NCBI RefSeq assembly: GCF_018122655.1
Contig: NZ_JAGRQC010000001.1
Coordinates: 434,001 to 498,000, forward strand
Direction of reading: 5' to 3'
DNA: 64,000 nt
From: Stakelama marina
Lineage (GTDB): Bacteria; Pseudomonadota; Alphaproteobacteria; Sphingomonadales; Sphingomonadaceae
Part shown: positions 1 to 64,000 of the stretch, in pieces
Layout of the letters: each line of letters begins with the position of its first letter
Position numbering within the stretch: the stretch's first letter is position 1
Translations under genes and position numbers: made by a program
The notes under the pieces: model-generated
What the model was told of the DNA's origin: nothing
What the model saw: the letters and a program-made list of their open reading frames with translations, nothing else
Databases searched by the model: none

Positions 1-558
1 ACCGATGAAAGCCACACCACGCTGCTGTGGGACGGCGAGTGGGAGATTACCTGGGTCACGTTCCGCGACATGGGGGCGGCGTTCATGGTGGCGCTGCTCG
101 GAATCTACGTCCTCGTCGTCGGGCAGTTCGGTAATTTCAAGATCCCGCTGGTGATCCTGACGCCGATACCGCTGACGCTGGTCGGCATCGTGCTGGGCCA
201 TATGATCTTCGGTGCGCCCTTTACCGCGACATCGATGATCGGGTTCATCGCGCTCGCCGGAATCATCGTGCGAAATTCGATCCTGCTCGTCGATTTCATT
301 CGTCATGCGCACGAACCGGGCAAGTCGCTGCGCGACACGCTGATCGAGGCGGGCATGATCCGGGTGAAACCGATTGCCCTGACCGCAGCGGCGGCGATGA
401 TCGGTGCGGCGGTGATCCTGACCGACCCGATCTTCCAGGGACTCGCGATTTCGCTGCTGTTCGGTCTCGCCTCTTCGACGATCCTCACCGTGCTCGTCAT
501 TCCGGCGATCTATATCGTGTTGCGTGACGACGGCCGGCCTGCGACGGAGACGCCATGA
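1..558 (+). CDS. RND efflux transporter permease, C-terminal fragment
   Basis: This is the last 185 residues of a resistance-nodulation-division inner-membrane pump; the 5' part lies outside the window. The frame is open from base 1. About five hydrophobic segments (roughly residues 24-45, 50-73, 77-101, 121-140 and 148-175) match the C-terminal membrane block of AcrB-like pumps, and GIIVRNSILLVDF is the usual RND motif of this region. Such pumps export small molecules with proton influx, together with a periplasmic adaptor and an outer-membrane channel. The stop overlaps the start of the ArsR gene by four bases (ATGA), so the two are probably co-translated. The substrate cannot be read from this fragment. 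Confidence 0.9.
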   Translation, partial: TDESHTTLLWDGEWEITWVTFRDMGAAFMVALLGIYVLVVGQFGNFKIPLVILTPIPLTLVGIVLGHMIFGAPFTATSMIGFIALAGIIVRNSILLVDFIRHAHEPGKSLRDTLIEAGMIRVKPIALTAAAAMIGAAVILTDPIFQGLAISLLFGLASSTILTVLVIPAIYIVLRDDGRPATETP

Positions 559-881
559 AATATGACGGCCCTCTCGAGCTGCTGAAGCAGAATGCCACCG
601 ATGTCGCGAAGCATATGCGCGTGCTCGCGCACCGCGACCGGCTGATAATGCTGTGCCGCATGTCGGATGGAGAGGTGTCGGTCGGCGAACTGGTCGAGCT
701 GACCGGGTTGTCGCAATCGGCGGTGTCGCAACATCTGGCGATGCTGCGCGAGGCCGGGGCCGTGGAATCGCGTGCACAGGCGCAGACCCGGCTGTATCAT
801 GTGGCGGACAAGCAGATGGAAAAGATCATCGGCGCGCTGTGCATCGCCTTCGCACCGACCAATGGAGACGAGGCGGCATGA
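555..881 (+). CDS. ArsR/SmtB-family repressor, BigR/YgaV-like
   Basis: A 108-residue winged-helix regulator with the ArsR helix-turn-helix around residues 42-72 (VGELVELTGLSQSAVSQHL). It lacks the ELCVCDL metal site of classical ArsR proteins. It has two cysteines, C34 in alpha-2 and C96 in the C-terminal helix. From memory, the sulfur-sensing BigR/SqrR/YgaV group uses two cysteines in these helices, but about 66 residues apart; here they are 62 apart, so the second sits one helical turn earlier. The gene overlaps the RND gene upstream and the thioredoxin gene downstream by four bases each. Autoregulation of an operon answering persulfide, thiol or oxidant stress is my inference. Confidence 0.85.
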   Translation: MKYDGPLELLKQNATDVAKHMRVLAHRDRLIMLCRMSDGEVSVGELVELTGLSQSAVSQHLAMLREAGAVESRAQAQTRLYHVADKQMEKIIGALCIAFAPTNGDEAA

Positions 882-1312
882 ACGCTCTGACGATCATGTG
901 CGGCAATTGCGGGACGCTGAACCGCGTGCCCGAGGCGCGGCTGGGCGATGGCCCCAATTGCGGGAAATGCGGCCAGCCGCTCGTTACCGGCAAGCCGCTT
1001 GCGGTGAACATGGCGCGCTTCGACAGGCTTGTCGGCAAGGGTAGCCAGCCGGTGCTGGCCGATTTCTGGGCGAGCTGGTGCGGCCCGTGCCGGATGATGG
1101 AACCGGCCTTTGCCGCGGCGGCGGGCGACCTCGATCCGCAGGTCCGGCTGGTAAAGGTCGATACGGAGGCCGAACAGCAGCTTGCGGCGCGGTTCGGCAT
1201 ACGGTCGATCCCGACGATGATCCTGTTCAGCGACGGGCGCGAGATCGCGCGTCAGGCAGGCGCGATGGACAAGAACGGCATCGTCCGCTGGGTGCGATCG
1301 GCGCTGGCCTAG
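878..1312 (+). CDS. trxC: thioredoxin 2 (zinc-ribbon thioredoxin)
   Basis: A 144-residue cytoplasmic disulfide reductase. The N-terminal zinc ribbon has cysteines at 8, 11, 28 and 31 (CGNC and CGKC). The thioredoxin fold follows, with the active site WCGPC at residues 67-71 and the cis-proline segment RSIPTMILF. This layout and length are those of TrxC. The start overlaps the ArsR stop (ATGA), so expression is linked to the regulator and the RND pump. TrxC-type proteins reduce protein disulfides and are often induced under oxidative stress. The gene ends ten bases before the convergent exchanger gene. Confidence 0.92.
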   Translation: MNALTIMCGNCGTLNRVPEARLGDGPNCGKCGQPLVTGKPLAVNMARFDRLVGKGSQPVLADFWASWCGPCRMMEPAFAAAAGDLDPQVRLVKVDTEAEQQLAARFGIRSIPTMILFSDGREIARQAGAMDKNGIVRWVRSALA

Positions 1313-1322
1313 GCGCGCCGCG

Positions 1323-2315
1323 TCACTCGCCGATCAGGAACATCGCATAGGCGCTGCCCAGATAGACGGTCAGCAATGCGATGCCGATCCAGCCGGTCAC
1401 GCCGAAAAAGCGCACTTTCGGCCGGTCGATGATCGCGACGATCACGATTCCCGACATGACCACCGCGGCAAAGGCCGATGCGGCATGGACCGGCGATGCG
1501 TCGGCAAGCAGGCTGCCCTTGCGATAGGCGAGGTCGTCGATCGCCAGCACGAGCATGTTGAACAGGTTGCTACCGAGCAGGCCGGCGATCGCCATATCTG
1601 CCGATCCAAGGCGAAGCGCGGCGATCACGACGACGAGTTCCGGCAGCGATGTCGCCGCCGCGATCAGCATCGTCCCGACAAAGCTTGTCCGCCAGCCCAT
1701 CAGCTCGGCGATCCCTTGACCGATAAACGGAAGCGCGCTGCCCGCCAGCACGATCGGCAGCGCGGCGAGAATGTAGCTCTGCACCGGCCCGCGAAGCGCG
1801 GAGCGGCGGTTTTCCTGCGGTGCAGTGCGCGGCGCAAGCTTGCGATCGTGGAGGAAGGTCGCGCGTATCGACACGAAATAGAGGAGGATCAGCAGCGGCG
1901 AATAAATGCTCATATGGAGCAGGCGCAGGTCCAGCGCGTCGCGACCCACCACCAGCACGATCCCGACCAGCCCGATCAGCATGACGCCGAGCGCCGCGGT
2001 CAGGATATGCCCCTGATCGGCGCGGTCGAACAGCGGGTCGGAACGCGACAGGAAATCAAGCAGCGCGAGCAGGACCAGGTTGAAGATGCAGCTTCCCAGC
2101 GCATCGCCCACCGCGATGTTGGGCGCATCCGCAAGCGTGACCGCGCTGACGCCGGTAACCAGCTCCGGCAGCGAGGTGGCGGTTGCCAGAAGGATGATCC
2201 CGATCCACGACCGCGACAGTGCAAGCGCTTCGGCGATCCTGTCGGATGCACGCGCGAGCACCGGTCCGGCGACCGCTATGGCGACCGTGCAGAGGGCGAA
2301 GAACAGCCATACCAT
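1323..2315 (-). CDS. calcium/sodium:cation antiporter (CaCA family, YrbG-like)
   Basis: A 330-residue inner-membrane exchanger with about ten hydrophobic segments in two halves. The two alpha-repeats are visible: ATATSLPELVTG in the first half and AAATSLPELVVV followed by GLLGSNLFNM in the second; their acidic and small residues form the ion path in this family. I chose the ATG at 2315, placing the first membrane helix at the N-terminus. The in-frame TTG at 2357 would lie inside a putative operator (2350-2365). The gene is divergent from a P2-type ATPase resembling calcium pumps, so the pair may handle Ca2+ or another divalent cation; the ion is inferred. Confidence 0.88.
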   Translation of the reverse strand: MVWLFFALCTVAIAVAGPVLARASDRIAEALALSRSWIGIILLATATSLPELVTGVSAVTLADAPNIAVGDALGSCIFNLVLLALLDFLSRSDPLFDRADQGHILTAALGVMLIGLVGIVLVVGRDALDLRLLHMSIYSPLLILLYFVSIRATFLHDRKLAPRTAPQENRRSALRGPVQSYILAALPIVLAGSALPFIGQGIAELMGWRTSFVGTMLIAAATSLPELVVVIAALRLGSADMAIAGLLGSNLFNMLVLAIDDLAYRKGSLLADASPVHAASAFAAVVMSGIVIVAIIDRPKVRFFGVTGWIGIALLTVYLGSAYAMFLIGE

Positions 2316-2349
2316 ATGCCATTCATGTCGAAGGCGCGGGCTCGCTTCG

Positions 2350-2365
2350 CTCCGCAATTATACGC
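2350..2365 (-). promoter_or_regulatory. island motif copy upstream of the CaCA antiporter gene
   Basis: Reading towards the antiporter gene the 16-mer is GCGTATAATTGCGGAG, ending 34 bases before the ATG at 2315. It resembles the best copy (CCGTAGCATTACCGAT at 18732-18747), and more closely the copy at 18755-18770. It was identified by eye. Confidence 0.5.
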
Positions 2366-2391
2366 AGATATGTGAACGGGGGCATGGACTT

Positions 2392-2407
2392 GCGTAGCAT
2401 TACTGAT
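2392..2407 (+). promoter_or_regulatory. island motif copy upstream of the P-type ATPase gene
   Basis: GCGTAGCATTACTGAT, 65 bases before the ATPase start. It matches 14 of 16 bases of the copy upstream of the distant ADH gene (18732-18747), and the next bases (CCC) also agree. This is one of the strongest pairs and shows that the motif recurs. Confidence 0.6.
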
Positions 2408-2472
2408 CCCGCCCGCAGCCGGTCGTTTCTAGCGTCTGTACCGGCCGTTGCGCCAAAGCCGACCGGAAGCCG

Positions 2473-5148
2473 ATGACAGATGCCTCGAAAGTGATGCGCC
2501 AAGGCGTTCAGGATCAGGAGCCCCGCGATGCCCGGGCGACATGGCATATGCTGGACGCGGACCAGTGTGTTTGCCGTCTCGGCTCCGCGGAATCGGGCCT
2601 GTCCGAGCCGGATGCCGATTCGCGACTGGAACGATATGGGGCGAACGCGCTCCCCCATGCCCGCCCGCCGGGGGCGGTGAAACTGTTTCTCAGCCAGTTC
2701 CGCAGTCCGCTGATCTATCTGCTCCTCGGCGCTGCGATCATTTCGGCGATCGTCGGCCATGGATCGGATGCGGCGTTCATCCTCGGCGTGCTTGTGCTCA
2801 ACGCGGTGATCGGCGCGGTTCAGGAGGGGCGCGCCGGCGCGAGTGCGGAGGCGCTGCGCAGCATGATCCGCCAACATGCGCGGGTCCGCCGCGACGGCAA
2901 GCTCGCCGAACGCGACGCCGCGATCCTGGTGCCGGGGGACATCGTCATCGTCGAAAGCGGCGACCGCGTGCCGGGCGATATCCGCCTGTTGCGGGCGATC
3001 AATCTTCACGCCGATGAATCGTTGCTCACTGGCGAGGCGATGCCGGTCGTAAAGGATGCGGCGATCACGCTCGACGCCGATACGCGCGCGGCGGATCGGC
3101 GCAACATGCTGCACGCGGGAACGACGATCACGTCGGGCAGGGCGACCGGCATTGTCGTTGCGACCGGGTCGGCGACCGAATTGGGCCGGATCGACCTGTC
3201 GCTGCGCGAAGTCGCGTCCGAACCCCTGCCGCTGATGCGCGATCTGGCGCGTCTTTCGCGGCAGGTCGCGGTCGGGACGGTGGTGCTGCTCGCGCTGCTG
3301 GCGGTCGCGCTGGCGGCAAAGGGCAGCGGCATCGAGGAAATCCTGATGCTGGCGATCGCGCTGGCAGTTGCGACCATTCCCGAGGGCTTGCCGATTGCGG
3401 TGACCATCGCGCTCGCCGCGGCGACACGGCGCATGGCGCGGCGCAACGTCATCGTCAGGACGCTTCCCGCCGTCGAGGGGCTGGGCGCGTGCACGCTGAT
3501 TGCCACCGACAAGACGGGCACGCTGACGCAGAACCGGCTGACCGTGGAGCTGTTGCTGACAGATGAGGGGCGAACGGTTGCCGAGGCCGATTGGGATCGT
3601 CCCGAACATGCGGCGACCGTAACCGCGCTGGCGCACGCCGCCCGCCAGTGCAACGAAGCGGGTGCTACCGAAGACGGCGACTTTATCGGCGACAGCGTCG
3701 ACGTCGCGCTGCTCCGCTTTGCAGCGATGTTCGACCTGCCGGGCGAAGACGGCGAAGAACGGATCGAACTCTTCGCCTATGAGCCGGTCAACCGCTTTGC
3801 GAGCGTCGCGGTGCGGCGCGGCGATGGGGTGGAGGTCATTGCCAAGGGCGCGGTCGAGACGATTGCCGCGATGTGCGACCAGGTCGCGCCCGATCTGCTG
3901 GCCGCGACCGAAGAAGTGGCGCGGCAGGGCTACCGCGTGCTTGCCTTTGCGCATGGCTGTGCCGCCGATGCCGGCGCGGCAAATCTTGCGCATCCTTCGG
4001 GGCTTCGGATGATCGGCTGCACCGCATTGCTCGATCCGCTGCGGCCCGAGGCGATGGAAGCAATCGCGCATTGCCGCTCGGCAGGGATCGAGGTGCGGAT
4101 GCTGACCGGCGACCATCCGGCCACCGCGCACACGATCGGGGTTCGGCTTGGTCTTGCCGATGGCGGTGACGGCGTCGTGACCGGTGCCGAACTCGACGCG
4201 CTTTCGAAGGATGAACGGGCCTTTGCCGATATGGTCGTCCGGTCGCGCGTGTTCGCGCGGATCGAGCCTGCGCAAAAGCTTCAGATCGTCAGGATCTTGC
4301 AGCAAAGCGGACACACGGTTGCCGTCACGGGCGACGGCGTGAACGATGCACCCGCGCTTCAGGCTGCCGATATCGGTGTGGCGATGGGTAGCGGCGGTAC
4401 CGACGTCGCGCGCGAAGCTGCCGACCTGATCCTGACCGACGACAATTTCGCATCGATCGTTTCGGGGATCGAGGAGGGGCGCGCTGCCTATGCCAATCTT
4501 CGCCGTATCGCGATCTTTCTGATCGGCACCGGCATGGCGGAAATCAGCATGTTCGTGGGCGCGCTCGCCATGGGGCTGCCCGCACCGCTGACACCGGTTC
4601 AGATATTGTGGGCCAACCTCGTCACCGAAACCGCGCAGAATGTCGGCCTCGCGCTTGCCGGTGCGGAGGGTGACGAACTCGAACGGCCGCCACGGTCGCG
4701 CAAGTCATCGATGATCGACGGCAACGCGCTCGCCCAGATGCTCGTCCCGGCGGCGGCGATGATGCTCGTCACCGTCGCGCTGTTCGGATGGTGGTTCGAA
4801 GGCAGCGGCAGCCTCTATGATTCGCGCTCGCTCGCGTTGCTGACGGTCGTCCTGTTCCAGAACGTGTTCGTGCTCGCGGTCAGCAGCGAGCGCCGGTCGA
4901 TCCTGCGTTTCAGCCCGAGGCGCAACCGGTGGCTGGTCGCCGGTGTCGGTGTCGCGCTGGGATTGCACCTGCTCGCCATGTCGTTTCCCGCGACGCGCGG
5001 CATTCTGGGGCTGGCGATGCCGAACATGGTCGAAATCGCCGCGTGCCTGGGCGGCGCGGTGATCGTTCTGGTCGCAGTGGAAATTACCAAGGCGGTGCTG
5101 CGCCAGAGACGATCGACCGGACCTTCGGCTTCAACCGCTGCGGAGTAG
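2473..5148 (+). CDS. P2-type cation-transporting ATPase
   Basis: An 891-residue inner-membrane ion pump. An N-terminal cation-ATPase segment (about 25-95) precedes the actuator domain with LTGE at 185-188. The PEGLP motif of P2 ATPases is at 303-307 in helix 4. The phosphorylation site is DKTGT with D346, and TGDGVNDAP lies near residue 618. The remaining helices occupy about 680-875. All core residues are present, so it should be active. PEGLP is typical of Ca2+-type (P2A/B) pumps, but the ion cannot be fixed from sequence alone. A universal stress protein follows after four bases, probably in one operon. A regulatory motif lies 65 bases upstream. Confidence 0.93.
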   Translation: MTDASKVMRQGVQDQEPRDARATWHMLDADQCVCRLGSAESGLSEPDADSRLERYGANALPHARPPGAVKLFLSQFRSPLIYLLLGAAIISAIVGHGSDAAFILGVLVLNAVIGAVQEGRAGASAEALRSMIRQHARVRRDGKLAERDAAILVPGDIVIVESGDRVPGDIRLLRAINLHADESLLTGEAMPVVKDAAITLDADTRAADRRNMLHAGTTITSGRATGIVVATGSATELGRIDLSLREVASEPLPLMRDLARLSRQVAVGTVVLLALLAVALAAKGSGIEEILMLAIALAVATIPEGLPIAVTIALAAATRRMARRNVIVRTLPAVEGLGACTLIATDKTGTLTQNRLTVELLLTDEGRTVAEADWDRPEHAATVTALAHAARQCNEAGATEDGDFIGDSVDVALLRFAAMFDLPGEDGEERIELFAYEPVNRFASVAVRRGDGVEVIAKGAVETIAAMCDQVAPDLLAATEEVARQGYRVLAFAHGCAADAGAANLAHPSGLRMIGCTALLDPLRPEAMEAIAHCRSAGIEVRMLTGDHPATAHTIGVRLGLADGGDGVVTGAELDALSKDERAFADMVVRSRVFARIEPAQKLQIVRILQQSGHTVAVTGDGVNDAPALQAADIGVAMGSGGTDVAREAADLILTDDNFASIVSGIEEGRAAYANLRRIAIFLIGTGMAEISMFVGALAMGLPAPLTPVQILWANLVTETAQNVGLALAGAEGDELERPPRSRKSSMIDGNALAQMLVPAAAMMLVTVALFGWWFEGSGSLYDSRSLALLTVVLFQNVFVLAVSSERRSILRFSPRRNRWLVAGVGVALGLHLLAMSFPATRGILGLAMPNMVEIAACLGGAVIVLVAVEITKAVLRQRRSTGPSASTAAE

Positions 5149-5152
5149 AACG

Positions 5153-5983
5153 ATGATCCAAGACCTTCTCTTGCACCTGAGCAGCTATCCCGACCCGACG
5201 CCCGAAAGCGCCATCGATGCGGCCCGGCGATTGGCCGAACGGTTCGACGCATGTTTGTCGGTCGCGGTTTCGCAGACCGATCTGACGCGCCTGACGCGCT
5301 ATGTCGCCAGCGGCCTGGTGACCGGCAAGGAGCTGGCGGCCGAGGAAAACCGGCGGAGCCGCGCGAACACGCTGCTGCTGCTCGAACAGGTCGAGGACCG
5401 GCTCGCGAACGTCCAGCGGGGCGGCCAGTTTTTGTTCGAGACCTTGCCGATCGCACCATCGCGCGAGCTGGTGACGCATGCCCGCGCCTATGATCTGACG
5501 ATCGTGCCCGTCGACGCCCATGGCGAGGGCGACGATGTGGCACAGGCGCTGCTCTTCGGTTCAGGCCGTCCGATATTGCTCCTGCCGCAAACGCGAACCG
5601 GCGATGTTGGCCTGAAGGTTCAGATCGGCTGGGACGGAAGTGCCGCGGCCGCTCGCGCGTTGGGCGACGCGCTCCCGCTGCTTGCGCGTGCGGAAACGGT
5701 AATGCTGGTGGCGGTCATTGGCGACAAGGCGCTCGATGAAGGTACCGGGCTGGAAACGGTCGCCGCGCATCTCGAACGCCACGGCATCGCCGCGGATATC
5801 GAACATGTCGAGGCGGAAGGAAGGAACGCGGGCGCCGCGCTTCTCGCCCATGCCACCGACTGGGGAAGCGACCTGCTGGTCATGGGCGGATACGGCCATT
5901 CACGCGCGCGCGAGTTCATCCTTGGCGGTGCGACGCGCCGCGTGTTGCAGGACGCGCGGATGCCGGTGTTCCTGTCGCACTGA
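5153..5983 (+). CDS. universal stress protein, UspA family
   Basis: A 276-residue cytoplasmic protein long enough for two Usp-like halves. The C-terminal half carries the ATP-binding signature G-2X-G-9X-G(A/T) in GGYGHSRAREFILGGAT, near the end. The N-terminal half is more divergent and lacks a clear nucleotide motif. UspA proteins accumulate in growth arrest, hypoxia and other stresses and may bind ATP to modulate partners. The start lies four bases after the P-type ATPase stop, so it is co-transcribed with the pump. Confidence 0.88.
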   Translation: MIQDLLLHLSSYPDPTPESAIDAARRLAERFDACLSVAVSQTDLTRLTRYVASGLVTGKELAAEENRRSRANTLLLLEQVEDRLANVQRGGQFLFETLPIAPSRELVTHARAYDLTIVPVDAHGEGDDVAQALLFGSGRPILLLPQTRTGDVGLKVQIGWDGSAAAARALGDALPLLARAETVMLVAVIGDKALDEGTGLETVAAHLERHGIAADIEHVEAEGRNAGAALLAHATDWGSDLLVMGGYGHSRAREFILGGATRRVLQDARMPVFLSH

Positions 5984-5998
5984 CAGTAGCGCGGCCGG

Positions 5999-6823
5999 CT
6001 AGGGAAATGTTCGGACCATCAGCACGTCGCAATCGACGAAATTGAGCACCGACGATGCCGTGCTGCCGATCGTCGCCTGCGCGAACCAGCCGCGCCCGTG
6101 CGTGCCCATGACGAGCAGGTCGAAAGCGTCGTCGCGCATGACGCGGCCGATACAGGTCTGGGTCTCGCCGATCTCCAGCCGCGCCGCCGGGGGCGGGCCG
6201 TCATGGGCACTGGTATCGACCTTCGCCATGAACGCATCCATTTCCGCTGCTGCCTCGTGCGCGATTTCCTGCGCCGTTTCGCTTTCGTCGAGCCACGCGC
6301 CATAGGCGTTATGCGAACAGTGCAGCACCTCGATATGCGCCGCCGGAAACAGCGACAGCGCGGCCTGGACCGCCGCGAGCGAATGTTTCGAGAAATCGGT
6401 GGCGACGAGTATGCGCCGATACGGCCTTAGCGCGCGCTGCTTGACCACCAGAACGGGAACGTCGGAACGCCGCACGAGATGATCGACGGCGGTGCCCAGC
6501 ACATGGTCCTCCACATCGTTGAACCGTGCGACCCCGGTGACGATGACGCGCGGATCGATCTGCGCGGCGGCGGAGAGGATTTCGGGTTCGACCTTGCCGG
6601 TTCTGACGATCACATCCCAGTCGCTGCTTCGATGCCCGATAATCGATTCGAGCGCCCCCTTGGCCTTGCGAAGCAACTCGTCGGCGTCCGCATCGCTGCG
6701 AACGACATGGAGGAGGACCACCGACGAGCCTAGCTGGTCGGCGATCAGAAAGGCGCGATCGGTCGCGCGGTCGCAGCGTGCGCTGAGATCGGTCGCAAGC
6801 AGGACTTTATCGGTCGGCATCAT
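5999..6823 (-). CDS. universal stress protein, tandem UspA domains
   Basis: A 274-residue protein with two UspA domains. The first ends in LGTAVDHLVRRSDVPVLVV and the second in MGTHGRGWFAQATIGSTASSV... with the G-2X-G-9X-G(S/T) ATP-binding loop. The reading frame is open further upstream, but a GAGGGGG ribosome-binding sequence sits just before ATGATG at 6823/6820, so I start at 6823. The gene lies 22 bases downstream of the M50-CBS protease gene on the same strand and probably shares its promoter. It converges with the other Usp gene at 5153. Confidence 0.88.
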   Translation of the reverse strand: MMPTDKVLLATDLSARCDRATDRAFLIADQLGSSVVLLHVVRSDADADELLRKAKGALESIIGHRSSDWDVIVRTGKVEPEILSAAAQIDPRVIVTGVARFNDVEDHVLGTAVDHLVRRSDVPVLVVKQRALRPYRRILVATDFSKHSLAAVQAALSLFPAAHIEVLHCSHNAYGAWLDESETAQEIAHEAAAEMDAFMAKVDTSAHDGPPPAARLEIGETQTCIGRVMRDDAFDLLVMGTHGRGWFAQATIGSTASSVLNFVDCDVLMVRTFP

Positions 6824-6845
6824 TTCCCCCTCGTCTTGCATCGGG

Positions 6846-7982
6846 TCAGCCCTTGTGGACCGCATGGTCGCGACGCCCGAATATGGTCGGGCGCGGGCTG
6901 GGGCGGTCGATTGCCGCCCGGACCATCCGGAATTCGGCAAGGTTGTTCATCGTGACGATGCCGATCGTCTTTCCCTGCGCATCGACGACGAAAACCGGAT
7001 CGGCGCCCGTCTCGAGCGCGGCGAGCGCATCCTGTGCGGACGCCTCGGTCCTCAGGCTGACGGCGTTGCGATCGAGGATCTGCGCGATGGGCGCATCGAG
7101 ACCAATCTGCTGCGTCGCAAGCATGATATCGCTGCGCGAAATCGTGCTGACGGGCGCGCCGCGCGGATCGACGACGGGGAAGCGGTCCTGTTCGCCGCGG
7201 ATCAGTGCTTCGATAGCGGTCGAAAGCGGATCGACGGTTGTCAGCATGTGGACATCGTCCACCATCACATCGCCAATGCGGTACCCCGACAGGGCCTTGC
7301 GCAGGTCGACGCTCGATGCTTCGGCCGAGGCGGCGAGAAAGACGAACCCGCCGATCAGCATCAGGATCGGATGGAATATGGCGACGCCATAAGCTCCGAT
7401 GGCGAGGCCGAGCAGCCTGCCGGTCCAGCTCGCTGCGCGCGTCGCCCGGTCACGGTCGAGCAGCAGCGACAGGCCGGCGCGGAAGATGCGCCCGCCGTCC
7501 ATCGGAAAGGCGGGCAGCAGATTGAACAGGAAAAGCGACAGATTGGCGAGCGCGAGCAGCCCGGCAAAGTCACGCAGGCCGGACGGCATCGCCAGCCGCG
7601 CCGGATCGGCGATGCCGCCCGCTGCGATCATCAGTACGATCGCCAGGCCCAGGCTTACCGCCGGGCCGGCCGATGCGATGACGAGTTCCTGGCGCGGATC
7701 TTCGAAATTGCTCTTGATCCGGGCCATGCCGCCGATCGGGTAGAGCGTGATGTCGGGCGTCGGAATGCCATAGCGCCTCGCCGCGAGGACATGGCCGAAT
7801 TCGTGGAGCACGACACATGCAAACAGCGCCGTGATGAAGGCGATGCTGAACAGCGCAGCGCGCGGCCCGCCGGCGGTCAGCGCCGATAGCCCGATCCAGG
7901 CGAGCAGCAGCAGAAAGGTCAGGTGGATGCGCACCACCGTGCCGCCGAAAGAGCCGATCGAGATCGCCCAGCGTTTTTGCAT
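6846..7982 (-). CDS. site-2 protease family (M50) membrane metalloprotease with tandem CBS domains
   Basis: A 378-residue polytopic membrane protein. The zinc motif HEFGH is at residues 60-64 and the second metal motif, in NLLPAFPMDGGR, near residue 170. About six hydrophobic segments form the protease core. Two CBS domains follow (about 240-360; one contains DRFPVVDPRGAP), which bind adenine nucleotides in related proteins. This is the architecture of Rip3-like or sporulation factor IVB-type proteases regulated by ligand. The substrate is unknown; anti-sigma factors are typical targets of the family. A motif copy lies 55 bases upstream. Confidence 0.92.
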   Translation of the reverse strand: MQKRWAISIGSFGGTVVRIHLTFLLLLAWIGLSALTAGGPRAALFSIAFITALFACVVLHEFGHVLAARRYGIPTPDITLYPIGGMARIKSNFEDPRQELVIASAGPAVSLGLAIVLMIAAGGIADPARLAMPSGLRDFAGLLALANLSLFLFNLLPAFPMDGGRIFRAGLSLLLDRDRATRAASWTGRLLGLAIGAYGVAIFHPILMLIGGFVFLAASAEASSVDLRKALSGYRIGDVMVDDVHMLTTVDPLSTAIEALIRGEQDRFPVVDPRGAPVSTISRSDIMLATQQIGLDAPIAQILDRNAVSLRTEASAQDALAALETGADPVFVVDAQGKTIGIVTMNNLAEFRMVRAAIDRPSPRPTIFGRRDHAVHKG

Positions 7983-8037
7983 CTGTCCGTTCTCCCAGAT
8001 TTCGCGAAAAGGATAGGGCGGCGCGCGCTGCGATGTG

Positions 8038-8053
8038 ATCGGGATTGTTGCGT
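8038..8053 (-). promoter_or_regulatory. island motif copy upstream of the M50-CBS protease gene
   Basis: ACGCAACAATCCCGAT on the minus strand, 55 bases before the protease start. It matches 11 of 16 bases of the best copy (18732-18747), including the 3' half CCCGAT followed by C. Confidence 0.4.
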
Positions 8054-8071
8054 AGATTTGGAACGTCGGCT

Positions 8072-8087
8072 GCGGATAATTCCGTAA
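8072..8087 (+). promoter_or_regulatory. possible island motif copy upstream of the HlyD-like gene
   Basis: GCGGATAATTCCGTAA, 35 bases before the GTG at 8123. The match is weak overall (8 of 16) but keeps the CG-A-AATT-C core and the spacing seen at ppsA and the antiporter (34 bases each). It could be chance. Confidence 0.3.
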
Positions 8088-8122
8088 GGCGCGGCGGCGC
8101 CCGGCCCGATAGCCGCAAGGGC

Positions 8123-9130
8123 GTGAAAAGGTTCCGCTTCTGGCTCGTGCTCCTGCTGCTGCCCGTCGTCGTTGCGGCGGGTTTCTTCGCGTTGCGCGCT
8201 TCGCCCGCGAGCGTGAAGATGGCGGTCGCGCGTAAAGGGAATGCGGTCGAGGTCGTCTATGCGACCGGCTATGTCGAGCCGCGCCACCCGGCGCGCGTCG
8301 CCGCCCGGCTGACGGCGCCCGTCCGCTCGGTACTGGTCGATGAAGGCGACCGCGTCGTGCGCGGACAGCCGCTCATCCTGCTCGACGACCGCGAACAGCG
8401 CATGCAGGTCGCGCAGGCAGAGGCGGAGGCTTCGCGCGCCTCGCTCGATGCCGCGCGCACGCTGACGCTGTTCGGCAAGGGCTGGGTGACCAAGGCTGCA
8501 CGCGACCAGGCGGTGGCATCTCGCGCCGCGTCACGCGCTGGGGCGGCGGCCGCACGCGCCCGGCTCGACCAGATGGTGGTGCGTGCCGGGCTTTCGGGCA
8601 TCGTTCTGAAGCGCGACGTTCAGCCCGGCGATCTCGCCACGCCCAATGCGCAACTGATGCAGATTGGCGATCCGGGCGATCTGTGGGTGACGGCGACCGT
8701 CGATGAACGCGACGTGCCGCGCTTGCGCGCCGGGCAGCGCGCGCTGTTGAAGAGCGACGCCTGGCCCGGCCGCGTGTTGCAGGGACGGCTGGTCGAGATC
8801 ACCCCCGGCGGCGATCCGACGCAGCGTGCCTTTCGCGCACGGATCGTGCCCGATACGGGCAACGGCCTGCCGATCGGGCTTAGCCTGGAGGTCAATATCG
8901 TCACGCAGCAGCATGCGCAGGCGGTCGTCGTGCCGACCAGCGCGGTGCGCGACGGCGCAGTCTGGACGATCGAGCAGGGGCGTGCGCGGCGCGTGCCGGT
9001 GACGACCGGAATCGTCGGCGCCGATAATGTGGAGATTCGTTCAGGAGTCGCCGCCGGTACGCAGGTAATCGCCGAACCGGCTGCGGACCTGAAAGCAGGT
9101 GACCGGGTGCGTCCGGCGCGCACGGGATGA
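8123..9130 (+). CDS. HlyD/RND-type periplasmic adaptor (membrane fusion protein)
   Basis: A 335-residue membrane fusion protein with an N-terminal signal anchor (FWLVLLLLPVVVAAGFFAL). It has the two lipoyl half-motifs (about ATGYVEPRHPARVAARL and LSGIVLKRDVQPGD), a helical hairpin between them, and a C-terminal beta-barrel. It would link the inner-membrane permease to the periplasm. The start is uncertain. GTG at 8123 puts the anchor at the N-terminus and leaves room for a promoter; TTG at 8045 would lie inside the intergenic motif region. The stop overlaps the permease start by four bases, so adaptor, permease and ATPase form one tripartite exporter like MacAB or DevBCA. Confidence 0.85.
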   Translation: MKRFRFWLVLLLLPVVVAAGFFALRASPASVKMAVARKGNAVEVVYATGYVEPRHPARVAARLTAPVRSVLVDEGDRVVRGQPLILLDDREQRMQVAQAEAEASRASLDAARTLTLFGKGWVTKAARDQAVASRAASRAGAAAARARLDQMVVRAGLSGIVLKRDVQPGDLATPNAQLMQIGDPGDLWVTATVDERDVPRLRAGQRALLKSDAWPGRVLQGRLVEITPGGDPTQRAFRARIVPDTGNGLPIGLSLEVNIVTQQHAQAVVVPTSAVRDGAVWTIEQGRARRVPVTTGIVGADNVEIRSGVAAGTQVIAEPAADLKAGDRVRPARTG

Positions 9131-10377
9131 GCGGGCGGCTCAACCTGCTTGCGGGGCTGGCGTTCAAGCATATCGCGCTGCGCAAGCGCCAGACGCTTGT
9201 CGCGATAAGCGGCGTCGCGGTCGGCGTGGGATTCTTCCTTGCCGTATCGGCGCTGATGATCGGCAGCCAGACCGATTTCATCAAGACGCTGATCGACGCC
9301 GCGCCGCACATCATCATCTCCGACGAGCTGCGCAGCCCGACGCCGCAACCCGCGACGCTCGCCTATCGCGGCGGCGCGGTCGCGATCCGGCATCAAAAGG
9401 CGCGGACCGAGGTGCGCGGCCTGAAGGACTGGCAGGAAATCCTGCGCGCGGTGGACGATATGCCGGGTGCGATCGGCTCGCCCAGCCTGACGGGCGGTAT
9501 CACGCTGCGCCTCGGCGGGCGCGAGGAGGCGATCGGGCTGGTCGGTGTCGAACCGGGCATCGAGGCGAAGGTCAGCACGATCGAGGACAATCTGCGCGTC
9601 GGGCGGTTGCGCGATCTGGAGACGGTGCAGGGCGGCCTCATCATCGGGGAGGATCTGGCGCAGCGCATGGGACTGCAGATGGGCGATGTCGTCGGCGCAA
9701 CCTCGGCGGTGGGTGGCACGCGGACACTTCGTATCGTCGGGCTGTTCAAGCGCGGCGCGGGGCAGCTCAGCGCATCGTCGGGTTATGTCCTGCTGCGCGA
9801 GGCGCAGTCGGTGCTGGGGCGGCCGTTCATCATCAACCGGATCGGTGTCCGCCTTGCCGATCCCTATGCCGCCGACGATGTCGCCGCACGGCTGGAAAGG
9901 CGCTTCGGCTACAAGGCGGAAAGCTGGCAGGAACGCTCCGCCGACTTCCTGTCGCTGCTCGTCACGCGCAACGTCATCATGTACAGTGTCGTGTCGGCGA
10001 TCCTGTTGGTGGCGAGTTTCGGCATCTACACCGCGGTTTCGACCAGCGTCGCCGACAAGGTTCGCGACATCGCGATCCTTCGTTCGGTTGGCTTTTCCGA
10101 AGGCGATCTGCAACTGACCTTCGTCATCGAAGGCCTCGCGCTTGCGGCGGTCGGCATCATGCTCGGATGGCTGCTCGGCTATGGGCTGATGACGATACTC
10201 GGCTCGCTCGATTTCTCGATCAACGGCGAACACCAGTCGTTGCCGCTCGATCGTTCGGCGCGCCAATATGCGATCGCGGCTGCGGCATCGCTCGCATCCG
10301 GCGTGCTTGCCGCGTGGTTGCCGGCGCGCAAGGCGGCGCGCGTCGATCCCGTCGATATTCTGCGCAGCGCCGCATGA
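9127..10377 (+). CDS. ABC transporter permease (MacB/LolC-FtsX type)
   Basis: A 416-residue permease with four membrane helices: one at about 15-45, a large periplasmic domain (about 50-270), and three C-terminal helices of the FtsX-like domain (about 280-400). The N-terminus contains ALRKRQTLVAISGVAVGVGFFLAVS, typical of the MacB/LolC/DevC superfamily. It overlaps both neighbours by four bases (ATGA). Such permeases work by mechanotransmission, often exporting peptides, glycolipids or lipoproteins; the cargo here is unknown. Confidence 0.9.
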   Translation: MSGRLNLLAGLAFKHIALRKRQTLVAISGVAVGVGFFLAVSALMIGSQTDFIKTLIDAAPHIIISDELRSPTPQPATLAYRGGAVAIRHQKARTEVRGLKDWQEILRAVDDMPGAIGSPSLTGGITLRLGGREEAIGLVGVEPGIEAKVSTIEDNLRVGRLRDLETVQGGLIIGEDLAQRMGLQMGDVVGATSAVGGTRTLRIVGLFKRGAGQLSASSGYVLLREAQSVLGRPFIINRIGVRLADPYAADDVAARLERRFGYKAESWQERSADFLSLLVTRNVIMYSVVSAILLVASFGIYTAVSTSVADKVRDIAILRSVGFSEGDLQLTFVIEGLALAAVGIMLGWLLGYGLMTILGSLDFSINGEHQSLPLDRSARQYAIAAAASLASGVLAAWLPARKAARVDPVDILRSAA

Positions 10378-11069
10378 GCGCGATCGTCGAGGCGCGCGGC
10401 CTGACCCGCACCCTGCCGCTCGATCCGCCGGTCACGCTGGTCGATGACGCCAGCTTCGCGATCGCACCGGGAAGCTTCACCGCGATTGTCGGGCCGTCGG
10501 GGTGCGGAAAGTCATCGCTGCTCTATCTGCTCGGCATGCTCGACCGGCCCGACGACGGAACCCTGCTGATAGAAGGGCGCGATACGACGCCGCTCAGCGG
10601 TGATGCGCGGGCGCGGCTGCGCCTCGAACGCTTCGGTTTCATCTTCCAGTTTCACTTCCTGCTCCCCGAGCTGACGGCGCTGGAAAATGTCTCGCTGCCG
10701 ATGCGCCGGTTGGGACGGCTCGACCGGCATGCTGCGCGCGACAGGGCGCACATGCTCCTTTCAGAGCTCGGCATCGGCGAAAAGACCGCCAAGCTGCCCG
10801 GCCATCTGTCAGGCGGCGAACGGCAGCGGGTGGCGATCGCCCGCGCGCTCGCCAACGATCCGGTACTGATCCTCGCCGACGAACCGACCGGAAGCCTCGA
10901 CAGCGTCAATTCGCAGCGCGTTGTCGATACGCTGCATCAGGTTGCGGGCGAGCAGGGCAGGGCGGTCGTTTGCGTCACCCATGATGGGGCGATTGCGGCG
11001 AACGCCGATGCCCGGATCGAGATGCTCGACGGGCACATCGTGGCGGGCGGGACGATGGCGGCTTCGTAG
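10374..11069 (+). CDS. ABC transporter ATP-binding protein (MacB/LolD type)
   Basis: A 231-residue ATPase. Walker A is GPSGCGKSS (residues 40-48), the Q-loop lies in [18 protein letters not shown], the signature is [15 protein letters not shown], Walker B is [12 protein letters not shown] and the H-loop is CVTHD. All catalytic residues are present. The start overlaps the permease stop. It powers the permease encoded just upstream. The next gene on the same strand begins 73 bases later and may belong to the same transcript. Confidence 0.94.
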
Positions 11070-11142
11070 AGTCCCCGATTCCGCCGCGCGAAACGGCGCC
11101 GCATGGTGCGCGCTGCGTTGATCGACAAATCGGGAAGACGCC

Positions 11143-12777
11143 ATGCCGAAACCTCGTCACGATGCCACCCCCGCCTCTGGCCGTCTGCGCGAAGGCGAAC
11201 GCTTCTGGCGCGACGCCGAACGCGCCCAGCACGAAGTCGTCGAATGGCTGGCGAGCGGAGCGGCGTTCGGGGGCGACCCGCCCGATCGCGTCGATACTCA
11301 CGCCGCCAGCATCTTCCTGTCGGGCGACCGCGCATGGAAGCTGAAGCGTGCGGTACGCTTCGACTATCTCGATTTCTCGACGCCGGAATTGCGCAGGAAG
11401 GCGCTCGAGGCCGAGTTGCGGCTCAACCGGCGCACCGCGCCCGATCTCTACCTTGCCGTGCATCCGGTGACGCGCGAGGGCGGTGCGCTCGCCATATCGG
11501 GCGGAGGAGGGGCGGTGGACTGGCTTCTCGAGATGCGCCGCTTTCCTCAGGACAAGCTGCTCGACCGGATGGCGGAGCGCGACGCGCTCGATGATGCGAC
11601 GTTGCTGGCACTCACCGACCGCGTTGCTGCCTACCACGCCGCATCGCCGGTCGATCGCGGCGGTGGCGGGGCGGCTGCGCTTCGCGAGATCATCGATGGC
11701 AATGCGGTAACCTCGGCCGCATTTCTCGATCTGCTCGACGGAGAAATCAGCGGACTCATCGAAAAGCAGCGCCACGCCGCCGAACATCTGTCGGCGCGGC
11801 TCGACGCGCGCGCGCGCCTTGGGCGTGTCCGCCACGTCCATGGCGATCTGCACCTCGGCAATATCGCGATGATCGACGGTGCGCCGACGCCGTTCGACTG
11901 CATCGAATTCGACGACGAGCTGGCCACGATCGACGTTCTGTACGACCTCGCCTTCCTGCTGATGGACCTGATCTCGCGCGGACGGGGGGACCAGGCGAAT
12001 CTGGTTTTCAACCGTTATTGCGATCTTTCGGGCGACGAGGACGGCGTCGCGCTGATGCCGCTGTTCCTGTCGGTCCGCGCGACGATCCGCGCGCATGTTC
12101 TGGCGGCGACCAGCCGGCGCAACGGCGATGACGCGGCACATGCGGCAAGGGCGCGCGAGTTTCTGCGGCTCGCGCACCGGCTGATCGAACCGCAGCCGGC
12201 GGCGCTGGTCGCGATCGGCGGCTTGTCGGGATCGGGAAAATCGACGGTTGCGCGCCGGATCGCTGGGGCGTTCGGCGTTGCGCCGGGCGCACGCGTGTTG
12301 CGCAGCGACATATTGCGCAAGCGGCTCGCGAACGTTCCGCCGGAAACGACGCTACCGCCCTCCGCCTACACCCATGCGATGAACGAGATGGTCTATTCCC
12401 GACTGGGCGAACATGCCGGTGAACTGACCGGCAGCGGAAGCTTCGTCATCGCCGATGCCGTTTTCGCCGATAAGCGCGAGCGCCGGATGATCGCGCAGGT
12501 CGCGCGCTCCGAAGCCGTGCCGTTCATCGGCATCTGGCTCGACGTCGCAGAAGCGACGCGGGTCGAGCGGATCGGCGCCCGCGCGCCAGATGCTTCCGAC
12601 GCGGATGCGGGCGTCGCGCGTGTGCAGTCGGGCTATGACCTGGGGTTGATCGAACCGTGGCGCAGCGTCGATGCGAACGGCTCCGCCGAAGCGGTCGCCG
12701 ATCGTATCCGCAGCGTCGTTGGCGATGCTTTGACCATGGCCGGAAAAGGAAAGCCGGCGCTGGTCGAGCGGGTCTAG
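11143..12777 (+). CDS. aminoglycoside phosphotransferase-like / P-loop kinase fusion protein
   Basis: A 544-residue two-domain protein. The N-terminal part (about 1-330) is a phosphotransferase-fold kinase with the catalytic loop HVHGDLHLGNIAMID near residue 231 and DCIEFDDELATIDVLYDL after it. The C-terminal part (about 355-530) is a P-loop kinase with Walker A GGLSGSGKST. This fusion (COG2187 plus COG0645 in my memory) is common in proteobacteria and its substrate is not established; I would not call it an antibiotic-resistance gene. Its stop overlaps the stop of the convergent alcohol dehydrogenase within a CTAG. I saw no convincing motif copy in the 73 bases upstream. Confidence 0.85.
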   Translation: MPKPRHDATPASGRLREGERFWRDAERAQHEVVEWLASGAAFGGDPPDRVDTHAASIFLSGDRAWKLKRAVRFDYLDFSTPELRRKALEAELRLNRRTAPDLYLAVHPVTREGGALAISGGGGAVDWLLEMRRFPQDKLLDRMAERDALDDATLLALTDRVAAYHAASPVDRGGGGAAALREIIDGNAVTSAAFLDLLDGEISGLIEKQRHAAEHLSARLDARARLGRVRHVHGDLHLGNIAMIDGAPTPFDCIEFDDELATIDVLYDLAFLLMDLISRGRGDQANLVFNRYCDLSGDEDGVALMPLFLSVRATIRAHVLAATSRRNGDDAAHAARAREFLRLAHRLIEPQPAALVAIGGLSGSGKSTVARRIAGAFGVAPGARVLRSDILRKRLANVPPETTLPPSAYTHAMNEMVYSRLGEHAGELTGSGSFVIADAVFADKRERRMIAQVARSEAVPFIGIWLDVAEATRVERIGARAPDASDADAGVARVQSGYDLGLIEPWRSVDANGSAEAVADRIRSVVGDALTMAGKGKPALVERV

Positions 12778-13850
12778 GGCCGGATCGCGACCTTCAGCAC
12801 GCCGTCGCGCTGGTGGCCGAACAGGTCATAGGCGGTTTCGATATCGTCGAGCCCGAAATGATGCGTGACGAGTGCCGCGGTATCGACGCGCCCCGCCTCG
12901 ACTGTCGCCATCAATCGGCGCATCCGCTCCTTGCCGCCCGGGCACAGCGTCGTGCGGATGCTGTTGTCGCCAAGCCCCGCCGAAAAAGCGTCGAGCGGGA
13001 TCGTCAGGTCCTCTGAATAGACGCCGAGCGACGACAAGGTGCCGCCGGGACGCAGCGACCGCAGCGCGGCTTCGAACGTCGCCTGTTTGCCCAGCGCCTC
13101 GATCGCGACATCGACTCCGCGCCCCTTGGTGATGCGCATGATCGCCTCGACCGGGTCCTCGCGGGTGAAGTCGACAACGTGATCGGCGCCCATCCTGCGA
13201 GAGATTTCGACGCGGGCGGGCACCGATTCGACCGCGATGATCTCCGCCGCGCCCATCAGCCGTGCACCCGCGGTCGCGCATAGCCCGATCGGACCCTGTG
13301 CAAAGACGGCCACGATATCGCCGATACGGATGCGTCCCGATTCGGCGCCGCCGAACCCGGTCGACATGATGTCGGGGCACATCAGAACTTGCTCGTCGCT
13401 CAGCCCGTCGGGGATGGGCGCGAGGTTCGCCATCGCGTCGGGGACGAGCAGATAATCGGCCTGAGCGCCGTCGATCGTGTTGCCGAAGCGCCAACCGCCG
13501 ATCGCCTTCCAGCCATGCTGCGTTCCGGCGCCGCACTGGGCATGGCAGCCATCGAGCGATGCGTTCGACCAGCCCGAAGGGGTGATCGCGCCGGCGATGA
13601 CGCGCTGCCCCTCTTCATAGCCCGTGACCGCCGAACCGAGCTTTTCGATCACGCCGACGGGTTCATGGCCGATGGTCAGTCCGCTTTCGACCGGATATTC
13701 GCCCTTCAGGATGTGAATGTCCGTCCCGCAGATCGTGGTCGTCGTGATCCGGATCAGCGCGTCGAGCGGGCCCGGCTGCGGCACCGGTTTTTCGCCCAGC
13801 ACGATCTCTCCCGGCTTGACGAAGATCGCCGCACGCATCTTGTCGGGCAT
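12774..13850 (-). CDS. zinc-dependent alcohol dehydrogenase, isopropanol-dehydrogenase (CbADH) type
   Basis: A 358-residue medium-chain dehydrogenase. The catalytic zinc ligands are C41 (ICGTD), H62 and E63 (GHE) and D160 (PDIMSTG), the ligand set of Clostridium beijerinckii secondary alcohol dehydrogenase. The four-cysteine structural-zinc loop is absent, as in that subgroup; only C102 and C106 remain in the region. A Rossmann fold (about 165-290) binds NAD(P). The likely reaction is reversible oxidation of short secondary alcohols or aldehyde reduction, regenerating cofactor. A motif copy lies 54 bases upstream, and a terminator for ompW precedes that. Confidence 0.92.
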   Translation of the reverse strand: MPDKMRAAIFVKPGEIVLGEKPVPQPGPLDALIRITTTTICGTDIHILKGEYPVESGLTIGHEPVGVIEKLGSAVTGYEEGQRVIAGAITPSGWSNASLDGCHAQCGAGTQHGWKAIGGWRFGNTIDGAQADYLLVPDAMANLAPIPDGLSDEQVLMCPDIMSTGFGGAESGRIRIGDIVAVFAQGPIGLCATAGARLMGAAEIIAVESVPARVEISRRMGADHVVDFTREDPVEAIMRITKGRGVDVAIEALGKQATFEAALRSLRPGGTLSSLGVYSEDLTIPLDAFSAGLGDNSIRTTLCPGGKERMRRLMATVEAGRVDTAALVTHHFGLDDIETAYDLFGHQRDGVLKVAIRP

Positions 13851-13904
13851 CGCATCCTCCTGTGGTTGCGGGCATCAGGATATGCCGATGGCGCGTGCCG
13901 GTCG

Positions 13905-13920
13905 GTAAGCAATGTTCCGG
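13905..13920 (-). promoter_or_regulatory. island motif copy upstream of the CbADH-type dehydrogenase gene
   Basis: CCGGAACATTGCTTAC on the minus strand, 54 bases before the start. It keeps CCG-A-CATT-C of the consensus (9 of 16 exact matches to the best copy, closer to the copy at 17639-17654). Confidence 0.4.
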
Positions 13921-13927
13921 ACAAAAC

Positions 13928-13951
13928 GGGCCGCCGGCGAACCGGCGGCCC
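13928..13951 (-). terminator. rho-independent terminator after ompW-like gene
   Basis: A perfect 10-base stem (GGGCCGCCGG paired with CCGGCGGCCC) closed by a CGAA tetraloop on the plus strand (TTCG on the minus strand). On the minus strand it is followed by CGTTTTGT. It sits 14 bases after the ompW-like stop and before the dehydrogenase promoter region. Confidence 0.75.
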
Positions 13952-13964
13952 AAGGAGGGGTCCT

Positions 13965-14627
13965 TCAGAAGCGCGTGCCGACGCCCACGCCGAAAACGAG
14001 CGGGTCGATATGGATGCGCGAGGTGTTGATCGTCCCGTTGGTGTCGAGCCGGGCGGTGGTGTCCATATCGATATATTTGACGTCGAAATTGAGGAATATC
14101 TTGTCGGTCAGATCGACATCGGTGCCCGCCTGAAGCGCATAGCCGAAGCTGTCGTCGAGGCTGACCTTGGTCGGCCCGATCGCGTTTTCGAGCGCGTCGC
14201 TGGCATGTTCGGAATAGAAGATCGTGTAGTTCACGCCCGCGCCGATATAGGGGCGCACCTTGGCGTCCGGCGCGAAGTGATACTGTAGCGTCAGCGTGGG
14301 CGGCAGCACCCAGGTGCTTGCGAGCGTATCGATCCCCGACAGCGTGCCGCGACCCTTCGCTTCGTGCCGCGTGGTGGCAAGGATGAGTTCGACGCCGATA
14401 TGCTTGGTCGGCTTCAGCGTGAAATCCACCTCGGGCATCACGCTGTCGCCGACGCCGACTTCGCTGCCCGGAAAGCCCGGGGTCACGGGGCCGGACCGTT
14501 CTGTCGGCGATACCCAGATCGCCCGTGCGCGAACGAGGACTTCGGGGCCGTTCGACTGCGCATGGGCGGGTGCGGCGGCTGCGCCGAGCGCGACGGTGGC
14601 AATGGCGGTGGCGGTCAGTATGCGCAT
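13965..14627 (-). CDS. OmpW family outer-membrane protein
   Basis: A 220-residue small beta-barrel. The start at 14627 follows AAGGAGAAAGCGCC and gives a signal peptide ending around AAPAHAQ. The mature part shows alternating strands, the OmpW-like VRARAIWVSPTE near the N-terminus, PEVDFTLKPTKHIGVELILATTRHE in the middle, and a C-terminal phenylalanine (GVGVGTRF). OmpW proteins form eight-stranded barrels with a hydrophobic channel, often linked to hydrophobic compounds and to anaerobic or stress adaptation. It ends in a strong terminator. Confidence 0.9.
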   Translation of the reverse strand: MRILTATAIATVALGAAAAPAHAQSNGPEVLVRARAIWVSPTERSGPVTPGFPGSEVGVGDSVMPEVDFTLKPTKHIGVELILATTRHEAKGRGTLSGIDTLASTWVLPPTLTLQYHFAPDAKVRPYIGAGVNYTIFYSEHASDALENAIGPTKVSLDDSFGYALQAGTDVDLTDKIFLNFDVKYIDMDTTARLDTNGTINTSRIHIDPLVFGVGVGTRF

Positions 14628-14708
14628 GGCGCTTTCTCCTTCGAAAACAACGCCAACCGGATATTCCGCGTCCGCAACAACGGCTTTGATCCAGCGCAAT
14701 GGAAGGGG

Positions 14709-14724
14709 CTAGGTATTTTTACGG
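14709..14724 (-). promoter_or_regulatory. island motif copy upstream of the ompW-like gene
   Basis: CCGTAAAAATACCTAG on the minus strand, 81 bases before the OmpW start and just after the small membrane-protein gene. It matches 11 of 16 bases of the best copy. Confidence 0.4.
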
Positions 14725-14729
14725 ATGGG

Positions 14730-14861
14730 TCAGGTCTGGATGTAGCTGTTCAGGATCACCCAGAGGTTGCGCAGGAAGAAGATCACGACCCATGCCGCAA
14801 GCACGACACCGACCACGCCGAGCACGGTCAGCAGCCAGGCAGGGCGCAGGCGCGGTCCCAC
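14730..14861 (-). CDS. small single-span membrane protein (43 aa)
   Basis: A short gene starting with GTG at 14861, one base after the phosphoribosyltransferase stop. The ribosome-binding sequence GGAGGA lies in the end of that gene. The product begins MGPRLRPAWLL and has one long hydrophobic stretch (about residues 9-38) with a basic N-terminus and the polar tail NSYIQT. Close coupling to the upstream gene, a good ribosome-binding site and membrane-like composition support a real gene, although nothing identifies a function. It is the last gene of the erythromycin-esterase-like/hydrolase/phosphoribosyltransferase operon. Confidence 0.6.
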   Translation of the reverse strand: MGPRLRPAWLLTVLGVVGVVLAAWVVIFFLRNLWVILNSYIQT

Positions 14862-14862
14862 A

Positions 14863-15546
14863 TCAGTCCTCCGCCACCGCATCGCGGCGCTCCGCAGCCG
14901 CGCGGTCCATCAGCGCGACCACCTCATCGTCCGACGTCTGCGTGAAATCTGCATAATGCGCGCCGACGGCGTGAAACGGATAGGGCGTTTCCAGACAGAT
15001 AACCGCGTCCGCCTGCCCGCGAAGCTCGGCGAGCGTGTCCGCGGGCGCGACGGGAACCGCCAGGATCAGCCGCGCCGCCCCCGCCTTGCGCACGCCGCGA
15101 AGCGCCGCCCGGATCGTCCCCCCCGTGGCGATGCCGTCATCGACCAGCACCACGTCTCGCCCGCGAATGGGGATTGGCGACCGTTCGCCCAGATAGGCCT
15201 TTCGCCGACGCTCTATTTCCTTGAGCTGGCGCTGCATTTCGTGACGGATATAGTCCGGGCTGGGGGCGAGCTGCCGCACGACATCCTCGTTCAGCAGGAG
15301 TTGCGGATCGTCGCCATCGACGACCGCGCCGATACCGAGTTCCTCATATCCCGGCGCTCCCAGCTTGCGCACCACGAGCAGGTCGAGATCGGCGTGTAGC
15401 GCATGGGCGACCTCATAGGCGACGGGTACACCGCCGCGCGGCAATGCCAGCACCAGCGGATCGCGCAACCGTTCGCGCCGGACCGCGGCTGCAAGCTTGC
15501 GCCCGGCATCGTGGCGGTCGGCAAAGGCGGGGCGGTGGAGCATCAT
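14863..15546 (-). CDS. phosphoribosyltransferase family protein
   Basis: A 227-residue type I phosphoribosyltransferase-fold protein. The PRPP-binding loop is VVLVDDGIATGGT (around residue 125). The N-terminal part, LVLALPRGGVPVAYEVA...LDLLVVRKLGAPGYEELGIGAV, is typical of the COG1926 group, whose substrate is not known to me. The ATG at 15546 follows GGAAGGAGAAAC and so was chosen over the upstream open frame. It is 14 bases downstream of the hydrolase gene. This group often neighbours or is fused to dienelactone-hydrolase-like and erythromycin-esterase-like domains, as in this operon. Confidence 0.88.
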   Translation of the reverse strand: MMLHRPAFADRHDAGRKLAAAVRRERLRDPLVLALPRGGVPVAYEVAHALHADLDLLVVRKLGAPGYEELGIGAVVDGDDPQLLLNEDVVRQLAPSPDYIRHEMQRQLKEIERRRKAYLGERSPIPIRGRDVVLVDDGIATGGTIRAALRGVRKAGAARLILAVPVAPADTLAELRGQADAVICLETPYPFHAVGAHYADFTQTSDDEVVALMDRAAAERRDAVAED

Positions 15547-15560
15547 GTTTCTCCTTCCGG

Positions 15561-16211
15561 TCAGTCCGCGACCAGATGCGTTCGGAACCACCGTGTGGCA
15601 TGTCCGATGACCTGATCGAGCGTGCCCGGTTCCTCGAACAGATGATGGGCGCCGGGCACGATGACGAGTTCGCGTTCGCAGTGCAGGTGCCGCATCGCGG
15701 TGCGGTTGAGTTCGATCACCGGCAGGTCGCGGCTGCCGACGATCAACTGTGTCGGTGCGCGGACATGCCCCAGCGCTTCCGCCCCGGCCAGGTCGGGGCG
15801 CCCGCCGCGCGACACCACGGCGCGGCAGAGGTCGGGCGCCTTGGCCGCGGCATAAAGTGCCGCCCCGCCGCCGGTGCTCGCACCGAAATACCCGATCGGC
15901 AGCGTCGCCGCTTCTTCGTACTGGCTCACCCAGCGTGCCGCGACGAGCAGGCGCGAGGCAAGCAGCGCGATGTCGAACACGTTGCGTCGGTCGGCTTCTT
16001 CTTCGGGGTGAAGCAGGTCGAGCAGGAGCGTGCCCAGCCCCTCGTTGCGCAGCGCGGCGGCGACGTGATTGTTGCGCGGGCTCAGCCGTCCGCTCCCGCT
16101 GCCATGGGCAAAGACGACGACGCCCTGCGCGCCGCGCGGTACGCTAAGAAAGCCGGTAAGCTTCTCCGCGCCGATGCTGACTTCGTGCTGGTCGGTGGAA
16201 ATGGTCGCCAT
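15561..16211 (-). CDS. alpha/beta hydrolase, dienelactone hydrolase-like
   Basis: A 216-residue cytoplasmic hydrolase with a likely catalytic triad: S112 in GYFGASTGG, D161 in LIVGSRDLPV and a histidine at 188 or 189 in VPGAHHLFEEPG. An oxyanion segment (VVVFAHGSGSGR) is near residue 35. Its start is three bases from the end of the erythromycin-esterase-like gene, so they are co-translated. The physiological ester or other substrate is unknown. Confidence 0.88.
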   Translation of the reverse strand: MATISTDQHEVSIGAEKLTGFLSVPRGAQGVVVFAHGSGSGRLSPRNNHVAAALRNEGLGTLLLDLLHPEEEADRRNVFDIALLASRLLVAARWVSQYEEAATLPIGYFGASTGGGAALYAAAKAPDLCRAVVSRGGRPDLAGAEALGHVRAPTQLIVGSRDLPVIELNRTAMRHLHCERELVIVPGAHHLFEEPGTLDQVIGHATRWFRTHLVAD

Positions 16212-16214
16212 GGC

Positions 16215-17555
16215 TTACAGTCCGAATGGATAGGTTTCGGGGGCGCCGCGCGGATGTTCGCGGCCGAGCGGGGTGACGGCACGGGTTTCTTCGAACCACA
16301 CCATCGCGTCGAATTGTTCGGCGAGCACCGCCTGGAAATAGTGGCTCGCATACTCGGTCTCGGGCCGATAGATCACTCCGATCGCGCGCTCGAGCAGCGG
16401 CTCGCGAAGCTGTTCGCGAAGATGGTGCCGGCCGGGTTCGCGCCAGTCGGTCAGCGAGCGGGCAAGGCCGGTCCGCCGGAATGCCGCTTCATAGCTGTCG
16501 TCACGCGCGGGGCGGACGCGCTTGATCTCCATGTCGCCGTCCCAGTTGCTCGCCGCCGCAACGGTGCCGCGATCGGTGCCGAAACCGATCGAGACCGCTT
16601 CGCCGCCATGCGCCATGCGCGCCAGTTCGCCGATGTTGAATTCGCCCTGCCAGCCCATCGCGGTCGCAGCGGCGTTGCCGACATGGCTGTTATGCGCCCA
16701 GACGACGGCCTTTGCCCCGTCGCCGCGATGCGCGAGCAGCGCCTGGAGCGTGCCGAACATGTGCCGGTCGCGCAGATTCCAGCTTTCCGCCCCGCCGCGG
16801 TACATCGCGCGGTAATAGCGTTCGGCGGCGCGCACGATGCGCGCATTCTGGACCGCGTCGAACCAGCGTTCCCCGTCATTCGCAAGATATTCGAGCCGCT
16901 TGACGAGAAGCTCGCGAAGCTGCGCGACGACCGCATCCTCGCAGGCCGAACTGCCCGAAGAGATCGCTGCGCGGCCATATCCGGCGGGATCGTCCTGCCA
17001 GGGCGTCAGGCAGCCATAGCGCTGCCGCGCCCGTGCCGCCGCATCGGGATCGACGCCGTCGAGATACGTCAGCACGGCATGGATCGACTCGCTGAGCGAA
17101 TAAACGTCGAGGCCGTGAAACGAGGCGCGGTCCTGCTCGGCAAGCTTCTCATTATGTCCGCGCAGCCAGTCGGCGAACTGCAGCACCTCGATATTGCGCC
17201 ACATCCAGGTCGGAAAACGGACGAAGCTGTCGCCCCGACGCGGGCGCAGCGCCTGATGCCGGACATAATCGTCGATCCGCGCGGCATCGGGCCAGTCGGC
17301 TTCTACCGCGACGATGGAAAAGCCGTGGCGTTCGATCAGGCGGCGCGTGATGGCGGAGCGCGCGCGGTAGAATTCGGACGTGCCGTGCGTCGCTTCGCCG
17401 AGCAGCACCACCCGGGCATCGCCATAGCGATCGAAAAAGGCGCCGAACGCATCATGGTCGTCGGGATGGGGCAGCGGCTCCGCTTCCGCGCGCAGCAGGT
17501 TGACCATCGCGTCGGATGGACCGCGCTTTTCGGTCAGCTGTTCGATATAGCTCAT
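16215..17555 (-). CDS. erythromycin esterase-fold family protein
   Basis: A 446-residue protein of the EreA/EreB-like superfamily. The conserved catalytic-type residues lie in LLGEATHGTSEFY (E54, H57), VAVEADWPD (about 85) and WAHNSHVGNA (about 290). The start at 17555 follows GGAGAT with seven-base spacing; the longer frame upstream has no such signal. Despite the name, most family members in environmental bacteria have no shown macrolide activity. Its operon partners (hydrolase, phosphoribosyltransferase) suggest a metabolic or stress role. A motif copy lies 83 bases upstream. Confidence 0.87.
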   Translation of the reverse strand: MSYIEQLTEKRGPSDAMVNLLRAEAEPLPHPDDHDAFGAFFDRYGDARVVLLGEATHGTSEFYRARSAITRRLIERHGFSIVAVEADWPDAARIDDYVRHQALRPRRGDSFVRFPTWMWRNIEVLQFADWLRGHNEKLAEQDRASFHGLDVYSLSESIHAVLTYLDGVDPDAAARARQRYGCLTPWQDDPAGYGRAAISSGSSACEDAVVAQLRELLVKRLEYLANDGERWFDAVQNARIVRAAERYYRAMYRGGAESWNLRDRHMFGTLQALLAHRGDGAKAVVWAHNSHVGNAAATAMGWQGEFNIGELARMAHGGEAVSIGFGTDRGTVAAASNWDGDMEIKRVRPARDDSYEAAFRRTGLARSLTDWREPGRHHLREQLREPLLERAIGVIYRPETEYASHYFQAVLAEQFDAMVWFEETRAVTPLGREHPRGAPETYPFGL

Positions 17556-17638
17556 CGGCCGATCTCCGGTTTGTCGCGGCAAGTGGCCCGCGCTCGGACG
17601 GCATTGTCGAAGCTTCGCCCAGCTTGTCGGCGCGATCA

Positions 17639-17654
17639 CTTCGCAATGTTACGG
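17639..17654 (-). promoter_or_regulatory. island motif copy upstream of the erythromycin-esterase-like operon
   Basis: CCGTAACATTGCGAAG on the minus strand, 83 bases before the start at 17555. It keeps CCGTA-CATT-C (11 of 16 matches to the best copy). Confidence 0.5.
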
Positions 17655-17678
17655 AACCGGCGGGGAAGGGCGGGGCGA

Positions 17679-18671
17679 TCAATCGGGAATCAGCACCGCG
17701 GCCCCCGACAGCGCACCGTCGCGCACCGCCTGAACGGCTTCGTTCGCCGCCGACAAAGGAAAGGTCGTCACGGTCGTCGCGACCGGGATCTGACCCGCCA
17801 GCGTGAAGAAGTGGCGGCCGTCGTCGCGCGTCAGGTTGGCGACCGAACGAACCACGCGTTCGCCCCACAGATTGGCATAGGGAAAGGATGGGATGTCGCT
17901 CATATGGATGCCCGCGCACACCACGGTCCCGCCCTTTCGCACCGCCTTCAATGCTGCCGGGACCAGGGCTCCGACCGGTGCGAACAGGATCGCCGCGTCC
18001 AACTCCTGCGGCGGAACTTCGTCCGATCCACCCGCCCAGCGGCACCCCAGCGCGCGGGCGAAATCCTGTCCCTGTTCGTCACCGGGACGGGTCAGCGCGA
18101 AGACGTCGCAGCCTTCCCATATGGCGGCCTGTGCGACGATATGCGCCGCTGCGCCGAAACCGTACAAGCCCAGCCGCGATCCGTTTCCGGCCATGCGCAG
18201 GGACCGGTGGCCGATTAGCCCGGCGCACAGCAGCGGTGCCGCATGAACGTCGTCGAACGCGTCGGGAATGGGAAAGCAGAAACGCGCATCGGCGACGATA
18301 TGGGTGGCATAGCCCCCATCGCGCGTTGCGCCGGTGAACTGCGGATGATCGCAAAGATTTTCCTGCCCGGCCTCGCAGTAGAAACAATCGCCGCAGGTCG
18401 ATGCGAGCCAGGGAACGCCGATGCGTTCGCCGATCTCGCGACCCGATACGCCTTCGCCCATCGCCACCACGCGGCCGACGACCTCGTGCCCCGGGATGAC
18501 GGGAAGGTTTGCGGGCACGTCGCCGTCGATCACGTGCAGATCGGTACGGCAGACACCGCACGCCGCCACCTCGATCAGCACTTCGCCATGGCCCGGCTCC
18601 GGAATGGCGCGTTCGACCGGGCGCAGCGCCGCGCCGACCCGGTCAAGCTGCATCGCTCGCATCTTCGGCAT
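17679..18671 (-). CDS. zinc-dependent alcohol dehydrogenase family protein
   Basis: A 330-residue medium-chain dehydrogenase distinct from the one at 12774. Catalytic-zinc residues lie in AACGVCRTDLHV (C38/C41) and GHE (H62). A full structural-zinc loop is present: C93, C96, C99 and C107 (C-x2-C-x2-C-x7-C). The nucleotide-binding segment LGLYGFGAAAH is near residue 168. It resembles the AdhA-type alcohol dehydrogenases found beside universal stress genes in other bacteria. The best copy of the island motif lies 60 bases upstream. It is divergent from the receiver-like gene. Confidence 0.92.
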   Translation of the reverse strand: MPKMRAMQLDRVGAALRPVERAIPEPGHGEVLIEVAACGVCRTDLHVIDGDVPANLPVIPGHEVVGRVVAMGEGVSGREIGERIGVPWLASTCGDCFYCEAGQENLCDHPQFTGATRDGGYATHIVADARFCFPIPDAFDDVHAAPLLCAGLIGHRSLRMAGNGSRLGLYGFGAAAHIVAQAAIWEGCDVFALTRPGDEQGQDFARALGCRWAGGSDEVPPQELDAAILFAPVGALVPAALKAVRKGGTVVCAGIHMSDIPSFPYANLWGERVVRSVANLTRDDGRHFFTLAGQIPVATTVTTFPLSAANEAVQAVRDGALSGAAVLIPD

Positions 18672-18731
18672 GTCCGATCCTCGTCAGCCCATGAGGGCGT
18701 GCAACCCTAGGCCCGTCGCAGAACCGCCGGG

Positions 18732-18747
18732 ATCGGTAATGCTACGG
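18732..18747 (-). promoter_or_regulatory. island motif, reference copy, upstream of the AdhA-like gene
   Basis: CCGTAGCATTACCGAT followed by CCC, on the minus strand, 60 bases before the dehydrogenase start. It reads as an imperfect inverted repeat with half-site about CCGTAA. The copies at 2392-2407 (14 of 16) and 23003-23018 (13 of 16) are the closest relatives in the window. Confidence 0.6.
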
Positions 18748-18754
18748 TGCGGCT

Positions 18755-18770
18755 CCGTACAATTGCGGAG
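18755..18770 (+). promoter_or_regulatory. island motif copy upstream of the receiver-like gene
   Basis: CCGTACAATTGCGGAG on the plus strand, 57 bases before the receiver-like ATG and seven bases from the oppositely oriented copy at 18732-18747. With the preceding CT it forms a perfect five-base palindrome, CTCCG/CGGAG. Confidence 0.55.
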
Positions 18771-18827
18771 AGCCATCTTTCTTCGCGGTCCTGCACAACA
18801 GTCGGGCACGAGTCGACGGAGGACAGA

Positions 18828-19193
18828 ATGAGTCACGCGTTGGTCATCGACGGCAACAGGGAAGTCAGCCGCGTCATTACCGACCAGCTGTGCGCGCTTG
18901 GATTCAAGAGCATCGCGCACGCCTGGACCGAGGAGGAAGCGGTGGAGGCCGCCGACATTCGCGAGCCCGACCTGGTCGTCGTCGGCGATCAGATTATCGA
19001 AGGCTCCGCAATCGATGCCGGTCGCCGGATCGCCCAGCGCCACGACGTTCCGATGCTGCTCGTCACCGGCGACGCCGCGCGCGTGAAAAAGTCGTTGCCA
19101 GCCGGCGCGCATATCGACGGCCCGTTCAAGATGGATGCCATGCGAGACGCGGTGGAGCGTTCGAGACAGGTAGGATCGAACGACAGCTTCTAG
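18828..19193 (+). CDS. degenerate response-regulator receiver-like protein
   Basis: A 121-residue stand-alone protein with the receiver fold pattern. The start at 18828 follows GGAGGACAG. Key positions are altered: the N-terminal acidic pair is D8-G9, the acceptor position after PDLVVV is G53 with an aspartate only at 54, and the conserved lysine before the proline at 99 is replaced (DGPFK). The switch threonine is kept (LLVTGD, T80). It has no output domain. It may act as a phosphorylation-independent or altered partner protein. DUF302 follows 36 bases later in the same direction. Confidence 0.75.
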   Translation: MSHALVIDGNREVSRVITDQLCALGFKSIAHAWTEEEAVEAADIREPDLVVVGDQIIEGSAIDAGRRIAQRHDVPMLLVTGDAARVKKSLPAGAHIDGPFKMDAMRDAVERSRQVGSNDSF

Positions 19194-19229
19194 GCGTTCG
19201 GGCTCCGTATCAGCCAAGGAGACCGTCGC

Positions 19230-19619
19230 ATGAGTTTTTACATCGCTACCACGCTGCCGCTGTCGCTCGACGATGCCGAGGCCCGCGTCGAGGCGGCGCT
19301 GAAGGACGAAGGGTTCGGCGTGCTGACGCGGATCGATATCGCCGCCACGCTGAAGGAAAAGATCGGCGCCGATTTCCAGCCTTACCGGATTCTCGGCGCG
19401 TGCAATCCCAAGCTTGCGCATGAGGCGCTTCAGATCGAAGACAAGGTCGGCACGATGCTGCCCTGCAACGTCATCGTTCAGCAGAAAAAGGAGGGCGAGA
19501 CAGAGGTTGCCGCGGTCGATCCGGTGGCGTCGATGCAGGCGATCGACAATCCCGATCTTGCAAAGGCGGCCGATCAGGTGCGCGCCAAGCTGCAACGCGT
19601 GATCGACAGCCTGGCTTAG
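19230..19619 (+). CDS. DUF302 domain-containing protein
   Basis: A 129-residue soluble protein with the DUF302 pattern: DAEARVEAALKDEGFGVLTRIDIAATLKEK..., then a conserved IL-GACNP near residue 55 and LPCNVIVQ near residue 80. The function of DUF302 is not established. It is preceded by AAGGAGACCGTCGC and lies 36 bases after the receiver-like gene, probably in one transcript. Its stop overlaps the stop of the convergent PfkB gene. Confidence 0.88.
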   Translation: MSFYIATTLPLSLDDAEARVEAALKDEGFGVLTRIDIAATLKEKIGADFQPYRILGACNPKLAHEALQIEDKVGTMLPCNVIVQQKKEGETEVAAVDPVASMQAIDNPDLAKAADQVRAKLQRVIDSLA

Positions 19620-20545
19620 GCCGGCGACTTCAGTTCGGTATATAGCCGTTCGACATCGGCGCGGCGCGCAAGGTCGGTGCCGGGGGTCAGCAGTGCGGCT
19701 GCCCCCGCCGCAACGCCATAGCGCGCCGCGGCATCGAGCTCCCAACCGCGAGACAGTGCCAGCACCAGCGCCGCGACCATCGTGTCACCGGCGCCGATCC
19801 CGCTGACCGTGCGCACCTGTGGCGCGGCAATTTGCTGCGCAGCATTTTCGGTCACGAGCAGCGCCCCCGCCGCGCCCAGCGAAAGCAATATCGCGTGCGC
19901 TCCATGCGAGCGCAGCATCGCGCGCGCCGCCGTAATGCGCGTCTCGGTGTCGGGCAGGGCGTGTCCGGCAATCGCCTCGAGCTCGCTCAGGCTCGGTTTG
20001 ACCAGCCATGCGCCAAGCGCTGAAGCCTCGACCAGTCCGGCTCCCGAACTGTCGAGGATGGCGCGGCAATCGTTCGCGGTGCACCATGTCCTCAATCGCG
20101 CGAAAAAATCGTTTCCGACGCCGGGCGGCAGGCTGCCGCTGACGACGAGGTAGGACGCTTTCGGAGACAGGCCGTCGATCCGCTCGATCAGCGATCGCTG
20201 CGCAGCAATATCGACGTCGGGTCCCGGCAGGACGAAGCGATATTGCCTGCCGGTATCGGCTTCGGTGATGGCGAAGCTTTCGCGTGTCAGCCCCGAAATC
20301 GCGACGGTCGCGAACGGCACCGAAGCTTCGTCGAGAAGCCGCTCGATCATGTCTCCGGCCGGGCCGCCCGCCGGAAAGACCGCGCACGCCTCTCCGCCCA
20401 TTTCGATCACCGCGCGCGCGACATTGATTCCTCCGCCGCCCGCATCGTGCAGCGGGGGCGTGCAGCGCAACTTGTGCGTCGGGCGAACGACCGGCGTTGT
20501 CGAAGCGATGTCGAGCGCCGGGTTGAGCGTCAGCGTCGCGATCAC
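19616..20545 (-). CDS. PfkB-family sugar-phosphate kinase (1-phosphofructokinase-like)
   Basis: A 309-residue ribokinase-superfamily kinase. It begins with GTG at 20545, whose GTGA overlaps the PEP synthase stop, giving the family N-terminus IATLTLNPALDIA. The sugar-binding segment is GGGGINVARAVIEMGGEA and the catalytic aspartate lies in GAGDTMVAAL near the C-terminus. Such enzymes phosphorylate fructose 1-phosphate, fructose 6-phosphate or tagatose 6-phosphate; the substrate is not decided by sequence here. Translational coupling to PEP synthase is unusual, since the two would act in opposite directions of central metabolism. Confidence 0.88.
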   Translation of the reverse strand: MIATLTLNPALDIASTTPVVRPTHKLRCTPPLHDAGGGGINVARAVIEMGGEACAVFPAGGPAGDMIERLLDEASVPFATVAISGLTRESFAITEADTGRQYRFVLPGPDVDIAAQRSLIERIDGLSPKASYLVVSGSLPPGVGNDFFARLRTWCTANDCRAILDSSGAGLVEASALGAWLVKPSLSELEAIAGHALPDTETRITAARAMLRSHGAHAILLSLGAAGALLVTENAAQQIAAPQVRTVSGIGAGDTMVAALVLALSRGWELDAAARYGVAAGAAALLTPGTDLARRADVERLYTELKSPA

Positions 20546-22968
20546 GCCGCCGCGACGTCCCGGGCGGATTCGACCTTGGCGAGATGGCGCAGTGTCGTCA
20601 CGAAGCTGTCGGGGTTCAGCGAGATGCTGTCGATGCCATGTTCGACCAGCATTGCTGCGAATTCGGGATAGTTGCTCGGCGCCTGGCCGCATATCCCGAC
20701 CTTCGCCCCGCATTCATGCGCCCTCGCGATCAGGCTGGCGATGCTGCGCGTAACCGCCGGGTCGCGCTCATCGAACAACGGCGCGAGCAGATCGGAATCG
20801 CGGTCGATGCCCAGGGTCAGTTGCGTCAGGTCATTCGACCCGATCGAAAAGCCGTCGAACCGCTTCGCAAATTCCTCGGCAAGCACGATATTGGCGGGTA
20901 TTTCGGCCATGACATAGACCTGAAGCCCCTTGTCGCCGCGCGCCAGCCCGTTTTTCGACATTTCGGCGAGTACCTTGTCGGCTTCGCCCAGCGTCCGGCA
21001 AAACGGGACCATCACCACGACATTGGTAAAGCCCATCGTTTCGCGAACGCGTTTCAACGCCGCGCACTCGAGCGCAAATCCCTCGCGATAGCGCTCGTGA
21101 TAATAACGAGAGGCGCCGCGAAAGCCGATCATCGGATTCGCTTCGCGCTCCTCGAAATCGGCGCCGCCCAGCAGGTGCGCATATTCGTTGCTCTTAAAGT
21201 CGCTCAGGCGGACGATCACCGGATGCGGGTGATAGGCCGACGCGATGCGCGCGATGCCCTGCGCCAGTGTATCGACGAAATAATCCTTCGGATCGGCGAA
21301 GCCGCGCGTGCGCTCTGCAATGGCGCTCCGCGTGGCGGCGTCCTCGACGCGCTCGGGATGGACGAGTGCCATGGGATGCACGCGGATCAGCGTGCCGATG
21401 ATGAACTCCATGCGGGCGAGGCCGATCCCCTTTGCCGGCAGCCGCCACCAACGGAACGCGGCCGACGGACTGGCGATGTTGACCATCAGTTTTGTGGCGG
21501 TGTCGGGCAGTGTGCCGATATCGATATCTTCATGGCTGAAGGGCAGCGCGCCGCGATAGAGCTTGCCGCGATCGCCCTCGGCGCAGGACAGGGTCAGCAC
21601 TTCGCCTGGCTTTACGATATGCGTCGCGTTGCTCGTGCCGACCACCGCGGGCACGCCCAGTTCGCGCGCGACGATGGCGGCATGGCTCGTCGGGCCGCCA
21701 TGGTCGGTGACGATCCCTTTCGCGCGGCGCATTGCCGGCACCCAGTCCGGGTCGGTCGTCGCGGCGATCATGATCGCACCTTCGGGAAAGGCGGCGAGGT
21801 CGTCGGTCGAATGGACGACATAGGCGGGCCCGCTCGCGATGCTGTCGCCTACCGCCGCTCCGCTGGCGACGGGCGTTGCCTCCGCGTCGAGCCGCCAGTT
21901 GCGCAGCACCGTGTTCGACCGCGTGGACTGGACGGTTTCGGGACGCGCCTGGACGATGAACAGCTTGCCGGTTTCGCCGTCCTTGGCCCATTCCATGTCC
22001 ATCGGTCGCCCGTAATGCGCTTCGATCGCCGCGGCCCAGCGCGCAAGCAGCAGAACCTCGTCGTCATCGAGAACCAGCGCGCGGCGTTCACTTGTGGTCG
22101 TGGCGACGAGCGAGGTCCGCGCGCTGCCGCCGCTCCCGTAAACGAGCTTCTGCGCCTTCTCGCCCAGCTCCTTGCCGACGATGGGACTGTATGCGCCATC
22201 GTCCAGCAGCGGTTTGAACACCATATACCGATCGGGATCGACGCTTCCCTGAACCACGGTTTCACCCAGCCCCCAGGCGGCGCTGATGACGACCGTTCGG
22301 GGAAATCCGCTATCGGGATCGATGGAGAACATCACCCCCGATCCGGCAAGGTCTGACCGCACCATCGCCTGAATGCCGATCGACAGTGCGACGTCGAGAT
22401 GGTCGAAGCCCTTGGCCTCGCGATAGGCAATGGCGCGGTCCGTGAACAGCGAGGCATAGCAGCGCCGGCAAGCATCGATCAGCGCGCGCTCGCCGACGAT
22501 GTTGAGAAAGGTTTCCTGTTGCCCGGCGAAGCTCGCATCGGGCAGGTCTTCCGCCGTCGCGCTAGACCGGACGGCAACCGCCGCTTCTGCCTTGCCGACG
22601 CGTTCGGACAGCCGGCGATAGCCCTGGGCGACCGCATCGGTGAGCGCGGCGGGAAGCTCTGCCTCCAGAAACAGGCGGCGGACTGCTTCGCCGGTTTCTT
22701 CCAGCGTGCTGCTCTTGCTGCGATAGGCCGCCATTGCGGCTTTCAGCGGTGCTTCGATGCCTGCGTCGCGAACGAAGGCGCGATACGCGTCCGCCGTCGT
22801 GGCGAAACCGGGCGGTACCGCGATCCCCTTTGGCGTGAGCGCCGAAATCATCTCGCCCAGCGAAGCGTTCTTGCCGCCGACGACGGGCACATCGGTGACG
22901 CGCAAATCCTCGAACCAGCGGACCGGAGCGGCGGTGACGGCGGGTTCGGCAACAGCTTGATCGTCCAT
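20542..22968 (-). CDS. ppsA: phosphoenolpyruvate synthase
   Basis: An 808-residue enzyme making PEP from pyruvate and ATP, releasing AMP and phosphate. Order: N-terminal ATP-grasp domain (VVGGKNASLGEM near residue 25; VRSSATAEDLPDASFAGQQ near 125), the swivelling domain with phosphohistidine in GGPTSHAAI (about H429), and the C-terminal PEP-binding barrel ending with KVGICGQAPSNYPEF. The start at 22968 follows GAGGG. PfkB is coupled downstream. A motif copy lies 34 bases upstream. In this island the enzyme may supply PEP during energy stress; that role is inferred. Confidence 0.95.
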   Translation of the reverse strand: MDDQAVAEPAVTAAPVRWFEDLRVTDVPVVGGKNASLGEMISALTPKGIAVPPGFATTADAYRAFVRDAGIEAPLKAAMAAYRSKSSTLEETGEAVRRLFLEAELPAALTDAVAQGYRRLSERVGKAEAAVAVRSSATAEDLPDASFAGQQETFLNIVGERALIDACRRCYASLFTDRAIAYREAKGFDHLDVALSIGIQAMVRSDLAGSGVMFSIDPDSGFPRTVVISAAWGLGETVVQGSVDPDRYMVFKPLLDDGAYSPIVGKELGEKAQKLVYGSGGSARTSLVATTTSERRALVLDDDEVLLLARWAAAIEAHYGRPMDMEWAKDGETGKLFIVQARPETVQSTRSNTVLRNWRLDAEATPVASGAAVGDSIASGPAYVVHSTDDLAAFPEGAIMIAATTDPDWVPAMRRAKGIVTDHGGPTSHAAIVARELGVPAVVGTSNATHIVKPGEVLTLSCAEGDRGKLYRGALPFSHEDIDIGTLPDTATKLMVNIASPSAAFRWWRLPAKGIGLARMEFIIGTLIRVHPMALVHPERVEDAATRSAIAERTRGFADPKDYFVDTLAQGIARIASAYHPHPVIVRLSDFKSNEYAHLLGGADFEEREANPMIGFRGASRYYHERYREGFALECAALKRVRETMGFTNVVVMVPFCRTLGEADKVLAEMSKNGLARGDKGLQVYVMAEIPANIVLAEEFAKRFDGFSIGSNDLTQLTLGIDRDSDLLAPLFDERDPAVTRSIASLIARAHECGAKVGICGQAPSNYPEFAAMLVEHGIDSISLNPDSFVTTLRHLAKVESARDVAAA

Positions 22969-23002
22969 GCGCGCACCCTCTCGCAGCGACCGTTCGTGTG
23001 AT

Positions 23003-23018
23003 ATTGGGAAAGCTACGG
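23003..23018 (-). promoter_or_regulatory. island motif copy upstream of ppsA
   Basis: CCGTAGCTTTCCCAAT on the minus strand, 34 bases before the ppsA start and before the stop of the upstream glycosidase gene. It matches 13 of 16 bases of the best copy. Confidence 0.55.
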
Positions 23019-23029
23019 ACCCCGCCGGG

Positions 23030-24337
23030 TCAAGCCATGGTTGCAAGCAGTTCGTCGATCGACAGGCTGGCAAAGGTCGTCAGCGTGTCGGCAATGCCAT
23101 AGGGCAGGATCAGCGTCCGGCCATGAACCAGCCCGCCGCAGCTATAGACGACGTTGGGGACATAGCCGTTCCGCGCCCGGGACGATGGCGTCAGGATCGG
23201 CGACCGCGTGCGCGCCAGCAGCTTGGAAGGGTCGTCACGATCGAGCAGACACGCGCCGATACAGTAATTGCGTACCGCGCCGACCCCGTGCGTCAGCACC
23301 AGCCAGCCCTCGTCGATTTCCAGCGGTGCGCCGCAATTGCCGATCTGGATGAACTCCCACGGCCATCGCGGGCGGATGATCGCGGCGCCGCTTTCCCAGT
23401 GATACAGGTCGCTCGACCGCAGCAGCCAGATATTCTCATGGTCCTGCCGTCCCAGCATGGCGTAATAGCCGTCGAGCCGACGCGGGAAGAGCGCCATTCC
23501 CTTTGTCGGCGCGTATTTTCCGCCCAGCGCCTGCAGCTCGAAGGTGCGAAAATCGGTGGTGCGCAGCACTTCCTGCCGGATCGTCTCGCCGCCTACTGCG
23601 GTATAGGTGCCCAGATGGACGGTCTGGCAGTCGTCATCGGTAAAGGGCGTCAGGCGCAGGTCTTCCAGCCCGTGCCGCCGGTGCCAGGTAAAGGGGAAGA
23701 TCACGATGGCCGACAGGTCGTCGGTATCGCCGAACGACAGGCGTAGCCCCGGATCGTCCGGCGTTCCCCCGGGCACCAGCTCGATCTGCGGCGACACCGC
23801 GCGCTCGCTCGGCGGATCGAGCGTGATGGCGCCGCCCTTCGCGATGATGCCGCTCTGGAAGATGATCGACGAGACATGGCCTTCGCCGACCGCGCGCAGC
23901 GACATCAGGAAACGCAACTCGCCGGGTTCGACGCCCTTCTGTTCGGGATGGGCGACGATCGAGGGGTTGAACAGCGCCGCTGCCTCGAACGAATATTCCT
24001 CGCTGAAATACGCGCCGATCAGGCGGCGCCGCACCGGGTCGAGCGTGCCGCCGTCTTCGTCCGGCGGCACGACCTCGTGAAAACGCCGGTCGAGCACAGC
24101 GGCGACATTGTCGTGCCGGTGCGCCAGGCGGCGTTCGATACGCGCGAGCTCGCGCTTGACCTCGGCGACGGGAAGCGACTGGATGCGGGCAATGACATCG
24201 CCCTCGCGGGATGCCGTGGCGCCTTCTGCCGCGAATGGATTTTCGGCCGGGATAAACGGACGCAAGACCGTGCGACCGGGGCTCGCTCGCCGCATCGCGC
24301 CATGATGCCTGACCGTAATATGGCCATGTTTCGTCAT
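23030..24337 (-). CDS. GH130-like glycosidase/phosphorylase family protein
   Basis: A 435-residue protein of the GH130-type five-bladed propeller family (beta-mannoside phosphorylases and relatives). Recognisable parts are the N-terminal RRASPGRTVLRPFIPAENPF, FNPSIVAHPEQKG, and AVGEGHVSSIIFQSG, GAPLEIDEGWLVLTHGVGAV and NGYVPNVVYSCGGLVHG further on. The ATG at 24337 overlaps the AI-2E family stop (ATGA). GH130 enzymes cleave or phosphorolyse beta-1,2- or beta-1,4-linked mannosides; the real substrate here is unknown. No signal peptide is seen, so it should be cytoplasmic. Confidence 0.8.
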   Translation of the reverse strand: MTKHGHITVRHHGAMRRASPGRTVLRPFIPAENPFAAEGATASREGDVIARIQSLPVAEVKRELARIERRLAHRHDNVAAVLDRRFHEVVPPDEDGGTLDPVRRRLIGAYFSEEYSFEAAALFNPSIVAHPEQKGVEPGELRFLMSLRAVGEGHVSSIIFQSGIIAKGGAITLDPPSERAVSPQIELVPGGTPDDPGLRLSFGDTDDLSAIVIFPFTWHRRHGLEDLRLTPFTDDDCQTVHLGTYTAVGGETIRQEVLRTTDFRTFELQALGGKYAPTKGMALFPRRLDGYYAMLGRQDHENIWLLRSSDLYHWESGAAIIRPRWPWEFIQIGNCGAPLEIDEGWLVLTHGVGAVRNYCIGACLLDRDDPSKLLARTRSPILTPSSRARNGYVPNVVYSCGGLVHGRTLILPYGIADTLTTFASLSIDELLATMA

Positions 24338-25398
24338 GCGCGCGCTTCGCCAACCATGGCACGAAGCGCGGTGTAGAGCGCGACCGTCAGCGGCACCGCC
24401 AGCAATATGCCCAGCGTACCGAGCAGCGTGCCCGCGGCGAACAGCGCGAACAGCGTCAGGAGCGGCGGCAGCGCGGTCGCGCGGCGCTGGACGAGCGGGG
24501 TCAGCACATAGCCTTCGACCTGCTGCACCGCGACGAGCAGGACGAGCGTCAGCACCATCGCCTCCAGCCCCACGGTGGCGGCGAGGAGCAGCGCGGGAAC
24601 GGCGGTCAGGATCGGCCCGGCATAGGGAATGAATTCGAGCAATCCGGCGACCACGCCGAGCGCGAGCGGGGAAGGGAGGCCGATCGCCCATGCGCCAAGA
24701 CCCGTCAGCAGACCGACGAACAGCATCACCACAATTTGCCCGGCAAGCCAGTGGTGCAGCGCCGCGGCGACGCTGTCTAGGATTTCGGCGGCGCGCTCGC
24801 GGTTCGACGCCGGCACCAGCGCCAACAGCCCCCGGCGATAGAGATCGGGTTGCGCGGCAAGGTAAATTCCACCGGCCGCGGCAAGCAGCAGGCCGCCGAG
24901 CACATTGACCAGCCCCGACAGGATGCTTCCGATCGCCTGCGCCCCCCGGTCGGGAGTTGCCAGCGTACCGACAAATGTCAGCAATTGGCCAAGCGCGGGG
25001 ATATCACGCGCTCTCGCTTGCAGCGAGGTCCAGCCGCTGGGCAGCGCCGCGATCAACTGGTCCACCTGATGATGTACCTGCGTGCCGAACGCGACGATGC
25101 CGCCGAGAACGATCACGGCGCAGGACAGCACGACCGCGGCCAGTGCGAACCGGCGTTGCCATCCCAGCCTTCCCGCCAGAAGCGCCGCCATGCCGTCGAG
25201 CAGCACGCCGACCAGTATCGCGGCAAAGGCGAGCATCATCACCGTGCGGAGCTGCCACAGCGCGACCGCGGTTGCCGCAAAGGCGATTACGATCGCCGCG
25301 CGCGCCGCGAATTCGGTGCGCGACAGCGCGGCCGTCGATCGCGCTGGCCTGATCTGCCCTGGCCCGATCTGCCCTGGATTGTCTTCGCGATCGGCCAT
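24334..25398 (-). CDS. AI-2E family transporter
   Basis: A 354-residue polytopic membrane protein (about eight helices) of the AI-2E (formerly PerM/UPF0118) family. ALGVVAGLLEFIPYAGPILTAVPALLLAA near residue 250 is characteristic. The ATG at 25398 follows GGAGACCGGC. Members include autoinducer-2 exporters and Na+/H+ antiporters; the role here is not determined. It overlaps the glycosidase gene by four bases and is divergent from the acyl-CoA synthetase gene, with an inverted repeat between them. Confidence 0.9.
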   Translation of the reverse strand: MADREDNPGQIGPGQIRPARSTAALSRTEFAARAAIVIAFAATAVALWQLRTVMMLAFAAILVGVLLDGMAALLAGRLGWQRRFALAAVVLSCAVIVLGGIVAFGTQVHHQVDQLIAALPSGWTSLQARARDIPALGQLLTFVGTLATPDRGAQAIGSILSGLVNVLGGLLLAAAGGIYLAAQPDLYRRGLLALVPASNRERAAEILDSVAAALHHWLAGQIVVMLFVGLLTGLGAWAIGLPSPLALGVVAGLLEFIPYAGPILTAVPALLLAATVGLEAMVLTLVLLVAVQQVEGYVLTPLVQRRATALPPLLTLFALFAAGTLLGTLGILLAVPLTVALYTALRAMVGEARA

Positions 25399-25466
25399 GC
25401 CGGTCTCCGGTCGAGGATCGAAATTCAGCTTTCGGGGCGCGCGTGGCCGGGCGAAATTGGGGGTTT

Positions 25467-25488
25467 CCCGTATTTCACCGGCTACGGG
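25467..25488. promoter_or_regulatory. inverted repeat CCCGTA-N10-TACGGG between divergent genes
   Basis: A perfect six-base inverted repeat with a ten-base spacer, about midway between the AI-2E start (25398) and the acyl-CoA synthetase start (25563). Each arm carries the CCGTA half of the island motif, facing each gene at 73 and 79 bases, but the remaining bases match poorly (8-9 of 16). It may be a diverged operator of the same regulon or a separate site. Confidence 0.4.
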
Positions 25489-25562
25489 GCTTTCCCGATG
25501 GCGCGGCAATGGCGAGCGGAGTTCAAGGTTGCCGCGAACCGCGGCTCTCGGGGGAACAGGAT

Positions 25563-28220
25563 ATGACGACGCGCAATCTCGATACGCTGCTGCATCCGCG
25601 CTCGGTCGCGGTCATCGGCGCTTCGCACCGTGACGGCAGCGTCGGGCAGCGCCTGATGGCCAATCTGGGTGATTTCGCGGGAACGGTATATGCCGTCAAT
25701 CCGCGTGCGAGCGACGCCGACGGACCGTGCTGGGTCCGCAGTGTCGCAGAGCTTCCCGAAACGCCCGATCTGGCGGTCGTCGCTGCGCCTGCCGATCAGG
25801 TGGCGGACGTCATTTCCGAACTCGGCGAGAAGGGCGTGCGCATGGCCGTCGTCATTTCCGCGGGCTTGCACGATCCGGAACGGCGTCAGGCAGTGCTCGA
25901 CGCGGCGGGCAGGCATTGCCTTCGCCTCATCGGCCCTAATTCGCTGGGCATCCTGCTTCCCCAGGCCGATCTCAACGCATCGTTCGCGCAGGTCACCGCG
26001 CCGCGCGGGCGGCTGGCGCTGCTGTCGCAGAGCGGTGCGCTGGTCACTGCGATGCTCGATTGGGCGCGCGACCGCCGGCTGGGCTTTTCCAGCGTGATTT
26101 CGATGGGCGATATGATCGATGTCGATTTCGGCGACATGATCGATCTTCTGGCGAACGATCCCGGGACCGACGCGATCCTGCTTTATGTCGAAAGCATCAC
26201 AGATCCCGCGAAATTCATGTCCGCCGCGCGCGCCGCCTCTCGCATCAAGCCCGTCGTTGCGCTGAAGGCGGGGCGGAGCGCCGCCGCCAGCCGCGCGGCG
26301 GTATCGCACACCGGTCGCCTGGCCGGGGCCTATGACGTGCATCTGGCCGCGTTCGAACGCGCCGGGATCGTCGCGGTCGATACGCTCGACGGGTTGCTCG
26401 ATGCCGCGCAGATTCTTTCAACCCCGCGTCGCACGGCAGGCCGCCGCATTGCGGTCATCACCAATGGCGGTGGCCCAGGCATTCTCGCCGCCGACGCGAT
26501 TACCCAGCGCGGCGGCGAGCTGGCTCGATTGGGGCCATCGACGATCGAGGCGCTGGACGGCGTGCTGCCTGCGGGATGGTCGGGCGGGAACCCGATCGAT
26601 GTCGTCGGCGACGCGCATGCGGATCGTTTCGCCGCCGCACTCGACGTGGTGGGACGCGACGAAGATGTCGATGCGATCCTGGTGCTCCACAGTCCGACCG
26701 CCGTGGCGACCGGAACCGAGATCGCAAGGGCGGTGGCCGACTGCGTCGGCGATACGTCGCGCTTCCCCGGCCATGTCCCGGTCGTCGGATGCTGGCTGGG
26801 CGATTCGAACTGCGACGAGGTGCGGCCCATCCTTTCGGAGGCGAAGTTGCCGCTGTTCGGCTCGATCGCCCATGCCGCACAGGCGTTCGTCCATCTCTGG
26901 CAGGCAGAGGCGGCGCGATCGGCGCTGATGCAGGCCCCCGCTCATGCGCGCGCGGCAGAGAGCGACCGCGCGCGCGCAATGGCGGTCATCCGTGCCGCCC
27001 GGCATGATGGGCGCACCATATTGAGCGCAGCAGAGGCCAAGTCGCTGCTCGCCGGTTATGGCGTCCCGGTATTGCCCGCGCAGTTTGCACGGACCCCCGA
27101 AGCCGTGGCAGCCGCCTGCGAGCAACTCGACCCGCCATTCGTCGTGAAGGTCGTTTCGCCGCAGGTAACGCACAAATCTGATATTGGCGGTGTCGCGCTC
27201 GATCTGCCGAATGCAGAGGCCGCGGTAGAGGCGGCACATGCGATGCGGGGGCGCATCAGCCATGAAGAGCCGCATATCCATCTCGACGGTTTCGAGGTGG
27301 AGACGATGGTGGAGCGCCCGCATGGCCACGAATTGCTGATCGGCGTGGCGGACGACCCGACCTTCGGCCCGGTGATGACGGTCGGCGCCGGTGGAACCGC
27401 GGTGGAACTGATCGGCGACCGGGCGCTGGGGCTGCCTCCGCTCGACGACCGGCTGGCGCGCGCGATGATCGCAAAGACGCGGATCGCCCGGCTGATGGCC
27501 GGGTATCGCGATGTCCCGGCCGCCAACATCGATGCGGTTTCCGATGCACTGAACGCGGTGTCGGCGCTTGTCGTCGATCTGCCCGACATCGTCGAACTCG
27601 ACATCAACCCGCTACTTGCGGACGAAAGCGGCGTGATAGCGCTAGATGCGCGCGTGCGGATTTCACCCGAACCGGCGCAATCGCGCCTCGCGATCCGGCC
27701 GGTTCCGATACAATGGGCCGCCGACCTCACCACGCGTAGCGGAGAGCTGCTGCACGTTCGCCCGGTCGTGCCGACCGACGAGGACGTGCTGTCCGAATTC
27801 TTTCGCCATGTAACGCCGGAGGATCTGCGCTTTCGCTTCCTCAGCGCGGTGCGCGAGGTGGGGCACGAACGCATCGCTGCGATGACGCAGATCGACTATC
27901 GACGGACGATGACCTTTCTCGCCTTTGCGGGGGACAGCCCGGTCGCGGTGGCGATGCTGGCCGCCGACCCCGACCATCTGCGCGCCGAACTGGCGATCAC
28001 CGTTCGCGAGGGCTGGAAGCGCAAGGGCGTAAGCTGGACGCTGATGGAACATGTCCTGCGCTATGCCGAAGCCGACGGCATCCGGATCGTAGAATCGCTC
28101 GAAAGCACCGACAATGTCGCGGCGTTGAAGCTGGAACGCGAAATGGGTTTCACCACGACACCCGTTCCCGGCAGTCCCGGCGAGATGATCGTCCGAAAGC
28201 AGATCGCCCCGGTCGCCTGA
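25563..28220 (+). CDS. acyl-CoA synthetase (NDP-forming) / GNAT acetyltransferase fusion, PatZ-like
   Basis: An 885-residue protein laid out like E. coli PatZ and Salmonella Pat. The CoA-binding Rossmann domain comes first (HPRSVAVIGAS at 11-21), then ligase subdomains with H249 in SHTGRLAGA, an ATP-grasp segment (FVVKVVSPQVTHKSDIGGVALDL near residue 525), and a C-terminal GNAT domain (about 720-885; LAITVREGWKRKGVSWTLM). The start at 25563 follows GGGGGAACAGGAT. PatZ acetylates lysines such as that of acetyl-CoA synthetase. The histidine phosphorylated in true ADP-forming acetyl-CoA synthetases is retained here, so synthetase activity may persist. Confidence 0.9.
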   Translation: MTTRNLDTLLHPRSVAVIGASHRDGSVGQRLMANLGDFAGTVYAVNPRASDADGPCWVRSVAELPETPDLAVVAAPADQVADVISELGEKGVRMAVVISAGLHDPERRQAVLDAAGRHCLRLIGPNSLGILLPQADLNASFAQVTAPRGRLALLSQSGALVTAMLDWARDRRLGFSSVISMGDMIDVDFGDMIDLLANDPGTDAILLYVESITDPAKFMSAARAASRIKPVVALKAGRSAAASRAAVSHTGRLAGAYDVHLAAFERAGIVAVDTLDGLLDAAQILSTPRRTAGRRIAVITNGGGPGILAADAITQRGGELARLGPSTIEALDGVLPAGWSGGNPIDVVGDAHADRFAAALDVVGRDEDVDAILVLHSPTAVATGTEIARAVADCVGDTSRFPGHVPVVGCWLGDSNCDEVRPILSEAKLPLFGSIAHAAQAFVHLWQAEAARSALMQAPAHARAAESDRARAMAVIRAARHDGRTILSAAEAKSLLAGYGVPVLPAQFARTPEAVAAACEQLDPPFVVKVVSPQVTHKSDIGGVALDLPNAEAAVEAAHAMRGRISHEEPHIHLDGFEVETMVERPHGHELLIGVADDPTFGPVMTVGAGGTAVELIGDRALGLPPLDDRLARAMIAKTRIARLMAGYRDVPAANIDAVSDALNAVSALVVDLPDIVELDINPLLADESGVIALDARVRISPEPAQSRLAIRPVPIQWAADLTTRSGELLHVRPVVPTDEDVLSEFFRHVTPEDLRFRFLSAVREVGHERIAAMTQIDYRRTMTFLAFAGDSPVAVAMLAADPDHLRAELAITVREGWKRKGVSWTLMEHVLRYAEADGIRIVESLESTDNVAALKLEREMGFTTTPVPGSPGEMIVRKQIAPVA

Positions 28221-28256
28221 CGGTCGCACGGTGGCGCCATGTGCGGTTCTGCGGGT

Positions 28257-28333
28257 TGGCGCGCCCGGCTGGATTCGAACCAGCGGCCTCAAGATTAGAA
28301 GTCTCGTGCTCTATCCAACTGAGCTACGGGCGC
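28257..28333 (-). tRNA. tRNA-Arg (anticodon TCT)
   Basis: A full cloverleaf on the minus strand: acceptor stem GCGCCCG/CGGGCGC, D-arm GCTC...GAGC, anticodon stem CGAGA/TCTTG with loop CTTCTAA (anticodon TCT, reading AGA), and T-arm GCTGG-TTCGAAT-CCAGC. Discriminator G and an encoded CCA end the gene. Confidence 0.95.
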
Positions 28334-28391
28334 CCCGCCGACGCCCATAACGGCAATTGCGCGAGGGCGGAACAGCGATCATACATCGGCC

Positions 28392-29141
28392 ATGAACAAC
28401 GGGGGCAAGGGCGCGCCGCACGCGGTCGAGGCGGGCAAGGTTTCGGGCGGTCATTTCCGCTATTTCGATTTTCTGATGGCGGCGTTCGTCACCATCCTGC
28501 TGCTGTCGAACGTGATTGGCGCGGGCAAGGTTGCGACGGTCGATCTGCCGCTGATCGGCGACTGGCCGTTCGGCGCGGGCATCCTGTTCTTTCCCGTATC
28601 CTATGTCCTCGGCGATGTGCTGACCGAGGTGTACGGCTATGCCCGTGCCCGCCGAGTCATCTGGGCGGGGTTCGGCGCCGTGCTGTTCATGGCGTTCATG
28701 GCGTGGGTCGTGGTGGCGCTGCCGCCCGCGCCGGACTGGGGCAATCAGGCCGCCTATGAAGCGGTGTTCGGGCAGGTCCCGCGCATCGTCCTGGCGTCGA
28801 TCTGCGCTTTCTGGGCGGGCGAGTTCGTCAACAGCTATGTCATGGCGAAGATGAAGGTCTGGACCAAGGGCCGGATGCTGTGGACCCGCACGATCGGCTC
28901 GACGATCTTCGGCGAGGGCGTGGACAGCCTGATCTTCTATCCGCTCGCCTTCTGGGGCGCGACGGGATGGACGCATTCGCTCGTGTTCGAGGTGCTGCTG
29001 ACGCAGTGGGTGCTGAAGGTCGGCTGGGAAGTGCTTCTGACGCCGTTCACCTATCTCGTCGTCGGCACGCTCAAGCGGCGCGAAGGTGTCGACGTGTACG
29101 ATACCGGCACCAGTTTCACGCCGTTCAGCACGAAGCTGTAA
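28392..29141 (+). CDS. queuosine precursor transporter (VUT/YhhQ family)
   Basis: A 249-residue inner-membrane protein with about six hydrophobic helices. Typical family segments are LLLSNVIGAGKV near residue 38, FPVSYVLGDVLTEVYGYARAR near residue 65 and TRTIGSTIFGEGVDSLIFYPLAFWG near residue 160. The E. coli member YhhQ imports 7-cyano-7-deazaguanine or related queuosine precursors. An N-terminal extension of about 25 residues is polar. It stands alone between the tRNA and the convergent purQ gene. Confidence 0.9.
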   Translation: MNNGGKGAPHAVEAGKVSGGHFRYFDFLMAAFVTILLLSNVIGAGKVATVDLPLIGDWPFGAGILFFPVSYVLGDVLTEVYGYARARRVIWAGFGAVLFMAFMAWVVVALPPAPDWGNQAAYEAVFGQVPRIVLASICAFWAGEFVNSYVMAKMKVWTKGRMLWTRTIGSTIFGEGVDSLIFYPLAFWGATGWTHSLVFEVLLTQWVLKVGWEVLLTPFTYLVVGTLKRREGVDVYDTGTSFTPFSTKL

Positions 29142-29152
29142 CGGCCGCGCCT

Positions 29153-29821
29153 TCAGGCGGCGACCGTTTCCAGCAGGCCTTCGAACAGCCGCCGGCCCTC
29201 GTCACCGCCATGCGCGGCTTCGATCCGGCGTTCGGGATGCGGCATCATGCCGAGGACATTGCCGGCGCCGTTCAGGATGCCCGCAATGTTGCGCGCCGAC
29301 CCGTTGATGTTCTCGGCATAGCGAAATGCCACGCGGCCTTCGCCTTCCAGCCGGTCGAGCGTATCGTCGTCGGCGAAGTAATTGCCGTCGTGGTGCGCCA
29401 CCGGAATGCGGATCGTTTCACCGGCCTGATAGCGATCGGTAAAGATCGACCGGTTGTTTTCGACCGTCAGCGCGGCGTCGCGGCAGACGAAGTTCAGCCC
29501 GCTGTTGCGCATCAGCGCCCCGGGCAACAGCCCCGATTCGGTCAGCACCTGAAAGCCGTTGCAGATGCCGATTACCGGCGTGCCGCGCCCGGCCGCCCCG
29601 ACCACCGCCTGCATGATCGGCGAGCGAGCCGAAATCGCGCCGCAGCGCAGATAATCGCCATAGGAAAAGCCACCCGGCAACGCGATCAGCCCGATCCCGT
29701 CGGGCAGTTCGCTTTCGCCGTGCCAGACCATGGCCGGCGCGGTGCCCGATACGTCGCGCAGCGCCACCGCGACGTCGCGGTCGCAGTTCGAACCGGGAAA
29801 TACGATGACGGCGGTCTTCAT
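29153..29821 (-). CDS. purQ: phosphoribosylformylglycinamidine synthase, glutaminase subunit PurQ
   Basis: A 222-residue class I glutamine amidotransferase of purine synthesis, supplying ammonia to PurL. It starts [16 protein letters not shown]. The nucleophile cysteine lies in GICNGFQVL (about residue 87) and the His/Glu pair in GMMPHPERR near the C-terminus. The start overlaps the purS stop (ATGA). Together with PurS and PurL (not in the window) it forms the multi-subunit FGAM synthase. Confidence 0.95.
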
Positions 29822-30048
29822 TGGCGTTCGACCCGGTAGTTTTCGATCACCGTATTGGCGAGCAGCTTGCGGCACATCTCGTCGATCTGCTCGTCGCTCG
29901 TGTCGTCGGCGACCTCGAGTTCGAAGATCTTGCCGGCGCGAACGTCCGCCACACCCTCGAAGCCGAGCGAACCGAGCGCGTGCTGGATCGCCTTGCCCTG
30001 AGGATCGAGGACGCCGTTTTTCAGGGTAACGACGACGCGGAGCTTCAT
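29818..30048 (-). CDS. purS: phosphoribosylformylglycinamidine synthase subunit PurS
   Basis: A 76-residue protein with the PurS pattern: [20 protein letters not shown], then [21 protein letters not shown]. The start at 30048 follows GGGAGGTCCGCA, so the longer open frame is not used. It is a small structural subunit bridging PurL and PurQ. purQ follows with a four-base overlap. In related bacteria purC usually directly precedes purS; here the Slam/TbpB-like pair and a small opposite-strand gene lie between. Confidence 0.94.
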
Positions 30049-30196
30049 TGCGGACCTCCCGGGGGAATCTTCGAACAGCGGATGCGGGGCGCTATGGCGT
30101 GGGGGAGGGCGAACTGCAAGGTTCATTCCCCCTTTACCACTTTGTGCGAAGCTTGCCGGCGATTGCAGGGATCGAAACACGATCGGCAGGTGATTT

Positions 30197-30346
30197 ATGG
30201 CGTTTCTCGCAATGGTGATGTTCGTGTCGCTGTTCGCTTTCGGCGGCGACTTTTTCGGCTGGAGCGATCCGCACGGCCGGATTCAGCTCGCGCTCGTCGC
30301 GACCTTCGTCTTCGGCATCATCTGCGGTTTCAAGGCCAAGGGCTGA
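30197..30346 (+). CDS. small two-span membrane protein (49 aa)
   Basis: A short gene with GGCAGGTGATTT before the ATG. The product, beginning MAFLAMVMFVSLFAFGGDFF, has hydrophobic segments at about 2-19 and 30-44 separated by a polar loop (GWSDPHGRIQ) and a basic C-terminus (FKAKG). Composition and ribosome-binding site support coding; no function is recognised. It ends four bases before the stop of the convergent Slam gene. Confidence 0.55.
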   Translation: MAFLAMVMFVSLFAFGGDFFGWSDPHGRIQLALVATFVFGIICGFKAKG

Positions 30347-30350
30347 GCCC

Positions 30351-31706
30351 TCAGAAATACCGCGCCAGCGTGAAGCGGAAGCGCGTCCGGTCGGTCGCAT
30401 AATATCGTACCGAGCTGTCGGTCGTGGCGTAGGACACGCTCATCGAAGGCGAAAAGCCAAGCACCCGGATCTTGCGATAGCCCAGGCTTGCTCGTGCGCC
30501 GTAGCGCCAGTCCTTGCGCGGCTCGACCGAGAATAGCGGCATCGGTGCGTCATAGGTCGCGCGCGACACCGTTCCGCTGACCGCGAAATTGATGCCCAGC
30601 GGCAGTTCGCCGCCGATCCCCAGAGTGCCGCCATATTCCTTGCTCGAATAAGCATCGGCTGCCAGCCAGTCGCGCCGCGCGAATGCGCCGAGCGAGGCGA
30701 CCAGCGTCTTCGACACCGCGCGTTCGTAGCTGAGATAGGCCGATCCCTGCCAACCGTCATATGCCGGGTCGAACTTCGCATCGGTCTTGCGCAGGTCGAT
30801 CTGCGCACCGATCTGGTCGCTGTCGCTGAGCGTCAGTTGCGCGCCCAGCTTCGTGCCCACCTGGCGTGTGACGACATCGCCGCCGAACCAGCGTTGCGCG
30901 CCGACGGCCTGTCCCGACACGCTCAGCCGGTCGGTTATGCGGTAGGAGGGGCCGGCGGCGAACTGGACGAGATAGTCGTCATAATCGCTTCCGGCATAGT
31001 TGGTGCCGATCGAATCGAGGTCGAACAGCATTGCCATGCGGTCGGCGACCGGCAGGCGAAGCCCTGCGGAGATCGACCCGGTTTCGCCGGTTCCCGACCG
31101 CGCCTTCGCCTTTTCGTCGAGCGTCAGCGGAATGGGGATCGATCCGAAGAGCACGGTTACGGTGCTGGCATCGGTCGCATTGTTGATATTGGTATCGGGC
31201 GCGATGCCAAAATCGACGTCGAGGCTCCACGCCCTGCGCGAGCGGATGATATTGCGCACGGTGCGGATGGTGCGGGCGACGTCGGGCGGCAGGTCGTCAT
31301 CCTGCTGCGCGATGCGGAACTGGCGGTCGGCGCTTTGCGGCTTGCCCATCGCCAGCATCGTCTTGGCAAGTTCCAGCCGGACGCGCGTCTGGCTGGGGTC
31401 GTTCGCCAGGATTGCCTTATATTCATCGGCTGCGGTCTGGTTGTCGCCGGTGGCGGCGGCGACCATGCCGGTCAGGTAACGCGTCTCGAACCGCAGCTCG
31501 GGTATCTTGCTCAGCGCCGCGAGCAGGACTTTCGCCTCGTCATAGCGCTTGTCGCGGATCAGCACCTGCGTTTCGCCGAGCAGTTGCTCGGGCGTCAGCC
31601 GCGCCTTGCAGGTCGCCGCCGCGCAGCGATCGAGCAGCGTCTGGGCGTGCGTCGGCACCGCTGCCAGCGTCGCCGCCAGCAGCGCTATCGCCGCCGTGAT
31701 ACGCAT
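30351..31706 (-). CDS. surface lipoprotein assembly modifier (Slam)-like outer-membrane protein
   Basis: A 451-residue protein with a signal peptide ending around VPTHAQ. A TPR-like helical domain covers about residues 35-135 (ELRFETRYLTGMVAAATGDNQTAADEY and following). A C-terminal beta-barrel (about 155-451) ends in a terminal phenylalanine (RFTLARYF). This is the two-domain plan of Slam (DUF560) proteins, which move lipoproteins such as TbpB to the cell surface. Its ATG overlaps the stop of the TbpB-like gene (TAATG), so translator and substrate are coupled. Slams are best known from Neisseria and Moraxella-type bacteria; a sphingomonad copy is less studied. Confidence 0.85.
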   Translation of the reverse strand: MRITAAIALLAATLAAVPTHAQTLLDRCAAATCKARLTPEQLLGETQVLIRDKRYDEAKVLLAALSKIPELRFETRYLTGMVAAATGDNQTAADEYKAILANDPSQTRVRLELAKTMLAMGKPQSADRQFRIAQQDDDLPPDVARTIRTVRNIIRSRRAWSLDVDFGIAPDTNINNATDASTVTVLFGSIPIPLTLDEKAKARSGTGETGSISAGLRLPVADRMAMLFDLDSIGTNYAGSDYDDYLVQFAAGPSYRITDRLSVSGQAVGAQRWFGGDVVTRQVGTKLGAQLTLSDSDQIGAQIDLRKTDAKFDPAYDGWQGSAYLSYERAVSKTLVASLGAFARRDWLAADAYSSKEYGGTLGIGGELPLGINFAVSGTVSRATYDAPMPLFSVEPRKDWRYGARASLGYRKIRVLGFSPSMSVSYATTDSSVRYYATDRTRFRFTLARYF

Positions 31707-32935
31707 TATTTCTTGCCCGTGAACGCGCCGAGAATGTCGATCCGCTCGTCCGGCGTGCCGCCGACGATGCGGAACCCGCCGCCGATTTCCTCGCCATTGG
31801 GGCCGAAGAACGCGCCGTCGATGCTCGACCCGGCGATGTTGACGGTGAAGTCGCTCATACCCGGCCGCTCGAACTTCGCGGAGGTGAAGCTTCCGGTGAA
31901 GCCGCCCTTGTTGACCAGATCGATGGTCGCCTGAGCAGAGGCGCTGAAGGTCGAACCGGCGGGCATCGAACTCGCGCCGCTCGTATAGGCGTCGATCGAC
32001 GGGGCAAGGACGGTCCCGGTGAAGTCGCTCTTGACCGACAGTGCGCCGAAATCGACGGTCGTCGTCTGCGATCCGTCGATCCACTGGAAATAGGTCGGCG
32101 CACCGGCATTGGTGTCGAGATCGGGGTTGAACACCATCGTCGCGATCATGTCGCCGGTAAAGGTGCCCGAACCCGTTTTGGGGACATTCGCGTTGGTCGT
32201 GCGCTCGCCAAAGACGAACGCGCCGCGATCGAGATGATATTGCTCGCGCAGATAGGACGGGCTGGCGGGATCGTCCTGGATCTCGCTCGCCGATACCTGA
32301 TTGTGCACATAGCCGGCATAGGTGACGTACTGCGTCGTCGTGCCCGGCTTCTGATAGAAGAAGCTGTAGGTGTCGCTGGTATAGTCGCGCGCGCCGACGA
32401 CATAGTCGGATTGCGCCGCGCCGGCGGTGTAATAGGGGCTGCCGGTGGGAAGCTGGCTGCCGCTGCCCGATCCGAACTGAAGATACTGGATGTTCTTTGC
32501 CGGATCGAGATTGGGGACGCCCGCCTGCGGTTCCTTCGCGCCGCCGAAATCGGTGCGATGCGCCGGGTCCTGAAAGCGGCCGTCGGTCGATACCTGTGCG
32601 TTGGGGCGGCTGATCGTCAGTTCGAAAATGGCATCGCGCGGGTCGTAGGCGACCGAAATGCCGCTGTCGCGCGCGGTATTGGCGTCGCCGGCATAAAGCT
32701 GCCCGCGCTGCACCGTCTTGTTGGAATCGGTGTAATATTCATAGTGATGAACACCGCCGATCGCCTCATAGGTCTTGGCTTCGGTGGGATTGACGAAGCT
32801 GTGCGTATCGCCGGAGCCCGATCCGCCTGCCGTGGGCGGCGCGCTGCCGCCAACCGTCTGGGGACCGGTACCGCCGCCGCAAGCTGCGAGTGCCGTCGCA
32901 CAACCGAGAACAATCAGATTCCGCTTCGCAACCAC
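31706..32935 (-). CDS. TbpB-like surface lipoprotein, likely Slam client
   Basis: A 409-residue lipoprotein. It starts with GTG at 32935 after AAGGGGG and has the lipobox LAAC with lipidated C19, followed by GGG, a feature of surface-exposed lipoproteins. The C-terminal part (about 290-405) looks like the eight-stranded TbpB-type barrel and ends with GAFFGPNGEEIGGGFRIVG, matching the FxGPxxxExGGxF signature of TbpB, HpuA and hemophilin-type proteins. The ligand is unknown: related proteins bind transferrin, haemoglobin, haem or factor H. It is coupled to the Slam gene downstream, so surface display is likely. No TonB-dependent receptor is adjacent. Confidence 0.82.
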   Translation of the reverse strand: MVAKRNLIVLGCATALAACGGGTGPQTVGGSAPPTAGGSGSGDTHSFVNPTEAKTYEAIGGVHHYEYYTDSNKTVQRGQLYAGDANTARDSGISVAYDPRDAIFELTISRPNAQVSTDGRFQDPAHRTDFGGAKEPQAGVPNLDPAKNIQYLQFGSGSGSQLPTGSPYYTAGAAQSDYVVGARDYTSDTYSFFYQKPGTTTQYVTYAGYVHNQVSASEIQDDPASPSYLREQYHLDRGAFVFGERTTNANVPKTGSGTFTGDMIATMVFNPDLDTNAGAPTYFQWIDGSQTTTVDFGALSVKSDFTGTVLAPSIDAYTSGASSMPAGSTFSASAQATIDLVNKGGFTGSFTSAKFERPGMSDFTVNIAGSSIDGAFFGPNGEEIGGGFRIVGGTPDERIDILGAFTGKK

Positions 32936-33021
32936 GGTGCTACCCCCTTACAAATCTGCAAGGGTGATAGCGTCCGGATGGTTAAGAAGTGATTTAGGCC
33001 CGCCCGTCGACGGCGGCGCGA

Positions 33022-33801
33022 TTATTTGCCGCGGCGCTTGCGGTGGCTGTCGAGATCGAGAACCGCCGATTCGCTGTCTTCGGGCAACAGGCCCAGCCTG
33101 CGTGCGACCTCCTGATAGGCCTCTACCTCTCCGCCGAGATCACGCCGGAACCGATCCTTGTCGAGCTTTTCGCCCGAGGCCATGTCCCACAGCCGGCAGC
33201 CATCGGGGCTGATCTCGTCGGCCAGGATGATGCGCGCGTAATCATTGTCCCAGATGCGCCCGAACTCGAGCTTGAAGTCGACGAGGCGGATGCCGATCCC
33301 GGCGAACAGTCCCGACAGGAAGTCGTTCACGCGGATCGCCATGTCGGCCATGTCGTGAAGCTCGTCCTGGCTCGCCCAGCCAAAGGCAAGGACATGTTCG
33401 TCGGTGATCATCGGATCGCCGAGCGCGTCGTCCTTGTAATAATATTCGATGATCGTGCGCGGCAGCGGCTGGCCTTCCTCGACGCCGAGACGCTTCGACA
33501 GCGAACCCGCGACGACGTTGCGCACCACGACCTCGATGGGCACGATCTCGACCTGACGAACGAGCTGTTCGCGCATGTTGAGGCGGCGGATGAAGTGGGT
33601 CGGCACGCCGATTCCGGCGAGCAGCGTGAAGATATGCTCCGAAATCCGGTTGTTGAGCACGCCCTTGCCGCTGATCGTGCCTTTCTTCTGCGCGTTGAAC
33701 GCGGTCGCATCGTCCTTGAAATACTGGATCAGCGTGCCCGGTTCGGGGCCTTCGTACAGAATCTTGGCCTTGCCCTCGTAAATCTGGCGGCGGCGAGCCA
33801 T
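33022..33801 (-). CDS. purC: phosphoribosylaminoimidazole-succinocarboxamide synthase
   Basis: A 259-residue SAICAR synthetase that joins CAIR and aspartate with ATP in purine synthesis. Typical segments are [28 protein letters not shown] at the N-terminus, [31 protein letters not shown] near residue 70, and [10 protein letters not shown] and [15 protein letters not shown] near 165-190. It is separated from purS by the lipoprotein/Slam pair. A hairpin with a T-rich tract precedes it. Confidence 0.97.
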
Positions 33802-33813
33802 GGCGCGGTACCC

Positions 33814-33866
33814 TTCAAAAATAAAGCGGCCCCGGCGGACGCGGGGCGGTCCGCGCAGGCCGGGGC
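33814..33866 (-). terminator. terminator-like hairpin between the DUF4349 gene and purC
   Basis: On the minus strand, outer arms GCCCCG/CGGGGC and inner arms GCGGAC/GTCCGC form a branched-free hairpin with a bulge, followed by CGCTTTATTTTTG. It lies after the DUF4349 stop and 13 bases before purC. It could end the DUF4349 transcript or act as an attenuator in the purC leader. Confidence 0.6.
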
Positions 33867-33907
33867 AGGAGAGACGCCGCTATACGCCAAGGGCGGCAGA
33901 CGCGCAA

Positions 33908-34777
33908 TCAGCCTTCCGCCCCGGGATCGAACCAGCGATGCCTGATCCAGCGAACCGCAAGGAATACCAGGCCGAGCAGCAGCGCCCATGGAAGAAGCAG
34001 GATGAAGACGGTGGCGATTGTGCGCAAGCCGATCAGGAATGCGCTGGCCGACATCGTAACGGCGTCGGAAAGTGCCCCGCCCGAAGGGGCGCTGGTCGGT
34101 GCAACCGCGCGATAGGTCACGGTAAAGGTGGACATCGCGACGCGCCCTTTCAGTTCGGCGAACCAGCTCTTGGCTTCGTCGAGTTCTTCCTGGGCCTTGG
34201 CGACGCTGCGTTCGGCCTCGACCAGATCGGCGACCTTGCCCTGCCGGGTCCGCAGAATGTCGGTCAGGCGTTCGACCAGCATCGTTCGCTGGCGGATACG
34301 CGCTTCGGCATCAACCATGTCCTTGGAGACGTCTTCGGCCTGGATGTCGGTCTCGATCGAACGACCACCGGCCTGATCGATCGTTCGCGACAGATCGGAC
34401 TGGAAGTTCGCGGCGGCGGACGTTGCAACGCGGAATTTGCTCGTGGCGGTTCCGGTCTGGTCGTCACCGAGCGACCGTTTCATCCCCATCAACTGGCACT
34501 GCGCCGCGCCAAGCTTGGCGCAAAGCGCTGCATGTGCCTGCTGCGTCTCGGCGATCTTGTTCCCGGGCAACAGAAAACCGAGCCGATAGGTATATGCCAG
34601 CTTGGGCACCGAGACATTCAGCGCGTCGATATCCTTCGATGCCTCGGCTTTTGGGGGTAATGCCGTGTCGGAGCCGGTTTGGCTGATGTCGTAGGCTGGC
34701 GCACTTTCGCCAGAACCATTCTGGGCCTGGCCGCAACTCGCAAGAAACGCGAACGCAATCAAGAATATCTGTCGCAA
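33908..34777 (-). CDS. DUF4349 domain-containing lipoprotein
   Basis: A 289-residue putative lipoprotein. I start at TTG 34777, preceded by GGGGGAG, giving a short signal sequence with lipobox LASC (RQIFLIAFAFLASCGQ); longer starts are possible. The DUF4349 region includes a central helical, probably coiled-coil stretch (about residues 130-215, with MVDAEARIRQRTMLVERL) and a C-terminal membrane helix (IATVFILLLPWALLLGLVFLAVRWI) followed by a basic tail. Function is not established for the family. It is divergent from parC. Confidence 0.8.
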   Translation of the reverse strand: MRQIFLIAFAFLASCGQAQNGSGESAPAYDISQTGSDTALPPKAEASKDIDALNVSVPKLAYTYRLGFLLPGNKIAETQQAHAALCAKLGAAQCQLMGMKRSLGDDQTGTATSKFRVATSAAANFQSDLSRTIDQAGGRSIETDIQAEDVSKDMVDAEARIRQRTMLVERLTDILRTRQGKVADLVEAERSVAKAQEELDEAKSWFAELKGRVAMSTFTVTYRAVAPTSAPSGGALSDAVTMSASAFLIGLRTIATVFILLLPWALLLGLVFLAVRWIRHRWFDPGAEG

Positions 34778-34923
34778 GACTCTCTCCCCCAAAAGTCCGC
34801 CTACACAAATCAAGCCGCGCGCAATCGAAGTCAATCGCCGGGTATTGAACATTTTATCGCCCATGATCGCGACGTCGCACGGCCATTCTGGCATCCTGTG
34901 AATCCGGCTGCTATCGCCACCTT

Positions 34924-37170
34924 ATGGCAACCGATCTTACCGACCCCTTCAACGCGATCGTCGATGCGCCGTTCGATAGCGCGCTTTCCGAACGCTATCT
35001 CGTCTATGCGCTCTCCACGATCACCGCGCGGTCGCTGCCCGATGTCCGCGACGGGCTGAAGCCGGTGCACCGGCGCCTGCTCTGGGCGATGCGGCTGCTG
35101 CGGCTCGATCCCAATCAGGCGTTCAAGAAGTCGGCGCGCGTCGTCGGCGACGTGATCGGCAAATATCACCCGCATGGCGATCAGTCGGTCTATGACGCGA
35201 TGGTCCGCCTCGCGCAGGATTTCTCGCTGCGCTATCCGCTCGTCGACGGGCAGGGCAATTTCGGCAATATCGACGGCGATAACGCCGCCGCCTACCGCTA
35301 TACCGAGGCGCGTCTGACGCAGGTCGCGATCGACCTGATGGCCGGCCTCGACGAGGACGCGGTCGATTTCCGCGCCACCTACAATGGCGAGGATCGCGAG
35401 CCCGAGCTGTTCCCCGGCATGTTCCCCAATCTGCTCGCCAATGGCGCGAGCGGTATCGCGGTGGGCATGGCGACCTCGATCCCGCCGCACAACGCCGCCG
35501 AGCTGATCGACGCCGCGATCATGCTGGTCGATCAGCCGGGTGCAGACGATGCCGCGGTGCTCGAACATGTAAAGGGGCCCGATTTTCCGACCGGCGGCAT
35601 CATTGCCGACAGCGAAGCGGCGATTGCCGAGGCCTATGCCACCGGGCGCGGCTCGTTCCGCGTGCGCGCTCGCTGGGCGATCGAGGATCAGGGCAGGGGG
35701 CAATGGCTCGCGGTCATCGATCAGGTCCCCTATGGCGTGCAGAAGGGCAAGCTGATCGAGCAGATCGCCGGCCTTATCAACGACAAGAAGCTGCCGATCC
35801 TCGCCGATGTGCGTGACGAATCGGATGCCGAGATCCGCATCGTCCTCGAACCGCGCAGCCGCACCGTCGATCCCGCGACGCTGATGGACGGTCTGTTCCG
35901 CCTGACCGACCTCGAAAGCCGCGTCAGCCTGAACCTCAATGTCCTCGACAAGGACCGTACGCCGCGCGTGATGAGCCTTCGCGAGGCGCTGTCGGCATGG
36001 GTCGCGCACCAGTTCGTCGTGCTGCGGCGGCGCACCGAACACCGGCTGGCGAAGATCGCCGACCGGATGGAGCTGCTTGAAGGCTATATCATCGCCTTCC
36101 TCAACCTCGACCGCGTGATCGAGATCATCCGCACCGAGGACGAGCCCAAGCCGGTGATGATGGAAGAGTTCAAGCTCACCGACCGTCAGGCCGAGGCGAT
36201 CCTCAACATGCGGCTGCGGTCGCTGCGCAAGCTCGAGGAGATGGAGCTGCGGGGTGAACGCGATGCTCTCGAAAAGGAACAGGCCGAACTGACGCAGCTG
36301 CTCGGCTCCGAGGCGCGGCAGCGCACGCGGCTCAAGCGCGACCTGAAGGCGGTGCGCGAGCGCTACGGCCCCGAAACCGCGCTCGGCGCGCGGCGCACGG
36401 CGATCGAGGAGGCCGGGCCGGCGCGCGAAATTCCGCTCGAGGCGATGATCGAGCGCGAGCCGATCACCGTCATCCTGTCAGAACGCGGCTGGGTGCGCGC
36501 GATGAAGGGGCATGGCGACCTCGCCGCGACCGACGACCTGAAGTTCAAGGAGGGCGACGGCCCGCGCTTTGCCTTTCATGCGCAGACCACCGACAAGCTG
36601 TTGCTCGCCGCCGAAAATGGGCGCTTCTACACCATCGGTGCCGACAAGCTTCCCGGCGGGCGCGGGTTCGGCGAGCCGATCCGGTCGATGATCGACCTTG
36701 GCGGCGAGACCAACATCGCCGGCTTTCTCGCCGCGAGCGTCGCTGAAAAGCTGCTCGTCGCGGCGAACGACGGGCGCGGATTCCAGGTCAAGACCGCCGA
36801 TGTGATCGCCGAGACGCGCAAGGGCAAGCAGGTCGTCAATCCCAAGGGCAAGGCGCGGCTGACCGTCGTCCGTCCGATCGCCGCAGAGGATGATTATGTC
36901 GCCTCGGTCGGCGAAAACCGCAAGCTTGTGGTCTTTCCGCTGAGCGAGCTCGCCGAACTGACGCGTGGCCAGGGCGTCCAGCTCCAGCGCTACCGCGACG
37001 GCGGCCTTTCCGATGCGCGGACCTTCCGCTTCGAGGAAGGCCTGAGCTGGACGATGGGCGGCAGCGAGGGGCGCACCCGGACAGAGGGTGACATGTCGAA
37101 CTGGCGTGCAGCGCGGGGGGCGGCGGGGCGGATGCCGCCAAATGGATTTCCGCGCGACAATCGCTTCTAG
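34924..37170 (+). CDS. parC: DNA topoisomerase IV subunit A
   Basis: A 748-residue type IIA topoisomerase subunit that decatenates daughter chromosomes with ParE. The N-terminal [29 protein letters not shown], the catalytic tyrosine in [11 protein letters not shown] (near residue 126) and the C-terminal wing with GRGF/GKGKQ-type repeats are clear. In the quinolone region the sequence is [11 protein letters not shown]: Gln stands where E. coli ParC has S80. I recall the same in other alphaproteobacteria. Length is normal for this class's ParC. Confidence 0.96.
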
Positions 37171-37229
37171 CAAATACTTGTCCGATCAATTCAAACGCCT
37201 TTAACTATTGGCGGTTATCGCAATCGCCG

Positions 37230-38948
37230 ATGATATTGAGGCGTTCCCGGTCCGCGTCGCTGAAAGTGGCGCCGAACGACCCGCAACAGGGCGGTGGCGA
37301 GCCGTACCTGATACCTCGCGATGCCTCGGCATTCCTGGCGATGATGCCGATCCCGGCCGCGATCGTCGCGGTATCCGACGGCGCGATGTCGCTGGAGGCC
37401 GCGAACGAACCGTTCCGCAGGGCCGGGCTGGGCGCGTCGCTATCGACATCGCCGCTGCTCCAGCAACTCGGGGCAAAGATCGACAATTTCCTTGCCTCGC
37501 GGGATTTGCGCGCCAACTTTCTCTGGCAACTGGGCGATGCGGTCGATTGCCGCTATTTCAAGGTATCGCTGGCGCGCTGTTCCGCCGATCACGACACTGC
37601 CCGCTGCATGGTTTCGCTGATCGACCAGACCGGCGAATATCGCACCGAGCACAGCCTGCGCCGCGAGATGATGACCGACAGCCTGACCGGGCTGCCCAAC
37701 CGCGCGGGATTCGGTGACCTGATCGAAAGCCGGGTCGGCGCGTCCGACCGCGCCGATTACGCGGTGCTGGTCATCAATCTCGATCGTTTCAGCCGGGTGA
37801 ACGCCTGTATGGGTGCGGTATCGGGCGACGAACTGCTGATTTCGGTCGCCCGCCGTCTGAAGGGGGCGCTTCGCGGGCGCGACGTGCTCGCGCGCACGGG
37901 CGGCGACGAATTCGCGGTCCTGCTGCAGATGGACGAAGGGCCGGTCGATGCGATGCAGGTCGCCAAGCGCATCCAGCGCGCGCTGACCGATCCGTTCCGC
38001 CTTTCGGATTTCGAGATCCGCGTCGATTGCGCGATCGGCGTAGCGCTTGGCGCCGACGCCGAAAACGACGTCGAAGACATGATCCGCCACGCGCAGTTCG
38101 CGGTAAAGCGTGCCAAGAAGACCGGGCGGACCGAAGTCTACGAATCCAAGGTTTTCCGCGTCGCCCGCGCACAGTTCAGTATCGAGACCGAATTGCGCCG
38201 CGCGGTCGAAAACGGCGCCATGTCGTTATCTTTCCAGCCAATCTGCGATCTGGCGACGGGCAAGATCGTATCGTTCGAATCGCTGGCGCGCTGGCGCACC
38301 GAAGCCGGGGCGGACCTCTCGCCCTCGGACTTCATCCCCGTGGCGGAGGAATCGGGACTGATCGTTCCGCTCGGCCGCTGGGCCATGGAAGAGGCCGCGC
38401 GCACGCTGGCCGAGTGGGACCGTGCATCGGGCGGCGATTGCGGGGTGAAGGTCGCGGTCAACCTGTCGGCCATCCAGTTGCAACGCGATCAGGTGCCCGC
38501 GATGGTCAGCGATGCGCTGGCGCAGCACGGCATCGACGGCTCGCGCCTGACGCTTGAACTCACCGAAAGCGCGATCGTTTCGGACCCCGATCGTATCGCG
38601 CGGACGATGCGCGAGCTGAAGGATCTGGGCGCCACACTCGCGATGGACGATTTCGGTACCGGCTATTCGAACCTCGCCTATCTGCAAAGCCTGCCGATCG
38701 ACGTGCTGAAGATCGACCGAAGCTTCGTCACCGGGATGCTTGCCGACCGCGACAAGGTAGCGATCGTCCGCGCGATCCTTTCGCTCGCTACGGCGCTGGG
38801 CATGCGGACGACCGCGGAGGGCGTGGAAAGCAACGAGCTGTCGCAAACGCTGGCAGCGCTCGGCTGCGCTTATGGGCAGGGCTATGTCTATGCCAAGCCG
38901 CTGCCGGCCGATGAGGCGTATCAGCTGCTCGTGGAGCGCAACGCCTGA
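37230..38948 (+). CDS. GGDEF-EAL domain protein (cyclic di-GMP metabolism)
   Basis: A 572-residue cytoplasmic protein. An N-terminal PAS-like region (about 30-140) precedes a GGDEF domain with intact GGDEF near residue 223 and an EAL domain (about 315-565). In EAL the first motif reads ESL, but the glutamate remains, and NLS, DDFGTGYSNL, KIDRSFV and EGVES are intact, so phosphodiesterase activity is plausible. No RxxD inhibitory site was sought in detail. The 3' end overlaps the convergent CCA-adding enzyme gene by 28 bases. Confidence 0.93.
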   Translation: MILRRSRSASLKVAPNDPQQGGGEPYLIPRDASAFLAMMPIPAAIVAVSDGAMSLEAANEPFRRAGLGASLSTSPLLQQLGAKIDNFLASRDLRANFLWQLGDAVDCRYFKVSLARCSADHDTARCMVSLIDQTGEYRTEHSLRREMMTDSLTGLPNRAGFGDLIESRVGASDRADYAVLVINLDRFSRVNACMGAVSGDELLISVARRLKGALRGRDVLARTGGDEFAVLLQMDEGPVDAMQVAKRIQRALTDPFRLSDFEIRVDCAIGVALGADAENDVEDMIRHAQFAVKRAKKTGRTEVYESKVFRVARAQFSIETELRRAVENGAMSLSFQPICDLATGKIVSFESLARWRTEAGADLSPSDFIPVAEESGLIVPLGRWAMEEAARTLAEWDRASGGDCGVKVAVNLSAIQLQRDQVPAMVSDALAQHGIDGSRLTLELTESAIVSDPDRIARTMRELKDLGATLAMDDFGTGYSNLAYLQSLPIDVLKIDRSFVTGMLADRDKVAIVRAILSLATALGMRTTAEGVESNELSQTLAALGCAYGQGYVYAKPLPADEAYQLLVERNA

Positions 38949-40132
38949 TCCACCACGCTGTCGGCGATCGCGTTGGTTCTCTCGCTCGCCGGGAAGCCTT
39001 CGGCGATCCACCGGTCCTCGACCGCGCGGAGCAGCTTCGCCACCTCCGGTCCCTTGTCGATCCCGCGCGCAATGAGGTCGCCGCCGCTTAACGGCAGTCG
39101 CGGCACTTCCCAGCCTTGCAGCGGCGCGAGCGCTTGCGCCGCTTCGCCATCGCTGTGCGAATGGAGCAGCAACCGGTCGGTCGCGCCTTCCTTGCCAAGC
39201 CGATAGGCGAGGGCGCGCGAATCACCGTCGATCTCCGCTTCGAGCGCTGCGCGCAGGCGGCGTCGCCGCGCATTGGACAGTTTCAGCCGTGCGCCGATCT
39301 CGCCGCCGATCTGCGGGTCGTCGGGCAATAGCGCGGCGAGGCGGCGAATCGGGTCCGGCGCGATGCCCGAAGCCGCTTCGCGATGCGCGAGGGTAGCAAG
39401 GCGGCTGGCGCCGGCCGTGCCGATTTCGGGCAGCACGGGTACGAAGATCCTGCGCTCGACCATCAATGCGACGACGCGAACCGCGTCGCGCGCGACGAGC
39501 AGCTTGAGCAGTTCGTCGGCTATCCGTTCGCGCGACAGCGCCATCAGGTCGTTCGCGCGGTGGGTGCAGGCGTTGAGCCCTTCGGGATCGGGTGCATCGC
39601 CGAACCGTGCGAGGAAGCGAAAAAAGCGCAGGATACGCAGATGATCTTCGGCGATGCGCTGCAACGGATCGCCGATGAAGCGCACGCGCCGGTCCTCCAG
39701 GTCGGCCAGGCCGTCGAAATAATCGAACAGCTTGCCGGTCAGCGGGTCGGCATAGAGCGCATTCATCGTGAAATCGCGCCGTGCGGCATCTTCGCGCCAA
39801 TCGTCGGTGAAGGCCACGGTCGCGCGGCGGCCATCGGTCGATACATCGCGTCTTAGCGTCGTCACCTCGAATGGCTTGCCATCGATGACCGCCGTCACCG
39901 TGCCGTGCGCGATTCCGGTGGGGATCACCTTGATCCGCGCCTCGCCGAGCAGACCGGTTACGCGTTCGGGCGAATGTGTCGTCGCGATATCGACATCGGC
40001 GACATCGATGCCCAGCAGCGTATCGCGCACCGCGCCGCCGACGAAGCGCGCCTCGCCAATTTCGGCGCCCAGCACGCGCGCAAGGCGGTCGAGGCCGTCC
40101 CAATGGCGCCAGGCGGCATCGGGAAGTGTCAT
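38921..40132 (-). CDS. CCA tRNA nucleotidyltransferase
   Basis: A 403-residue class II nucleotidyltransferase that adds or repairs the tRNA 3' CCA. The catalytic region is RFVGGAVRDTLLGIDVADVDIAT (residues about 30-52), followed by RRD near 90 and the ERxxxE-type segment SRERIADELLKLL near 205. The ATG at 40132 overlaps the NUDIX stop (ATGA); ATG 40141, three codons upstream, is possible. It is the last gene of a DUF1285-NUDIX-CCA operon. Confidence 0.94.
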   Translation of the reverse strand: MTLPDAAWRHWDGLDRLARVLGAEIGEARFVGGAVRDTLLGIDVADVDIATTHSPERVTGLLGEARIKVIPTGIAHGTVTAVIDGKPFEVTTLRRDVSTDGRRATVAFTDDWREDAARRDFTMNALYADPLTGKLFDYFDGLADLEDRRVRFIGDPLQRIAEDHLRILRFFRFLARFGDAPDPEGLNACTHRANDLMALSRERIADELLKLLVARDAVRVVALMVERRIFVPVLPEIGTAGASRLATLAHREAASGIAPDPIRRLAALLPDDPQIGGEIGARLKLSNARRRRLRAALEAEIDGDSRALAYRLGKEGATDRLLLHSHSDGEAAQALAPLQGWEVPRLPLSGGDLIARGIDKGPEVAKLLRAVEDRWIAEGFPASERTNAIADSVVDQALRSTSS

Positions 40133-40731
40133 TTCGCCCATCGCAGCCGCCGTGAAAGATTGACGATCATCGCGGCGGTCGCGCCCCAGATGCGGCGGTC
40201 GTCCCACATGATCTCGTAATAATGCCGATCGCGGCCCTGCCATTCGACACTGGCTTCGACATGGTTGGCGACGTCCATCAGAAAATCGAGCGGCACCTCG
40301 AAAACCGAATCGACCTCGCCGGGTTCGGGCGTGAAGCGCAAGTCGGGCGCGATGACCCCGACGACCGGGGTGACGCTGAAGCCCGTGACGGTACGATAGG
40401 GATCGACCTCGCCGATTACCTCCACGGCATTGCGGGGCAGGGCGATTTCCTCTTCGGCCTCGCGCAGCGCGGCGGCGATCGGGTCGCTGTCGGTCGCGTC
40501 GATCCGGCCGCCGGGAAAGGCGATCTGGCCGGGATGGCGCGGCAGATGGTCGGTCCGCTGGGTCAGGATCACGCCGGGCTTGGGCCGATCGGTCACCGCG
40601 ACCAGCACCGCCGCCGGAAGCAGCGTCTCTCCGCTGCCGACCTCGTCATCGCGGTAATCGCCGGTCAGCAGTACGGGGCCGCGATGCGGCGCGTCTATCA
40701 GCGCGTGGCGAAGGCGTTCGGCAAGCGTCAT
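40129..40731 (-). CDS. NUDIX hydrolase, CoA pyrophosphatase type
   Basis: A 200-residue hydrolase. The Nudix box is GGRIDATDSDPIAAALREAEEEIAL-like (about residues 75-98), preceded by LPRHPGQIAFPGG, the signature of the CoA-diphosphatase (NudL/PCD1) group. It likely cleaves CoA or CoA derivatives. The start at 40731 overlaps the DUF1285 stop, and its own stop overlaps the CCA enzyme start. Confidence 0.93.
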   Translation of the reverse strand: MTLAERLRHALIDAPHRGPVLLTGDYRDDEVGSGETLLPAAVLVAVTDRPKPGVILTQRTDHLPRHPGQIAFPGGRIDATDSDPIAAALREAEEEIALPRNAVEVIGEVDPYRTVTGFSVTPVVGVIAPDLRFTPEPGEVDSVFEVPLDFLMDVANHVEASVEWQGRDRHYYEIMWDDRRIWGATAAMIVNLSRRLRWAK

Positions 40732-41294
40732 GCGCCGGGCTCCATCGCGAAGAAACACCCCTTGCTCCATACGCCCGGCGGCGTGTCGCCATGCTCGATC
40801 GCCAGATTGGCCAGTTCGTAATATACCGGCCGCGCGAGCAGCGCTTCCAGACCCCGGCGGACATGGAGATAGGGGCGTGGGCCCTCGTCATGCGCCTCGA
40901 ACCGCAGGCGATGTTCGGCGTCGGCGACGATCACGTCGCCGGTGTTGAGGCGAAAGCTCAGCACCGCGTCGCGGGCCTTCCCGTCGATCTTCATCTCGAC
41001 CGCGACGAACGGTGCATCCTCGACCGCGATGTCGAGCTTTTCGACCGGTGTCACCAGCACATATCCACCATCGGGCTCGCGCCGCAGGATCGTCGAGAAC
41101 AGCCGCACCATCGCCTGTCGCCCGATCGGCGATCCCTGATGGAACCAGGTGCCGTCGCGCGCGATGCGCATTTCGCTGTCGCCGCAATGCGTGGGATTCC
41201 ACTGCTCGACCGGAGGAAGCTGGTTGTCTTCCGCCAGGCGCGCAATCTCTGCCAGCGAAAGGTTGGCGAGCTCAGGGGGCGGAGGCATCGGCAT
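40728..41294 (-). CDS. DUF1285 domain-containing protein
   Basis: A 188-residue protein of unknown function typical of proteobacteria. Recognisable segments are PPVEQWNPTHCGDSEMRIARDGTWFHQGSPIGR near residue 30 and PPGVWSKGCFFAMEPG at the C-terminus. The start is ATG 41294 or 41288; neither has a strong ribosome-binding site. First gene of the operon with NUDIX and the CCA-adding enzyme. Confidence 0.88.
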   Translation of the reverse strand: MPMPPPPELANLSLAEIARLAEDNQLPPVEQWNPTHCGDSEMRIARDGTWFHQGSPIGRQAMVRLFSTILRREPDGGYVLVTPVEKLDIAVEDAPFVAVEMKIDGKARDAVLSFRLNTGDVIVADAEHRLRFEAHDEGPRPYLHVRRGLEALLARPVYYELANLAIEHGDTPPGVWSKGCFFAMEPGA

Positions 41295-41305
41295 AGCGCC
41301 GCTCG

Positions 41306-41851
41306 TTAGGCCAGGCCCGGGGCGGGCTGCAAGCCGGATCGGTCGCGACGCGGGCCAAGATCGCCTGCGCAATCGGGCACGCTATCGCCCCTGGCAAGCA
41401 GGCGATGGCGCTCGAACGGGCCGGGAAGGCGCCATTTGGCGGTGCGACCGGCGGTGAAACCGAACCAGCGGCCATAATAATCGGGATCGCCGATCAGCAT
41501 CAGCGCATCGGCGCCGGGCAGCGGACTGCCATCGCAGCGGCGCAGCACCTCGCGCACCAGCGCACGACCGATCCCGGCATTCTGCCGTTGCGGATGCACC
41601 GCGACCGGGCCGAGCATGATCAGCGGCCATTCAGCATCGGCGCATCGCAGCGAGACCGGCCAGCACTGGATCGAACCCAGCAGGTCGCCGCCCGAATCGC
41701 ACAGCGCGAAACTCAGGTCGGCAATCGCATCGACACCGTCGCGCACCCGATATGCCGTGCGCAGATGGCGCTCCGTTCCGAACGCGCCGTCGAGGAGCGT
41801 TTCGAGCGCGGACTGCGAAATCTGGTCGAGGGGGATGAAGTCTTCGAACAT
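41306..41851 (-). CDS. GNAT family N-acetyltransferase
   Basis: A 181-residue acetyltransferase. The acetyl-CoA site is LGPVAVHPQRQNAGIGRALV (near residue 78), the V-x-P-x-x-x-x-x-G-I-G-x-A form. IGDPDYYGRWFGF further on resembles the YhbS-type group (COG3153). The C-terminal about 20 residues are divergent. The start at 41851 gives the family N-terminus. It sits 11 bases upstream of the DUF1285 gene on the same strand and may be co-transcribed. Its substrate is unknown. Confidence 0.88.
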   Translation of the reverse strand: MFEDFIPLDQISQSALETLLDGAFGTERHLRTAYRVRDGVDAIADLSFALCDSGGDLLGSIQCWPVSLRCADAEWPLIMLGPVAVHPQRQNAGIGRALVREVLRRCDGSPLPGADALMLIGDPDYYGRWFGFTAGRTAKWRLPGPFERHRLLARGDSVPDCAGDLGPRRDRSGLQPAPGLA

Positions 41852-41940
41852 CGCCTTTGGCCGTATCCGGCATGGACGCGCCGGGCCGCGCGCTTTAGCC
41901 TTTGACGCCGAAGACGCAAAGCCGAAGCGGGAGAGTATCG

Positions 41941-42573
41941 GTGAAACTTTACGACGCACCCTGGGCGCCCAGCCCGCGCCGCGTGCGGATTTATCTCGCC
42001 GAAAAAGGGATCGAGGTAGAACGCAAGACGATCGATCTGCGCAATGGTGAGCAGCTGAGCGACCCCTATCTGAAAATCAACCCGCGCGGCGCCGTTCCCG
42101 CGCTCGAACTCGACAGCGGCGAGGTGCTGAACGAATCGGCGGCCATCTGCCGGTATTTCGAGGCGCTACATCCCGAACCCCCGCTGTTCGGCAGCACACC
42201 GCTTGAAATCGGGCGCATCACTAGCTGGACCCGGCGGATAGAAGGCGATGGTTACGCCGCCGCCGTCTATGTGTTGCGAAATTCGGTCCCCGCCTTTGCC
42301 GATCGCGCCGAAGCGGGGAAATGGCCCGCACTGCCGCAAATCCCCGAACTTGCGACGCGCGGCAGCATCATGTGGAGCGCGTTCGTCGATGCGCTCGACG
42401 AGCGGCTCGGCGAAAGCGATTGGGTCGCGGGCGACACCTATAGCTTTGCCGACATCACCGCGCTGGTGACGATCGACTTCGCGAGCCGCGCGAAATTGCC
42501 GCTGCCCGACGATGCCGCCAATATCCGGCGCTGGCACGAGGCCGCCTCCGCCCGGCCGAGCGCGGAGGCGTAA
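41941..42573 (+). CDS. glutathione S-transferase family protein
   Basis: A 210-residue GST starting with GTG at 41941 after GGGAGAG. The thioredoxin-like N-terminal domain (KLYDAPWAPSPRRVRIYLAEKGIEVE) includes the glutathione-binding P-A and E-S segments (GAVPALELDSGEVLNESAAICRYFE). An all-helical C-terminal domain (about 85-205) contains WVAGDTYSFADITA. The substrate is not predicted. Confidence 0.92.
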   Translation: MKLYDAPWAPSPRRVRIYLAEKGIEVERKTIDLRNGEQLSDPYLKINPRGAVPALELDSGEVLNESAAICRYFEALHPEPPLFGSTPLEIGRITSWTRRIEGDGYAAAVYVLRNSVPAFADRAEAGKWPALPQIPELATRGSIMWSAFVDALDERLGESDWVAGDTYSFADITALVTIDFASRAKLPLPDDAANIRRWHEAASARPSAEA

Positions 42574-42636
42574 CGCCTTTCTTCTGCGCCGCCTTCTGAT
42601 AAAGCGCGGGTACCATCCATCAAAGAAAGCAGCGTC

Positions 42637-43008
42637 TTGTCCGACCGTCTTCAGCTTCAGGTTCATGATCTGGAAGTCCAGGTGCTGACCGGTGTCTATT
42701 CCGAAGAAACGCATCTGCCGCAGCCGCTGCGCATCTCGATCAGCGTCGATCTCGACTGCCCCGAACATTTCGCACCCGATACCCCGCTATCGGCGTCGAA
42801 AAGCTATCTCGACCTGAAGGCGGCGGCGACGACCTCACTTCCCAAGGGGGTTCACTTCACCCTCATCGAGGGAGTGGCGGACCATATCGCGCAGACGTTG
42901 TTCATCGAGGATGAGCGCGTACAGCGGGTGGAGATCAGGATCGTCAAGCTGGCCATCGCCGAGGCCGGCGAATCGATCGGTATCACGATGGTCCGGCATC
43001 GCAGGTGA
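42637..43008 (+). CDS. folB: dihydroneopterin aldolase
   Basis: A 123-residue protein of the FolB/FolX family, which cleaves dihydroneopterin in folate synthesis. The pattern matches: LQVHDLEVQVLTGVYSEE at the N-terminus (normally ..GxxGV..EE), DYLD-like SKSYLDLKAA, and FTLIEGVADHIAQTLF. The start is TTG at 42637, with only a weak ribosome-binding site. The stop overlaps the next gene (GTGA). It resembles alphaproteobacterial FolB more than FolX. Confidence 0.85.
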   Translation: MSDRLQLQVHDLEVQVLTGVYSEETHLPQPLRISISVDLDCPEHFAPDTPLSASKSYLDLKAAATTSLPKGVHFTLIEGVADHIAQTLFIEDERVQRVEIRIVKLAIAEAGESIGITMVRHRR

Positions 43009-43772
43009 GCGTGGGGGTGAAGCTCGCCCTTGTCACCGGCAGCACGCACCGGCTGGGCGCGGCGATCGCGGCGCGGCTGGGCGAGGCAGGCTATTCGGTC
43101 GCGCTCCATGCCAGCCATGAGCACGCGCCCGACCCCGAGCTGGAGTCGCGTCTGAGCGCTGCGGGTGTACGGCATCACTGTTTCGTCGCCGACCTTTCCG
43201 ATGAGCGCGCGGTGGCGGCGCTGGTTCCAGACGTCGCCGCGCATTTCGCCGCGCCGGTCGATCTGCTCGTCAACAACGCGTCGCTATTCGCCAGCGACGA
43301 TGCCGACAGTCCCGACATGGCGGCGCTTGTCGATCATTTCCGCATCAACGGCGCGGCGCCGATGGTGCTGGCGCAAGCGGTTGCCGAGGGGGCGGGGGAG
43401 GTCGGCGCCGCGGTCGTCAATATTCTCGACCAGCGCGTGCGCCATCCGCACCGCGACCAGCAGGCCTATACGGTGTCGAAACAGGCCTTGTGGGAAATCA
43501 CGCGCACGCTTGCGGTAACGCTGGCGCCGCGGGTGCGCGTCAACGCCGTCGCGCCTGGCCTGACGTTACCCACCGACGATTATGGCGAAGCCCAGATGGC
43601 GCGGCTTGCCAGGATGATGCCGCTCGACCGGCTGCCCAGCCCCGACGATATCGCCGACGCCGTCCTCTATCTTGCCGGCGCGCGGTCAAGCACCGGGCAG
43701 ACGGTGTTCGTCGACGGCGGCGCGTCGCTCAAAAGCTTCGATCGCGATTTCGTTCGGCTGGGGCGCGATTAG
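43005..43772 (+). CDS. SDR family oxidoreductase, pteridine reductase-like
   Basis: A 255-residue short-chain dehydrogenase, GTG start overlapping the folB stop. The cofactor loop is TGSTHRLG (residues about 11-18), the TGx3RxG form of pteridine reductases rather than TGxxxGxG. The catalytic residues D (in NILDQR), Y and K (AYTVSKQAL) have the D-x12-Y-x3-K spacing of PTR1. With folB it probably acts on pterins or dihydrofolate, like E. coli FolM. Its stop overlaps the stop of the convergent gene. Confidence 0.85.
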   Translation: MSVGVKLALVTGSTHRLGAAIAARLGEAGYSVALHASHEHAPDPELESRLSAAGVRHHCFVADLSDERAVAALVPDVAAHFAAPVDLLVNNASLFASDDADSPDMAALVDHFRINGAAPMVLAQAVAEGAGEVGAAVVNILDQRVRHPHRDQQAYTVSKQALWEITRTLAVTLAPRVRVNAVAPGLTLPTDDYGEAQMARLARMMPLDRLPSPDDIADAVLYLAGARSSTGQTVFVDGGASLKSFDRDFVRLGRD

Positions 43773-44626
43773 GGCCGGTCCTGCGGCGCATCGCAGGTGC
43801 CGAGCGATTGCAGCACGAACTGATAATCCTGCCGCGCGGCCTCGGCGTTCTGCGGGTCCTGATCGGCCACGCTGCTGTCGGGCAATCGCGCGGGAAGGCC
43901 GCAGGCAAGCCGGTACCATAGCAGCGTGTTCCGCTCGGGCGGCTTGGCGGCGTCGCCGACGATATCGCCAAGCGCCACCGCCCAGCGCTTGGTCTGGTGC
44001 GGGCGGCTGAGAATCGAAAGCGAGACCGGAGCGCCGCTGTCGGTTTCGAGGAAGATTTGCGTTTCACCTTCGCCCGGTAGCGTACCCGGCACGTAAAAGG
44101 CGTTGCCGACCCCGGTGATTGTCGGCGGCGCATCGCCCGAAAGCAGCTGCTTTGCGATGTTGCGCGTCATCGCGTCGAGCGCGGGCGACCATGGCAGTTG
44201 CGCATTGCGCCCGACGAGCTGCAATTGCGCAGGGCGGCCCGCGACCGGGCGGGCAAAGACCAGCACCCGCAGATTCTTCAGCTTGGGTGCGCGGCCGCGG
44301 CTGTCGCGCGGAACATCGACGACATAGCCGACGCGCGGCGCCAGCGCGCCCTGGCCGCGAATCAGGCCGAGCACGTCGAGCTGTACGTAAAGGCGTGCAT
44401 CCCCCGGTGCGACGCCCGCCGCTTCCTGTCCCTTGATCTCCACCTGGCTGCGAATCGTCCCGTCGACGATAAGCGGCGCCTTTTCGACCAGTTGGACCGT
44501 GCGGGCATAGGATGGCCCGGCAGGTTGCGGCGCTTCGGCGCCGTATTGGCTGGTCTGCGGGGCGTGCGCTGCGGCTGTCAGCGGCAGTACGAGCGCTGCG
44601 GTAATTTTTATGCGGAAACCACTCAT
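43769..44626 (-). CDS. hypothetical secreted protein
   Basis: A 285-residue protein with a signal peptide (ITAALVLPLTAAAHA, cleavage near residue 22). It has no further membrane segment. The middle (about 60-190) is rich in beta-type alternating patterns, with LYVQLDVLGLIRGQGALAPRVGYVVDVPRD. A C-terminal part contains two cysteines (LACGLPARL and LGTCDAPQ). No family is recognised. It is probably periplasmic. It is divergent from the TonB operon across 224 bases. Confidence 0.7.
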   Translation of the reverse strand: MSGFRIKITAALVLPLTAAAHAPQTSQYGAEAPQPAGPSYARTVQLVEKAPLIVDGTIRSQVEIKGQEAAGVAPGDARLYVQLDVLGLIRGQGALAPRVGYVVDVPRDSRGRAPKLKNLRVLVFARPVAGRPAQLQLVGRNAQLPWSPALDAMTRNIAKQLLSGDAPPTITGVGNAFYVPGTLPGEGETQIFLETDSGAPVSLSILSRPHQTKRWAVALGDIVGDAAKPPERNTLLWYRLACGLPARLPDSSVADQDPQNAEAARQDYQFVLQSLGTCDAPQDRP

Positions 44627-44850
44627 AACGAGCAGCGTTTAAGCTATTGGCCGGATTCGATACAGAAATAATTCTGCCACGAAGCGATCGTAGGACAAAT
44701 TGATCTGACAAAGCGTTTGCTTCATGGGAATGGCCGCGATAGAGACTCGCGCTCCGCCAGAAAGGCGCTAGAATATGTGCCGATCGATTACGCGGTTTCC
44801 CGTGTTTAACGCGTCAAGCACGAGCAAGGATAGAGGAGTAACGTTGCTGA

Positions 44851-45528
44851 ATGGCTTATGCTGATCGGGATGTTGGTGGCAGTAGAATCGTCGCGATCGT
44901 CATGGTCGCGGTCATCCTCGCTGTCACGGGCTATGCCTTCGTAACGGGGCTCGCTTACCAGTATGTGAAGAAGGTCCAGGAGGATCTGAACACGTTCGAG
45001 GTGGCGCCGCCTCCGCCTCCGCCGCCGGATGTGCCCCCGCCGCCGCCGCCGCCGGACAATTCGCCAGTTCCGCCGCCGCCGACCACGGTCGTCGTGCAGC
45101 AGCCGATCGTGAAGACGCCGTCGCCGGCGCCTCAGATCCGCACATCGGACATTATTCCAGACTTCCAGCCGCCCGCACCGCCGGCGCCGCCTGCACCGCC
45201 GGCTCCGCCTGCGCCGCCGGCTCCGCCGAAGGTTGCCAAGGCTGTGTCGCCGCGCGGCAACCCGTCAAACTGGGTCAGCAATGACGACTATCCGTCGGCA
45301 GCAATCCGTGCGGGCGATAGTGGTACGGTCGGCTTCACGCTGTCGATCAATGCGGACGGGCGTGTGACCGATTGCCGGATAACCTCGTCGAGCGGCTCCT
45401 CGCTTCTCGATAACACCGCTTGCAAATTGCTGCAGCGGAGGGCGCGTTTCCATCCGGCAGAAGACCCGAACGGTAACAAGATTCCTTCTTCATGGTCGAG
45501 CCGGTTCCGCTGGGATTTGCCCGACTGA
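44851..45528 (+). CDS. tonB: TonB family protein
   Basis: A 225-residue energy transducer: one N-terminal membrane helix (RIVAIVMVAVILAVTGYAFVTGLAY, about 12-36), a periplasmic proline-rich span (about 50-128) with runs of PPPPPPP and a repeated PPA unit, and the TonB C-terminal domain (about 145-225; YPSAAIRAGDSGTVGFTLSINADGRVTDC). It transfers proton-motive force to TonB-dependent outer-membrane receptors. ExbB and two ExbD genes follow. No promoter could be placed with confidence in the 224 bases upstream. Confidence 0.93.
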   Translation: MAYADRDVGGSRIVAIVMVAVILAVTGYAFVTGLAYQYVKKVQEDLNTFEVAPPPPPPPDVPPPPPPPDNSPVPPPPTTVVVQQPIVKTPSPAPQIRTSDIIPDFQPPAPPAPPAPPAPPAPPAPPKVAKAVSPRGNPSNWVSNDDYPSAAIRAGDSGTVGFTLSINADGRVTDCRITSSSGSSLLDNTACKLLQRRARFHPAEDPNGNKIPSSWSSRFRWDLPD

Positions 45529-45600
45529 GTTTGATGGCCGCTCGCCCGCTGGCGAGCGGCCGGTTAAAAGGCGACATAGTTCTAAAGGAAGATACCTGAT

Positions 45601-46407
45601 ATGCTCACGACCATTCTCGCTGCTGGCGGCGCGGCCGCTGACAAGGGCAACCCTTATGGCCTGATTCCCGCGCTTCGCGAGGGCGGGCTGATCTCGCAGA
45701 CCGTTTTCACCATCCTGGTGCTGTTCCTCTTCTTCTCGCTCTACATCCTGTTCACCAAGTGGTTCGAGCAGCAGAAGATCATGAACCAGGCGAAGCGCGT
45801 CCGCGCGAACTTCTGGAAGTCGAACAGCCTGCGCGAAGGTGCGGCGAAGCTCGAGAAGAACTCGGCCTATCGTCAGATCGTCGACGACGGCCTCGCCGCG
45901 CAGGAACAGCACGGCCAGCTGACCGATCCGGTCGAAGCGCATGACTGGCTGCACGGTTCGCTCGCGCGTTCGGAAGCGACGATCAACTCGCAGCTGAACA
46001 AGGGCCTGGCGTTCCTCGCCACGGTCGGCGCGACCGCGCCGTTCATCGGTCTGTTCGGTACGGTTATCGGTATCTACCGCGCGCTCATCAAGATCGGTTC
46101 GGCCGGTCAGGCCTCGATCGACGCCGTTGCCGGCCCGGTCGGTGAAGCGCTGATCATGACCGCCCTCGGTCTCGTCGTCGCCGTTCCGGCCGTGCTTGCC
46201 TATAACTGGCTGCAGCGCCGCAACAAGGCGATCGCCGAGGATCTGAGCGCGTTCTCGAACGACGTTCTCGGCTTCCTCGCTTCGGACGGCAAGGTTCGCC
46301 CGACCGCGACGGTTTCGACGAAGTCGACCAAGCCGGCCACCCCGGCGGCGACCAAGCCGACGACCGCGACTGCCGGCCAGACCGGCGGCACGCCGAAGCG
46401 CGCCTGA
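45601..46407 (+). CDS. exbB: ExbB/MotA/TolQ proton channel subunit
   Basis: A 268-residue inner-membrane protein with three hydrophobic helices (about 28-50, 138-160 and 185-205). The channel segments GLAFLATVGATAPFIGLFGTVIGIYRAL and GPVGEALIMTALGLVVAVPAVLAYNWLQRR are diagnostic. The C-terminal 30 residues are Ala/Thr/Lys-rich, an added cytoplasmic tail. It forms the TonB-energising complex with ExbD. It lies 72 bases after tonB; a further gap of 84 bases precedes exbD. Confidence 0.96.
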   Translation: MLTTILAAGGAAADKGNPYGLIPALREGGLISQTVFTILVLFLFFSLYILFTKWFEQQKIMNQAKRVRANFWKSNSLREGAAKLEKNSAYRQIVDDGLAAQEQHGQLTDPVEAHDWLHGSLARSEATINSQLNKGLAFLATVGATAPFIGLFGTVIGIYRALIKIGSAGQASIDAVAGPVGEALIMTALGLVVAVPAVLAYNWLQRRNKAIAEDLSAFSNDVLGFLASDGKVRPTATVSTKSTKPATPAATKPTTATAGQTGGTPKRA

Positions 46408-46491
46408 TCACATGACGGGACGCGGCGCACTCGTGCCGCGTCCCGATCATTCAGGCCGCTGTGACGAAGAGTTGAATAGGATAACGCGCAC

Positions 46492-46971
46492 ATGGCGATG
46501 AGCGTAGGTGGAGACTCCACCGAAACCCCGATGTCGGACATCAACACGACGCCTCTCGTGGACGTCATGCTGGTGCTCCTCATCATCTTCCTGATCGCGG
46601 TTCCGGTCGTGGTTCAGTCCGTTGACCTGACGCTTCCGAAGGTCGAGTTCGAACCGACCACGACCAAGCCGGAAAATGTCTCGCTGTCGGTGCGCGCCGG
46701 CCCCGATGGCAGCTGCCAGGTCTTCTGGAACCTTCAGCAGGTCAACAGCAAGGATCTGTTGCAGCGCGCGGTCGACAAGCTTCAGGCTGAAGTCGACCGG
46801 CTCGGCGACAATATCGGTCCGGACGACCTGCCCGAGGTTCATATTCGTGGCGACGTCAACACGCCGTACAAGTGCATCGGTGGCACCATCTACACGATGC
46901 AGTCGGCGGGTTTCACCAAGGTCGGATTCATCTCCGAACCCGAACCCGGTACGCACACGGTTCGCCGTTAA
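46492..46971 (+). CDS. exbD: ExbD/TolR biopolymer transport protein (first copy)
   Basis: A 159-residue protein with a single membrane helix (LVDVMLVLLIIFLIAVPVV, about 22-41) holding the proton-carrying aspartate in TPLVDVML. A periplasmic domain follows with two cysteines (SCQV and KCIG) that could form a disulfide. It differs from the second ExbD in its periplasmic part; two ExbD paralogues next to one ExbB are usual in sphingomonads and xanthomonads. Confidence 0.95.
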   Translation: MAMSVGGDSTETPMSDINTTPLVDVMLVLLIIFLIAVPVVVQSVDLTLPKVEFEPTTTKPENVSLSVRAGPDGSCQVFWNLQQVNSKDLLQRAVDKLQAEVDRLGDNIGPDDLPEVHIRGDVNTPYKCIGGTIYTMQSAGFTKVGFISEPEPGTHTVRR

Positions 46972-46995
46972 GACGCGCCCAGAGGAGTATTTGAC

Positions 46996-47421
46996 ATGGC
47001 AATGAGTGGCGGGAGCGATGATGGCGAACCGATGATGGAGATCAACACGACGCCGTTGATCGACGTCATGCTGGTGCTCCTCATCATGTTCATCATCACC
47101 ATCCCCATCCAGACGCATGCGGTGAAGGTCGATTTGCCGCAGCCGAACAGTAACAATCCGCAGACGATCGAGCCTGACAAGAACAAGGTCACGATCGACC
47201 CGACCGGGCAGATCGCCTGGAACGGTGCGCCGATCAACGAGGTGACGCTGCGTCAGTATCTCGACGCGACGCTGCAGCTTCCGACAGAACCGGAACTGCA
47301 CTTTCAGCCCGATCCGAATGCGCGGTATGAAAAGGTTGATGAGGTGCTCGCGATCATCAAGCGAGCCAATATCACCCGGCTGGGATTTGTCGGCAACGAA
47401 CAGTATCGCAACGATTTCTGA
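46996..47421 (+). CDS. exbD: ExbD/TolR biopolymer transport protein (second copy)
   Basis: A 141-residue paralogue of the preceding gene. The helix is LIDVMLVLLIMFIITIPI with the conserved aspartate. Its periplasmic domain is shorter and lacks cysteines, ending ITRLGFVGNEQY. The N-terminal SGGSDDGEPMMEINTTPLIDV matches the other copy closely, so a tandem duplication is likely. It ends the operon at a strong terminator. Confidence 0.95.
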   Translation: MAMSGGSDDGEPMMEINTTPLIDVMLVLLIMFIITIPIQTHAVKVDLPQPNSNNPQTIEPDKNKVTIDPTGQIAWNGAPINEVTLRQYLDATLQLPTEPELHFQPDPNARYEKVDEVLAIIKRANITRLGFVGNEQYRNDF

Positions 47422-47447
47422 CGTTTAGCTCGACTATCTAACGACAA

Positions 47448-47474
47448 GAGGCGGCTTCGGCCGCCTCTTTTTTT
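47448..47474 (+). terminator. rho-independent terminator of the tonB-exbBDD operon
   Basis: An eight-base perfect stem, GAGGCGGC and GCCGCCTC, with a TTCG tetraloop followed by TTTTTTT. It begins 26 bases after the last exbD stop. Confidence 0.95.
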
Positions 47475-47571
47475 GTGCATGTCATTCCTGTCGTCCGTCG
47501 CCATTTGCTAAAATGAAACAAAAGTGACATAACAGAGTCACAAAAGTGAAACATACAGGCGGAGACGGATA

Positions 47572-47943
47572 ATGCGTAAGGCAATGATGCTGTTGGTTGG
47601 AGCAACGATCGCGGTGCCGGGCAGCGCGGCGATCGCGAAGGATCACGACGGAAGCTACGCGCATGTGGCGATCATGAACGGCGATTATGCTCGCGCCGAA
47701 AAAGCGCTCGAAGCCGATCGGCGTATTTTCCCCGACCGTCCCGAGGTGCTGCTCAATCTCGCCACGGTGTACGCGCAGACCGGTCGTACCGATGCGGCGC
47801 GCGAACTCTATGCGCATGTACTGACCGTGGAGGCGGTGGACCTGACGCTGCCCGGCGATCAGGTGGCCAATTCACACGATCTGGCGCGGATCGGCCTGTC
47901 GCGGCTGACGCCGACCACGGGCACGCAGTTCACGTCGCGTTGA
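47572..47943 (+). CDS. small secreted TPR-like protein
   Basis: A 123-residue protein with a signal peptide (MLLVGATIAVPGSAAIA). The mature part has about one and a half TPR-like helical repeats: AIMNGDYARAEKALEADRRIFPDRPEVLLNLATVYAQTGRTDAARELYAHVL. GGCGGAGACGGATA precedes the ATG. It probably acts in the periplasm as a protein-binding module; the partner is unknown. Confidence 0.75.
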   Translation: MRKAMMLLVGATIAVPGSAAIAKDHDGSYAHVAIMNGDYARAEKALEADRRIFPDRPEVLLNLATVYAQTGRTDAARELYAHVLTVEAVDLTLPGDQVANSHDLARIGLSRLTPTTGTQFTSR

Positions 47944-47986
47944 TTTGCAGGGGGTTCAGGTCACGCGGGGCCGCGGCTGTGCATCG

Positions 47987-48541
47987 TCACAGTCGCGGTA
48001 GCGTGACTCCGCGCTGCCCCATATATTTGCCCGCGCGGTCGGCATAGCTCGTCTCGCAGGGCTCGTTGCCCTTCAGGAACAGGAACTGGCACGCGCCTTC
48101 ATTGGCATAGATTTTTGCCGGAAGCGGCGTCGTGTTCGAAAATTCCAGCGTCACATGCCCCTCCCATTCGGGTTCGAGCGGGGTGACGTTGACGATGATG
48201 CCGCAGCGCGCATAGGTCGATTTTCCCAGGCAGATGACGAGCACGTCGCGCGGAATACGAAAATATTCCACCGTCCGCGCGAGCGCGAAGCTGTTCGGCG
48301 GGATGATGCAGACATCTGTCTTGCGATCGACAAAGCTCGACGGCGCGAATTCCTTCGGATCGACGATCGCGCTTTCGATATTGGTGAAAATCTTGAAATC
48401 GTCGGCGACGCGCGCGTCATAGCCATAGGAGCTCAGGCCATAGCTGATGCAGCCCTCGCGGCGCTGCGCCTCGACAAAGGGTTCGATCATGCCGTTTTCG
48501 AGCGCCTGCTCGCGAATCCAGCGGTCGGACAGGATCGTCAT
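47987..48541 (-). CDS. dcd: dCTP deaminase
   Basis: A 184-residue trimeric enzyme deaminating dCTP to dUTP for thymidylate synthesis. Family motifs are [31 protein letters not shown] near residue 25, [11 protein letters not shown] near 110, and the catalytic-glutamate segment [29 protein letters not shown] near 130. Length is normal. It lies alone between convergent and same-strand genes; cdd is 66 bases upstream on the same strand. Confidence 0.97.
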
Positions 48542-48607
48542 ATGCTCTCCCCGGTATGAAGGCCGGTTGTCGCGGCTGTCACCGCTCCCGGCAAGTGAAA
48601 TTTCGGA

Positions 48608-49057
48608 TCAGAGGCCCAGGTCGGCGGGGCCAAAGGCATGCGGCAGAAGCTCGGAAAGCTGGTGCGTGCGAACCTCGCCGCCATCGGCCGAGGCGCAGTG
48701 GACCGTCAGGTCGCGGCGACCGATCTGTGCCGCTTCGTTCAAGACCTGGCGGCACCTGCCACATGGATAGATCGGCGCGTCGCCGTGCATCCGGCCGCCC
48801 ATGATTGCGCCGCCGACGATAGCGACCGCCGCGACGTCACCCAACCGCCCGCCGACGTTTGCGGTCGCGAGCGCAACCGTTTCCGCGCACAGCGACAGGC
48901 CATAGCTGGCATTTTCGAAATTGGTCCCCGTCACCACCGATCCGTCGGTCAGCAGCAGCGCCGCGCCGACCGCGAAGTTCGAATAGGGCGCATGGGCGTT
49001 ACCCGCGGCCTCTCGCGCAGCGGCGATCAGCCGGTTTCTGGTTTCGATATCGGTCAT
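48608..49057 (-). CDS. cdd: cytidine deaminase
   Basis: A 149-residue zinc enzyme that deaminates cytidine and deoxycytidine. The zinc and catalytic motifs are CAETVAL (CAE) and PCGRCRQVLNE (PCxxC), with YSNFAVGAALL upstream. The ATG at 49057 overlaps the stop of the GH25-like gene (ATGA), so they are co-translated although unrelated in function. Confidence 0.95.
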   Translation of the reverse strand: MTDIETRNRLIAAAREAAGNAHAPYSNFAVGAALLLTDGSVVTGTNFENASYGLSLCAETVALATANVGGRLGDVAAVAIVGGAIMGGRMHGDAPIYPCGRCRQVLNEAAQIGRRDLTVHCASADGGEVRTHQLSELLPHAFGPADLGL

Positions 49058-49731
49058 GGTGCCACTACATCCCAGTTGATCGGCCCGTCGGCGCCATCGA
49101 CGCGCCGTATCGTGCTTGCCCGCCACATCCGCCACGGTTTGGCGGGGTAGGAGGGACGAAAGAAAAAACGTTCTGCCCATATGGTGCGCGGAAGCTCGCT
49201 GCTCAGATGATATTGCGCGTCGAAGGCAGGGGAGATTTCCAGCACCATCGGCTTGCCCATATGCCGTTCGGTCAGCGTCAGGAAGGTCGCGACGTCGCGC
49301 GCCGCCTCCTGCGGATCGGGGCGGGCCGAACATCCCGGATCGAATGCGAGTTCCAACGCAGAGGGCAGCGCATCGCGCGTCCGCGGCACTGTCCGCACGA
49401 AATTGGCGGCCTGCGCCTCGGCCGTGTCGCACAGTGAAAAGCGGTGCATTGCGCCGCGCCGCATGCCGGCGTCCGCGATTGCCGACCAGTTGCGCTCGAA
49501 CTGTGCGTCGCGGTCGTTCGCGCCGCTTGTGGCGAGCGCATAGGCGAAGTCGGCGCCGCGCGCATGAACCATATGCCAGTCGACCGATCCGTTGCGGGCG
49601 CTGACATCGACGCCCTGGATCGGATAGTCTTCGGGCGAGGGGTGCCACCGCGTCGCGAACAGCCATGCCGCTGCGGCAATGAGTCCCAGCGCGATGGCGA
49701 CCGCAACGATGCGCAGGAAAAGGCGACGCAC
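49054..49731 (-). CDS. GH25 lysozyme-like protein with altered active site
   Basis: A 225-residue protein with an N-terminal membrane anchor or signal (LFLRIVAVAIALGLIAAAAWLF) and a GH25-type barrel beginning IQGVDVSARNGSVDWHMVHARGADFAYALAT. The first aspartate is kept (D42), but the usual D-x-E pair reads LELA: E127 replaces the aspartate and A129 the catalytic glutamate. Muramidase activity is therefore doubtful; it may bind peptidoglycan. It begins with GTG and is seven bases after UPF0262. Confidence 0.8.
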   Translation of the reverse strand: MRRLFLRIVAVAIALGLIAAAAWLFATRWHPSPEDYPIQGVDVSARNGSVDWHMVHARGADFAYALATSGANDRDAQFERNWSAIADAGMRRGAMHRFSLCDTAEAQAANFVRTVPRTRDALPSALELAFDPGCSARPDPQEAARDVATFLTLTERHMGKPMVLEISPAFDAQYHLSSELPRTIWAERFFFRPSYPAKPWRMWRASTIRRVDGADGPINWDVVAP

Positions 49732-49738
49732 GTCCTGT

Positions 49739-50221
49739 TCAGCCCTTGATGTGGAGCACGCAGATGAGCGTGAACAGCCGGCGGGCGGTATCGAAATCGA
49801 CCTCGATCTTGCTGTCGAGGCGCTCCTTCAACGCCTCCGCCGCGTCATTGTGGATGCCGCGGCGCGCCATGTCGATCGTCTCGATCTGCTGCGGCGTCGC
49901 GTTGCGGATCGCCTCGTAATAGCTGTCGCAGATCGCGAAATAGTCGCGGATCGGGCGGCGGAATCGAGCGAGGCCCAGCACATGGCTTTCCAGATGGCTG
50001 TCGTCCTCGCGGTGGATGGCGAGGACCAGCCGTCCTTCCTCGACGCTCAGCTTGATGCGGTACGGCCCTGCATATCCGTCCTCATGTTCGCGCTTGGGCG
50101 CGAAATGATTGTCTTCGAGCAGGTCGAAGATCGCGATACGGCGCTCCTGCTCGATATCGGCACTGCGCCACAATATCGTGCGCTCGTCGAGCTCGACATC
50201 GATGATCCGGTGATCGGCCAT
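49739..50221 (-). CDS. UPF0262 family protein
   Basis: A 160-residue protein known mainly from alphaproteobacteria. It contains ADHRIIDVELDERTILWRSADIEQERRIAIFDLLEDN at the N-terminus and FDTARRLFTLICVLHIKG at the end, both typical of UPF0262. Function is not established. It is the first gene of a UPF0262-GH25-cdd run and is divergent from dnaB. Confidence 0.93.
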   Translation of the reverse strand: MADHRIIDVELDERTILWRSADIEQERRIAIFDLLEDNHFAPKREHEDGYAGPYRIKLSVEEGRLVLAIHREDDSHLESHVLGLARFRRPIRDYFAICDSYYEAIRNATPQQIETIDMARRGIHNDAAEALKERLDSKIEVDFDTARRLFTLICVLHIKG

Positions 50222-50346
50222 TATCTATGCCGATGCCGTTTTTGCCGCGGCTTGGCAACGCCATGCGCGATCTTCATGCCCGTTTTCCACAGCCGGGCAC
50301 CGCGATATCGCCTTGAGCATTGGCCGGGCTTTTGGGAATAGGGGGA

Positions 50347-51861
50347 ATGTCCACCGCCTTTCCCGTCGCCGTTTCGGATTCGGAATCCGAAGCTCCCCGC
50401 CTGCCTGCCAATGTCGAGGCGGAGGCCGCGCTGCTCGGCGCGATGATGATCGACAACCGCCTGGCGGACGACATTCTCGACATGCTCGAGCCCGATCACT
50501 TCTTCGAACCCGTTCACGGGCGCATCTTCGAACGCATCAAGGCGCTGCGCGTCGAGGACCGGCTCGCGACACCGGTGACGCTGCGCCCGATGTTCGCCGA
50601 GGACGCCGGGATGCAGGCGCTCGGCGGACCGGGCTATCTCGCGCAGCTTACCGGCAGCGGCGCCGGCCTGATCGGCGCGCGCCAGTTCGCGCAGCAGATC
50701 TACGACCTCGCCATGCTCCGCGCGCTGGTGACGGTCGGCCGCACGCTGGTAGAGCGCGCGATGGACACCAGCGAGGTGGTCGATCCGCGAAGCCAGATCG
50801 AAAAGGCCGAGGAACTGCTCTACGAAGTCGCGGGCGAGGGCAATACGGCGAACGCGACCAAGTCGTTCGGCGATGCCTCGAAGATCGCTATAAGAATGGC
50901 CGACAAGGCGCTGAATTCGGGTGGTAACCTGTCGGGTGTCACGACCGGTCTCGACAGCGTCAATGCCAAGATCGGCGGCATGCACCATTCGGACCTTATG
51001 ATCCTCGCCGGCCGTCCCGGCATGGGCAAGACCTCGCTCGCCACCAACATCGCGTTCAACGCAGCGCGGCGCTGGATGGACGATATGGAGGCCGGCATCC
51101 CCAAGGAACAGTCGGTCGGCGGCAAGGTCGCGTTCTTCAGCCTCGAAATGTCGGCGGATCAGCTCGCGACGCGTATCCTTGCCGAACAGTCGCGGATCAG
51201 TTCGGAAGCGCTGCGCATGGGCAAGATCTCGAAGGCCGAGTTCGAACGCCTCGCCGACGCCGCGACCGATCTCAACAACCTGCCGCTCTATATCGACGAC
51301 ACCGCCGGCCTGACGATCAGCGGCCTGCACACGCGCGTGCGGCGGCTCAAGCGGCGGCTGGGCGACGATCTCGGCCTCGTCGTGGTCGACTATCTCCAGC
51401 TCCTCCAGGGCTCGGGCCGGGCGAACGACAATCGCGTCAACGAAATCTCGGAAATCTCGCGCGGGCTCAAGACGCTCGCCAAGGACATGAACGTGCCGGT
51501 GATGGCGCTGTCGCAGCTCAGTCGTGCCGTCGAACAGCGCGAGGACAAGCGGCCGCAGCTTTCCGACCTTCGCGAATCGGGTTCGATCGAGCAGGACGCC
51601 GACATCGTCATGTTCGTGTACCGCGAGGACTATTATGTCGCCGCAAAGGAACCCAAGAAGCCGACAGACGGCGACGACGCCAAGATCTTCGAGGATTATG
51701 CGCGCTGGGGCGACGAGATGAACCGCGTCTTCGGCCTCGCCGAACTGATCGTCGCCAAGCAGCGTCACGGCGCGACCGGCAAGGTCATCATGAAGTTCGA
51801 ACCCGAGATCACGCGCTTCAGCGACTATATCCCCGGCGACTACGATTCGATGGCGCACTGA
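50347..51861 (+). CDS. dnaB: replicative DNA helicase
   Basis: A 504-residue hexameric helicase that unwinds DNA at the replication fork. The N-terminal primase-interacting domain contains LPANVEAEAALLGAMMIDNRLADDIL. The RecA-like domain has Walker A AGRPGMGKTS near residue 225, Walker B LVVVDYLQLLQG near 345 and the DnaB C-terminal QLSRAVEQREDKRPQLSDLRESGSIEQDAD. I start at ATG 50347, although AGGGGG is only two bases away; TTG 50320 is a less likely alternative. No intein is present. Confidence 0.97.
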   Translation: MSTAFPVAVSDSESEAPRLPANVEAEAALLGAMMIDNRLADDILDMLEPDHFFEPVHGRIFERIKALRVEDRLATPVTLRPMFAEDAGMQALGGPGYLAQLTGSGAGLIGARQFAQQIYDLAMLRALVTVGRTLVERAMDTSEVVDPRSQIEKAEELLYEVAGEGNTANATKSFGDASKIAIRMADKALNSGGNLSGVTTGLDSVNAKIGGMHHSDLMILAGRPGMGKTSLATNIAFNAARRWMDDMEAGIPKEQSVGGKVAFFSLEMSADQLATRILAEQSRISSEALRMGKISKAEFERLADAATDLNNLPLYIDDTAGLTISGLHTRVRRLKRRLGDDLGLVVVDYLQLLQGSGRANDNRVNEISEISRGLKTLAKDMNVPVMALSQLSRAVEQREDKRPQLSDLRESGSIEQDADIVMFVYREDYYVAAKEPKKPTDGDDAKIFEDYARWGDEMNRVFGLAELIVAKQRHGATGKVIMKFEPEITRFSDYIPGDYDSMAH

Positions 51862-51912
51862 CGCATATCCGCCGTGGCTGCGGCGGTTGGCGCGTAACAA
51901 CATTGCTTCTGT

Positions 51913-52000
51913 CGTCATCCCGGACTTGATTCCGGCCAGGCTCGTTCCGGCAGTTGTCCGGCGTTGTGCAGAATGGGTCCAAACTTTCGTCAGGATGACG
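51913..52000. repeat. intergenic repeat-like element with inverted ends
   Basis: The segment begins CGTCATCCCGGACTTGATTC and ends with GGATGACG, so its eight-base ends are inverted repeats (CGTCATCC/GGATGACG). The opening resembles an intergenic repeat I recall from many alphaproteobacterial genomes, here in a degenerate form. It lies between the dnaB stop and the cysH stop (convergent) and holds no gene. Confidence 0.5.
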
Positions 52001-52052
52001 GTGGCCCGAGCGGTGCCGTCGTCAGCCGTTTATCCTCGCAGACCGTCGATCG

Positions 52053-52820
52053 TCAGAACGAAGGCTGCTCCGGATCGCCGTCGGCGACGGGAGCGTGGAT
52101 GCCGCATTCGGTCTTGTCCCAGCCGCGCCAGCGGCCCGAGCGCGGGTCTTCGCCGGGCGCTACCTTGCTCGTGCATGGTGCGCAGCCGATCGACAGATAG
52201 CCTTCCGTCTCGAGCGGGTGCCGCGGTAGGTCGTGCGCGTCGAAATACGCGTCGATATCGGCCTTCGACCAGCCGATCAGCGGATTGACCTTCAACCGGT
52301 CGCCGTCGAGCTCGAAGCGGGGCAGGGTGGTGCGCGTGCCGGCCTGGAAGGCCTTTCGGCCGGTGATGCTTGCGTCGAAGCCCGCCAGTGCGGTTTCGAG
52401 CGGAACGACCTTGCGGATTTCGCAGCAACCATCGGGATCGTAGGACCAGCGCAGCCCGCTTTCGTCGCGCGTCGCCAGCGTCTCGGCATCGGGCGTCAGG
52501 ATGCGCAGACTGGTAAGCCCGAGCCGCTCGACCAGCGCGTCGCGATAGGCGAGCGTCTCGGGGAAATGCTTGCCGGTATCGAGAAACAGGATTGGCGTCG
52601 CCGGATCGATCGACGCGATCAGGTGCAGCAGCACCGCCGATTCGGTGCCGAACGAAGAAACGACCGCGACCTCGCCCAGCATCCGTTCGCCGAGCACCGT
52701 CTGCAGCATCTCCCGCGTGTCGGTACCGCGGAACAGGTTGTTGAGCCGGTGCGCGTCCGCCACGCTGAAACGGGGCGCGGTGTCGATCCGGTCGACCTTG
52801 CGCAGCGCCGCTTCAGCCAT
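52053..52820 (-). CDS. cysH: phosphoadenylyl/adenylyl-sulfate reductase (CysH)
   Basis: A 255-residue enzyme reducing activated sulfate to sulfite. The PP-loop is VSSFGTESAVLLHL (near residue 55). Two cysteine pairs, in DGCCEIRK and GCAPCTSK, are those of the [4Fe-4S] APS-reductase type, and the catalytic cysteine is in KTECGIH. So APS rather than PAPS is the likely substrate. It overlaps the DUF934 gene by eight bases. It is the last gene of the sulfate-assimilation operon. Confidence 0.95.
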   Translation of the reverse strand: MAEAALRKVDRIDTAPRFSVADAHRLNNLFRGTDTREMLQTVLGERMLGEVAVVSSFGTESAVLLHLIASIDPATPILFLDTGKHFPETLAYRDALVERLGLTSLRILTPDAETLATRDESGLRWSYDPDGCCEIRKVVPLETALAGFDASITGRKAFQAGTRTTLPRFELDGDRLKVNPLIGWSKADIDAYFDAHDLPRHPLETEGYLSIGCAPCTSKVAPGEDPRSGRWRGWDKTECGIHAPVADGDPEQPSF

Positions 52821-53238
52821 GGCGCAGCTTCCACACCGGCACGGCGCCGTCGGCCGCGCGCTGATAGACCTGATCGTAGCGATCGAGCGACGCCTGCAGC
52901 GTTGCCGGATCGACCGGCGTCTCGGGCGAGAAACTGTCGAAGCCGCAGCGGCGCATGAACGGAATCTGGTCGACCAGCACGTCCCCCTGCGCGCGCAGCT
53001 CGCCGTCATAGCCGGCCTCGCGCAGGATCTGCGCAGCCGAATAGCCGCGCCCGTCCTTGAACGTCGGAAAGCTCACCTCGATCATCCGCAACCGCTCGAG
53101 ATGCGGCAGTAGCGCGCGCGCATCCTCGCCGGCCTCGATCCGCACCGCCGACGCATTGGCCTGGTCAAGAAAGCCGTCGAGCGTCACCGCCGGCTCCTCG
53201 TGCGGGGCGTCGTCGCGATAATAGAGGAAATCAGCCAT
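52813..53238 (-). CDS. DUF934 domain-containing protein
   Basis: A 141-residue protein regularly found between sulfite reductase and cysH in alphaproteobacteria. Typical parts are EVSFPTFKDGRGYSAAQILREAGYDGELRAQGDVLVDQI and MRRCGFDSF. AAGGAGG before the ATG at 53238 fixes the start, which overlaps the cysI stop by eight bases. A role in the sulfite or APS reductase system is inferred from context only. Confidence 0.92.
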   Translation of the reverse strand: MADFLYYRDDAPHEEPAVTLDGFLDQANASAVRIEAGEDARALLPHLERLRMIEVSFPTFKDGRGYSAAQILREAGYDGELRAQGDVLVDQIPFMRRCGFDSFSPETPVDPATLQASLDRYDQVYQRAADGAVPVWKLRHG

Positions 53239-54862
53239 AGATGGCCTCCTTGAACGGCTCCATGCCGAGGCGGCGATAGGTGTCGACGAAGCGTTCGTCG
53301 TCCTGCCGCGCGCCGAGATAGACGTTGGTGACCTTCTCGATCGCGTCGACCACGCCGTCCTCGTCGAAGCCGGGGCCGGTGATCTTGGCGAGGCTGACAT
53401 CCTCGGCCCCCGATCCGCCGAGCAGCAGCTGGTAGTTTTCGGTGCCTTTCCGGTCGACGCCGAGAATGCCGATATGCCCGGCATGGTGGTGGCCGCAGGC
53501 GTTGATGCAGCCCGAAATCTTGAGCTTCAGCTCGCCGAGTTCGCGCTGCCGGTCGAGATCGGCGAAGCGCTGCGCGATCTTCTGCGCGACGGGGATCGAA
53601 CGCGCATTGGCGAGGCTGCAATAATCGAGCCCGGGGCAGGCGATGATATCGCTGATCAGGTCGAGATTGGCCTCGGCCAGCCCCGCATCGCGCAGCGCCT
53701 GCCACACCGTATACAGATCGGCCTTGCGGACATGCGGCAGCACGAGGTTCTGGCTGTGCGTCACGCGCACCTCATCCAAGCTGTAGCGCTCGGCAAGGTC
53801 GGCGACGACGTCCATCTGCTCGGCAGAGGCGTCGCCGGGGATGCCGCCGACCGGCTTCAGGCTGATCGTCGCGATGGCATAACCCGGCTGCTTGTGCGCG
53901 CGGACATTCTGGTCGAGCCAGACCGCGAAGTCGGGATCGCTGCGGTCGATCGTGTCGGGCGCATCGGCATCGAAGGCGGGCGGCGCGAAGAACGCCGCGA
54001 TCCGGTCGAACTCGGCCGCGGGCGGATCGATGTCGCGCGCCTTCATGCCGGCGAATTCTTCGTCGACCTGCCGGGCATATTCCTCGGCGCCGAGGTCGTT
54101 CACGAGGATCTTGATCCGCGCCTTGTAGATATTGTCGCGGCGGCCATGGCGGTTATAGACGCGCAGCGCCGCCTCGACATAAGACAGCAGGTCAGCAATG
54201 GCCACGAAGTCATTGATCTCGGGCGCGATCATCGGCGTGCGACCCATGCCGCCACCGGCAAAGACCTTCGCGCCGATTTGGCCGTCGCGGACGACCAGCT
54301 GGATGCCGATATCGTGCAGCCGCATCGCCGCGCGGTCCTCGTCCGACGCGATCACGCAGATCTTGAACTTGCGCGGCAGGTAGCTGAATTCGGGGTGGAA
54401 GGTGCTCCACTGGCGCAGCAGCTCGGCCCAGGGGCGCGGGTCGGCGATCTCGTCGGCCGCGGCGCCGGCGAACTGGTCCGACGAGATGTTGCGGATGCAG
54501 TTGCCGCTGGTCTGGATCGCGTGCATCTCGACCGTCGCCAGATCGGCGAGAATGTCGGGCGCGTCGGCGAGCTTGATCCAGTTGTACTGGATGTTCTGGC
54601 GCGTCGTGAAATGGCCGTAGCCGCGGTCGTACTTGCGCGCGATCTCGGCGAGCATCCGCATCTGCCGCCCATCGAGTGTGCCATAGGGCACCGCGACGCG
54701 CAGCATGTACGCGTGAAGCTGCAGATAGAGCCCGTTCATCAGCCGCAGCGGCTTGAACTGATCCTCGGTCAGCGCGCCCGAAAGGCGACGCTTCACCTGG
54801 TCGCGAAATTCCTCGACGCGCGTGTCGACGATTTGCTGGTCATATTGGTCGTAACGATACAT
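53231..54862 (-). CDS. cysI: nitrite/sulfite reductase hemoprotein subunit (assimilatory sulfite reductase)
   Basis: A 543-residue siroheme protein reducing sulfite to sulfide in the cytoplasm. Two ferredoxin-like half-domains are present. The [4Fe-4S]/siroheme cysteines are in ACPGLDYCSLA (C-x5-C) and SGCINACGHH (C-x3-C), near residues 411-460. An earlier conserved segment is TSGNCIRNISSDQFAG. GGAGGAATTAG fixes the start. The operon context (cysH, cobA for siroheme) favours sulfite over nitrite. No flavoprotein partner (cysJ) is in the window, so electrons may come from ferredoxin. Confidence 0.93.
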   Translation of the reverse strand: MYRYDQYDQQIVDTRVEEFRDQVKRRLSGALTEDQFKPLRLMNGLYLQLHAYMLRVAVPYGTLDGRQMRMLAEIARKYDRGYGHFTTRQNIQYNWIKLADAPDILADLATVEMHAIQTSGNCIRNISSDQFAGAAADEIADPRPWAELLRQWSTFHPEFSYLPRKFKICVIASDEDRAAMRLHDIGIQLVVRDGQIGAKVFAGGGMGRTPMIAPEINDFVAIADLLSYVEAALRVYNRHGRRDNIYKARIKILVNDLGAEEYARQVDEEFAGMKARDIDPPAAEFDRIAAFFAPPAFDADAPDTIDRSDPDFAVWLDQNVRAHKQPGYAIATISLKPVGGIPGDASAEQMDVVADLAERYSLDEVRVTHSQNLVLPHVRKADLYTVWQALRDAGLAEANLDLISDIIACPGLDYCSLANARSIPVAQKIAQRFADLDRQRELGELKLKISGCINACGHHHAGHIGILGVDRKGTENYQLLLGGSGAEDVSLAKITGPGFDEDGVVDAIEKVTNVYLGARQDDERFVDTYRRLGMEPFKEAIYG

Positions 54863-54879
54863 CTAATTCCTCCCCGAAA

Positions 54880-54985
54880 CGGGGAGGGGGACCATGCGCA
54901 GCACGGTGGAGGGGGCTCTCCACATTCGATGCGCTTGGGGTCGATCCCCCTCCACCACGCCATGCGGGCGCAGTCCCCCTCCCCG
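54880..54985. repeat. nested inverted repeat between cysI and the DUF2849 gene
   Basis: Outer arms of 13 bases (CGGGGAGGGGGAC at 54880-54892 and its complement at 54973-54985) and inner arms of 11 bases (GGTGGAGGGGG at 54905-54915 and CCCCCTCCACC at 54946-54956) are perfect. The element could form a long hairpin in the operon transcript. It fills most of the 149-base gap and holds no gene. I recall similar GC-rich elements scattered in sphingomonad genomes. Confidence 0.8.
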
Positions 54986-55011
54986 TGCCGGAGAGGAGTT
55001 TTGAAACATCA

Positions 55012-55308
55012 TCATATTACCCAGCTCCCGGCCTCGGGATCGGCGGGCTTCAGCGTCAGGTCGGGGCGCACGGTCGGGCCGAGCGCGCGGACGCGGTCCT
55101 TGATATGGGCCGGGCGCGGGCCCTTGTCGGTCTTCTCGCCGGCGATGACGTAGGGCGAGTTGACGCGGCGCGCGCCTTCTTCCTCGTGCGCGATCGCCTC
55201 GCCATTGTCGCCGACATCGGCGGCGTCCTCGACATGGCGCGACCAGTCGCTGCCGGTCCACCAGATCACGTCGCCGGTCTTCAGGTCGTTTCCGGTCAGG
55301 ATGTTCAT
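55012..55308 (-). CDS. DUF2849 domain-containing protein
   Basis: A 98-residue soluble protein starting MNILTGNDLKTGDVIWWTG, with APYVIAGE-like SPYVIAGEKTDKGPRPAHIKDRVRALGPTVRPDL. DUF2849 is almost always found with cysI in alphaproteobacteria; its function is not established. The start overlaps the cobA stop (ATGA). Confidence 0.93.
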   Translation of the reverse strand: MNILTGNDLKTGDVIWWTGSDWSRHVEDAADVGDNGEAIAHEEEGARRVNSPYVIAGEKTDKGPRPAHIKDRVRALGPTVRPDLTLKPADPEAGSWVI

Positions 55309-56105
55309 GCGATCGTCCCGTGGATGCTGTGCGCGCGGCGCGCCCAGTGGCCGAGCCTGTCCTCGGCATCGGAAAGGTCGACGACCTCACCGACGACGAT
55401 GATCGCCGGGCTCTGCACCTGCTCGCGCTCGACCATCGGGCCGAGATCGGCGAGCAGCGTGCGCAGCGCGCGGCTACCGTCGAGCGTACCGCGTTCGAGC
55501 ACCGCGACCGGCATGTCGGGCGCGACGCCGTCTGCCATCAGCTTTTCCGAAATCGCGTTCGCCGTCGCCACGCCCATATAGATGACGAGCGTGCGGCCCT
55601 TGCCGGCGAGCCCCGACCAGTTCTGATCGGACAGGCCCTTGCACTGGCCGGCGACAAAGCTGACGGCGCTCGACCAGTCGCGGTGGGTGAGCGGGAGCAT
55701 TGCCTCCGCCGCGCAGCCGAGCGCCGCCGACACGCCGGGGATGACCTCGACGCGCAGTCCGGCGGCGCGGACGGCCTCGACTTCTTCCCCGCCGCGTCCG
55801 AACACGAACGGATCGCCGCCCTTCAGCCGCACGACGACCGCGCCGGTGCGAACATGTGCGACGATCAGCGCATTGATCTCGTTCTGCGGCACGGTGTGGC
55901 GCGATCGCTTCTTGGCGACCGAGATGCGTTGCGCACCCTCGGGCACGAGGTCGAGCACGCGCGCATCGACCAGGCCGTCATGGACGACGATGTCGGCCGC
56001 TTTCAGCGCCTCGACCGCGCGAACGGTCAACAGGCCGGGATCGCCGGGGCCGGCGCCGACCAGGATGACGCGCCCACGCGCCTGCGGATCGAGTAGATTT
56101 GCCAT
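55305..56105 (-). CDS. cobA: uroporphyrinogen-III C-methyltransferase
   Basis: A 266-residue SAM-dependent enzyme making precorrin-2 for siroheme and cobalamin. Motifs are VILVGAGPGDPGLLTVRAVEAL at the N-terminus, VVVRLKGGDPFVFGRGGEEVEA near residue 95 and PGVSAALGCAAEAMLPLTHRD near 125. It is a stand-alone SUMT without the CysG oxidase/chelatase part. As the first gene of the operon it provides siroheme for CysI. A palindrome lies 31 bases upstream. Confidence 0.96.
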   Translation of the reverse strand: MANLLDPQARGRVILVGAGPGDPGLLTVRAVEALKAADIVVHDGLVDARVLDLVPEGAQRISVAKKRSRHTVPQNEINALIVAHVRTGAVVVRLKGGDPFVFGRGGEEVEAVRAAGLRVEVIPGVSAALGCAAEAMLPLTHRDWSSAVSFVAGQCKGLSDQNWSGLAGKGRTLVIYMGVATANAISEKLMADGVAPDMPVAVLERGTLDGSRALRTLLADLGPMVEREQVQSPAIIVVGEVVDLSDAEDRLGHWARRAHSIHGTIA

Positions 56106-56136
56106 GAGCGTGAAAATGCGCTCGCGACGGGGCGAT

Positions 56137-56158
56137 CACAAAGCAGCGTTGCTTTGTG
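56137..56158. promoter_or_regulatory. palindrome upstream of the cobA-cysI-cysH operon
   Basis: CACAAAGCA and TGCTTTGTG form a perfect nine-base inverted repeat with a four-base centre, 31 bases upstream of the cobA start. No T-tract follows on either strand, so it is not a terminator. It may be an operator for sulfur control, or a dispersed repeat: a similar CAAAGC word (CTAGCAAAGCTATGC) follows a few bases away. Confidence 0.45.
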
Positions 56159-56197
56159 CCGGGCTAGCAAAGCTATGCAGCGGTGCTTCGGGTCGGC

Positions 56198-57535
56198 TCA
56201 GGCGCCGGATTCCGGCGTACCCGACAGCGCCCTGGCATGGGCCGCGATCACCGCGCGGGTGCTCTCGTCGCTGTCGAACACGCCGTACCATCCCTGTGGT
56301 TCGTGTGGAGGATCGCCAAGCAGCGGGTCTCCCTTCTGCCAGCGATGGTCGCCATGTGCCGCGCGTCCTTCGCCGTTCCAGGCCCAGAAGTTGGACCCTC
56401 TCGATGGACCGCCGTTCGCGATGTCGCGCCCGATCGCGTCATAGATGCGCGCATAATAGGCATCTTTGTACCGCGTGCTGCCCGCCGGATCGTAACCGCC
56501 GCCGTCGCGGGGATAGCCGAACTCTTCGAACACCAGCGGTTTTCCGATGCTCTGCGCAAGGTCGCAGCTCCGCGCGATATATTCGCCGACCTTTTCGGCG
56601 CCCGCCGCTTCGGTTCCGCCCAGGTCGTGATCGTCGACCCAGCCCCAGTTGAGCGGCCAGATATGCGCCGTGCAATAGTCGATTTCGGGGATCGAATGTT
56701 CGCGGATATAGATTTCGCGGCTGTTCAGCGTGCCTTGCAGCCCTTCGCTTCCGGTAGAGACAAGGTGGTCGGGAGAAAGCGATTTGATGAGCTGCGCGCT
56801 CGACTGCACCCAGCGGTAGAAGGAATCGAGCACCGGCCGCGCGGTTTCCATGTCGCCCGCGGGGCGCGGTTCGTTGGCAAGCTGCCACGCCATGATCGTC
56901 GGATCGTCGCGATAGCGCTTGCCCGTCAGCGTGTTGGTCCGCCCGACCACCGCCCGAATCCAGTCTCGGTACATGCCGACCGCGTCGGCGTTCCCGTAAA
57001 ATTTCGACACGGCATTGGGGAAGTCGGGCCAGGGATGGGCGGGATCGCCCATGTCCATATAACGGCCCGTTGCGTACCACAGATACGTCATCATCCCGCC
57101 CGACCATTCCCAGAAATTGGTCAGGTACAGAACGGCTTTCATGTCGCGCTTCGCCATTTCGGCAAGCGTGAAGTCCAGCCCGCCGAGCAGGTTTTCGTTC
57201 CAGCCCTTCGCCTTGGCCCGAAACCCCGGCCGGACCGAATGTTTCAGCGGGCCTTCCTCGGCGGAGGCGGCGATGCGAATATTGCCGACGCCCATTGCGG
57301 CCAGCCGGTCGAACTCGCGCTTCAGCCGGTCGCGGTCGCCCGGTGGATTGGCCGCGCCGATCCAGGGCGCGTACCACATATTCGCGCCGACATAGCGATA
57401 GGGCTTGCCGTCGATCCTGAACTCGGCCCCGTCGCGCGTGACGAAACCGCGTTTCGGTGGCGCTGCGGACGCCGGCAGTGCCGCCCCCGAAGCGAGTGCA
57501 AGTCCGCCGCCAAGTATCGATCGCCTGTCGAGCAT
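56198..57535 (-). CDS. glycoside hydrolase family 5 (mannanase-like) secreted enzyme
   Basis: A 445-residue enzyme. The N-terminus LDRRSILGGGLALASGAALPASA looks like a twin-arginine signal. The barrel contains the catalytic acid/base in WQLANEPRP (near residue 222) and the nucleophile in LVFEEFGYPRD (near 325), with YVGANMWYAPWIG early on. It resembles GH5 subfamily 7-type endo-beta-mannosidases. GGGAGG before ATG 57535 fixes the start. Mannan-type substrates are inferred. No polysaccharide locus surrounds it; the GH130-like gene is 32 kb away. Confidence 0.88.
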   Translation of the reverse strand: MLDRRSILGGGLALASGAALPASAAPPKRGFVTRDGAEFRIDGKPYRYVGANMWYAPWIGAANPPGDRDRLKREFDRLAAMGVGNIRIAASAEEGPLKHSVRPGFRAKAKGWNENLLGGLDFTLAEMAKRDMKAVLYLTNFWEWSGGMMTYLWYATGRYMDMGDPAHPWPDFPNAVSKFYGNADAVGMYRDWIRAVVGRTNTLTGKRYRDDPTIMAWQLANEPRPAGDMETARPVLDSFYRWVQSSAQLIKSLSPDHLVSTGSEGLQGTLNSREIYIREHSIPEIDYCTAHIWPLNWGWVDDHDLGGTEAAGAEKVGEYIARSCDLAQSIGKPLVFEEFGYPRDGGGYDPAGSTRYKDAYYARIYDAIGRDIANGGPSRGSNFWAWNGEGRAAHGDHRWQKGDPLLGDPPHEPQGWYGVFDSDESTRAVIAAHARALSGTPESGA

Positions 57536-57608
57536 CGCCAAGCCTCCCCATTTTGCGTTATCGCTACCTTGGTAGCGGTATCGCGCGGCGGCTTCCAGCG
57601 GGTCGAAC

Positions 57609-59024
57609 CTATCCGTCGCGCAGCCCGATCCCGATGCTGGCGCGTGCCTGGTCGGATTCGGAAGAAACGACCGGATAGGCGCAGTAATCGGCGGCATAGG
57701 CCGCACTGGGGCGGTGGTTCCCCGACCAGCCGATGCCGCCGAACGGCGCGGCGGACGAAGCGCCGTTGGTCGGTCGGTTCCAGTTGACGATACCTGCGCG
57801 GATATTTGCCCAGAATTGCTCGTACAGCTTGGGGTCCTGGCTGATGAGCGATGCCGACAGGCCGTAGCGCGTGTTGTTCGCCTCTGCGATGGCCGCTTCG
57901 AAATCGTCGGTGCGCATGACCTGCAGGATCGGGCCGAACAGCTCGATATCGGGGCGGTCGCTCGCCTCGGTCATGTCGATCAGCCCCGGCGTCAGGAACG
58001 GGCGTCCTTCGATCAGGCGCTGCATGTGGCGCAGCGGACGGCCACCGCGCGTCGAAAGCGCAAGAAAGCTCTCGGTCAGCATGTCGGCGGTGTCGTTGTC
58101 GATGACCGGGCCCATAAAGGGTTGCGGATCGGCATGCGGTTCGCCGACGATCATCCGGTCGAGAATATTGCCGAGCTCTTCCATCAGCGGTTCGTAGAGC
58201 CGCGGCTCGACGATCAGCCGCCGCCCTGCAGTGCAGCGCTGGCCGGCGGTGGTGAACGCCGACTGCACGATCAGCACCGCCGCCGAATGGAGATCGGGAC
58301 TGCCCCAGACGATGATCGGGTTGTTGCCGCCCATTTCAAGCGCGAGAATCTTTTCCGGGTGCTCGGCGAACTGGCGGTTGAGCGCGATGCCGGTGCGCGC
58401 CGAACCGGTGAACAGCAGCCCGTCGATATCGGGATGCGAAGACAGCGCCTTGCCCTGTTCGGGACCACCCAGCAGCAGGCGGACGCAACCTTCGGGAATG
58501 CCCGCCTCGTGGAAGCATTTGACGAGATATTCGCCCGTCGCCGGCGTCTTTTCCGATGGCTTGAACACCACCGCGTTCCCGGCGAGCAGCGCGGGCACGA
58601 TATGCCCGTTCGGCAGATGCGCGGGAAAGTTGTACGGCCCCAGCACGGCCAGCACGCCGTGCGGCTTGTGGCGCAGCGCCATGCGCACGTTCATCTGGCC
58701 TTCCAGCCGCCGCTGCCCGGTGCGGTCCGAATAGGCGGTGACCGAGATATCGACCTTGTTGATGACCGACTGGACCTCGGTCTTCGCCTCCCACAACGGC
58801 TTGCCGGTTTCGCGGGCGATGATGTCGGTGAACGCCTCTTCGCGGGCGCGCACGACATTGGCGAAGCGGCGCAGCGCCTCGATGCGATAGGTCAGCGGGC
58901 GCGCGGCCCATTCGGCCCAGCTTGCGCGCGCGGCGGCCACTTCGGCATCGGCATCGCCTGCCTTGCCGCGCCAGAATGTCGCACCCGTTGCGGGTTCGGT
59001 CGAAATCAGTTCCTGTCCGGCCAT
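57609..59024 (-). CDS. astD: succinylglutamate-semialdehyde dehydrogenase-like aldehyde dehydrogenase
   Basis: A 471-residue NAD-dependent aldehyde dehydrogenase. The AstD type is suggested by ISTEPATGATFWRG, GPYNFPAHLPNGHIVPALLAGNAVVFKPSEKTP and ALEMGGNNPIIVW (general-base glutamate). The catalytic cysteine lies in FTTAGQRCTAGRRL near residue 275. In arginine catabolism it oxidises succinylglutamate semialdehyde. The other ast genes are not in the window; they may follow elsewhere or be absent. Length is slightly shorter than the E. coli protein. The symbol rests on recognition of the family only. Confidence 0.82.
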   Translation of the reverse strand: MAGQELISTEPATGATFWRGKAGDADAEVAAARASWAEWAARPLTYRIEALRRFANVVRAREEAFTDIIARETGKPLWEAKTEVQSVINKVDISVTAYSDRTGQRRLEGQMNVRMALRHKPHGVLAVLGPYNFPAHLPNGHIVPALLAGNAVVFKPSEKTPATGEYLVKCFHEAGIPEGCVRLLLGGPEQGKALSSHPDIDGLLFTGSARTGIALNRQFAEHPEKILALEMGGNNPIIVWGSPDLHSAAVLIVQSAFTTAGQRCTAGRRLIVEPRLYEPLMEELGNILDRMIVGEPHADPQPFMGPVIDNDTADMLTESFLALSTRGGRPLRHMQRLIEGRPFLTPGLIDMTEASDRPDIELFGPILQVMRTDDFEAAIAEANNTRYGLSASLISQDPKLYEQFWANIRAGIVNWNRPTNGASSAAPFGGIGWSGNHRPSAAYAADYCAYPVVSSESDQARASIGIGLRDG

Positions 59025-59106
59025 ATTGTCTTTCTTGAAAGCTGGTGTTCCGGCGGGTTTGCCCGCTCTTGCATCAAAATCGTCGTTGTTTCCACACCCT
59101 TGCCGC

Positions 59107-60480
59107 TCAGGCGAGTGCTTCGCCCATTTCGCGGATGCGGGCGATCTTGGCGTGAAACGGCGCCCAGTCGTCGTTGCGGTCGATTGCGCCCCAGATTTCC
59201 TCAACCTCTTCGATCAGCATTGAGCAGGGCGAACCTTCCGACCAATATGGATGTTCCCGGTGCGTGCGCGGCTCGCGCGCAGACAGCATCGCGCGGACAT
59301 CGTCGAATGCCGGGCCATAGCTGTCGGGCAGCCTGCCGCCAAAGGCGTCGAAGAAGAACCGGTCGATGCCGGTCGATTCGCTGCGCAGCGCCTTTTCGAC
59401 CGTCTGCACCAGCGTACGGTCGGCGGCGGTGTCGCCCGGTCGCAGGCCAAGCCGCCACAGGATCGCGTCCGATACGGCGCGCTGATAGCGCTCGCCGAAA
59501 TGTTCGAGAATGTCGATCAGCGGCTGCGCCTCGCTCACCGTGCGCAGCGCGACCGCGAGCTGCATCGCGTCCCAATGGATCGCTTCGGGCTGGCGGCCAA
59601 ACGCGTATAGCCCCGCATGGTCGAAATAGGCGGCGGTGAAATCCGGGTTCCAGGTCGGCGCAAACCGCCATGGGCCATAGTCGAAGCTTTCGCCGGTGAC
59701 GTTGATATTGTCCGAATTCAGGACACCGTGGACGAAGCCTGCCGCCATATAGCTCGCCGCCAGCCGTGCGGTGCGCGAAACGACATGGTCGAGCAGGCGG
59801 TGTGCGCCGTCTTCGCCCGCATCCTCGCCGTAATAATGGCGCAGCACATAGGCGATCAGCCGTTCCATCGCCTCCGCATCCTTGTGATAGGCCAGCCGCT
59901 GGAACGTGCCGATACGGATATGGCCGTGGCTCAGCCGTACCAGCACCGAAGAGCGGGTGGGGGACGGTTCGTCACCGCGCTCCAGCGCTTCGCCGGTTTC
60001 GATCAGTGAAAAGCTCTTCGAGGTTTCGACGCGCAGCGCTTCCAGCATTTCGGTCGCCAGCACTTCGCGAACGCCGCCCTTCAGCGTCAGCCGCCCGTCG
60101 CCGAACCGGCTATAGGGCGTCTGTCCCGATCCCTTGGTGCCAAGGTCGAGCAGTCGGCCGTTGCCGTCGCGAAGCTGGGCGAAGGTAAAGCCGCGCCCGT
60201 CGCCGATATCGGGATTGTAGATGCGGAACTGATGCCCGTGATAGCGCTGCGCAACCGGCTGCGGCAGCGAGCGATCGAGCGGCTCGAAGCGGCCGAAATG
60301 CGCCTTCCACTCGGCGTCGTCCAGCGCATCCAGCCCGACCGCCCTTGCCCAGCGGTCGTTGCGAAAGCGCAGAATGGTCCTGGGAAAGTCCGCGGCTTCG
60401 ACCGGGTCGTAAAAGGGTTCGCCCAGGTCGAGCAGTGCCGTTTCGGGGGTATAGCTTGTCGCTTGCGGTGCGAAGATCAT
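59107..60480 (-). CDS. selO: protein adenylyltransferase SelO
   Basis: A 457-residue pseudokinase-fold AMPylator (YdiU family). Diagnostic parts are YHGHQFRIYNPDIGDGRGFTFAQLRD near residue 80, LDLGTKGSGQTPYSRFGDGRLTLKGGVREVLATEML near 112, and the metal-binding loop GFVHGVLNSDNINVTGESFDYGPW near 250. The C-terminus lacks the CxxC pair often present at the end of the family, having LSAREP... then IREMGEALA. SelO transfers AMP to Ser/Thr/Tyr of redox-active proteins. It is divergent from the hydrolase gene with only 18 bases between starts. Confidence 0.93.
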   Translation of the reverse strand: MIFAPQATSYTPETALLDLGEPFYDPVEAADFPRTILRFRNDRWARAVGLDALDDAEWKAHFGRFEPLDRSLPQPVAQRYHGHQFRIYNPDIGDGRGFTFAQLRDGNGRLLDLGTKGSGQTPYSRFGDGRLTLKGGVREVLATEMLEALRVETSKSFSLIETGEALERGDEPSPTRSSVLVRLSHGHIRIGTFQRLAYHKDAEAMERLIAYVLRHYYGEDAGEDGAHRLLDHVVSRTARLAASYMAAGFVHGVLNSDNINVTGESFDYGPWRFAPTWNPDFTAAYFDHAGLYAFGRQPEAIHWDAMQLAVALRTVSEAQPLIDILEHFGERYQRAVSDAILWRLGLRPGDTAADRTLVQTVEKALRSESTGIDRFFFDAFGGRLPDSYGPAFDDVRAMLSAREPRTHREHPYWSEGSPCSMLIEEVEEIWGAIDRNDDWAPFHAKIARIREMGEALA

Positions 60481-60498
60481 ACAGCGATATGGGTGGCG

Positions 60499-61392
60499 AT
60501 GGACGAACGACGCAACCTTTCGAATTTTACGGACGGATTCTGGTGGTCGAAGGATGGCCTCCGTCTGCACTATCGCGACTATCCCGGGCGCGAAGACCGG
60601 CCGCCGATCCTCTGCATTCCAGGGCTCACGCGAAACGTCCGCGATTTCGAAGGCGTGGCCGAGCGGCTCGCCGGCGATTGGCGCGTCATTGTGGTCGAAC
60701 TGCGCGGGCGCGGCGAAAGCGCCTATGCGAAGGACCCGATGACCTATGTCCCGCTGACATATCTTCAGGACATCGAGGCGCTGCGCATCGAATTGAAGCT
60801 CGAACGTTTCGTTGCTTTCGGAACGTCGCTGGGCGGCATTCTCACGATGTTGCTGGCAACGGCAGAGCGCGACCGGATCGCGGGCGCGCTCCTCAACGAT
60901 GTCGGCCCCCAGCTCGAAGCGGCGGGACTGGCGCGCATTCGCGGCTATGTCGGCAGGGGCAGTTCGCACCCGACCTGGATGCACGCCGCGCGCGCCACGG
61001 CAGAGGCGAATGCCGATGTCTATCCGACCTATGAAATCGGCGACTGGTTGCGGATGGCGAAGCAGCTTTACCGCCTGGCGCCGTCGGGCCGCATCACGCT
61101 CGATTACGATATGCGCATCGCCGAGCCGTTTCGCGTGCCGGGAAATGAAGCCGGGCCCGACATGTGGAAGGCCTTCGATGCGCTTGCCGGGCGCCCGGTA
61201 CTCGTCACGCGCGGCGCGCTTTCGGATATATTCGGTCAGGCCACGGCGGAAAAGATGGCGGCGCGGTTCGACGGTGTGGAACTTGCCGAAATTCCCGATA
61301 CCGGCCATGCGCCCACGCTCGAGGAACCGGCAGCGGTCGAGGCGATCGACCGGCTGCTCGCACATGTGCTGGAGGGCGAGGCGAAACGATGA
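60499..61392 (+). CDS. alpha/beta fold hydrolase
   Basis: A 297-residue hydrolase. The nucleophile is the serine in AFGTSLGGILT (near residue 112) and the histidine is in IPDTGHAPTLEEPAAV near the C-terminus. The acid is likely the aspartate in GALSDIF (near 243). The oxyanion strand is ILCIPGLTRNVRDFE. ATG 60499 or GTG 60493 could start it; neither has a clear ribosome-binding site. Its stop overlaps the glycosyltransferase start (ATGA). Substrate unknown. Confidence 0.88.
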   Translation: MDERRNLSNFTDGFWWSKDGLRLHYRDYPGREDRPPILCIPGLTRNVRDFEGVAERLAGDWRVIVVELRGRGESAYAKDPMTYVPLTYLQDIEALRIELKLERFVAFGTSLGGILTMLLATAERDRIAGALLNDVGPQLEAAGLARIRGYVGRGSSHPTWMHAARATAEANADVYPTYEIGDWLRMAKQLYRLAPSGRITLDYDMRIAEPFRVPGNEAGPDMWKAFDALAGRPVLVTRGALSDIFGQATAEKMAARFDGVELAEIPDTGHAPTLEEPAAVEAIDRLLAHVLEGEAKR

Positions 61393-62519
61393 GCGTCAAT
61401 ATCCTGCATCTCCACTCGAGCTTTTCGCTCGGGGGCAAGGAAGCGCGCGCGGTTCGCCTGATGAACGCCTTTGGCGACAAGGCGCGTCACACCATCGTTT
61501 CGGGCGTGCCCGACGAACTCGGCGCGCGGGACGCGATCGCGAAGGGCGTCAAACATGAAATCGCCCAGAACCCGCCGCCGCTCGTTGGAAAGCCCTCGGC
61601 TGCCCGCTACGAAGCCATCGCCAGGTTCATGGCGCGCTTCGACCTTGTCCTGACCTATAATTGGGGCGCGATCGACGGTGTGATGGCGCGGCGCGTCTAT
61701 TCGAAGGGCATGCCGCCCGTCGTCCATCACGAAGACGGCTTCAACGAGGATGAGAACAAGCGCCTCAACCCGGTGCGCAACATGTACCGGCGTGTCGCGC
61801 TGGGATCGGCCCATGCGCTCGTCGTGCCGTCGCACACGCTCGAACAGATTGCGCACAAGGCATGGAAACAGCCCGCCGCACGCGTGCACCGGATCTCGAA
61901 CGGCATCGAAGTTGCCAAATATGCGGGCACACCCGATCCGAAAGCGATCCCCGGTTTCAAACGGAATCCCGGCGCGGTGGTTATTGGGACCGTCGCCGGT
62001 TTGCGTCCGGTCAAGAACCTGCCGGCGCTCGTCCGCGCGGTGGGCGGCATGATCGCCAAGACCCAGCTCGTCATCGTCGGCGAGGGGCCGGAGCGCGACA
62101 AGATCGCCGAGACCGCCGAACTGATGGGGATGGAAGACACTATCCTGCTGCCCGGGTTCCTGCCCGAACCGCATCGCTATATGGGGCTGTTCGATCTGTT
62201 CGCTTTGTCCTCGCTCAGCGAGCAACAGCCGATATCGGTGATGGAAGCGATGGCGGCGGGGCTGCCTGTCGTCGCGCCGCCGGTGGGCGATGTGATCGAA
62301 ATGGTGTGCGAGATGAACCGCCACTATATCAGTCCCGACTGGAGCGAGGTCGGTCTGCGTGACCGGCTCCAGGTACTCGCCAAGAACGCGGCCGGGCGAA
62401 AGACGCTGGGCGAGGCGAACCGGACGCGCGCCCAGGCGTTGTTCGATGAAAAGGATATGATTGCCGCCTATGCGCGGCTCTATGGCGAGGCGATCGGCAA
62501 ACCGGACTATTTCGTCTGA
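61389..62519 (+). CDS. glycosyltransferase (GT4-like)
   Basis: A 376-residue retaining-type GT-B fold glycosyltransferase. The N-terminal half begins NILHLHSSFSLGGKEARAVRLMNAF. The C-terminal half has GTVAGLRPVKNLPALVRAV and the E-x7-E segment in SSLSEQQPISVMEAMAAGLPVVAPPVGD. The product is unknown; other capsule or lipopolysaccharide genes are not adjacent. It is translationally coupled to the hydrolase. Confidence 0.92.
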   Translation: MSVNILHLHSSFSLGGKEARAVRLMNAFGDKARHTIVSGVPDELGARDAIAKGVKHEIAQNPPPLVGKPSAARYEAIARFMARFDLVLTYNWGAIDGVMARRVYSKGMPPVVHHEDGFNEDENKRLNPVRNMYRRVALGSAHALVVPSHTLEQIAHKAWKQPAARVHRISNGIEVAKYAGTPDPKAIPGFKRNPGAVVIGTVAGLRPVKNLPALVRAVGGMIAKTQLVIVGEGPERDKIAETAELMGMEDTILLPGFLPEPHRYMGLFDLFALSSLSEQQPISVMEAMAAGLPVVAPPVGDVIEMVCEMNRHYISPDWSEVGLRDRLQVLAKNAAGRKTLGEANRTRAQALFDEKDMIAAYARLYGEAIGKPDYFV

Positions 62520-62583
62520 TGCAATTCCCTCGCGTTGTCACCGGCGACTCGTTACAGTTGCGCAAATTTTATCTGGAGGATTC

Positions 62584-63987
62584 GTGTTCAAAGGCCTGAA
62601 GCCCATCATTTACAACGGTCAGGAAGTATGGCCGCTGATCGAGGGCGGGAAGGGTGTTGCCGCGACCAACCATGCCAGCGCGGGCGCCTGGGCGGCGGCC
62701 GGCGGTATCGGTACGGTTTCCGCGGTCAATGCCGACAGTTACGACGCCGAAGGCAAGATCATCCCGCAGGTCTACAATTCGCTTACCCGCCGCGAACGCC
62801 ATGAAGAACTGATCGCCTACGCCATCGAGGGCGCGGTGCAGCAGGTGAAGCGCGCGTTCGACATCGCCGGCGGCAAGGGCGCGATCAACATCAACGTGCT
62901 GTGGGAAATGGGCGGCGCGCAGCGCGTTCTGCACGGCGTGCTCGAACGTACCAAGGGGCTGGTCGCGGGCGTGACCTGCGGCGCCGGCATGCCGTACAAA
63001 CTGTCGGAAATCGCCGCCTCTTACGAGGTCAGCTATCTGCCGATCGTCAGTTCGGCCCGCGCGTTCCGCGCCTTGTGGAAACGCGCATATTCCAAGGCAT
63101 CGGAATGGCTTGCCGCCGTTGTTTACGAAGATCCCTGGCTTGCCGGCGGTCATAACGGCCTGTCGAATGCCGAAGACCCGCTCAAGCCCCAGGACCCATA
63201 TCCGCGCGTGAAGGCGCTGCGCGAAACCATGCGCGAAGGCGGCATTTCCGACGAAGTGCCGATCGTGATGGCGGGCGGCGTCTGGTATCTGCGCGACTGG
63301 GCGGACTGGATCGACAATCCCGAACTCGGCACCATCGCCTTTCAGTTCGGTACACGTCCGCTGCTGACCAAGGAAAGCCCGATCCCGCAGGAGTGGAAGG
63401 ATCGGCTGACCCAGCTCGAGGAAGGCGACGTGCTGCTGCACCGCTTCTCGCCGACGGGTTTTTATTCCTCGGCGGTGCGCAACCCGTTCCTCCGCAACCT
63501 CGAAGCACGTTCCGAACGCCAGATTGCCTTTTCCAAGCAGGAAGCGGGCGACCACCAGTTCCAGCTCGACGCAGGCGTGAAGGGCAAGAATTTCTGGGTG
63601 ACCAAGGGCGATCTGCTGCGCGCGCGTCAATGGGTCGGCGAGGGCTATACCGAAGCGCTCAAGACCCCCGACAACACGCTCGTGTTCGTCGATGCGGACG
63701 AAAAGCAGGAAATCCGAAAGGATCAGGCCGATTGCATGGGCTGCCTCAGCCAGTGCCAGTTCTCGTCATGGGCGGATACCGAAACCAATTCGACGGGACG
63801 GCTGGCCGATCCGCGCAGCTTCTGCATCCAGAAGACGCTGCAGAACATCGCGCATGGCGGGCCGGTCGATGAAAACCTGATGTTCGCGGGCCACAACGCC
63901 TATAATTTCAAGCGCGACCCGTTCTATTCGAACGGCTTCGTCCCGACCGTAAAGCAACTCGTCGATCGCATTCTTACCGGCGATTGA
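62584..63987 (+). CDS. nitronate monooxygenase/2-nitropropane dioxygenase-family flavoprotein with C-terminal Cys cluster
   Basis: A 467-residue FMN-barrel protein starting with GTG at 62584 after TCTGGAGGATTC. Typical parts are LIEGGKGVAATNHASAGAWAAAGGIGTVSAV near the N-terminus, GVTCGAGMPYKLSE near residue 137, and IVMAGGVWYLRDW with FQFGTRPLLTKES (phosphate site) near 225-260. It is longer than usual nitronate monooxygenases. The extension has C384, C387, C391 (CMGCLSQC) and C414, a spacing like a [4Fe-4S] site. The enzyme reaction is not assured; enoyl reductase-like or other flavin chemistry is possible. Confidence 0.85.
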   Translation: MFKGLKPIIYNGQEVWPLIEGGKGVAATNHASAGAWAAAGGIGTVSAVNADSYDAEGKIIPQVYNSLTRRERHEELIAYAIEGAVQQVKRAFDIAGGKGAININVLWEMGGAQRVLHGVLERTKGLVAGVTCGAGMPYKLSEIAASYEVSYLPIVSSARAFRALWKRAYSKASEWLAAVVYEDPWLAGGHNGLSNAEDPLKPQDPYPRVKALRETMREGGISDEVPIVMAGGVWYLRDWADWIDNPELGTIAFQFGTRPLLTKESPIPQEWKDRLTQLEEGDVLLHRFSPTGFYSSAVRNPFLRNLEARSERQIAFSKQEAGDHQFQLDAGVKGKNFWVTKGDLLRARQWVGEGYTEALKTPDNTLVFVDADEKQEIRKDQADCMGCLSQCQFSSWADTETNSTGRLADPRSFCIQKTLQNIAHGGPVDENLMFAGHNAYNFKRDPFYSNGFVPTVKQLVDRILTGD

Positions 63988-64000
63988 CCGGGCGGTGGTC

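Follow-up and report, generated by a model that had tools for sequence, protein, structure and literature searches.

TbpB, HpuA and the hemophilins bind a source of iron or haem and hand it over to a TonB-dependent receptor. Among the type XI (Slam) secretion systems (T11SS), members of cluster 1 are commonly linked to TbpB_B_D proteins, and subcluster 1C is largely composed of environmental Sphingomonadaceae, for which the relevant sections name no characterised representative (PMC8406197). The seven T11SS proteins that the pertinent part of PMC12282271 gives as experimentally verified all belong to animal-associated cluster 1. One cargo lipoprotein, NilC of Xenorhabdus, is reported to be surface exposed, with a role in colonisation and surface glycans rather than iron, in the portion of PMC9100927 that deals with it.

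We analysed a 64,000-nucleotide stretch of Stakelama marina DNA (the window), in which a preliminary description had proposed that a Slam-like gene and a TbpB-like surface lipoprotein gene are inserted between purC and purS. Both open reading frames were confirmed at their positions, and the locus comprises:

29153..29818, minus strand, purQ (amidotransferase), next downstream
29818..30048, minus strand, purS, recurrent neighbour downstream of the pair
30197..30346, plus strand, gene for a small hydrophobic protein of 49 aa, between Slam and purS
30351..31706, minus strand, gene for the Slam/T11SS outer-membrane protein, 451 aa
31706..32935, minus strand, gene for the cargo lipoprotein, 409 aa
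32966..32971, minus strand, −10-like element GCTATC, its TA 16 bases past the first T of TTAACC
32978..32996, minus strand, CtrA-type box TAAA-N7-TTAACCAT, upstream of the cargo start
33022..33801, minus strand, purC, recurrent neighbour upstream of the cargo

The Slam protein carries the PF04575 SlipAM domain at residues 160–451 (83.9 bits; cut-off 22) and a TPR_19 match (30.3 bits; cut-off 25), while TPR_Slam scores 32.1 bits, under its cut-off of 35.2. At E 0.001, PF04575 is found in all 66 aligned Slams and TPR_Slam in 64 of the 66 (alignment A3, with the window and 65 of 71 Slams, leaving out near duplicates and the broken L192). A signal peptide was recognised by eye. The predicted structure (mean pLDDT 88.9, pTM 0.69) consists of N-terminal TPR helices (39–156) followed by 14 long strands from 160 to 450, a count made by hand from the strand list, excluding the short strands 182–187 and 190–195. 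The PF04575 domain, the N-terminal TPR arm and the 14-strand barrel expected of a Slam/T11SS protein are thus all present, and the proposed Slam identity holds, with a domain score well above cut-off and a structure prediction that agrees. This protein probably flips the cargo to the cell surface.

The cargo begins with a signal peptide (1–18) whose lipobox, ...ALAAC19GGG, has the three glycines after the cysteine that had been described, and Cys19 is the predicted site of lipidation. A disordered tether (∼20–43), a handle or pedestal (∼54–243) and the TbpB_B_D barrel (251–409) follow. Cys19 is invariant across the 66 sequences of alignment A2 (65 of 72 cargos and the window, leaving out near duplicates, the broken L192 and L141). 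A lipobox Cys followed by two Gly/Ser was found in 72 of 72 named relatives, a count that leans positive because start codons were chosen partly by the lipobox pattern. The 409 aa contain one TbpB_B_D match, PF01298 at 251–409 (30.6 bits; cut-off 26), and this domain is found in all 66 aligned cargos. In the AlphaFold2 model (mean pLDDT 90.0, pTM 0.86), this region forms an eight-stranded barrel, and VIA-align superposes the model on the TbpB C-lobe 5kkx_B (Z 17.5, rmsd 3.3, 212 residues), HpuA (5ec6; Z 14.4) and the haemophores 8gm3 (Z 14.1) and 6om5 (Z 13.9). The Foldseek top ten have TM-scores by query of just 0.24–0.32, with large rmsd and long alignments, and our statement on the fold therefore rests on VIA-align. 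The TbpB-type C-terminal signature is accordingly borne out by Pfam, the model and fold comparison, and the protein did not prove to have another fold. The NCBIfam model NF041636 slam_lipo scores 26.9 bits, below its cut-off of 80; to our understanding, this equivalog model covers a narrower group than the Slam-dependent surface lipoproteins as a whole. Judged by its sequence pattern of a lipoprotein signal peptide and Cys, the cargo is a predicted Slam-dependent surface lipoprotein that would be lipidated and exported.

The two genes share base 31706, which belongs to both the cargo stop codon (TAA) and the Slam start codon (ATG), the one-base overlap noted in the preliminary description. The cargo search kept the best 80 of 89 confirmed candidates, equivalent to 75 distinct loci. 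Slam adjoins the cargo in 73 of these 75 listed loci, the two exceptions being L131, where the contig ends, and L192, where the cargo is broken. With start codons picked by script, start and stop overlap in 12 of 71 measured pairs and are separated by 0–30 bases in 48 of 71. Alignment A1 left out L097 and L120. The opposite-strand 49-aa gene separates the pair from purS in the window; relatives of its product occur in 8 of the 75 named loci (from the best 80 of 89 candidates) and in 4 of the 20 purC regions retrieved from genomes that lack the pair at this place. An Rfam scan of the window at gathering scores found one tRNA elsewhere and none at the locus.

purC and/or purS lies inside the fetched flanks of 51 of the 61 listed loci with adequate flanks, and the purC–cargo gap is 75–303 bases in 49 of 56 listed loci, with both genes on one strand. 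The pair's position next to pur genes is common to several genera, and placement between purC and purS is the commonest arrangement among relatives carrying the pair. GC content runs without a step at the pair (0.61–0.67 across 29–34 kb). The pair does lie between purC and purS and does split the purC-purS-purQ order, as first described, but the idea that it is an anomalous insertion peculiar to this organism fails, because the same placement recurs across sphingomonads and the GC content is even. In a genus sample of 101 genomes, the pair was found in 17 and purC in 99. The pair is an old one that recurs among sphingomonads; its carriers include the type strain Sphingomonas soli NBRC 100801 (locus L124).

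The new feature found in this analysis is a conserved CtrA-type box upstream of the cargo. Upstream regions came from 72 named loci and the window, a complete cargo ORF being impossible to set for L131, L186 and L191. TTAACC occurs on the sense strand in 70 of these 73 regions (shuffle mean 3.2, largest 7 in 100 shuffles) and is absent from L158, L171 and L193; TTAACC plus the left half occurs in 51 of 73, against 0.05 when shuffled. After dereplication, TTAACC is present in 39 of 42 regions and the full box in 26 of 42. A left TTAA with at most one mismatch stands exactly N7 before TTAACC in 37 of the 39 (one mismatch in the left half at 35 of the 39 sites), compared with 12 and 18 of 39 at two adjacent offsets and 0–3 elsewhere. 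In 29 of 39, an element of the form TA.C or TA..C begins 15 or 16 bases from the start of TTAACC; the family consensus is TTWA-N7-TTAACC with a −10-like element downstream. The consensus printed in the relevant part of PMC7200025 is TTAA-N7-TTAAC, and the passages of PMC6180460 on CtrA sites include the TTAACCAT variant and activating sites near −35. A TTAA-N7-TTAAC-like box near −35 is thus kept across relatives, as expected of the CtrA regulon; the exact TTAA-N7-TTAAC does not occur at the window site. A sigma-70 consensus scan of 29–34 kb gave no promoter-like site, that consensus being uninformative for CtrA promoters.

The box is nearly absent from four control sets. TTAACC and the full box occur, respectively, in 1 and 0 of 51 Slam–purS gaps, 1 and 0 of 52 stretches of 150 bases before purC, 0 and 0 of 74 final 150 bases of the cargo match, and 1 and 0 of 19 purC–purS gaps from genomes lacking the pair at that site (of 20 loci retrieved, 19 were measurable). 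Upstream of other Slam genes, no full box was found within 3.5 kb in 22 loci, and TTAACC alone was found in 4 of 22, always more than 1.4 kb away. This comparison drew on 24 loci, two of them without Slam coordinates, and the 22 include L097, where the cargo matches at 28%, and L070, where an orthologous Slam stands without a cargo. The genome encodes CtrA (NF045991, 422.9 bits; cut-off 350) and contains nine sites of the family pattern, against one for the reversed control. Since the pattern was drawn from the family alignment, the window site is found by construction and only the other eight are a test; the sites include those upstream of ctrA itself, of genes for a CheA-type kinase and a TadE/G-like component of a Tad pilus, and of two c-di-GMP genes, one encoding a MASE1-PAS-GGDEF protein and the other a PilZ protein. 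Three are not obvious CtrA targets: an L,D-transpeptidase (L223), a small ORF (L226) and an unnamed protein (L231). A strict genome search for TTAA-N7-TTAAC returned five sites (two in the reversed control), and misses the window site because its left half, TAAA, has one mismatch to TTAA. Considered as sequence, the promoter suggests control by CtrA, the motility and cell-cycle master switch, and not by iron hunger.

We regard it as probable that the pair is a type XI (Slam) surface display system with its own CtrA-type promoter, likeliest in a surface role tied to the CtrA life phase. Transcription would begin within the purC–cargo gap, with the −35 region overlapped by the TTAA-N7-TTAACC box, where we infer that CtrA binds; because of this overlap, the two genes would come on together with the CtrA programme of motility, chemotaxis, pili, c-di-GMP and biofilm behaviour, and its expression would be neither primarily iron-driven nor part of purine synthesis. 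After synthesis with a lipoprotein signal peptide, the cargo would receive its lipid at Cys19 and be delivered to the outer membrane. The Slam protein conforms to the family plan in its periplasmic TPR arm and 14-strand barrel; it would flip the cargo to the outer face, presumably recognising the cargo's C-terminal barrel. The likeliest job would be adhesion, matrix or glycan binding, or envelope modification, adhesion or surface life being a more likely role than iron piracy. Flagellin, used as a phylogenetic profile, says nothing on this role because it is near-universal in the genus sample (97 of 101 genomes). More tentatively, and with somewhat less than even confidence, we propose a T11SS integrated into the programme by which CtrA controls cell cycle and motility in free-living sphingomonads, in which a fast-changing TbpB-fold adhesin, matrix or recognition lipoprotein would be displayed by life phase, without metal piracy, and its alleles exchanged via the purC–purS flanks. 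The conserved CtrA-type promoter offers a concrete way to find out when the pair is active, and it leads away from iron piracy, the default reading.

That default reading, in which the lipoprotein would bind haem, a siderophore or a metal-carrying protein and pass it to an unlinked TonB-dependent receptor, we consider unlikely, although TbpB, HpuA and haemophores are among the fold neighbours of the cargo, the genome has 27 receptor plug (PF07715) matches, and several characterised T11SS cargo act in metal or haem uptake according to parts of PMC12282271 and PMC8406197. The preliminary description had remarked on the missing adjacent receptor, and indeed there is none near the pair, the nearest of the 27 PF07715 matches on the same contig lying ∼126 kb off; this is not special to the window, as in 72 of the 75 listed loci no plug domain was detected in the flanks retrieved, which reach up to 6 kb and are shorter in some cases, and in just three was one near the pair. 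The plug profile was built from 21 of the 27 matches, leaving out five with an in-frame stop and the weakest. An earlier survey, in its section on Slam clusters, gives a TonB receptor in 120 of 185 (PMC5449769). The cargo, moreover, has a single lobe only, and its family of 72 sequences shares no fully conserved His, Met or additional Cys, the closest being H126 (86%), M267 (85%) and M263 (83%); Tyr81 and Tyr97 are kept in 99% and 97%. The haem or siderophore ligand suggested at the outset gained no positive evidence and becomes less likely, because the promoter is CtrA-type and an invariant His/Met/Cys ligand is lacking. More improbable still is a functional tie of the pair to purine synthesis, with its two genes expressed as part of the pur operon. 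Purine metabolism is among the pathways that co-occur with cluster 1 T11SS, as set out in the relevant part of PMC12282271, and the same 51 of 61 listed loci have purC and/or purS near. Read-through from purC into the cargo is possible, since the genes share a strand, most gaps are 75–303 bases and no terminator-like site was found on that strand of the purC–cargo gap in the window. Yet the pair has its own conserved promoter-like element, kept even where it lies away from purC; neither purC nor purS is near in 10 of 61 listed loci; far fewer genomes of the genus sample have the pair than purC (17 against 99 of 101); and an opposite-strand gene intervenes before purS in the window. The pur neighbourhood may instead be an inherited position, and may account for part of the published T11SS–purine link as inherited synteny, not shared function.

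A variable surface protein is another reading that we doubt: the main role of the pair would be surface variation, against phages or protists for instance, and the alleles of the cargo would be exchanged by recombination through conserved pur flanks. Support for it comes from Sphingomonas gei and S. naasensis (L182, L184), in which the first 30 cargo residues are 87–90% identical to the in-clade L128 and the rest 14–60%, except for C-terminal blocks of 60–79%. At the DNA level, identity to L128 is ∼79–96% in purC, mostly 40–65% in the cargo body, ∼60–78% in Slam and ∼88–94% in purS, and grouping of these cargo bodies with the window clade is rejected in an AU test (p 4e-6; Slam, p 0.02). However, this group was chosen after tree inspection, has long branches and is one lineage examined in detail, and several clades are common to the pur and pair trees. 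These trees (46 rows having all five genes) were compared by eye, and the pur genes flank the pair and hence are not an independent marker; the rows that change place are L132, L136, L177, L182/L184 and L188/L189. In G294, whose purC matches best within the genus sample (95%), there is no PF04575 match and purC and purS are only 81 bases apart, so the pair must often be lost, or be exchanged through the flanks. We reject recent foreign insertion as the main account, given the even GC content, the position in several genera and the shared clades. A mobile element was also considered and rejected, tblastn of the cargo against plasmid and phage collections having found nothing.

Compared with described systems, the CtrA-linked surface display that we favour shares with TbpB/LbpB and Slam1 of Neisseria a lipidated cargo, a handle with an eight-strand barrel and a PF04575 exporter, but the window cargo has one handle-barrel lobe rather than two, no adjacent TbpA-type TonB receptor and a CtrA-type promoter. 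Taxonomy would place the window proteins in subcluster 1C, with which they share a PF04575 outer-membrane protein and the family of bacteria; the sections of PMC8406197 on that subcluster describe it without locus, promoter or cargo details. NilB/NilC of Xenorhabdus, likened here by description, similarly combine a lipoprotein cargo with a C-terminal eight-strand barrel, but belong to a nematode symbiont and differ in the N-terminal domain, as far as the relevant part of PMC9100927 describes them. For the "Sphingomonas surface proteins", a T11SS cargo group that bears the name of the genus, the pertinent section of PMC12282271 gives several TbpB_B_D domains together with Pro-Thr repeats; the window cargo has a single domain and lacks repeats of that kind. 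Hemophilin-like cargo with a T11SS (HrpC, HphA) resemble it as a single handle-barrel unit, with VIA-align Z of 13.9–14.1 to two haemophores. Hemophilins, the subcluster 1B cargo, are almost all soluble according to the relevant part of PMC8406197, whereas the window cargo has a lipobox with an invariant Cys in place of a signal peptidase I site, and its family rarely has a receptor nearby. The "haemophilin-like group 2", as characterised in the corresponding section of PMC12282271, consists mostly of lipoproteins, and in this, by description, it is like the window cargo.

The cargo, a 409-residue TbpB-type lipoprotein with predicted lipidation at Cys19, and its Slam, a 451-residue type XI secretion (T11SS) outer-membrane protein, are arranged with a small neighboring gene as follows.

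30197–30346, plus strand: gene for a 49-residue hydrophobic protein, between Slam and purS and on the opposite strand to the pair
30351–31706, minus strand: Slam protein, with Pfam SlipAM at residues 160–451, exceeding the cut-off
31706–32935, minus strand: cargo lipoprotein, with Pfam TbpB_B_D at residues 251–409, exceeding the cut-off

Both open reading frames lie where the preliminary description placed them, and they share base 31706, the one-base overlap it reported. The cargo scores below the cut-off of NCBIfam slam_lipo (26.9 versus 80). A profile search of the whole genome returned a single PF04575 match and a single PF01298 match, and cargo and Slam are therefore each other's only visible partner.

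The cargo model, built from an alignment of 66 sequences (the window and related loci), has a mean pLDDT of 90.0 and a pTM of 0.86, with disorder in the signal peptide and tether. VIA-align ranks the meningococcal TbpB C-lobe first (5kkx_B; Z 17.5, 212 residues, 3.3 Å), followed by NHBA (5o1r_B; Z 16.0, 105 residues), fHbp (7nru; Z 14.5), HpuA (5ec6; Z 14.4), and the hemophores 8gm3_A (Z 14.1) and 6om5 (Z 13.9). The families recovered by Foldseek are the same, although the alignments are long and their TM-scores low. The predicted structure thus agrees with the TbpB-like fold first proposed from sequence, the TbpB C-lobe matching best and HpuA and hemophores also matching. The Slam model (pLDDT 88.9, pTM 0.69) comprises TPR helices and 14 long strands, and its top solved folds in Foldseek include BcsC, likewise a TPR and barrel protein, and OmpG. 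Between the signal peptide and the TPR arm, Slam carries C28 and C33 (C-x4-C), which 90% or more of 66 sequences retain; a disulfide or a contact with the cargo is possible.

A conserved element lies in the gap upstream of the cargo, with TTAACC 45–70 bases before the start in 70 of 73 regions (shuffle mean 3.2, largest 7). The full box, in which TTWA or TAAA stands seven bases earlier, occurs in 51 of 73, against a shuffle mean of 0.05. After dereplication (n = 42), TTAACC is present in 39 regions and the full box in 26. Exactly seven bases 5′ of TTAACC, 37 of these 39 carry a tetramer that differs from TTAA at no more than one base (2 match it fully), whereas the same test gives 12 and 18 at the adjacent offsets and 0–3 at the remainder. 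A TA.C or TA..C element begins 15 or 16 bases downstream of TTAACC in 29 of the 39. On the sense strand of the control regions, TTAACC appears in 1/51 Slam–purS gaps, 1/52 regions ahead of purC, 0/74 cargo ends, and 1/19 purC–purS gaps of genomes without the pair there; none contains the full box. The full box is also missing from the 3.5 kb upstream of each of 22 other Slam genes, which comprise L097, the orphan L070, and 20 that we read as non-orthologous; TTAACC alone precedes four of these, each time more than 1.4 kb distant. The box is kept also at loci where the pair sits away from purC. It resembles the CtrA consensus TTAA-N7-TTAAC, as stated in PMC7200025, and the variant TTAACCAT, for which PMC6180460 describes activating sites near −35, and we predict a CtrA site here. 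Transcription could also read through from purC into the cargo gene.

Across the Stakelama marina genome, the family-derived box pattern has nine sites, against one for the reversed control:

upstream of the cargo (the window site)
ctrA itself
a CheA-type kinase
a TadE/G-like pilus protein
a MASE1-PAS-GGDEF protein
a PilZ protein, with a divergent UbiA gene
an L,D-transpeptidase
a protein without a name, facing a glycosyltransferase
a small ORF

Against the predicted CtrA site, a search with the strict CtrA consensus gave five sites (reversed control two), the cargo site not among them. In Sphingomonas melonis, the CtrA phosphorelay reportedly controls motility and biofilm formation.

Of 199 family genomes, 61 have a PF04575 match (59 exceeding the cut-off), as do 32 of 101 genus genomes (31 exceeding it). 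Among these 32, the pair adjoins purC and/or purS in 16 (both in 12, purC only in 2, purS only in 2), and lies elsewhere in one (G297); one more (G288) has a lone Slam between purC and purS. The other 14 have matches solely away from purC and purS, and no cargo was seen at the loci examined in 12 of them. A cargo-alignment scan of named genomes gave 75 loci from the best 80 of 89 confirmed candidates, and Slam adjoins the cargo in 73 of these. They are titled Sphingomonas, Novosphingobium, Sphingorhabdus, Parasphingorhabdus, Allosphingosinicella, Hephaestia, Chakrabartia, or Parasphingopyxis, genera that we take all to belong to Sphingomonadales, or only Sphingomonadales or Sphingomonadaceae. 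The one exception, L194, titled Microvirga sp. SRT01, carries a sphingomonad pair and looks misnamed. Flanks of no less than 3 kb upstream and 4 kb downstream are available for 61 of the listed loci; they contain both purC and purS in 42, purC only in 4, purS only in 5, and neither in 10. Where present, purC is at most 303 bases from the pair in 49 of 56 cases (the rest 691–5921), and purS at most 395 bases in 50 of 55 (the rest 565–2113). Because purC and/or purS stand near the pair in most of these loci (51/61), the pair is a recurrent resident of the pur position, with many absences, rather than the local peculiarity it had first appeared to be. Its residence there is probably old.

Several loci depart from this arrangement. 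At L070, the G288 locus, Slam (6033–7364) follows purC after ∼105 bases that lack TTAACC, as if cargo and promoter had been lost together. The cargo gene beside Slam is apparently broken in L192 (6007–6642) and L186 (around 2113–2772). In L120, which also encodes a TonB receptor plug, an 882-residue lipoprotein (2458–5106), whose C-terminal part weakly matches the cargo, adjoins another Slam and is possibly the published multi-domain Sphingomonas type. The 49-residue protein has relatives in 8 of the 75 listed loci and in 4 of 20 purC regions taken from genomes that lack the pair at this position.

The cargo itself diverges sharply at two loci, L182 (S. gei) and L184 (S. naasensis). Their leaders match the clade, with 87–90% identity to the related locus L128, and their bodies fall to 14–60%, with C-terminal blocks at 60–79%. 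DNA identity to L128 is ∼79–96% in purC, mostly 40–65% in the cargo body, ∼60–78% in Slam, and ∼88–94% in purS. The AU test rejects placement of these cargo bodies with the window clade (p = 4e-6) and, less strongly, that of Slam (p = 0.02), for a group picked after viewing the tree and with long branches involved. The drop after the leader suggests allele replacement between conserved flanks. Over 1378 pairs, which are not independent, identities correlate at 0.85 for cargo–Slam, 0.78 for Slam–purC, and 0.66 for cargo–purC.

The preliminary description rightly saw no adjacent TonB-dependent receptor, the nearest plug domain in the genome being ∼126 kb away; this is not special to Stakelama marina, since a plug was detected near the pair in only 3 of the 75 listed loci (L174, L192, and L193; flanks of up to 6 kb, some shorter). 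In an earlier survey, 120 of the 185 Slam clusters had a TonB receptor (PMC5449769). Across 72 aligned cargo sequences there is no invariant His, Met, or additional Cys (closest are H126, 86%; M267, 85%; and M263, 83%), and Trp285, Tyr81, Tyr97, and the QDPxxR motif (122–127) are invariant or nearly so. Considered together, the rare plug neighbors, the lack of such invariant residues, and the CtrA-type promoter lead us to favor, by inference, a surface function linked to a motile or attached way of life rather than metal piracy. A published T11SS lipoprotein, NilC, is linked to colonization and surface glycans (PMC9100927).

A full-text search of open-access literature for CtrA together with T11SS matched 12 papers, and CtrA appears in none of the 10 listed; we therefore regard this link as the new element. 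The T11SS of sphingomonads is itself already known: two papers place the environmental Sphingomonadaceae proteins in a subcluster without a characterized representative (PMC8406197) and list purine metabolism with the pathways co-occurring with cluster 1 T11SS (PMC12282271), respectively.
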